Under the pieces are notes generated by a model. It was given only the letters and a program-made list of their open reading frames with translations, ran no database searches and was not told the origin of the DNA. Shown here one piece after another: positions 1-22,885 of a stretch of 22,885 bases of DNA. The stretch covers positions 1 to 22,885 of the IMG/VR virus record IMGVR_UViG_3300006803_000104. One strand, given 5' to 3'. The position numbers and the translations under genes were made by a program. Position 1 is the first letter of the stretch. Each line of letters opens with the position of its first letter. This DNA is from a virus.

Positions 1-1
1 T

Positions 2-388
2 GCTGAAAAGCGTTCTGCCCTGAGCAAGTTGCAATCTCAGGGAGTCTCTTGGAGCGACATGCCAGAGCTCGCATATCAAGCTTCAGATCCTTATTCTTTG
101 GGCGGCGCAGACAGTTGGGCTGAGATTGTTTCTCATGATGGGCGCAATCGGATGGCTTTCCTTGGCGACACTCAAAAAGGCCAAGATCAGCTTGTCAAAT
201 TCATCCCAGTGGATGAATACAACACACCACTTTTAAGGGATCTTGACAAAAGCACTTCAGTTTACAAACAAGGCACTGAGCCGATGGCACAAAGAGACTC
301 TGGAGCTCTGAGCAGCCTAATTAAACTTTTGTCTGTCGGTGGTGTTGCACCATTGTTGACTTCCGGAGAAGAGGAGGATAAACAATGA
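2..388 (+). CDS. C-terminal fragment of an unrecognised phage protein (5' partial)
   Basis: The frame is open to the left edge, so the true start lies outside the window; a TTG at 29 is only an internal codon. The visible 128 residues are polar, with a Trp-containing stretch (SWSDMPELAYQ), a segment VDEYNTPLLRDLDKS, a short hydrophobic run near the end (ALSSLIKLLSVGGVAPLL) and an acidic tail. I do not recognise a family. It is followed with an ATGA overlap by a head-gene cluster, so it probably encodes a virion or packaging protein such as the end of a portal or internal protein. That role rests only on position. Confidence 0.7.
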   Translation, partial: AEKRSALSKLQSQGVSWSDMPELAYQASDPYSLGGADSWAEIVSHDGRNRMAFLGDTQKGQDQLVKFIPVDEYNTPLLRDLDKSTSVYKQGTEPMAQRDSGALSSLIKLLSVGGVAPLLTSGEEEDKQ

Positions 389-489
389 ACAGGTCGTCTT
401 TCCCGTCACTTATATCCAAAGGAGGATCAAAAATGAAGCATGGGATGAAGAAAAAGAAAACTATGAAGAAAAAGAAGAAAGGGTACTAG
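385..489 (+). CDS. Lysine-rich 34-residue microprotein
   Basis: This 34-residue frame starts at an ATG that overlaps the preceding stop (ATGA) and has a GAGGAGG ribosome-binding site about 7 bases upstream. The N-terminus is MNRSSFPSLISKGG and the C-terminal half is almost pure lysine (12 Lys in 34 residues, ending KKKKKGY). Similar tiny Lys-rich proteins with an N-terminal FPxxIxKGG motif occur beside portal and capsid genes in marine phages, as far as I recall; their function is unknown to me. The basic tail could bind DNA or an acidic scaffold, which is inference. The same bases read as an acidic peptide in the -1 frame (see 489-638). Confidence 0.7.
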   Translation: MNRSSFPSLISKGGSKMKHGMKKKKTMKKKKKGY

Positions 490-638
490 TGCCCAAGGAA
501 AAGACCGAAGAAGTTGTTGAAGTTTTTGTCACTGGCGTTTCTATGAGTGGTGGCGGTGGAATAGGATTGGAAAGCGATGATCGATCTGATCAGAGAGATC
601 AAGAAGCAGATCCGGCTCCAGAAAACAGCGATAGCTAG
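489..638 (+). CDS. Small acidic overlapping protein, GTG start
   Basis: A GTG at 489 shares its first base with the TAG of the Lys-rich gene and opens a 49-residue acidic peptide (MPKEKTEEVVEVFVTG...). The reading frame is open much further upstream, from 360, without ATG, GTG or TTG. It overlaps the first 62 bases of the next gene. The stretch AAAGGG about 6 bases before GTG could serve as ribosome-binding site. No family is recognised. The Glu/Val-rich first half looks protein-like; the Gly-rich and Asp-rich second half could be a shadow of the overlapping genes. Alternatives are a chance open frame, or the product of -1 frameshifting from the preceding gene. Confidence 0.42.
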   Translation: MPKEKTEEVVEVFVTGVSMSGGGGIGLESDDRSDQRDQEADPAPENSDS

Positions 639-768
639 CGAGATGGTTGAAGGTCGCATGAGCGACTTTCAGTCATACAGCAAAAACGTCGGGATTGCGG
701 AAGGCTTAGAACAGGCTTGCGCATTGATCGATGAAACGATGAAAAAAATGAATCAGGAGGATGAATAA
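577..768 (+). CDS. Small helical protein in the head cluster
   Basis: This encodes 63 residues, starting MIDLIREIKKQI and ending MKKMNQEDE, with high helix propensity throughout. A segment VGIAEGLEQACALIDE matches the feel of small conserved proteins that sit between portal and capsid genes in marine podoviruses, though I cannot name a family. GGAAAG lies a few bases before the ATG. The gene is followed after 2 bases by the co-chaperonin, whose ribosome-binding site is inside this gene's last codons, so the two are probably translationally coupled. Function unknown; a structural or assembly role is inferred from position only. Confidence 0.75.
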   Translation: MIDLIREIKKQIRLQKTAIASEMVEGRMSDFQSYSKNVGIAEGLEQACALIDETMKKMNQEDE

Positions 769-770
769 TC

Positions 771-1175
771 ATGTCTCATCCGCATGCAAAAGACCTCATC
801 ACAGATGAGCAGACCAATGCGACGTTAGGGTCGCACCAGTTCCCCAAGCCACTGGGCTGGAAAGTATTGGTTCAGCCTAATCAAGCCAAGGCTAAAACAA
901 AAGGTGGCATTTTCCTTCCGGAAAGCTCCAAAGACAATGAAGAATACCTCACAGCCCACGGCACAATCCTTGCGATGGGTGAATTGGCGTATCGAGACCG
1001 TGACACAGGCCAAGCATGGAAAGGCCAGTGGCCAACAGAGGGAAACTCTGTAACATACGGCAAATACGCAGGTCAAAAATTAACAATCAATGGCGTCAAA
1101 ATGTTGCTCCTTAATGATGACGAGATCACATCGGTCTTGCCAGAAGGCGTCAGCATTGCAGCGTATGTGGAGTGA
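771..1175 (+). CDS. groES: GroES-like co-chaperonin (Cpn10)
   Basis: This 134-residue protein matches the Cpn10 fold pattern. Residues about 27-34 (LGWKVLVQ) correspond to the first beta strand. GGIFLPES at about 45-52 corresponds to the mobile loop with the hydrophobic tripeptide that docks on GroEL. HGTILAMGE follows, then VTYGKYAG, and LLLNDDEITSVL near the end corresponds to the conserved C-terminal strand. It is longer than the usual 95-100 residues because of about 25 extra N-terminal residues, an insertion around AYRDRDTGQAWKG and a short extra tail. Phage co-chaperonins (T4 gp31 is the classic case) pair with host GroEL to fold the capsid protein. Its place just upstream of scaffold and capsid genes fits that job. 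An AGGAGG lies 10 bases before ATG. Confidence 0.88.
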   Translation: MSHPHAKDLITDEQTNATLGSHQFPKPLGWKVLVQPNQAKAKTKGGIFLPESSKDNEEYLTAHGTILAMGELAYRDRDTGQAWKGQWPTEGNSVTYGKYAGQKLTINGVKMLLLNDDEITSVLPEGVSIAAYVE

Positions 1176-1183
1176 GGTAAGCC

Positions 1184-2080
1184 ATGAATGAAAGTGTAGT
1201 TCTCGAAGAGCTCGAGAAAGAGATCGCTGAGGCCAAGAAAACTTCTGGCCAAGACGACAACTTTGAAATTGAAGTCACAGATGAGTCTGATTCCCCAGAG
1301 GAAAAGCAAGAAGCTGTGAAAGAAGACACCGAAGAAGAATACAGCGGCAAAGTCCAAAAGCGAATCAAAAAGCTAGTGGACCAACGCAGAGAAGCTGAGG
1401 TTCAGGCTCGCCAGTACCAAGAAGAAACAGCGCAGCTGAAGTCTCGTCTTGAGCGTCTTGAAAAAGGCAATGAGCACCAAGCCCAAGATCAATTCAACAC
1501 GCGATACAAGCAGACTCGCGCTGCTCTTTCCAAAGCTGTTGAAGAAGGCGACACAGAAGCTCAAGTGTCTTTCAGCGAGCAGTTGGCCGACATGAGAGCA
1601 GCCATGCGAGTTGCTGAGATGCAAAGGCAGATGGCCCAGCAACAAGCAGCCTCCCCAACTGTGGGTCGCGCAAAACAGGCCGCTCAGAATCCACCTCCGC
1701 AAAAAGCAATGAGTTGGTGGGAGAAAAACAGATGGTTCGACAGCAATGGTTTTTCGCGGGAAACAGCCGCAGCAAGAGCGATTGATGTGCAGTTGGACCT
1801 CGAAGGATTTGACAAAGAATCTGACGAATATTACGATCAGTTAGATTTTCGTTTACGAAACGTGTTTCCCGAGCTAAACTCGGGGAAAGTGCAAGGCAAA
1901 CCACGAGCAAAAAGCAGAGCACCAGTAGCGCCAACTGCAGGCGGTTCAGGAGCACCTCGCACAAATGGCAGGACAAGAATGACTCAAGATCAACTCCGAA
2001 TGGCCAGAGAGCTGGGCATCACTGACGAAAAAGGGCTGAAGCAATATGCAGCTGAAATTCAAAAACAGGCAAGGAGCTAA
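1184..2080 (+). CDS. Putative capsid scaffolding protein
   Basis: The 298-residue protein is highly charged and mostly helical: an acidic N-terminus (to about residue 50), a long coiled-coil region with Arg/Glu/Gln heptads (about 55-155), a Trp-containing segment (MSWWEKNRWFDSNGF), and a basic Pro/Gly-rich linker leading to a C-terminal helical domain with ARELGITDEKGLKQYA. Low complexity, the acidic-to-basic charge layout and position before the major capsid protein are typical of phage scaffolding proteins, which nucleate procapsid assembly through a basic C-terminal helix-loop-helix and then leave. No serine-protease motif was seen, so a protease fusion is unlikely. The GAGGT ribosome-binding site is just upstream. 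Confidence 0.72.
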   Translation: MNESVVLEELEKEIAEAKKTSGQDDNFEIEVTDESDSPEEKQEAVKEDTEEEYSGKVQKRIKKLVDQRREAEVQARQYQEETAQLKSRLERLEKGNEHQAQDQFNTRYKQTRAALSKAVEEGDTEAQVSFSEQLADMRAAMRVAEMQRQMAQQQAASPTVGRAKQAAQNPPPQKAMSWWEKNRWFDSNGFSRETAAARAIDVQLDLEGFDKESDEYYDQLDFRLRNVFPELNSGKVQGKPRAKSRAPVAPTAGGSGAPRTNGRTRMTQDQLRMARELGITDEKGLKQYAAEIQKQARS

Positions 2081-2083
2081 GTC

Positions 2084-2566
2084 ATGACAAAGTCCCGCAA
2101 TGTACGCGCAGCTGAGACTCGCGAAGAAGTCCGTGCAGAAGAGGCTCGTCCCAAGACTGCATGGAAACCACCATCGTTGTTAGATGCACCGAAGCCTCGT
2201 CCTGGCATGGTCCAACGATGGGTAACAACCTCGATTCAGGGTAAAGACTCGCCAGACAATGTATACAAACGTATGCGCGAAGGCTGGTCACCACGCTCTG
2301 CTGACTCCGTTAAAGATGAGTTGTTCCCGACCATCAACCACGGCCAGTGGGCAGGTTCTATTGGAATTGAAGGAATGCTGCTCTGTGAAATGCCTGTTGA
2401 AGACCGAGCCTCTCAAAAGGAATGGTACAACAAAAGGAATTTAGAGCAGAACGAATCAATTGCAGGAGAGCTTGATGCGTTAGGACGCAACAATGGGCAA
2501 CCGATTTATCAAGATCGGAAGTCTGAAGTTAGTCGTGGCAGATCGGTTTCTGTCATGAATGATTAA
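2084..2566 (+). CDS. Conserved head-region protein upstream of the capsid genes
   Basis: This encodes 160 residues with a basic, Ala/Glu-rich N-terminal helix (about 1-30), then a conserved-looking core with PRPGMVQRWVTTSIQGKD, VYKRMREGWSPRS and a Trp/Gly-rich strand, and a polar C-terminus. I associate the core with small proteins found immediately upstream of capsid genes in marine podoviruses, of unknown function. It follows the scaffold gene by 3 bases and precedes two capsid genes, so a role as a minor capsid or assembly protein is likely but inferred. No catalytic motif is visible. Confidence 0.7.
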   Translation: MTKSRNVRAAETREEVRAEEARPKTAWKPPSLLDAPKPRPGMVQRWVTTSIQGKDSPDNVYKRMREGWSPRSADSVKDELFPTINHGQWAGSIGIEGMLLCEMPVEDRASQKEWYNKRNLEQNESIAGELDALGRNNGQPIYQDRKSEVSRGRSVSVMND

Positions 2567-2590
2567 CCTTTAACGCTAAGGAGCGATAAT

Positions 2591-3145
2591 ATGGCAAACG
2601 TAGATGCCGCATTTGGGTTCGTCCCAATTCGCCACATGAGCGGTAATGCACCTCGTGCAAATAAGTATACCATTACGTCTGGTTTGGCTGAGAACATCTT
2701 CACTGGTGATCTTTGCATTCTGACTGCAGATGGGGTCATCACACCTCACACTGCAACAGAAACCAACAACATTGGTGTATTTGCTGGGGTGTCTTATACC
2801 GCTGCAGATGGCTCGTATGTTTACAGTGAATATTGGCCATCAGGCACAACAGCTACAGACATCATAGCATATGTGTACGATGATCCATTCACCGTATTCA
2901 AAGTTCAGTCCGCTGGAACAACAGCTCAGACTAATATCGGCAACTGTGCTGATGTTGTTGCTGGGGCAGGGTCCACGCTGACTGGTAACTCTGGTTTTGA
3001 GATTAGTGGAACGATGGCTGCAGGTATTGCTACTTGCAAAATCATTGCACTTTACGACTCTCCAGACAACGCATTCGGCGCAAATGCTATCATGGAGGTG
3101 CTCATTGATGAACACATCCTTGGTACAAATGTAGCTGGTATATAA
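2591..3145 (+). CDS. Capsid-associated structural protein (decoration candidate)
   Basis: The 184-residue protein begins MANVDAAFGFVPIRHMSG and is rich in beta-prone, Thr/Ala/Gly-rich segments, including GDLCILTADG, IGVFAGVSY and AYVYDDPFTVFKVQ. Proteins with an N-terminal 'NVDAPFGLRPVRH'-type motif and a following YVxDDPxxxFxxQ strand are common beside the capsid gene in tailed phages, where they are taken as virion structural or head-decoration proteins. The gene precedes the major capsid gene by 14 bases and has an AAGGAG ribosome-binding site. I favour an abundant capsid-surface protein. Which of this and the next gene is the main shell protein is settled by the HK97-type features of the next one. 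Confidence 0.75.
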   Translation: MANVDAAFGFVPIRHMSGNAPRANKYTITSGLAENIFTGDLCILTADGVITPHTATETNNIGVFAGVSYTAADGSYVYSEYWPSGTTATDIIAYVYDDPFTVFKVQSAGTTAQTNIGNCADVVAGAGSTLTGNSGFEISGTMAAGIATCKIIALYDSPDNAFGANAIMEVLIDEHILGTNVAGI

Positions 3146-3159
3146 GGAGGGTCTGAACG

Positions 3160-4068
3160 ATGGCAATGAATAGAGCATCATTTGCAAAAATGCTTGAGCC
3201 AGGACTGAACACTCTCTTCGGTCTTGAGTACGACAGATACCCAGAAGAGTATGCTGCGGTATTTGAAAGCAACACCTCGCAGAAGGCATTCGAAGAAGAT
3301 GTCTTGTTGCAAGGTTTTGGCAACGCTCCCACTAAAAATGAAGGTGCGGCTGTATCTTATGATGCTGCTTCGCAACAGTGGACTGCACGTTACCAGCACG
3401 AAACGATTGCCTTGGCATTCTCGATCACCGAGGAAGCTGAAGAAGATGGCCAATATGGCTCAATCGCTTCTCGCTACACAAAAGCTCTTGCGCGGTCGAT
3501 GGCTTCGACCAAAGAGATCAAGGCTGCAAATGTCTTGAACAATGCGCAAGCTGCTGGGTTTACTGGTGGCGATGGTCAAACTTTGTTGAGTGCTTCTCAC
3601 CCAACCCAGAATGGCAATCAGTCTAATGTCCTTGCGACGGCGGCGGATCTTTCGGAGACTTCTTTAGAGTCAATCTTGATTCAAATCTCTGATATGAAAG
3701 ACGACCGTGGTCTTCGGATTGCCGCTCAAGGCACTCAGCTGATAATCCCGACAGCTTATCAGTTTGTCGCGGAGCGTCTGCTGGAGTCGACACTCCGGAC
3801 AGGCACAGCTGACAATGACCTTAATGCGATTAAGTCCGGTGGTTATTTGCCCAAAGGCTATCACGTTATGCGTCGTTTGACTGATGCTGATGGGTTCTTT
3901 GTGCAGACTGATGTCCCTGATGGACTGAAGATGTTCCAAAGGTCGCCTATGAAAAAAGGCATGGAAGGTGATTTCGAGACTGGTAATGTCCGCTACAAAG
4001 TTCGCGAGCGTTATTCTTTCGGCTTCACTGACTGGCGTGGTGTCTTCGGGTCTGAAGGCGCAGCATAA
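3160..4068 (+). CDS. Major capsid protein (Mu gpT-like, HK97 fold)
   Basis: This encodes 302 residues, the usual length for an uncleaved HK97-fold shell protein. The start MAMNRASFAKMLEPGLNTLFGLEY, the segment FESNTSQKAFEEDVL, the helical stretch with SRYTKALARSMASTKEIKAANVLNNA, the loop LLSASHPTQNG and the C-terminal VRYKVRERYSFGFTDWRG fit the Mu gpT-like major head family. It should assemble into the procapsid over the scaffold product, possibly folded by host GroEL with the phage co-chaperonin. A strong AAGGAGG site precedes it, in keeping with high expression, and a terminator-like hairpin follows its stop by 5 bases. Confidence 0.9.
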   Translation: MAMNRASFAKMLEPGLNTLFGLEYDRYPEEYAAVFESNTSQKAFEEDVLLQGFGNAPTKNEGAAVSYDAASQQWTARYQHETIALAFSITEEAEEDGQYGSIASRYTKALARSMASTKEIKAANVLNNAQAAGFTGGDGQTLLSASHPTQNGNQSNVLATAADLSETSLESILIQISDMKDDRGLRIAAQGTQLIIPTAYQFVAERLLESTLRTGTADNDLNAIKSGGYLPKGYHVMRRLTDADGFFVQTDVPDGLKMFQRSPMKKGMEGDFETGNVRYKVRERYSFGFTDWRGVFGSEGAA

Positions 4069-4073
4069 AATTT

Positions 4074-4099
4074 AGGGAGGGCGAAGCGTCCTCCCTTTT
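4074..4099 (+). terminator. Terminator-like hairpin after the major capsid gene
   Basis: AGGGAGG (4074-4080) pairs with CCTCCCT (4090-4096), a perfect 7-bp G/C-rich stem around a 9-base loop, running into TTTT (4096-4099). It begins 5 bases after the capsid stop codon. It would act as an intrinsic terminator or a leaky attenuator that raises transcripts of the head genes relative to downstream tail genes. Confidence 0.72.
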
Positions 4100-4145
4100 C
4101 CATCCTGACAGCAACAGCTGACAATAGCCAAGACAGGAGATCATA

Positions 4146-4628
4146 ATGGCTAATACAACATTTAAAGGTCCAGTCCGGTCTGAAAACGGATTCCAAGACA
4201 TTACTAAAAATACAACAACAGGTGCTGTAACAAGCACAATGACGCTTCAAACATATGAAGCAACCATAACTGTTGCAAATGGCGCAACCACAGGCAAAGA
4301 AGCAGCCATCGGGATGCCTTCAAACTTTATCCCAATGGGTGTAACTATTGCGGTCACCACTGCAGCTGCAAATGCAGTTAATCTTCAAGACATTGGCACA
4401 GATGCTAATACTGATGGCTTCGTTGATGGAATCAGCGTCGCAGTCAATAGCGTCGGATTCAAAGGCTTCTTTGCTTGCAATGGCATTTTAGGAATGTCTG
4501 GAGCTACAACCACAGCAGCTTTGGAGACCTCAGATGAGGTCGAGCTCGTTGTGTCAGGTGATCCTGGTGGCGACACTGTAATTGTTCTGAAATTCCTTGG
4601 AATATCTAGCTCTTCGGATGCATCTTAA
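4146..4628 (+). CDS. Virion structural protein, Ala/Thr-rich
   Basis: The 160-residue protein begins MANTTFKGPVRSENGFQ, an N-terminus I associate with structural proteins following the capsid gene in marine phages. The rest is low in charge and rich in Ala, Thr, Gly and Val in beta-strand-like alternation, ending in a Ser-rich tail. It lies alone between two hairpins and has an AGGAG site, which suggests a separately tuned and possibly abundant product. A capsid decoration protein or head fibre is plausible. No enzymatic motif is visible. Confidence 0.75.
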   Translation: MANTTFKGPVRSENGFQDITKNTTTGAVTSTMTLQTYEATITVANGATTGKEAAIGMPSNFIPMGVTIAVTTAAANAVNLQDIGTDANTDGFVDGISVAVNSVGFKGFFACNGILGMSGATTTAALETSDEVELVVSGDPGGDTVIVLKFLGISSSSDAS

Positions 4629-4629
4629 T

Positions 4630-4653
4630 TTGGTGGGGCTTTGGCCCCATCAA
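4630..4653 (+). terminator. Strong hairpin between two structural genes
   Basis: Bases 4630-4639 pair with 4644-4653 (10 bp, with core TGGGGC/GCCCCA and one G-T pair) around the 4-base loop TTTG, just after the preceding stop codon. The following bases (CAATTTA) lack a clean T-run, so it may be a weak terminator, an RNA-end stabiliser or a processing site rather than a full stop. Confidence 0.6.
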
Positions 4654-4674
4654 CAATTTACAGGAGGGTCATAG

Positions 4675-5088
4675 ATGGCTAACATTACAAGTGTGAAGAC
4701 GATTACTGAAAACACCAGTGAAGTAGTCATGGCATTCCAACTGCAGTATGTGGACACTGGGGATGAAGATGCTGTAAAAAAAGTTGATGTTTCAACTTTG
4801 GCAAAGAATGCCAATGGGCAGTCTTGCAATTCTGTCAGTCTTTTGGAGTGTTGGTGGATAATACAAGGCATGACGGTCATGGTTGAGGCAGATGCAAGCA
4901 CAGACATCATAATGATGCATATGGCAGCTGATGACATAGGATATCAAGACTTCAGCAAGTTTGGCGGACTGCCATCAACTGTAGAATATGGCAGCACAAC
5001 TGGCGATGTCATGTTCACGACAACTGGCCTTGGAGCTGTTGGTGACACATACAACATTATTTTGCGGATGAAAAAACACTACGCATAG
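4675..5088 (+). CDS. Virion structural protein
   Basis: The 137-residue protein begins MANITSVKTITENTSEVVMAFQL and carries KKVDVSTL, LLECWWIIQGMTVMVEAD and a C-terminal GGLPSTVEYGSTTGDVMFTT then GAVGDTYNIILRMKK. The 'FGGLP...TGDIxFTT...GDTYxIxL' pattern recurs in small structural proteins of marine myoviruses and podoviruses, in my memory of those families. It reads as a compact beta sandwich with no signal peptide or membrane segment. It has a CAGGAGG site and lies between the capsid group and the connector genes, so a head-surface or head-neck role is likely. Confidence 0.75.
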   Translation: MANITSVKTITENTSEVVMAFQLQYVDTGDEDAVKKVDVSTLAKNANGQSCNSVSLLECWWIIQGMTVMVEADASTDIIMMHMAADDIGYQDFSKFGGLPSTVEYGSTTGDVMFTTTGLGAVGDTYNIILRMKKHYA

Positions 5089-5097
5089 GAAAAGTGA

Positions 5098-5778
5098 ATG
5101 GCGACATCTAACACATATGCTTTCCGACCAGATGTTGAAGAGATAATCGCTGAATCATTTGAGCGGTGCGGGATAGACGACGAAACTCGGACAGGCTACC
5201 AAGCCAAAGCAGCTCGCAGGAGCCTTAATTTGCTTTTCAGCGAGTTTGCTAACCGTGGAATAAATTATTGGGCTGTCCAGAATAATACGTTAGCTTTGGT
5301 CGAAGACCAAACAGCTTACACATTGCCTGTCGGAACGATAGATCTGATTGATGTTGTGATACGCCAAACGACTGGCGGCACAACAACTGACACAACAATC
5401 CAAAGAGTCAGCATATCAGAATACAACCAGCTGCCAAACAAATCTTCTTCTGGCAAGCCAAGCCAATATATGTTAGACAAGCAATACACTCCAACAATCA
5501 ATGTTTGGCAAGTTCCAGACAGGACAGATTACAGTCTGGTTTATTGGTCAATAAATCAACTCGAAGATATAACAGCCAGCAACCAAGATGCAGACATCCC
5601 TTACAGATGGACAGATTGCCTCTGTGCTGGGCTGGCGAGCAAGTTGGCAATGAAATATGCCCCTGATAAATTTAACTTGTTGAATCAGGTTTATGAAAGA
5701 GCATTCGAGTTTGCAGCTGCGACAGACAATGATGGCGTTTCAATGAGAGTCCGGCCGAAAGGATTAAATCTTATCTGA
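5098..5778 (+). CDS. Head-tail connector / adaptor protein (P22 gp4-like)
   Basis: This encodes 226 residues. The N-terminal helical block (DVEEIIAESFERCGIDDETRTGY, then AARRSLNLLFSEFANRGINYW, about residues 12-58) followed by beta strands (TAYTLPVGTIDLIDVVIRQ) and a C-terminal helical part (TDCLCAGLASKLAMKYAPDK) is the pattern of tail accessory factor gp4-like adaptors that bind beneath the portal and close the head after packaging. The length is close to the family's. Only a weak AGGA lies before the ATG. Its stop overlaps the start of the next gene by one base. Confidence 0.78.
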   Translation: MATSNTYAFRPDVEEIIAESFERCGIDDETRTGYQAKAARRSLNLLFSEFANRGINYWAVQNNTLALVEDQTAYTLPVGTIDLIDVVIRQTTGGTTTDTTIQRVSISEYNQLPNKSSSGKPSQYMLDKQYTPTINVWQVPDRTDYSLVYWSINQLEDITASNQDADIPYRWTDCLCAGLASKLAMKYAPDKFNLLNQVYERAFEFAAATDNDGVSMRVRPKGLNLI

Positions 5779-6755
5779 TGGCAAGAGTTAAGTATGCAAA
5801 AGGCAAACGATCTTTAGCGATCAGTGATCGCTCTGGATTACGTGTGCCTTATACTCAGCTCAAGACAACTTGGGATGGCCTCAGAGTTTCCCCAGAAGAC
5901 TGGGAGCCAAAGCAGCCGCAGCTGACTCCTGCGAAAAATGTTGTTGATGCAACAGCTCTTTTCAGCCCAAGGCCAGACAACGATCCAGAGAATGTTGAAA
6001 TATTTATTGGATTTAATTATGATCCATTCGTAGATCCTCGTCAAAGGCCAGGAGTTGGTGTTCATGGAACAGGCTTCATTGGTCGCATATCCAGATTTGA
6101 TGTAGAAAACACATCCGTAGCTGGAGCTAGTGGAACAGGTTCTGTTGGCACTATTTCACTGCTTATCACTACAGAAATCAGTGTGACAGGATCATCCGGT
6201 TCCGGCGAAGTTGCAATAGATGTAGCAGCAGTGCAAACCTTGGCAGTGACGGTTCAAAGTGTTGGCGGGGCAAACAAATACTTTATTGCTGGCGTTCAGC
6301 AAGACACGCTGGAATTAATGGAAAGCAGAACATATTATTTCGATCAGTCCGACAGCAGCAATAGCGGACATCCATTGCGATTCAGCACCACGCCAAACGG
6401 CACACACGGTGGAGGCAGCGAGTACACAACAGGTGTGACAACTTCTGGGACTCCAGGAAATGCTGGCGCGTATACTCAGATAGTTGTTGCTGACAGCGCA
6501 CCGACACTTTACTACTACTGCACCCAACACTCTGCTATGGGAGGGCAGGCAAATACACCTGTCTTCGCATCGGTTGTAGTTGAACTAAGCGATATTGTGG
6601 CTGGCGCAAGTGGAACAGGTGCTGTCGGAAATGGAGCTCTAGTAGGCTCCCCAACTGCCACTGGCGCAAGTGGAACAGGTGCCGTCGGGAACGAAAGCAT
6701 AGATATACTTGGCTGGGGTAACGCTGGCTGGGGAGAAGATGGATGGGGCGAATAA
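5778..6755 (+). CDS. Modular virion protein with cupredoxin-like domain and SGTG / GW repeats
   Basis: The 325-residue protein has clear modules. Residues 1-75 (SDRSGLRVPYTQLKTTWDG, then PKQPQLTP) form a conserved N-terminal domain found in marine phage structural proteins. About 115-145 and 272-307 carry repeats of the GASGTGAVG type. Residues about 153-270 are a beta-rich domain with TYYFDQSDSSNSGHPLRF and YYYCTQHSAMGGQ, matching the cupredoxin-like module seen in cyanophage structural proteins; H198, C248, H251 and M254 lie in positions suitable for a type 1 copper site. The end is LGWGNAGWGEDGWGE. It is probably a tail or neck appendage protein. Metal binding is inferred, not shown. Confidence 0.75.
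   Translation: MARVKYAKGKRSLAISDRSGLRVPYTQLKTTWDGLRVSPEDWEPKQPQLTPAKNVVDATALFSPRPDNDPENVEIFIGFNYDPFVDPRQRPGVGVHGTGFIGRISRFDVENTSVAGASGTGSVGTISLLITTEISVTGSSGSGEVAIDVAAVQTLAVTVQSVGGANKYFIAGVQQDTLELMESRTYYFDQSDSSNSGHPLRFSTTPNGTHGGGSEYTTGVTTSGTPGNAGAYTQIVVADSAPTLYYYCTQHSAMGGQANTPVFASVVVELSDIVAGASGTGAVGNGALVGSPTATGASGTGAVGNESIDILGWGNAGWGEDGWGE
6601..6690 (+). repeat. 60-bp-spaced direct repeat encoding GASGTGAVG
   Basis: The first 22 bases of 6601-6630 and 6661-6690 are identical, and 28 of 30 positions match. They encode two copies of the GASGTGAVG motif. A more diverged copy at the protein level lies near 6120. The near-identity at DNA level suggests recent duplication or recombination between copies. 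Confidence 0.8.
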
Positions 6756-6756
6756 T

Positions 6757-7383
6757 ATGAGTTACACAACACTAAAGGCCAACATTCAAAATTTTATAGA
6801 AGATGACTCTACAGAGTTCGTCGCGTCAATTGACACAATAATAGCGCAAGCTGAAGAAATGGTGTTCCAAAGGCTTCCGAACCTTCCTTGTTTCCGGCAG
6901 ACATCTTCCGCAGCGAATCTAGTGGCAGGGACAGCTTCATACACAATCCCAACAGCTCGGATGATCCGTCAGGTTTCCATAACAGATACAAATGTTGTCA
7001 CATATCTTGACCACAGATTAGATTCTTATGTTCGTGATTATTGGCCAAATGCCACGACCCAAGGAACACCCAGAATGTACAGCACAGATAGTGCAGGAAC
7101 ATCTGGAACAGTCATCACATTAGCACCAACACCATCAGCCACCTTGGCCTATAGTGTTGACTTTATAGCACCAGGAGCTGGCCTGAGTTCATCTAACGCT
7201 GACACATGGATCGACACCAATGCACCTGCTGTTTTGTTGGCAGCTGCATTGTTTGAAAGTTCTGCTTTCCTTAAAGCACCAGAAACGCTAAACTTATACA
7301 AAGGCCAGTTTGATGAGGCTGTGCAGCTCTTTCAGCAAGAGATGGGCAGGAACTATACAGCAGAATACAATGGAGGCATATAA
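6757..7383 (+). CDS. Second head-tail connector-type structural protein
   Basis: The start is set at ATG 6757, two bases after the preceding stop; an upstream GTG in the same frame would overlap the previous gene's GW-repeat coding and is unlikely. The 208-residue product begins MSYTTLKANIQNFIEDDSTEF, followed by DTIIAQAEEMVFQRLPNLPCF, strands with AGTASYTIP, and a C-terminal helical bundle (APAVLLAAALFESSAFLKAPE, then FDEAVQLFQQEM). This helix-strand-helix plan is that of phage adaptor/neck proteins in marine phages. It likely forms a ring or plug at the head-tail junction together with the gp4-like protein. Confidence 0.75.
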   Translation: MSYTTLKANIQNFIEDDSTEFVASIDTIIAQAEEMVFQRLPNLPCFRQTSSAANLVAGTASYTIPTARMIRQVSITDTNVVTYLDHRLDSYVRDYWPNATTQGTPRMYSTDSAGTSGTVITLAPTPSATLAYSVDFIAPGAGLSSSNADTWIDTNAPAVLLAAALFESSAFLKAPETLNLYKGQFDEAVQLFQQEMGRNYTAEYNGGI

Positions 7384-7823
7384 TGGCTATCACACAAGCG
7401 ATGTCCACACTTTTTAAAAAAGATGTTCTGTTGGGTGATCATCACCTAGACAGTGACAATATTTACATTGCGCTATACACCAGCAGCGCGACACTGAGCG
7501 CGGCAACAGACGGTTACATAACCAGCAATGAAGTTGCCAACGGCAATGGATACACAACAGGCGGCAATGCGCTGGCGAGTAAGGCGGTCACCGAAAACAG
7601 CACAAGCGGTGTTTTTGATGCGGCTGATCCAGAGTGGACAAGCGCAACATTTACTGCTCGTGGTGCTTTGATTTACAACAAAACGCTGGGCGATGCTTCA
7701 TCAAACGCAAGAGGCGCAATTGCAATCTTGGACTTTGGTGGTGACTTCTCTGTCTCTGGTGGTACTTTTAAAATTGTATTCCCAGCGGCTACTGCAAGCA
7801 ATGCAATTGTAAGGATCGACTAA
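7383..7823 (+). CDS. Small conserved virion structural protein
   Basis: The 146-residue protein begins MAITQAMSTLFKKDVLLGDHHL. It contains IYIALYTSSATLSAATDGY, NEVANGNGYTTGGNAL, then ATFTARGALIYNK and AIAILDFGGDFSVSGGTFKIVFP. This is a very common phage protein family, annotated only as structural; the 'IALYTSSATL...TARGALIYN...LDFG' pattern is characteristic in my memory. It is compact and beta-rich with no membrane segment. The start overlaps the preceding stop (TAATG). Location between connector and fibre genes suggests a neck or tail-appendage component. Confidence 0.8.
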   Translation: MAITQAMSTLFKKDVLLGDHHLDSDNIYIALYTSSATLSAATDGYITSNEVANGNGYTTGGNALASKAVTENSTSGVFDAADPEWTSATFTARGALIYNKTLGDASSNARGAIAILDFGGDFSVSGGTFKIVFPAATASNAIVRID

Positions 7824-7824
7824 A

Positions 7825-9069
7825 ATGGCTTCATCCTATGACAATGACTTACGCCTCAATGAAATGGCGACTGGCGATCAGTCGGGTTCATGGGGAACAG
7901 TCACAAACTTAAACTTAGAAATAATTGCGGAGGCGTTCAGCTACGGCACACGCGCTATTGCCAACGACTCCACAGACAACATAACACTTGCAGATGGGGC
8001 ATCAGACGCTGACCGCAGCATGTATCTAAAGCTGACTGGTGGCGGTCAGGCTTGCACAGTCAGTCTTTTGCCCAACACTGTTTCAAAGGTTTGGCTGATT
8101 GAAAATGCAACGTCTGCAACTTTGACATTCACCCAAGGCTCTGGGGCAAATGTTGCGGTGCTTGCTGGTCAGGTCAAAATGATCGCCACAGATGGCGCAG
8201 GATCAGGTGCGGTAGTTTACGATTTATTTACAGATGTGAATTTTGCTGGAACAACACATTTTGACAACATTGATGTTGATGGAACGACCAATCTTGATGC
8301 GGTGGATATTGATGGCGCAGTTCAGCTAGACGCTACCTTAACGGTAGGTGTTGATGATACTGGTTATGACGTTAAGTTTTTTGGAGATACTGCCAGTGCT
8401 TTTATGCAATGGGACGCGAGTGCTGATGATTTAATTCTTGGTGGCGGTGCAGGGTTAATTGTTCCAGAGGGCCAGCTTACAATTGCATCTACGGCAATGA
8501 CCAGTTCAGCGGCTGACTTAAATCAGCTTGACGGGAAAGTAGCTAAGACGGCTGGCTTAGAAACCATTTGGGTTCCTGCAGCCGCAATGTATCCCAGCAC
8601 AACTAATCCTTGCTCTGACCTTACTCAAGTCGAGACCACCGCGCTTCGCCCTGATATGAAAGTCTTAGATTTTGCAGCCGATGCAGATGACTTTGCTCAG
8701 TTCTCAATAGCGTTTCCAAAAAGTTGGAATGAAGGCACGATAAAGTTCCAAGTATTCTGGACACCTAGCACCACTAATACTGGCAATTGCATCTGGGGCT
8801 TGCAGGGCGTTTCGGTTGCCGATGGTGCCACTATAGATGTTGCGTTTGGTACAGCCGTAACTGTTACAGACGCAGGGATAGGCACGGTAGAAGATCAACA
8901 GGTTTCTGCTGTTAGCGGGGACGTAACCCTTACAAATGCTGCTGTTGATACGCAATCTTATTTCCAAATATTTAGAGATGCTAATGCGGGAGGCGATACA
9001 TTTACTGGCGTGTCTCGTTTGTTGGGCATTAAACTATTCTTCACTACCGATGCAGCAAACGATGCGTAG
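7825..9069 (+). CDS. Tail fibre / appendage protein, modular
   Basis: The 414-residue protein has an N-terminal domain (about 1-140, starting DNDLRLNEMATGDQSGSWG) shared by many marine phage fibres that probably anchors it to the virion. A repetitive beta-helix-like stretch follows (about 140-170, NIDVDGTTNLDAVDIDGAVQLD-type repeats), then the widespread module GVDDTGYDVKFFGDTASAFMQW with DDLILGG (about 175-207). A distinct C-terminal domain (about 246-414) starts IWVPAAAMYPSTT and ends LLGIKLFFTTDAAND; this terminal module recurs at the ends of unrelated marine phage fibres and is a receptor-binding candidate. No autoproteolytic chaperone domain or catalytic site was recognised. Confidence 0.82.
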   Translation: MASSYDNDLRLNEMATGDQSGSWGTVTNLNLEIIAEAFSYGTRAIANDSTDNITLADGASDADRSMYLKLTGGGQACTVSLLPNTVSKVWLIENATSATLTFTQGSGANVAVLAGQVKMIATDGAGSGAVVYDLFTDVNFAGTTHFDNIDVDGTTNLDAVDIDGAVQLDATLTVGVDDTGYDVKFFGDTASAFMQWDASADDLILGGGAGLIVPEGQLTIASTAMTSSAADLNQLDGKVAKTAGLETIWVPAAAMYPSTTNPCSDLTQVETTALRPDMKVLDFAADADDFAQFSIAFPKSWNEGTIKFQVFWTPSTTNTGNCIWGLQGVSVADGATIDVAFGTAVTVTDAGIGTVEDQQVSAVSGDVTLTNAAVDTQSYFQIFRDANAGGDTFTGVSRLLGIKLFFTTDAANDA

Positions 9070-9078
9070 GAGCTTGAC

Positions 9079-10053
9079 ATGAGTTTTGGTTATCAAGTTT
9101 TAGGTTTCGGTGCTTTTACAAGCGGCGGTGGATTAGATGCTACTGGCGGAACTATCACTGAAGCAGGGGGTTTTAAAATCCACACGTTTACAAGTAGTGG
9201 TACTTTTACAGTAAACTCTGGCGAATCTTCCGGTATTGAATTTTTAATAATTGCTGGTGGTGGCGGTGGTGGAACGCAGCACTCAGGTGGTGGCGGTGCT
9301 GGCGGTTATCGTTCTTCTGTTGGATCAGAAAATACTGGGGGTGGTGCATCTACCGAAAGTCGAATGAGCGTTAGCGCAGGAAGCTATACCGTAACCGTTG
9401 GCGCAGGTGGCGCAGGAGGGGCATCAGGCGGGAATGGTAGTGGTGGTTTTGGCACCAACGGCTCAAATTCTTCATTTAATTCTGTGACATCTACAGGCGG
9501 CGGAGGTGGTAGTTCTTGGCAGGGAGGTGGAGCGGGAACCAACGCAGGTAAAGTTGGGGGATCAGGCGGCGGCTCTGGTTATCCCAATACTGCTGGGGGT
9601 GCGGGTACGTCTGGGCAAGGTTTTGCTGGAGGTAAGTCCACTTCATCGGGGGCGGGTGTTCCACATGGAGGTGGCGGCGGCGGTGCATCAGCGGTTGGCA
9701 CAAACAACCAAGGCACAATTGGCAACTACTCATCAACCAATCCTGAGCAGGGAGGTGCTGGGGGTGCAGGTTTAGCCTCTGTAATTTCTGGTTCGTCAGT
9801 TACAAGAGCAGGAGGCGGCGGTGGCGGGACTTACAGTCCAAACGTAACTAACGCTAACCTATTAAATTCTGGGGGTGCGGGTGGCGGTGGACACGGAGGT
9901 TATAGAGCTAGTGAAAATAACCCAGCACTTGGTACAGTAAATCCAACGGCTGGATCAGCTAATACAGGCGGCGGAGGTGGCGGTTGCCAAGAATGGCAAC
10001 GCTCTGGTGCGGCAGGTGGCTCTGGAACAGTTATCATAAGGTATGCAATATGA
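9079..10053 (+). CDS. Glycine-rich putative receptor-binding adhesin
   Basis: The 324-residue protein starts MSFGYQVLGFGAFTSGGG, followed by GGFKIHTFTSSGTFTVNSG and IEFLIIAGGGGGG. Residues about 60-310 are dominated by Gly with Ser, Thr, Ala and Asn in repeated runs, ending GGSGTVIIRYAI. This is the layout of phage glycine-rich adhesin domains (the polyglycine-II sandwich described for T-even gp38-type tips is the structural analogue). These extended loops decide host range. It stands between a fibre gene and a fibre-associated gene, and has a TAGGAG site. Direct homology to gp38 is not claimed; the resemblance is compositional plus the conserved edges. Confidence 0.78.
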   Translation: MSFGYQVLGFGAFTSGGGLDATGGTITEAGGFKIHTFTSSGTFTVNSGESSGIEFLIIAGGGGGGTQHSGGGGAGGYRSSVGSENTGGGASTESRMSVSAGSYTVTVGAGGAGGASGGNGSGGFGTNGSNSSFNSVTSTGGGGGSSWQGGGAGTNAGKVGGSGGGSGYPNTAGGAGTSGQGFAGGKSTSSGAGVPHGGGGGGASAVGTNNQGTIGNYSSTNPEQGGAGGAGLASVISGSSVTRAGGGGGGTYSPNVTNANLLNSGGAGGGGHGGYRASENNPALGTVNPTAGSANTGGGGGGCQEWQRSGAAGGSGTVIIRYAI

Positions 10054-10385
10054 GCCATTTTGCAAAAATAGAAGGTGGAATTGTCACGCAAGTCATTGTA
10101 GCAGAGCAAGACTTTATTGATACTCAATCAGGCACTTGGGTTCAGACCAGTTATAATACACACGGCGGTCAGCATACGCTAGGCAACACGCCTCTGCGGA
10201 AAAACTATGCTGGTGTCGGCTACACATATGACAGTAATAAGGATGCTTTTTATGCACCACAACCGTTTCCAAGTTGGGTGCTAAACGAAACAACCTGTTT
10301 GTGGGAATCGCCTGTTGCCTATCCAAGTGATGGGAAAAAATACACTTGGAATGAAGACAAAACAAGCTGGGTTGAGGTAACTTAA
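10050..10385 (+). CDS. Fibre-associated structural protein
   Basis: ATG 10050 overlaps the adhesin's stop (ATGA); an upstream in-frame start inside the adhesin gene is rejected because the conserved protein begins MSHFAKIEGGIVTQVIVAEQ. The 111-residue product then has LRKNYAGVGYTYDSNKDAFY, PFPSWVLNETTCLWESPVAYP and a Trp-rich end (YTWNEDKTSWVEV). This protein is widespread in cyanophages and pelagiphages next to fibre genes. It may act as a fibre tip, cap or assembly factor. It has no signal or membrane segment. Confidence 0.8.
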   Translation: MSHFAKIEGGIVTQVIVAEQDFIDTQSGTWVQTSYNTHGGQHTLGNTPLRKNYAGVGYTYDSNKDAFYAPQPFPSWVLNETTCLWESPVAYPSDGKKYTWNEDKTSWVEVT

Positions 10386-10579
10386 TGGACAAACGCACAG
10401 TAGCCTCTGCACATAGCAGAATTGATGATTTAAATATCACCTTTGCATCTCTTCGCACGGAAGTGACCATACAACACAAAGAACTGTTTACGAGGGTAAA
10501 GCGTTTAGAGGCGATTATGATCGGTGCCAGTGCAGCAATCATCTTGATGCTTATCACTGTGCTAACAAAAATGGGGTAA
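10385..10579 (+). CDS. Small coiled-coil membrane protein (haemolysin XhlA-like)
   Basis: The 64-residue protein has a charged helical N-terminus (about 1-43, heptad-like) and one C-terminal hydrophobic segment (IMIGASAAIILMLITVLT, about 44-61). This is the layout of XhlA-type lysis accessory proteins, which are cytoplasmic coiled coils anchored by a single C-terminal segment and act with a holin. It overlaps the preceding stop by one base (TAATG) and opens a run of membrane proteins that leads to a peptidoglycan endopeptidase. The assignment rests on topology and neighbours. Confidence 0.7.
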   Translation: MDKRTVASAHSRIDDLNITFASLRTEVTIQHKELFTRVKRLEAIMIGASAAIILMLITVLTKMG

Positions 10580-10583
10580 GAGC

Positions 10584-10784
10584 ATGACTATGGAAAAGTT
10601 TCTGGCATGGAAAATTATGCCTCGGTTCATGATGTTGGTGATGACGGTTATGTATATCCGTGTGATTGAGTGGTTCATGTCTCTCCCACAGGATGTTGTC
10701 AGCACTCAGGCCACTGCATTGACTGCCACTGTGACAGGTGCTATGACAGGTGCATTCGCTGTGTGGTTAGGATCAGAGAAATGA
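10584..10784 (+). CDS. Small holin-like membrane protein
   Basis: The 66-residue protein has two hydrophobic segments, one near residues 11-31 (MPRFMMLVMTVMYIRVIEWF) and one near 44-62 (ALTATVTGAMTGAFAVWLG), separated by a short polar loop. That is typical of a class II holin. A second in-frame ATG two codons in (10590) gives an alternative start. The TGA overlaps the next gene's ATG. Its place between an XhlA-like protein and another membrane protein, just before the endopeptidase, supports a role in timing lysis. Confidence 0.68.
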   Translation: MTMEKFLAWKIMPRFMMLVMTVMYIRVIEWFMSLPQDVVSTQATALTATVTGAMTGAFAVWLGSEK

Positions 10785-11236
10785 TGGCACTGCTAGGAAG
10801 CCTTCTAGGTTTCGGATCATCGTTTCTCCCTTCTGTGCTGGATTACTTCAAGGCAAACCAACAACAAAAACACCGCATTGAAATGATGCAAATAGAAACG
10901 GATCTTGCTCAAAGACGCAGCGAAATGAAGCTGGTTGAGCTAGATAAAAAGGCAGACATCGAAGAAACAAAAGGGTTGTATGCACATGACCGATCTATTG
11001 ACGCTGGAGGCTTTGTCAACGCTCTCAGGGGCAGCGTTCGCCCTATCATTACTTATGCCTTTTTCGGATTGTTCGTAGCCACGAAAGTTGTGATCATGGT
11101 CAAAGTCACGCAAGCTGGTGGTGATTGGATGCAAGCAGTTGACTTGATGTGGGATGGAGAAACGTCCGGACTGTTCAGTGCGGTCTTGGCTTTTTGGTTT
11201 GGGAATCGTGCGATCACGAAGTATGCGGGGAAGTAG
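10781..11236 (+). CDS. Holin-like membrane protein with coiled coil (GTA-type 3TM holin candidate)
   Basis: The start is set at ATG 10781, overlapping the previous stop (ATGA); the frame is open upstream but inside the previous gene. The 151-residue product has an apolar N-terminal helix (about 1-23), a long charged coiled coil (about 25-66), a membrane segment IITYAFFGLFVATKVVIMV (about 89-107) and a second near 129-142 (SGLFSAVLAFWFGNRA). Similar proteins are classed with the 3TM holins of gene-transfer-agent type (PF11351) in my recollection. A role in lysis next to the endopeptidase is likely. An alternative is a membrane-anchored virion protein. Confidence 0.65.
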   Translation: MMALLGSLLGFGSSFLPSVLDYFKANQQQKHRIEMMQIETDLAQRRSEMKLVELDKKADIEETKGLYAHDRSIDAGGFVNALRGSVRPIITYAFFGLFVATKVVIMVKVTQAGGDWMQAVDLMWDGETSGLFSAVLAFWFGNRAITKYAGK

Positions 11237-11238
11237 CC

Positions 11239-11691
11239 ATGGGATACAAGTTAGGAAAACGAAGCCTATCAAGGCTAGAAGGTGTCAACGAAAATCTGGT
11301 AACTGTCGTGAAGTACGCCATCGGCGTCACCAAACAAGACTTTTCAGTGATTTGCGGGTTGAGGACGATAGAAGAGCAAAAAGCTCTTGTCGCCAAAGGT
11401 GCCAGCCAAACAATGAAAAGCAAGCACATCCACGGCAATGCCGTCGACTTGATGGCTTACGTTGATGGTGGTCGTTGGGAGCTCAACCTTTACGACGAGA
11501 TTGCTGATGCGATGAAAGAAGCTGCTGCAGCCTCTGGAGTTAAGATCAAGTGGGGCGCAGCTTGGACAGTTGACTCTCTCGGGGATTGGGAGGGCACTGC
11601 GGAGAATGCGATGAACAGCTACATTGACATTCGCAGGTCACAAGGTCGTAGGCCATTCATAGATGCACCTCATTTTGAGCTAGCTTTTTAA
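11239..11691 (+). CDS. M15-family peptidoglycan endopeptidase (endolysin)
   Basis: The start is set at ATG 11239, two bases after the preceding stop; in-frame codons upstream lie within the holin-like gene. The 150-residue enzyme has the zinc motif SKHIHGNAVD at 61-70 (SxHxxGxAxD, ligands H63 and D70) and DAPHFEL at 142-148, giving the catalytic Asp142 and zinc ligand His145. ICGLRTIEEQ at 38-47 is the usual strand-helix before the first motif. This is the L-alanyl-D-glutamate/D-alanyl peptidase type (VanY/Ply500-like). It has no signal peptide, so it needs a holin to cross the membrane. Confidence 0.88.
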   Translation: MGYKLGKRSLSRLEGVNENLVTVVKYAIGVTKQDFSVICGLRTIEEQKALVAKGASQTMKSKHIHGNAVDLMAYVDGGRWELNLYDEIADAMKEAAAASGVKIKWGAAWTVDSLGDWEGTAENAMNSYIDIRRSQGRRPFIDAPHFELAF

Positions 11692-11692
11692 T

Positions 11693-13603
11693 ATGACTTT
11701 TTCTCTGATAAAATATAACTCAGGGATTGTCAAGGACACCACAGAATATTCTGCTGGTAAGAATGGGCCATTTTACGTTGACAGCGATCTTGTTCGTTTT
11801 GTTAATGGATATCCAGAAAAGATCGGTGGCTGGGAAAAAGATGCGTTTTATGCATTAGACCCTGCTGGAGAAACAACGTCTACTGAAGCCACATTGACTG
11901 GCATTGGTCGGAAGATGGTTTTCTGGAGAGCAGTCGATGGTTTTGATAGGATAGCTGTCGGGACGCACAACCATCTTTACATAATTCAAAACAATGCAAT
12001 CTATGACATAACACCACTGCGGAAAACCACGAGCAACCTCTCTAATCCTTTGGTCGTTACCAATGGCAGCACAACTATCACCGTAACCGATAATTCGCAT
12101 GGAGCTTCAGACGGTGATTTTGTTGTAATAAACTCTGCCACCGCTACAGGAGGGATCCCCGCAGACACAATCAACAGAATGTCTGGCTATCAAATAACTT
12201 TCATTGACACTAATTCTTATTCAATACAATCCCCATCAGCTGCAACGAGCGGAGCCACAGGTGGTGGAACGACAATAGACATAAAATACCTGATCGGCTC
12301 TAGTGATGGGTTGGGCTCACAAAGCGCCAATCCTGCTCTGGGTTGGGGTGTTGGTGGATGGGGTGAGTCAACGTGGAACACGGCAAGATCTTTGTCTCTA
12401 TCTCAAGTAAACTTAGAAAGTTCTGCTTGGAGCTTAAATCTTTGGGGAGAAGACCTCCTTGCAACGGTCAGGGGGAGTGATGTTTATTATTGGGACACAT
12501 CTTCTAATGTTACGAGCAGAGCAGTTTTGGTGTCATCAATAGCCGGAGCAGCTTCTGTCCCAGAAAAAATAAGAGTGTCTGTCGTTAGTTTTCCAGACAG
12601 ACACTTCATAGCTGGTGGGGCCAGCGTTTACGTCGCAGCTGATGGGAGCTCTGGTGACTTGGATCCGATGTTGGTTCGCTGGTCAACTCAAGAAGACTTC
12701 ACGAAGTTTGCACCAACAGCAACCAACACAGCTGGTGATCAACGGTTGGAAGTTGGCACAAAAATAATCACAATGGTCAACACCCGAGAAGAAACTATAA
12801 TAAGCACCGACGAGGCTATTTATGGCATGACGTTCGTGGGGGCACCATTCATATTCTCTTTCCGATTGCTGGCCACTGGAGTTGGTGCCAATGGCATAAA
12901 CTCGATGATCGCTATTGATGGCAATGTATATTGGATGAGCAACAGATCTTTTTACGTTTATGATGGTGTTGTCAAAGAGATTCCTTGTTCCGTAAAACAT
13001 TTTGTTTTCGACAGAATGCAAGGTCGTTATTTCGACAAGACTGCAGTCGGTCATAATGTTGAATTCAACGAGGTCACTTGGTTCTATGTTTCTGACCAGA
13101 ACACAGCTGCTGATAATCCTGAGCCAGACAGTTATGTTTCTTACAACTATGCTGAAAATGCTTGGTCTATTGGAGCTATGGACAGGACGGTCTGGAATGA
13201 TGCGTTTGGCTCTCGAGAAAAACCATTCGCATTTGATGCAGGTGGTCATTTGTATAATCAAGAGACAGGAACAAGCGCAGATGGCGCAGCTATGAATTGC
13301 TTTATTGAAGGTGCGCCAAGAGAAATGACGACGGAAGGCAACAACCTTTATATGGTTGACAGGATAATCCCAGATATTACAATGGGAGCCAACAGCACAG
13401 TTTCAGTTTTCATGAATACTCGCAAGTTCCCGAATGCTTCTGAGACTTCCAAAGGTCCATTCAACATCACTTCCACAACCGAAAAGATCAGCACCAGAGC
13501 AAAAGGTCGCCAGATAGCTTTAAAGTTCCAAAGCACAGGAACCCAAGACGAATGGCAGCTTGGAGATTTTAGAATTGACTTGAGACAGGATGGCCCAAGA
13601 TGA
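11693..13603 (+). CDS. Large tail hub / stabilisation protein candidate (P22 gp10-like)
   Basis: The 636-residue protein begins MTFSLIKYNSGIVKDTTEYS, then PFYVDSDLVRFVNGYPEKIGGW. It contains GTHNHLYIIQNNAIYDITP, a Gly/Trp motif LGWGVGGWGE at about 216-225, WSLNLWGEDLLATVRG, and DPMLVRWSTQEDFTKFAPTA followed by TAGDQRLEVG. Repeated strands of this kind suggest a beta-propeller-like fold, as in the P22 gp10 hub/stabilisation protein that lies between the adaptor and the tail tip. The sequence is very typical of marine podoviruses, where it is usually annotated as structural or stabilisation protein. The gene follows the endopeptidase by one base, so hub and lysis genes share a transcript. The exact hub role is inferred. 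Confidence 0.75.
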   Translation: MTFSLIKYNSGIVKDTTEYSAGKNGPFYVDSDLVRFVNGYPEKIGGWEKDAFYALDPAGETTSTEATLTGIGRKMVFWRAVDGFDRIAVGTHNHLYIIQNNAIYDITPLRKTTSNLSNPLVVTNGSTTITVTDNSHGASDGDFVVINSATATGGIPADTINRMSGYQITFIDTNSYSIQSPSAATSGATGGGTTIDIKYLIGSSDGLGSQSANPALGWGVGGWGESTWNTARSLSLSQVNLESSAWSLNLWGEDLLATVRGSDVYYWDTSSNVTSRAVLVSSIAGAASVPEKIRVSVVSFPDRHFIAGGASVYVAADGSSGDLDPMLVRWSTQEDFTKFAPTATNTAGDQRLEVGTKIITMVNTREETIISTDEAIYGMTFVGAPFIFSFRLLATGVGANGINSMIAIDGNVYWMSNRSFYVYDGVVKEIPCSVKHFVFDRMQGRYFDKTAVGHNVEFNEVTWFYVSDQNTAADNPEPDSYVSYNYAENAWSIGAMDRTVWNDAFGSREKPFAFDAGGHLYNQETGTSADGAAMNCFIEGAPREMTTEGNNLYMVDRIIPDITMGANSTVSVFMNTRKFPNASETSKGPFNITSTTEKISTRAKGRQIALKFQSTGTQDEWQLGDFRIDLRQDGPR

Positions 13604-13788
13604 CACAGCCAGCAGCCCCACTAGCAGTTTTGAGGTTGCCAACTCCCCCAGAGGAGTATCACCGGAGTTATATGGCACGCTTGACCAATACAATCGAGTT
13701 AGAAAAACAGGCAACTTATTTTGCCAACTCAGCAGGTCTTAATTCAGCCACAGAGCAAGCTGAAGCTACAGCGTGGTTCATTGGGTAA
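13600..13788 (+). CDS. Small structural-cluster protein
   Basis: The 62-residue protein begins MTQPAAPLAVLRLPTPPEEY, with a Pro-rich start and then a helical, polar rest (YMARLTNTIELEKQATYF). Its ATG overlaps the hub gene's TGA (ATGA), so it is translationally coupled. The 'LxLPxPPxEYxxxYMxxLxNTIxxE' pattern is familiar from small ORFs in marine phage tail clusters. No function is known to me; a minor tail protein or assembly chaperone for the hub is possible. Confidence 0.75.
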   Translation: MTQPAAPLAVLRLPTPPEEYHRSYMARLTNTIELEKQATYFANSAGLNSATEQAEATAWFIG

Positions 13789-14117
13789 TGGCTAACAACT
13801 ATAAAAACGCGAAAGTTGATTTGACGGGAACAGGAGCAACTGTCCTTTATACGACTCCCAGCGCGACCACCACACTGATCAAGTCATTGCTTGTTTCTGA
13901 AGACAGCGGCAATGCCGACACAATCACCGTCACAATAACAGACGCAGCCTCATCTCCTGCGACTTTCTCTTTATTTAAAGTCAAGGCTGTGGGCGCGAAT
14001 GCAACTGTTGAGCTTTTGACGCAGCCTTTGGTTGTTCAAGAAGATGAGATAATAAAAGTCACCGCAGCCACAGGAAACAGGTTGCACGTTGTGGCATCAT
14101 TGCTGGAGATAAGTTAA
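13788..14117 (+). CDS. Small beta-rich virion structural protein
   Basis: The start is set at ATG 13788, overlapping the previous stop (TAATG). The 109-residue product MANNYKNAKVDLTGTGATVLYT... continues with LIKSLLVSEDSGNADTITVTITD, SPATFSLFKVKAVGANATVELL and an end rich in Val and Ala. It is low in charge with regular strands. Proteins of this design, with a 'VYTxPxxTTTLIKSLxVxN' opening, are frequent small structural proteins in marine phage tail regions and resemble a single beta sandwich. It is probably a virion appendage component. Confidence 0.77.
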   Translation: MANNYKNAKVDLTGTGATVLYTTPSATTTLIKSLLVSEDSGNADTITVTITDAASSPATFSLFKVKAVGANATVELLTQPLVVQEDEIIKVTAATGNRLHVVASLLEIS

Positions 14118-14142
14118 TGATTTACTACTCACGCAATATAAA
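14114..14142 (+). promoter_or_regulatory. Weak candidate promoter before the ejection-protein genes
   Basis: TTAATG (14114-14119) and TATAAA (14137-14142) are spaced 17 bases, in one of the few AT-rich gaps of the plus-strand block. A short dyad ACTAA/TTAGT follows. The -35 match is poor (3 of 6), so this is only a candidate for a separate late transcript of the downstream genes. Confidence 0.22.
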
Positions 14143-14167
14143 CTAAAATTAGTCAAAGGAATCTTTC

Positions 14168-15451
14168 ATGGCTACAGCAGGTGCATTGACAGGACTGACA
14201 GGCGAGACAACTGAAGAGGAGTCTGTGCCTGTTGAATATGGCGTTTTCCAAAACACTGCAGTCACTCAAGATCCCAACATTGACCTCCAAACAATGTATG
14301 GAACTGCGGCTGTCCCAACTCTGACTTGGGTGACCCAGATCCAAACAGGTGAGCGGAGCTTTGATCCTAGTAGCCAGTTCGACAACTCGATGCTTGAGGA
14401 TTATCAAAAGCTAGTCGACTCTCAAGGCCAACCAACAGGCATGATGGGTCCAGGACAGATCAGCAAGCAAGTCACCGGAGACACTTTGAGCCAGATTGGG
14501 CAGACAGTTGGAGCTTCTGCAGGGGCAGCTTTGGTTGATCCATACATGTCTGGGGATTCTGGGGCCAAGCTGTTAGCAGGAGCCAAAGGTGCATTCAAAG
14601 ACCTTCCCTCCGAGCTAGTTGCAGACAGCACCAAAGCTGGCTACAAAATTTTAGAGACTGGGTTGTCTGACAATGCAGTTTATTACCCAGAGCTTTCGAA
14701 CAAAGCAACAGCCGCAGCAACTGGGAATGAGGCTGCTTATAATGCACTCAAAGGCAGCTCAGAAGTTGTCAATGGCAGAAGAGTTTATGAGGCTGGTGCG
14801 CTTGAAAACTTGCCAAAAGGTGTTGAAAGTAACATAGCCGCAGAAGCAATAACATCAGCTTCAACACCACCAACATTCTTCGAAGGTGTGGGCAATAGGC
14901 TCTGGGGTGAAGGTGCCAAGGCCAACTGGAGTGCGGCTGGTGGTGCTGGTTTGGCAGCTTTCGGAGTCAACCTGCTCATGGGCAAGAAGCCTAAAGAGGC
15001 AGCTAAGTCTGCAGGAGCCTCTGCTATCGGGATGGCTCTCGGAAATGCTATACTTCCAGGAATTGGTGGAGTTGTTGGCAGCATGCTGGGTGGTGCTTTG
15101 GGTGGAAGGGTAATATGCAATGAGCTGATGCGCCAAGGCTTGATGGACAGGCAGAGCGTGATCCTTGACTATCGATTCACGAGAGACTATCTTTCCCCGC
15201 AGCACGTCAATGGATATCACGTTTGGGCAGTGTGGATGGTCAAGCAGATGCGCAAAGGTCGCTTTGTTGGTTTGTGGAAACACCTAGCCCAACACAGGTC
15301 GAATGAGATTGCTTACATATATGGCCAGAGAACCAAGCCAGATTATCTAGGCAAGATTTACCGGAAGATATTAGAGCCAGCATGCTGGGTTGTTGGCGCG
15401 TTCACAAAAAAGACAGACTGGTCTGTTCTTTACAAAACCAAGGAGGCTTAG
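14168..15451 (+). CDS. Internal virion protein with glycine zipper (DNA-ejection candidate)
   Basis: The 427-residue protein has a polar N-terminal half with little predicted structure (about 1-240), then an Ala/Gly segment (about 256-271). A glycine zipper follows at about 283-313 (SAIGMALGNAILPGIGGVVG, then SMLGGALGGR), leading into a conserved C-terminal domain that starts RVICNELMRQGLMD and includes HVNGYHVWAVWMVKQMRKG. Glycine zippers in phage internal proteins are thought to span the host membrane during genome delivery. The C-terminal domain recurs in marine phages after such a zipper. AAAGGA lies 7 bases before ATG. An ejection role is inferred from the zipper and from the neighbouring internal proteins. 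Confidence 0.75.
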   Translation: MATAGALTGLTGETTEEESVPVEYGVFQNTAVTQDPNIDLQTMYGTAAVPTLTWVTQIQTGERSFDPSSQFDNSMLEDYQKLVDSQGQPTGMMGPGQISKQVTGDTLSQIGQTVGASAGAALVDPYMSGDSGAKLLAGAKGAFKDLPSELVADSTKAGYKILETGLSDNAVYYPELSNKATAAATGNEAAYNALKGSSEVVNGRRVYEAGALENLPKGVESNIAAEAITSASTPPTFFEGVGNRLWGEGAKANWSAAGGAGLAAFGVNLLMGKKPKEAAKSAGASAIGMALGNAILPGIGGVVGSMLGGALGGRVICNELMRQGLMDRQSVILDYRFTRDYLSPQHVNGYHVWAVWMVKQMRKGRFVGLWKHLAQHRSNEIAYIYGQRTKPDYLGKIYRKILEPACWVVGAFTKKTDWSVLYKTKEA

Positions 15452-15730
15452 ATGGCCGAACAAATGCCTGATATGCGTGGAGCGAATATGGATGCTGGAA
15501 TGGATCCGAGAGCACGCGAAGCGATGATGCAGCCGGACGAAGAGATTGCAGCAGTTCTTTTGGCTCGATTGTCGAACATGTCTCCTGAGGAGCTTGGTCG
15601 GTTGGACGAAGCGATCACCCCTGAAGTTGCTCGGATCCTAATAAAGTTGATCCCAGAGCTGGCGCAGCTTATAGAAGCGGTTGAAGGACAACAAGCAGCT
15701 CCGCAGATGGGTGCTTTGGGCGGTATGTGA
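15452..15730 (+). CDS. Small helical protein of the ejection cluster
   Basis: The 92-residue protein starts MAEQMPDMRGANMDAGMDPR and has a Met-rich N-terminus. A helical core follows (EEIAAVLLARLSNMSPEELGR, then ARILIKLIPELAQLIEAVEG), ending in a Gln/Ala/Gly-rich tail. There is no membrane segment; the hydrophobic residues fall on one helix face. An AAGGAGG site lies at the end of the preceding gene, and the ATG directly follows that gene's stop. No family was recognised beyond similarity in style to small ORFs in this position in marine podoviruses. It could be a chaperone or minor component for the internal proteins. Confidence 0.72.
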   Translation: MAEQMPDMRGANMDAGMDPRAREAMMQPDEEIAAVLLARLSNMSPEELGRLDEAITPEVARILIKLIPELAQLIEAVEGQQAAPQMGALGGM

Positions 15731-16170
15731 TGGATGTTCGGAGAGCTGGGCCACTCGATATTTCGGCGATTATTGCGCTTCTTATGGAGATGCATAAAAA
15801 CACCGAGATTCCCGTCTCACCGATAAGCAGTGAAAAGCTGGTCGCCAAGATCAGCGAATCAATACACAGAGGCATAGTGTTCGTGGCGATCGACGAAAAG
15901 AACGAAATATTAGGATCAATCGGAGGGATAATCAGCACTGACTGGTGGTCTGATGAAAGGCATCTTTCTGATATGTGGTTTTATGTTTCTAAGGCCAGCC
16001 GAAAGACCAGAGTTGCTTATGAGTTAGTCAAAAATTTTATTGGTATGGCAAAAGAAGCAAAGGTTCCTGTCCGGTTGGGGCATGTTTATTCCGGCGATAT
16101 GGATCGCAAAGACAACTTTTTTGAAAGACTTGGCCTAGTAAAAGCTGGGTCTTTATTCGTGGGGACGTAA
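15730..16170 (+). CDS. GNAT-family N-acetyltransferase
   Basis: The ATG at 15730 shares its A with the preceding TGA; a GTG three bases earlier is the alternative. The 146-residue product follows the GNAT plan: MDVRRAGPLDISAIIALLMEM at the N-terminus, FVAIDEKNEILGSIGGII as the central strands (about 51-68), MWFYVSKASRKTRVAYELVKNF at about 82-103 for the acetyl-CoA-binding strand and helix (the usual Arg-x-x-Gly-x-Gly/Ala signature is diverged to RKTRVA), and NFFERLGLVKAGSLFVG at the end, the classic 'F.x.lGF' finish. Substrate unknown. It is embedded among virion internal proteins, so it could modify a virion or host protein late in infection. Similar GNATs occur in other marine phages. Confidence 0.82.
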   Translation: MDVRRAGPLDISAIIALLMEMHKNTEIPVSPISSEKLVAKISESIHRGIVFVAIDEKNEILGSIGGIISTDWWSDERHLSDMWFYVSKASRKTRVAYELVKNFIGMAKEAKVPVRLGHVYSGDMDRKDNFFERLGLVKAGSLFVGT

Positions 16171-16171
16171 A

Positions 16172-17182
16172 ATGGGCGCTGCATGTCAAAGCACAACAAC
16201 AACACTTCCTTCTTCTAGCTCAACTCTTTCAGGCACAGAGATCCCAGAGTGGGTATCAGCTGGTGGCCGCATACTTTTCGACCAAGCGATGGAGTTGGCC
16301 AAGAGCGAATATCCAGAATACACTGGAGCAAGGATAGCGTCTTACACTGATCCGGAAACTGGCGCAGTTAGCAAGCTCACCCCAGAAGAGCAACAAGCGA
16401 TGGGCATGCTTTCCGGAGACAATGCCACGAAATACCAAACTTATTTGGACACTGCTTATGATGCTGCGAAAGGTCTTGGCCAAGGTTACACCAAACAAGA
16501 CTACGACACTCTCATGGGCTCTGACTTCAGCTTAGAATCAGCTCAACCTTTCTTAGACATATATCAAGGCGCAGCAGACGCAGGAGTCCGAGAGGCAGAG
16601 CGGCAAACAAGACTCGGGCAGAATGATGCCAGAGCTGCAGCTGCCAGAGCAGGAGCATTCGGTGGCTCAAGGCTCGGCATACAAGAAGCTCTTTTAGGCT
16701 CAGAAGGTGCTATGGTGGCGGGTGACTTGCGAGCCAAGGCTGCAGCCGAAGGATTAGGATTCGCAGCCAGCAGGTTTGACGCTGATAGAGCTGGCAGGAT
16801 GGCCGCAGAAGACAGGCAACGTCAGGCTTTCGAGACTGAAGAGGCTTCAAGAGTTCGGGAGGCAGAGGCTTTGCAGTCTTATGCTCCGATGGTACAAGGA
16901 TTACAAGAACAAGCTGCAGCTGGCCTCTTAGGGGCTGGCGAGGCTCGTCGGAGGCTAGACCAGACAGCTCTTGACTTGGCATTTGCAGACTACACAGAAC
17001 AAGCTCAATATCCCTACCAGCAACTTAACTTTGCTCTCGGTGCACTCAAAGGCGTTCCGTATGAGCAGAGACAGTTCTCTTTGCAGCAAGGTGAACAGAC
17101 AGCTCAAGCACCATCAATATATGGCCAAACAATCGGTGGACTAGGTTCTCTGGCCAGTGCGTATTACATGGGCAACAGATAA
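16172..17182 (+). CDS. Internal virion / DNA-transfer protein
   Basis: The 336-residue protein has a Ser/Thr-rich N-terminus with one Cys near the start (MGAACQSTTTTLPSSSSTLS), then IPEWVSAGGRILFDQAMELA. A long Ala/Arg/Glu-rich helical middle follows, including the motif ARAGAFGGSRLGIQEALLG at about 162-180. The end reads YPYQQLNFALGALKGVPYEQ. The ARAGAFGGSR and YPYQQLNFAL-type motifs recur in phage DNA-transfer/internal proteins. It begins one base after the GNAT stop, so it is coupled to it. No lytic transglycosylase motif was seen. Confidence 0.78.
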   Translation: MGAACQSTTTTLPSSSSTLSGTEIPEWVSAGGRILFDQAMELAKSEYPEYTGARIASYTDPETGAVSKLTPEEQQAMGMLSGDNATKYQTYLDTAYDAAKGLGQGYTKQDYDTLMGSDFSLESAQPFLDIYQGAADAGVREAERQTRLGQNDARAAAARAGAFGGSRLGIQEALLGSEGAMVAGDLRAKAAAEGLGFAASRFDADRAGRMAAEDRQRQAFETEEASRVREAEALQSYAPMVQGLQEQAAAGLLGAGEARRRLDQTALDLAFADYTEQAQYPYQQLNFALGALKGVPYEQRQFSLQQGEQTAQAPSIYGQTIGGLGSLASAYYMGNR

Positions 17183-17191
17183 GGAGCCGAC

Positions 17192-18616
17192 ATGGAAGAT
17201 GAAGAAACAATCGGAGCAGCTGGAACCAGCTACGCTGACCTTCTCGGAATGTCGCAAGGTGCTTTGAATCGCTTGGGTGGAAAAGACTTGATGGAAGATG
17301 CCATTGAGATTGCTCGGGAGATATCTCCTGAATACAAACCCATTGATCCTGCTCTTTTGGCTTTTCAATTCTTCACGAACATGGCAGCTGAAGCCTCCAA
17401 GCCAGGACAAACAGCTCTGGGCGCAGCTTCAACAGCCTCATTGGTCCCAGCGCAATACCTGATGAAAGACGCAATGGCCAAGCGCGAAGCTGAAGCCAAG
17501 CTTCCTGCAACTGCCATCAACATAGCCAAAGCGATCAAGCCACCCAAGGCCACAGGCTCGTCAACAATCAAAACATACGAGTTACAAACAGACATTCCTG
17601 GACTCGGCAAAGCAGGAGATAGGCTGACTCTAACTAATTCAGACGCTGCAGCTTTGGCTAAGATGGATCCCGCATCTATAATTATTGCCCCTACAACAGC
17701 CAGATCAAACGTCAAGGCCATCGGCTCTGGATCACAGGCTATTTATATGTCTGAAGATGAAGCAAAATCCTATGTTTCTTCTTTGGGTCTTCCGGAGGAC
17801 AATGATCGGTATAATTATTTTGTTGACTATCTAACAGCTCAAGATGATGAGCAGATTGGAATGCCGATAATTAAAGGTGACAGCTACATTGCTCTCGTCC
17901 CGCAAGTCACCAATGGGATTGTCACCAATCTTCTCCAGAGCCCAGTTCAAGGCTCAACTCCTCCATTCGTAGGCTACAGAAAGAAACGTCTTGAAACTCT
18001 TGCAAAATCTCAAGACGGGTTTATAGACAAGCGGAATGCTGTCATCCCGAGGGTTGAAGGTTTGATGGAGATGATCCGTTTGGGGAGAGTTCCGACTGGT
18101 GGCTTTCAAGATGCCACGCTTGGCCTCCGGAGTTTCTTGGTTGATGTGTTCAATGCTGATGCACCTATGGTTGCCAACCAACAGACTTTGCAAGCTGCAT
18201 CCAACTTCTTGGCCCCGAAAATGCGCCCTATTGGGTCTGGCTCAACTTCGGACATGGAATTCAAAGCATACCAAAGAGCCATTGTTGATCTTGGAAATAC
18301 AGAGCTTGCCAACTACATCTCTCTTTACACGTTCAAGAAGTCTGCAGAGCTTGGGGTGTTGTTGAACGACATAGAGCGTGACGCATTAACCTCTGGAAAG
18401 TACAGCTCAACTGCTGCCATAGGCAAAAAGATGAGAGAAGTTGACCCTGGAATATTCGAGAAATATACAGGTGACCCTAATAATGCAGCTGAATTGCGAG
18501 CTTGGTGGGATTCATTGCCTTCTGGAGCTGTTGCTGTTAATACTGGCTGGCTAAGAGATGGCTCTGGGAGCTTCTTAGATGATTATTATGTCGTGAAAGA
18601 TTGGCAAGGGGACTGA
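17192..18616 (+). CDS. Internal virion protein, ejection cluster
   Basis: The 474-residue protein has an acidic start (MEDEETIGAAGTSYADLLGM), a helical N-terminal domain with PEYKPIDPALLAFQFFTNMAAEAS, then an Ala-rich segment leading to AMAKREAEAKLP. A middle part is beta-like (YELQTDIPGLGKAGDRLTL), and the C-terminal half is helical and more polar, with FVGYRKKRLETLAKSQDGF and MEFKAYQRAIVDLGNTELA. I do not recognise a domain with known activity. The size, composition and placement between two other internal proteins are typical of podoviral ejection proteins. It has an AAGGAG site. Confidence 0.72.
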   Translation: MEDEETIGAAGTSYADLLGMSQGALNRLGGKDLMEDAIEIAREISPEYKPIDPALLAFQFFTNMAAEASKPGQTALGAASTASLVPAQYLMKDAMAKREAEAKLPATAINIAKAIKPPKATGSSTIKTYELQTDIPGLGKAGDRLTLTNSDAAALAKMDPASIIIAPTTARSNVKAIGSGSQAIYMSEDEAKSYVSSLGLPEDNDRYNYFVDYLTAQDDEQIGMPIIKGDSYIALVPQVTNGIVTNLLQSPVQGSTPPFVGYRKKRLETLAKSQDGFIDKRNAVIPRVEGLMEMIRLGRVPTGGFQDATLGLRSFLVDVFNADAPMVANQQTLQAASNFLAPKMRPIGSGSTSDMEFKAYQRAIVDLGNTELANYISLYTFKKSAELGVLLNDIERDALTSGKYSSTAAIGKKMREVDPGIFEKYTGDPNNAAELRAWWDSLPSGAVAVNTGWLRDGSGSFLDDYYVVKDWQGD

Positions 18617-18617
18617 T

Positions 18618-20870
18618 ATGGAAGAAGAAAATGAATTCGTACTTCCAGGAGCAGTAGGCTCCAATCAAGGAAAAAGCAAGCCTCTGCAAGAGAAAGAGCT
18701 CGCAGAAGAAGATGACTCTACGCTTTTGGAAAAAGTTCAAGAGATCCCGTCTGCTCTGATAGATGCTGCCACTGGCGAAGGCCAAGAGATTGAATTCCCA
18801 GAGATCCCAGAAGCCTCTGACATGGGTGGTGATGCTCCTGGATTGATTGAAGGGTTGATCCCCAACATAAAAATATTCCTTGCCAGAGACGATGTCGGCA
18901 AGAGCGAAATAATGGAAAAGTCTTTCAAAGGTGACGAGCGTTGGGGCGGTAGATTCCAAGACAAGTTCGGCAATCCTATGATTGTCTGGAATGGACAGCC
19001 TTATTACGTCAATAAGCCAGGATTTTCTTCGCAAGATTTTGGGACATTCGTTGGCGAAACAATCAAGATGCTCCCCGCAGCTATGATCAGTGGAGGGCCA
19101 ACTGTCCTTTCAACAATATTTAGAGGCATCCCAACCTATGCAGCCACTGAAGCTGGATCCCAAGCTCTTGAATCTCAGCTGACTCCAGAGACAACCAAAG
19201 CGAAAGACAGATCAGCAGGTGATATAGCCACAGACGTGGCCACTGCGACAGGTGTTGGGGTTGCCGCAGACGTTGTGTTGCCACCAGCACTCAAGCTCGC
19301 AGGCAGGGCAGCTATGGCTCCTGTCAGGGGAGCAGCTAACGTCGCTGGAGTTCAACTCCCCCGATTCATGCGCCCAACACCGAATCAAAGTTCCCCCTAC
19401 ATAATGACTCAGGGCCAAAGGTCTGGTGAGTTGCCTAATCCTGAGACTGGGCAGCTGGACACTTTGGCTTCTTCGGATCTTGCACGTGAAGACATTTTGC
19501 GCAGGTCAGCGGGAGTAGATGCTGGAGCCAGCGACCAACTCAGAGGATTCGACAGGCGTCAGTTGGATCAAATTCGAGGGGATGCTGAAGATCTTCGGTC
19601 TAGGATGGGCTCAGGCGACCCAATGGTCGCCGAAGCTCTGGACACTCCCACAGCAGCAGCTGAAGGAATACAATCAGCAGCTCAGAGAGCAGCGCAAGAA
19701 ATAAAAACACGAGCAGGTCAATCTTACAAAGCTGTTGATGAGGCTGCTAACAAGCCAGTTCTTTCTCAGCGTGGATTGATGGAAACTGCCAGCGACGCTA
19801 TAGCGATGTTGCGCAAACAGGTTGGACCAGCGATGCGTGCTGAAATGCCTAATCTTTCCAAGCAGATGAAAAAGCTAGAAAAGTTAGTCAAAATAGCTCA
19901 AAATCCAAACTTCAAAGGTGCACCGCTGAAGGCTATCGACGACTACCAAAGAGCTTTGAACATCCAGATCGAAAAAGCAATGTCAGTTGGTGGTAATGCT
20001 GCTGAAGGTCGTGCGCTGACAATGCTCAAGAATCAGCTTAACGAAGCCTACAACACCGCAATAGAGCGTGGGTTGATGTTTGGGGATCAAAGTGTAATAG
20101 ATCAGCTGCAGCAATCTAGGCAGATTTACACGAAGTATATGGGTCTGACCGGAAAGCAAAGCAGCAAAAATCCATCAGTCCGAGCAGCCAACAAGATCTT
20201 GGAAATGATTACGAACACAGAAGCCAACCCCAAGCAGGTGGTCGGGGCATTGTTCGGTCACAACAAGTTCGCTCCAGCCAATGCGGTTCCAACTGTCATC
20301 CGCAAGCTCAAGTCAACTCTCGGGGAAGGCTCCGCAGAATACCAAGAGATCATTGGGCTAATGAAAGACGCAACTCTTGAAAGAGCTTTCGCTGGCACTG
20401 GTAGGTCTGGTGTAACAAGAACGAACATCGTGAACAATTACAAAGATGTTTTCGGCAAGAACAAAGCTGTCATCAATGAGCTTTTCTCGAAAGAAGAGCT
20501 CGCACAGATAGCTAAGTTCCGCAATGACGTGATGCCAACGCTCTGGGCAGAGATAAAACTCAACCCATCTGGAACAGCCACCACCATATTGGGGGAACTA
20601 GGCAGGGGTGGTCTTTTGAATACTGTTGCTGGGATTCCTGGAGCTGGCGGCGCAGTCAAAGCAATTGAAGGTGGTTTCGAGCGCAGAGAAGTTCAAGCAA
20701 TTGTCCGACAATACCTCGACAGAGCCAAAGCACCTCTCTTCAGCACAGCAATTCAAGCTGAGACCAAACCAGAAGTTATCGAGACAATCAATCCTCAAAG
20801 CTCCCCAGCTTTGCAGAGCATAATAGAAGGGTTGTCTGAAGAGGATAGGGCAGCTCTGCTGTCAGAATAG
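18618..20870 (+). CDS. Large internal virion protein, ejection cluster
   Basis: This is the largest protein in the window at 750 residues. It has an acidic N-terminus (about 1-75), a region with WGGRFQDKFGNPMIVWNGQPY near residue 110, and a hydrophobic Ala/Gly stretch (VATATGVGVAADVVLPPALK, near 207-226) that could insert into a membrane. A long helical remainder follows, with coiled-coil-like segments, ending SALQ-type repeats and GLSEEDRAALLSE. N-terminal acidic, middle membrane-active and helical C-terminal parts are what internal ejection proteins need to form a trans-envelope conduit. No peptidoglycan hydrolase motif was recognised. It is coupled to the next gene with no spacer. Confidence 0.73.
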   Translation: MEEENEFVLPGAVGSNQGKSKPLQEKELAEEDDSTLLEKVQEIPSALIDAATGEGQEIEFPEIPEASDMGGDAPGLIEGLIPNIKIFLARDDVGKSEIMEKSFKGDERWGGRFQDKFGNPMIVWNGQPYYVNKPGFSSQDFGTFVGETIKMLPAAMISGGPTVLSTIFRGIPTYAATEAGSQALESQLTPETTKAKDRSAGDIATDVATATGVGVAADVVLPPALKLAGRAAMAPVRGAANVAGVQLPRFMRPTPNQSSPYIMTQGQRSGELPNPETGQLDTLASSDLAREDILRRSAGVDAGASDQLRGFDRRQLDQIRGDAEDLRSRMGSGDPMVAEALDTPTAAAEGIQSAAQRAAQEIKTRAGQSYKAVDEAANKPVLSQRGLMETASDAIAMLRKQVGPAMRAEMPNLSKQMKKLEKLVKIAQNPNFKGAPLKAIDDYQRALNIQIEKAMSVGGNAAEGRALTMLKNQLNEAYNTAIERGLMFGDQSVIDQLQQSRQIYTKYMGLTGKQSSKNPSVRAANKILEMITNTEANPKQVVGALFGHNKFAPANAVPTVIRKLKSTLGEGSAEYQEIIGLMKDATLERAFAGTGRSGVTRTNIVNNYKDVFGKNKAVINELFSKEELAQIAKFRNDVMPTLWAEIKLNPSGTATTILGELGRGGLLNTVAGIPGAGGAVKAIEGGFERREVQAIVRQYLDRAKAPLFSTAIQAETKPEVIETINPQSSPALQSIIEGLSEEDRAALLSE

Positions 20871-21350
20871 ATGATTGATCCTGTCACAGCCTTCGCTGCT
20901 GCCAATGCCGCTTTCAAAGGCGTCAAAATGCTTGTCGGTGCTGGCAGGGAAATACACGATGTTTCTCAGCAGCTTGGTGCATGGTATGGCGCAGTCGCAG
21001 ACATCACTCGTGCGGAGTCCCAACGCAAAAATCCAACTTGGCTAGACAAAAAGACTCATGGCTCCGAAAACATCGAGCAAGAAGCCATGGACATCATCGT
21101 CCGAAAAAAGACTTTGCTTGAGAAAGAAAAAGAGATAAAATTTATGTTAGATTACAGGTTCGGCTTGGGAACCTATGATGAGATGCTTGGAATGCGTCGG
21201 AAAATACGCGCTGATCGGGAAGAGACAGTTTACAGAGCCATGGAGGCAAAGCGTCAGATTCAGAACAATATGGCCATAGCTGCACTTTCGCTAGGGATCA
21301 TATCATTGTTAGGGGGAGGGATTTATCTTATTTACTTGGGGATCAGCTAA
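20871..21350 (+). CDS. Tail-anchored small protein, conserved in marine phages
   Basis: The 159-residue protein begins MIDPVTAFAAANAAFKGVKMLVGAGREIHD, continues with a charged helical middle (EAMDIIVRKKTLLEKEKEIKF, then LGMRRKIRADREETVYRAM), and ends in a hydrophobic segment at about 134-157 (MAIAALSLGIISLLGGGIYLIYLG). The 'MIDPxTAfa...gk.i.....lg.w..a.sd' opening is widespread in marine phages, without known function to me. The C-terminal anchor predicts a protein facing the cytoplasm. It starts directly after the large internal protein's stop and overlaps the next gene (TAATG), so it forms a pair with it. Confidence 0.78.
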   Translation: MIDPVTAFAAANAAFKGVKMLVGAGREIHDVSQQLGAWYGAVADITRAESQRKNPTWLDKKTHGSENIEQEAMDIIVRKKTLLEKEKEIKFMLDYRFGLGTYDEMLGMRRKIRADREETVYRAMEAKRQIQNNMAIAALSLGIISLLGGGIYLIYLGIS

Positions 21351-21619
21351 TGTTAGCGAGTTTGATTGTTTCTGTAGCGTTGGCAGGAGTCGCCAACCCG
21401 ACGCACGTTCAGTGTCACCTTTGGAAAAGAATAACGGATCCAAACACAGACCAGAAAATTTGTGTATACCGATTCACCGCAGGTTTCGGTGGGCTGGGGT
21501 ATCATTACCCAACCCAAAGTTTCTCTGAGTGTCCTAAAGTTTTCAGTTGCGTTTATGAAAAGAAAGATAAACGCCCAACCCTAAATGAGATCCTTGATGG
21601 GTTGAAAGGTGGATTCTAA
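21350..21619 (+). CDS. Small exported Cys-rich protein
   Basis: The 89-residue protein has a hydrophobic N-terminus (MLASLIVSVALAGVANPT) that looks like a short Sec signal or anchor, though it lacks the usual positive residues. Four cysteines follow (C22, C38, C61, C67), an even number that suggests two disulphides in the periplasm, and then a Lys-rich helix (EKKDKRPTLNEILDGLKGGF). I recognise no family. Its pairing with the tail-anchored protein upstream resembles the two-component spanin arrangement, but no lipobox (the Cys at 22 is preceded by HVQ) and no long coiled coil are seen. Role unknown. Confidence 0.68.
   Translation: MLASLIVSVALAGVANPTHVQCHLWKRITDPNTDQKICVYRFTAGFGGLGYHYPTQSFSECPKVFSCVYEKKDKRPTLNEILDGLKGGF
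21549..21574. repeat. 8-bp perfect inverted repeat near the module junction
   Basis: GCGTTTAT (21549-21556) and ATAAACGC (21567-21574) form a perfect dyad around a 10-base purine loop. It lies inside the coding sequence of the small exported protein, about 45 bases before the convergent stop codons. No T-run follows on either strand, so it is not a standard terminator, but it is a candidate transcript end structure or a protein-binding site. Confidence 0.6.
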
Positions 21620-22026
21620 CAAGCTATCACATTGGCCAATTCAATCCAATCTTCGGACGACATGTTGCCTTGCTTGTGCCATGTTGCCATTTCAACAACA
21701 TCCTTCTTGGCGGGTCTTTCTAGCAGCCTTTTGCCTTTCTGGCCATCAATCAATATCATGAAGTCTCTGCCAATGCGGAACAAGAACCAACTCTTGCCAC
21801 CTTCAATGATGTGTTGTTCTGCCCAGAATGTTTGACTTGATCTTAGGCCACTGGTGAACCTGCCTCTTTTGGCCCAGTCTTCGATATATTTCAGCTCTAT
21901 CCACCCAGTCTTGCCGTTCAAAATATAATGAACATCTGGCATCCCACGCATGACTCTGTTCTCAACACGGTACATTTTTAGCGGAAGGTTGTTCCGCAAC
22001 AATGCCCAGAAACTGCTTTCACTCAT
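21616..22026 (-). CDS. VRR-NUC-type nuclease (PD-(D/E)xK)
   Basis: The 136-residue protein shows GMPD at 28-31 and WIELK at 42-46, the PD...ExK catalytic arrangement (D31, E44, K46), preceded by NRVMRG. A downstream helix with SQTFWAEQH (Q65) and RIG (84-86) completes the compact VRR-NUC fold. Such stand-alone nucleases occur in marine phages and are thought to act on branched DNA or in recombination. It ends within the convergent stop overlap and starts in an ATGA overlap with the small gene upstream. The neighbouring SNF2 helicase supports a role in DNA repair or replication-fork processing. Confidence 0.85.
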   Translation of the reverse strand: MSESSFWALLRNNLPLKMYRVENRVMRGMPDVHYILNGKTGWIELKYIEDWAKRGRFTSGLRSSQTFWAEQHIIEGGKSWFLFRIGRDFMILIDGQKGKRLLERPAKKDVVEMATWHKQGNMSSEDWIELANVIAC

Positions 22027-22205
22027 ATTCTTCTCCCTTTTTCTCTTAATTCTCTAACAAATTCTTTCAGGTCTTCTCTGGCCATGTGGTATTTGTTTTT
22101 GGCATCTTCTGGTGCGTCTTTGTTGAACCTCTTGTCTTGAGCCTCATCCACTCGAAATTTGTACCACCTAAGTTGCATTTGTTCATATGCAGAAAGTTCT
22201 TGCAT
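22023..22205 (-). CDS. Small charged helical protein between nuclease and helicase
   Basis: The ATG at 22205-22203 overlaps the helicase stop by one base (TGATG); a GTG three bases earlier is less well spaced from the GGAGG ribosome-binding site. The 60-residue product is strongly charged and helical (MQELSAYEQMQLRWYKFRVD, then YHMAREDLKEFVRELREKGRRI), with an Arg/Lys-rich end. It is not recognised as a family. Its overlap with both neighbours means the three are translated together, so it may be a partner of the helicase or nuclease. That is inference. Confidence 0.72.
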   Translation of the reverse strand: MQELSAYEQMQLRWYKFRVDEAQDKRFNKDAPEDAKNKYHMAREDLKEFVRELREKGRRI

Positions 22206-22885
22206 CACTCCTCCGACAAGAAAAAAGACACCGGATCTTTGGTCACAACATCTGCTAGGTTCTTTTTGTCCCGCAGAGCTTTGATGATCTTTGAGTCAAT
22301 AGTCTTGGGACTCTCGATGTCGATGTATGTTACGTTTTGGGTTGTGCCTATGCGGTGGCACCTGTCTTCCGACTGAAGTCTTGTTTCCAAGTCGAAGCTG
22401 TTGGAATAATATATCGCATAAGACGCAGCTGTCAGCGTCAAGCCTATTCCCCCTGATTGGGGTTGGCCGATGAAGTAACGCACACTAGGATCATTCTGAA
22501 AGCTGTCAACAGCTTTGGCTCTCATGTCGTTCGACACGCCACCATGGTAGCTCACAGCCTTGTGGCCCAACATCCGTTCGATCTGCGCTATGTCGGCTCG
22601 GAAACGTGCCCATATTATCACCTTGGCATCAATGTTGCCCAGCAAATCCTTCAGAGCCTCAAGCCTAGGATTCTTGTCGTCTATGGGCCTTGCTTTCTCT
22701 TCGGCGGGAAACCACCCACAAACTATCTGTTGCAGCCGTAGGAGCCTTGTTATGGCCTCCTGTGCGTCTATTACGTCACCTTCCAACTCAACCACAAAGT
22801 CTTTTTTCAGCGAATCATACAACTTGCGCTGCTTTGGCGAAAGATCAACAAAATGACGTTGATATATTTTGTCCGGCAAGTCCAA
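22205..22885 (-). CDS. SNF2-family DNA helicase, C-terminal half (5' partial)
   Basis: The frame is open to the right edge, so the N-terminal Walker A and DEAx-box part lies outside the window. Over the 226 visible residues the second RecA-like domain is clear: motif IV region KVIIWARFRADI at about 88-99, motif V QPQSGGIGLTL at about 141-151, and motif VI QSEDRCHRIGTTQ at about 171-183, with the arginine finger type R175/R178. The Q-S-x-D-R-x-x-R-I-G signature is that of SNF2 helicases rather than DEAD-box proteins. It probably works in phage replication or recombination with the VRR-NUC nuclease downstream. Confidence 0.88.
   Translation of the reverse strand: MDLPDKIYQRHFVDLSPKQRKLYDSLKKDFVVELEGDVIDAQEAITRLLRLQQIVCGWFPAEEKARPIDDKNPRLEALKDLLGNIDAKVIIWARFRADIAQIERMLGHKAVSYHGGVSNDMRAKAVDSFQNDPSVRYFIGQPQSGGIGLTLTAASYAIYYSNSFDLETRLQSEDRCHRIGTTQNVTYIDIESPKTIDSKIIKALRDKKNLADVVTKDPVSFFLSEE

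Follow-up and report, generated by a model that had tools for sequence, protein, structure and literature searches.

The window, that is, the whole stretch of 22,885 bases of a virus record that was analyzed, belongs to a marine phage related to the Roseobacter phages CRP-901 and CRP-902; the major head proteins of the window and of CRP-901 share 88% identity. The gene under study codes for a fiber-like protein (P0001), in which a single globular module is placed between the second and the third Gly-rich repeat unit (Table 1). P0001 matched the PHROG tail-fiber profiles phrog_30742 (E = 1.1e-22) and phrog_693 (E = 3.6e-19) and also phrog_677 and phrog_708, all four of the category tail, with the match resting partly on the module itself. 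Together with the gene order, these matches suggest that P0001 is a virion protein of the tail or a fiber; the CRP-901 gene at the position of the neighboring window gene is annotated as 'tail adaptor'. A unit similar to the first Gly-rich repeat was also present in CRP-901 gp53, and the C-terminus LGWGNAGWGEDGWGE was identical across many sister genes, module-bearing and module-free alike. By eye, Trp-Gly motifs of the GWGxxGWGE type were seen at the end of P0001 and inside a 636-aa protein encoded at 11693-13603 (GWGVGGWGESTW), possibly representing a shared attachment motif.

Table 1. Coordinates of the module-bearing gene, its parts, and the neighboring gene in the window
Feature	Position	Strand	Basis
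Neighboring gene; homolog in phage 023Pt_psg01 has the module at its N-terminus	5098..5778	+	homology
Gene of fiber-like protein P0001, 325 aa, module-bearing	5778..6755	+	ORF list and PHROG tail-fiber matches
N-terminal segment, residues 1-81, kept in sister genes with and without module	5778..6020	+	comparison of sister genes
Gly-rich repeat unit VAGASGTGSVG, residues 114-124, ahead of module	6117..6149	+	sequence
Gly-rich repeat unit VTGSSGSGEV, residues 136-145, ahead of module	6183..6212	+	sequence
Predicted cupredoxin module, residues 151-272	6228..6593	+	predicted model ma9c98241356d and fold matches
His198, predicted first copper ligand	6369..6371	+	sequence, conservation
Cys248, predicted copper ligand, sole Cys of the protein	6519..6521	+	sequence, conservation
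His251, predicted copper ligand	6528..6530	+	sequence, conservation
Met254, predicted axial ligand	6537..6539	+	sequence, conservation
Gly-rich repeat unit VAGASGTGAVG, residues 274-284, past module	6597..6629	+	sequence
Gly-rich repeat unit ATGASGTGAVG, residues 294-304	6657..6689	+	sequence
Trp-Gly-rich C-terminus LGWGNAGWGEDGWGE, residues 311-325	6708..6752	+	comparison of sister genes

The AlphaFold model of the module, computed with 40 sequences, reached a pLDDT of 92.2 and a pTM of 0.84. In a Foldseek search of the PDB with this model, rusticyanin was the best match and the only one below 1e-3 (E = 7.8e-4), followed by a multicopper oxidase and Hyphomicrobium nitrite reductase; the SO1698 peptidase was among the matches from E = 3.4e-3. 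The TM-scores with single cupredoxins were modest (0.4-0.6). VIA-align placed rusticyanin and the N-terminal cupredoxin domain of Hyphomicrobium nitrite reductase on top (Z 9.3 each, rmsd 2.8 over 102-105 residues, 13-18% identity), and the titles of all 50 matches listed named copper proteins. Since VIA-align Z values of 7 to 8 are often seen in unclear cases, a second line of evidence was sought by separately modeling a relative encoded on a 1.19 Mb SAR86 contig. This model (pLDDT 92.5) gave 20 Foldseek matches in the PDB at E ≤ 1e-3, of which 19 had a copper protein in the title, and a Z of 9.9 (rmsd 2.2 over 88 residues) in VIA-align; an amicyanin mutant was matched by Foldseek at E = 2.6e-3. 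The viral structure-model library contained 68 matches to the module at E ≤ 1e-3, and the named models among the 50 matches listed included cyanophage tail-fiber, baseplate, and virion proteins. In the same library, the fold was also found in two proteins of Marseillevirus LCMAC201 and one of Pithovirus LCPAC302 (E ~1e-5).

A relative from Woeseiaceae (L105) scored above the Pfam cut-off for Copper-bind PF00127, the plastocyanin/azurin family (23.2 vs 21.2 bits), whereas the Pfam search returned no match for the window protein or its domain, PF00127 included. L104 and L114 matched Copper-bind below the cut-off, L108, L109, and L110 did not match it, and in the 40-member phage set (A1) two members matched weakly (best E = 0.15). 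Profile-profile comparison with five SAR86 cupredoxins was weak, with an alignment limited to 20-21 columns at the loop and probabilities of 10 (A2) and 69 (wide alignment). Searches of PDB sequences with the A1 profile yielded 30 matches at E ≤ 10 (best E = 0.029), most of them to antibody chains around 'YYC', and with the A2 profile four weak ones (best E = 0.91); both results were taken as chance, and amicyanin was absent from the matches at E ≤ 10 of either profile.

In the predicted model, the module forms a Greek-key β-sandwich in the range of ~100-130 residues that is superposable on cupredoxins, and residues 151-272 almost certainly adopt this fold. A cupredoxin-like domain had been proposed at this place from the sequence alone (the sequence-only reading), and the confident model, the fold searches, the separate SAR86 model, and the score of L105 for Copper-bind bear out this proposal. 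Some of these cyanophage proteins may already bear a cupredoxin label in automatically generated superfamily tables.

The motif GHPLRF begins at residue 197 and YYYCTQHSAMGG at residue 245, which puts H198, C248, H251, and M254, in the order His-Cys-His-Met, exactly where the sequence-only reading had located possible type 1 copper ligands; the interval given there, 6231-6585, corresponds to residues 152-270. P0001 contains one Cys (248), four His (96, 198, 210, and 251), and three Met (1, 181, and 254). In an alignment of the window module with 48 relatives (49 sequences, down to 33% identity, mean column identity 44%), only five columns were invariant, namely H198, L244, C248, H251, and M254. 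The peptide patterns used in the scans for relatives contained the Cys and the second His, and therefore these two columns were favored and those of the first His and the Met were not. Among the domain rows, all four residues were kept in 138 of the 139 that came from viral contigs, some of these contigs having been entered twice, and in all 37 that came from genome contigs. The sole viral exception (L170) kept the Cys and the His following it, with Asp at the first and Leu at the last position. In a 77-row alignment the C, H, and M columns were invariant by construction, as its 28 added rows had been chosen for having the loop.

As a pattern-independent test, a profile search covered 121 genomes from the order to which the SAR86 genome carrying L103 belongs, and the module was detected in 52 of them (62 matches). 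The 60 stretches fetched covered 61 of the 62 matches (the weakest, E = 1.7e-4, was left out) and were redundant, e.g. L347 and L348 were identical over the domain. The complete set H-C-H-M was present in 58 of the 60, with H-C-H-Q in L345 and N-S-A-M in L362. In stellacyanin the axial ligand is Gln; the one single-site replacement among the SAR86 matches thus brings in a residue that is in use at type 1 copper sites. The check suggested beforehand, namely whether the four residues are conserved together in homologs, thus gave a positive result in the 49-sequence alignment, in the viral and genome rows, and in the SAR86 order. A second, distant group from this order (L373-L377, L379, L381-L393), with open frames of mostly ~570-660 aa, has the loop LYPYCDFHSGM or LYPHCGVHSGM, with all four ligands present.

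The ligand order His...Cys-x(n)-His-x(n)-Met/Gln/Leu of type 1 copper sites is therefore conserved in the family, and the loop is of the amicyanin type, C-x2-H-x2-M. The Met spacing had been described as shorter than in plastocyanin; this holds for the plastocyanin loop, with the correction that the spacing equals that of amicyanin, a protein of cupredoxin fold with the same loop length (CTPHPFM vs CTQHSAM in the module). The ligand loop of rusticyanin (C138, H143, and M148) is longer than that of the module. The residue following the first ligand is Asn in plastocyanin and amicyanin, whereas in the module Pro follows His198; His-Pro is found at this place in multicopper oxidases. Besides the ligands, the conserved residues were chiefly of the core type (Tyr, Phe, Leu, Gly, and Pro). 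The module very probably carries a type-1-copper-like metal site composed of His198, Cys248, His251, and the axial Met254. For the predicted convergence of these four residues on one point, the fold matches across the entire domain provide indirect support. Copper is the probable natural metal of the predicted site, as the His2CysMet ligand set suits copper best.

The module was found in 355 of 50,697 phage records at E 1e-3, in line with the remark in the sequence-only reading that it appears in other marine phage structural proteins. By name, these records were assigned to Synechococcus (252), Cyanophage (63), Prochlorococcus (27), Pelagibacter (4), Methylophilales (4), and others (5). According to the record annotations, the cyanophage proteins bearing it are gp9, a gp10-like protein, and fiber proteins, and complete copies were found in the cultured phages S-TIM5, HTVC028P, P-SSM2, and P-SSM4. 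The records of the Pelagibacter phages Baldr (OQ414636) and Hodr (OQ414635), L219 and L230, seem to have their locus tags interchanged, as the tags in either one carry the name of the other phage. In SAR86, the proteins bearing the module looked secreted by eye and were encoded on long contigs among housekeeping genes; one of them (L110) has 2668 aa and, again by eye, begins like a lipoprotein. In a bin of Bacteroidia, the module occurs within a collagen-like protein. The secreted-type context in SAR86 and the collagen-like context in Bacteroidia point to an extracellular module common to marine bacteria and phages.

Comparison with sister genes revealed that the module is an exchangeable cassette. 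CRP-901 gp53, at the same position in the gene order, has the N-terminus and the repeats in common with P0001 and lacks the module. Among 80 viral loci with a P0001-type N-terminus, 68 genes were complete and 12 were cut by the contig end; the module was present in 52 of the complete genes, in one or two copies at roughly the same place, and absent from 16, and it was present in 9 of the cut genes and not visible in 3. A replacement module was not found in the loci of the 19 sister genes without the cupredoxin module. One module-free gene (L319) has TISLLITTEISVTGSSGSGEV and GNESIDILGWGNAGWGEDGWGE in common with the window and also contains the repeat VTGSSGSGEV, after which different repeats follow. 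Whole-gene DNA alignment was rejected for locating the cassette breakpoints, since the gap positions were inconsistent owing to the repeats, and the protein text was used instead. Another mounting of the module was found in the same gene neighborhood of phage 023Pt_psg01 (L255, 3197-4294), where it precedes, as an N-terminal fusion, an adaptor-like protein homologous to the product of the window gene 5098-5778 (32% identity, E = 1e-41). The presence or absence in sister genes and this fusion show that the module is exchangeable, is dispensable in some sister phages, and is mounted on various tail-region proteins.

The fate of the site was followed in 28 phage records that were hand-picked for diversity out of 359. 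Searching these records as a whole gave 73 places (50 + 23, with the halves of split copies counted apart); from the 64 copies in the fetched stretches, the duplicates (c37 and c57) and the second halves (c54 and c60) were removed, leaving 60 to be examined. The C-x2-H-x2-M loop and the first His were complete in 40 of the 60. The remaining 20 copies were without the loop, and the first His was gone too in 15 of them and kept in 5; these loop-less copies still matched the domain profile. Two supported clades contained 14 of the 20, one comprising a second copy carried by the gp10-like baseplate protein, the other a structural protein adjoining the fiber gene. The tree of the copies needed seven changes, of which two were forced by supported branches. 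A Fisher test of joint loss gave 2.9e-10 with kinship ignored and with copies that are not independent; a kinship-aware test had two supported pairs, too few for power. PSS2 gp080 (D-A-T-M), annotated as a baseplate wedge subunit, is with 112 residues barely more than the domain and, as L362, retained the Met alone of the four residues. The existence of site-less copies indicates that the fold can persist without the site, and in degenerate copies the Cys loop is lost as a block, so that the residues of the site tend to disappear together. The five copies keeping the first His and the partial sites of L170, L362, and PSS2 gp080 indicate that the loss is not strictly all-or-none. The sequence-only reading had considered that the site might be lost with only the fold kept; this applies to the 20 copies elsewhere and not to that of the window, in which all four residues are present.

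The explanation that we favor, with reasonable though limited confidence, is that the module represents a complete type-1-copper-like cupredoxin cassette serving as a probably copper-binding accessory domain of the tail or fiber. The site would hold one copper ion, either loaded inside the host or taken from sea water, the bound copper would fix the ligand loop, and the metal-bearing module would be displayed on the particle as an accessory surface domain of the tail or fiber rather than being an essential assembly part. A point against this explanation is that phages are assembled in the cytoplasm; little free copper is available there, and the explanation does not account for how the module would be loaded. 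That the module contributes to adsorption, by way of a common surface component and not of a strain-specific receptor, is a tentative guess. The conserved core-type residues and the sharing of the module by phages of Synechococcus, Prochlorococcus, Pelagibacter, and Methylophilales argue for metal binding or a common target over a strain-specific receptor. Adsorption, stability, and redox functions are indistinguishable from sequence; among the roles, an accessory surface-binding one was ranked first, though as less likely than not.

It is possible, if rather unlikely, that copper or zinc merely stiffens a β-sandwich that spaces or protects the fiber in sea water and has no target molecule. 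The module is embedded in a run of repeats, and the prevalence of core-type residues beyond the ligands would be expected if no partner surface were under selection. However, 16 of the 68 complete sister genes do without the module, and some phages retain site-less copies of the same fold; stability alone therefore does not require the metal. We consider it unlikely that the four residues are kept for a reason other than metal binding, such as packing or a reactive Cys linking another protein, with the site naturally empty. The Pro in place of the usual Asn behind the first His would fit such a reading, but the replacement of Met by Gln, a known axial ligand of type 1 sites, as the sole single-site change in the SAR86 set speaks against it, as does the match of the loop-less copies to the domain profile, from which it follows that the four residues are not needed for the fold. 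Somewhat less probable still is a function in redox chemistry or electron transfer, or in copper scavenging, in which copper cycles or is delivered, e.g. at the host surface: electron carriers have this fold and this set of ligands, and the SAR86 relatives lie within apparently secreted proteins, but inspection of the window's ORF list by eye showed no gene for a redox partner, and the copy number of the module varies from 0 to 2 across sister genes. A carbohydrate-binding β-sandwich of merely cupredoxin-like appearance is very improbable. In its favor, Pfam PF02018 CBM_4_9 matched 5 of the 40 A1 members (best E = 3e-4) and 1 of the 19 A3 members (E = 0.0077), but the fold matches of the window and SAR86 models were cupredoxins, the ligand set is conserved, and L105 scored above the Copper-bind cut-off.

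Returning to the copper-binding accessory domain, the retention of the four ligands in the window and in most ocean phage and bacterial relatives means that these virus particles may carry copper. Amicyanin, with which the module shares the loop length, is a free periplasmic electron carrier, whereas the module is a domain of a phage fiber-like protein. In a wider scenario, many abundant ocean phages would carry working type 1 copper sites on tails, baseplates, or fibers and would employ the bound copper, in analogy to the iron Trojan-horse proposal, for attachment to hosts that seek or handle copper, SAR86-type bacteria would display the same module on their own surface proteins, and phages would gain and lose the cassette; taken as a whole, this scenario is speculative and improbable. 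If the metal is present, the virions of abundant ocean phages would count as copper proteins, which would bear on adsorption, stability, and marine trace-metal binding. Free blue copper proteins are already known. In our literature search, outside of which lay subscription papers and bioRxiv preprints, neither a complete and kept type 1 copper ligand set within phage tail, baseplate, and fiber proteins nor any report of a cupredoxin among phage structural proteins came up. Cyanophages encode petE, i.e. free plastocyanin, a blue copper protein (PMC3037559). It is a separate photosynthesis protein and not a structural one, whereas the module is built into a structural protein. Iron bound by HxH motifs on marine phage tail fibers and a Trojan-horse adsorption idea have been proposed (T4 gp37; Alteromonas phage R22Y; PMC11705849); there, the iron lies between paired His of a trimeric fiber, whereas the module would have one His2CysMet site within a cupredoxin.

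Elsewhere in the window, Rfam identified a Mu-gpT-DE RNA (RF03012) at 4103-4148 (+), directly past the major head protein gene, with 52.1 bits and thus above the gathering score. The gene at 771-1175 (+) probably codes for a GroES co-chaperonin, judged by eye and by comparison with the gene order in CRP-901, where gp61 bears this annotation. At 22205-22885 (-), an open frame cut at the window end resembles by eye the C-terminal part of an SNF2-type helicase.
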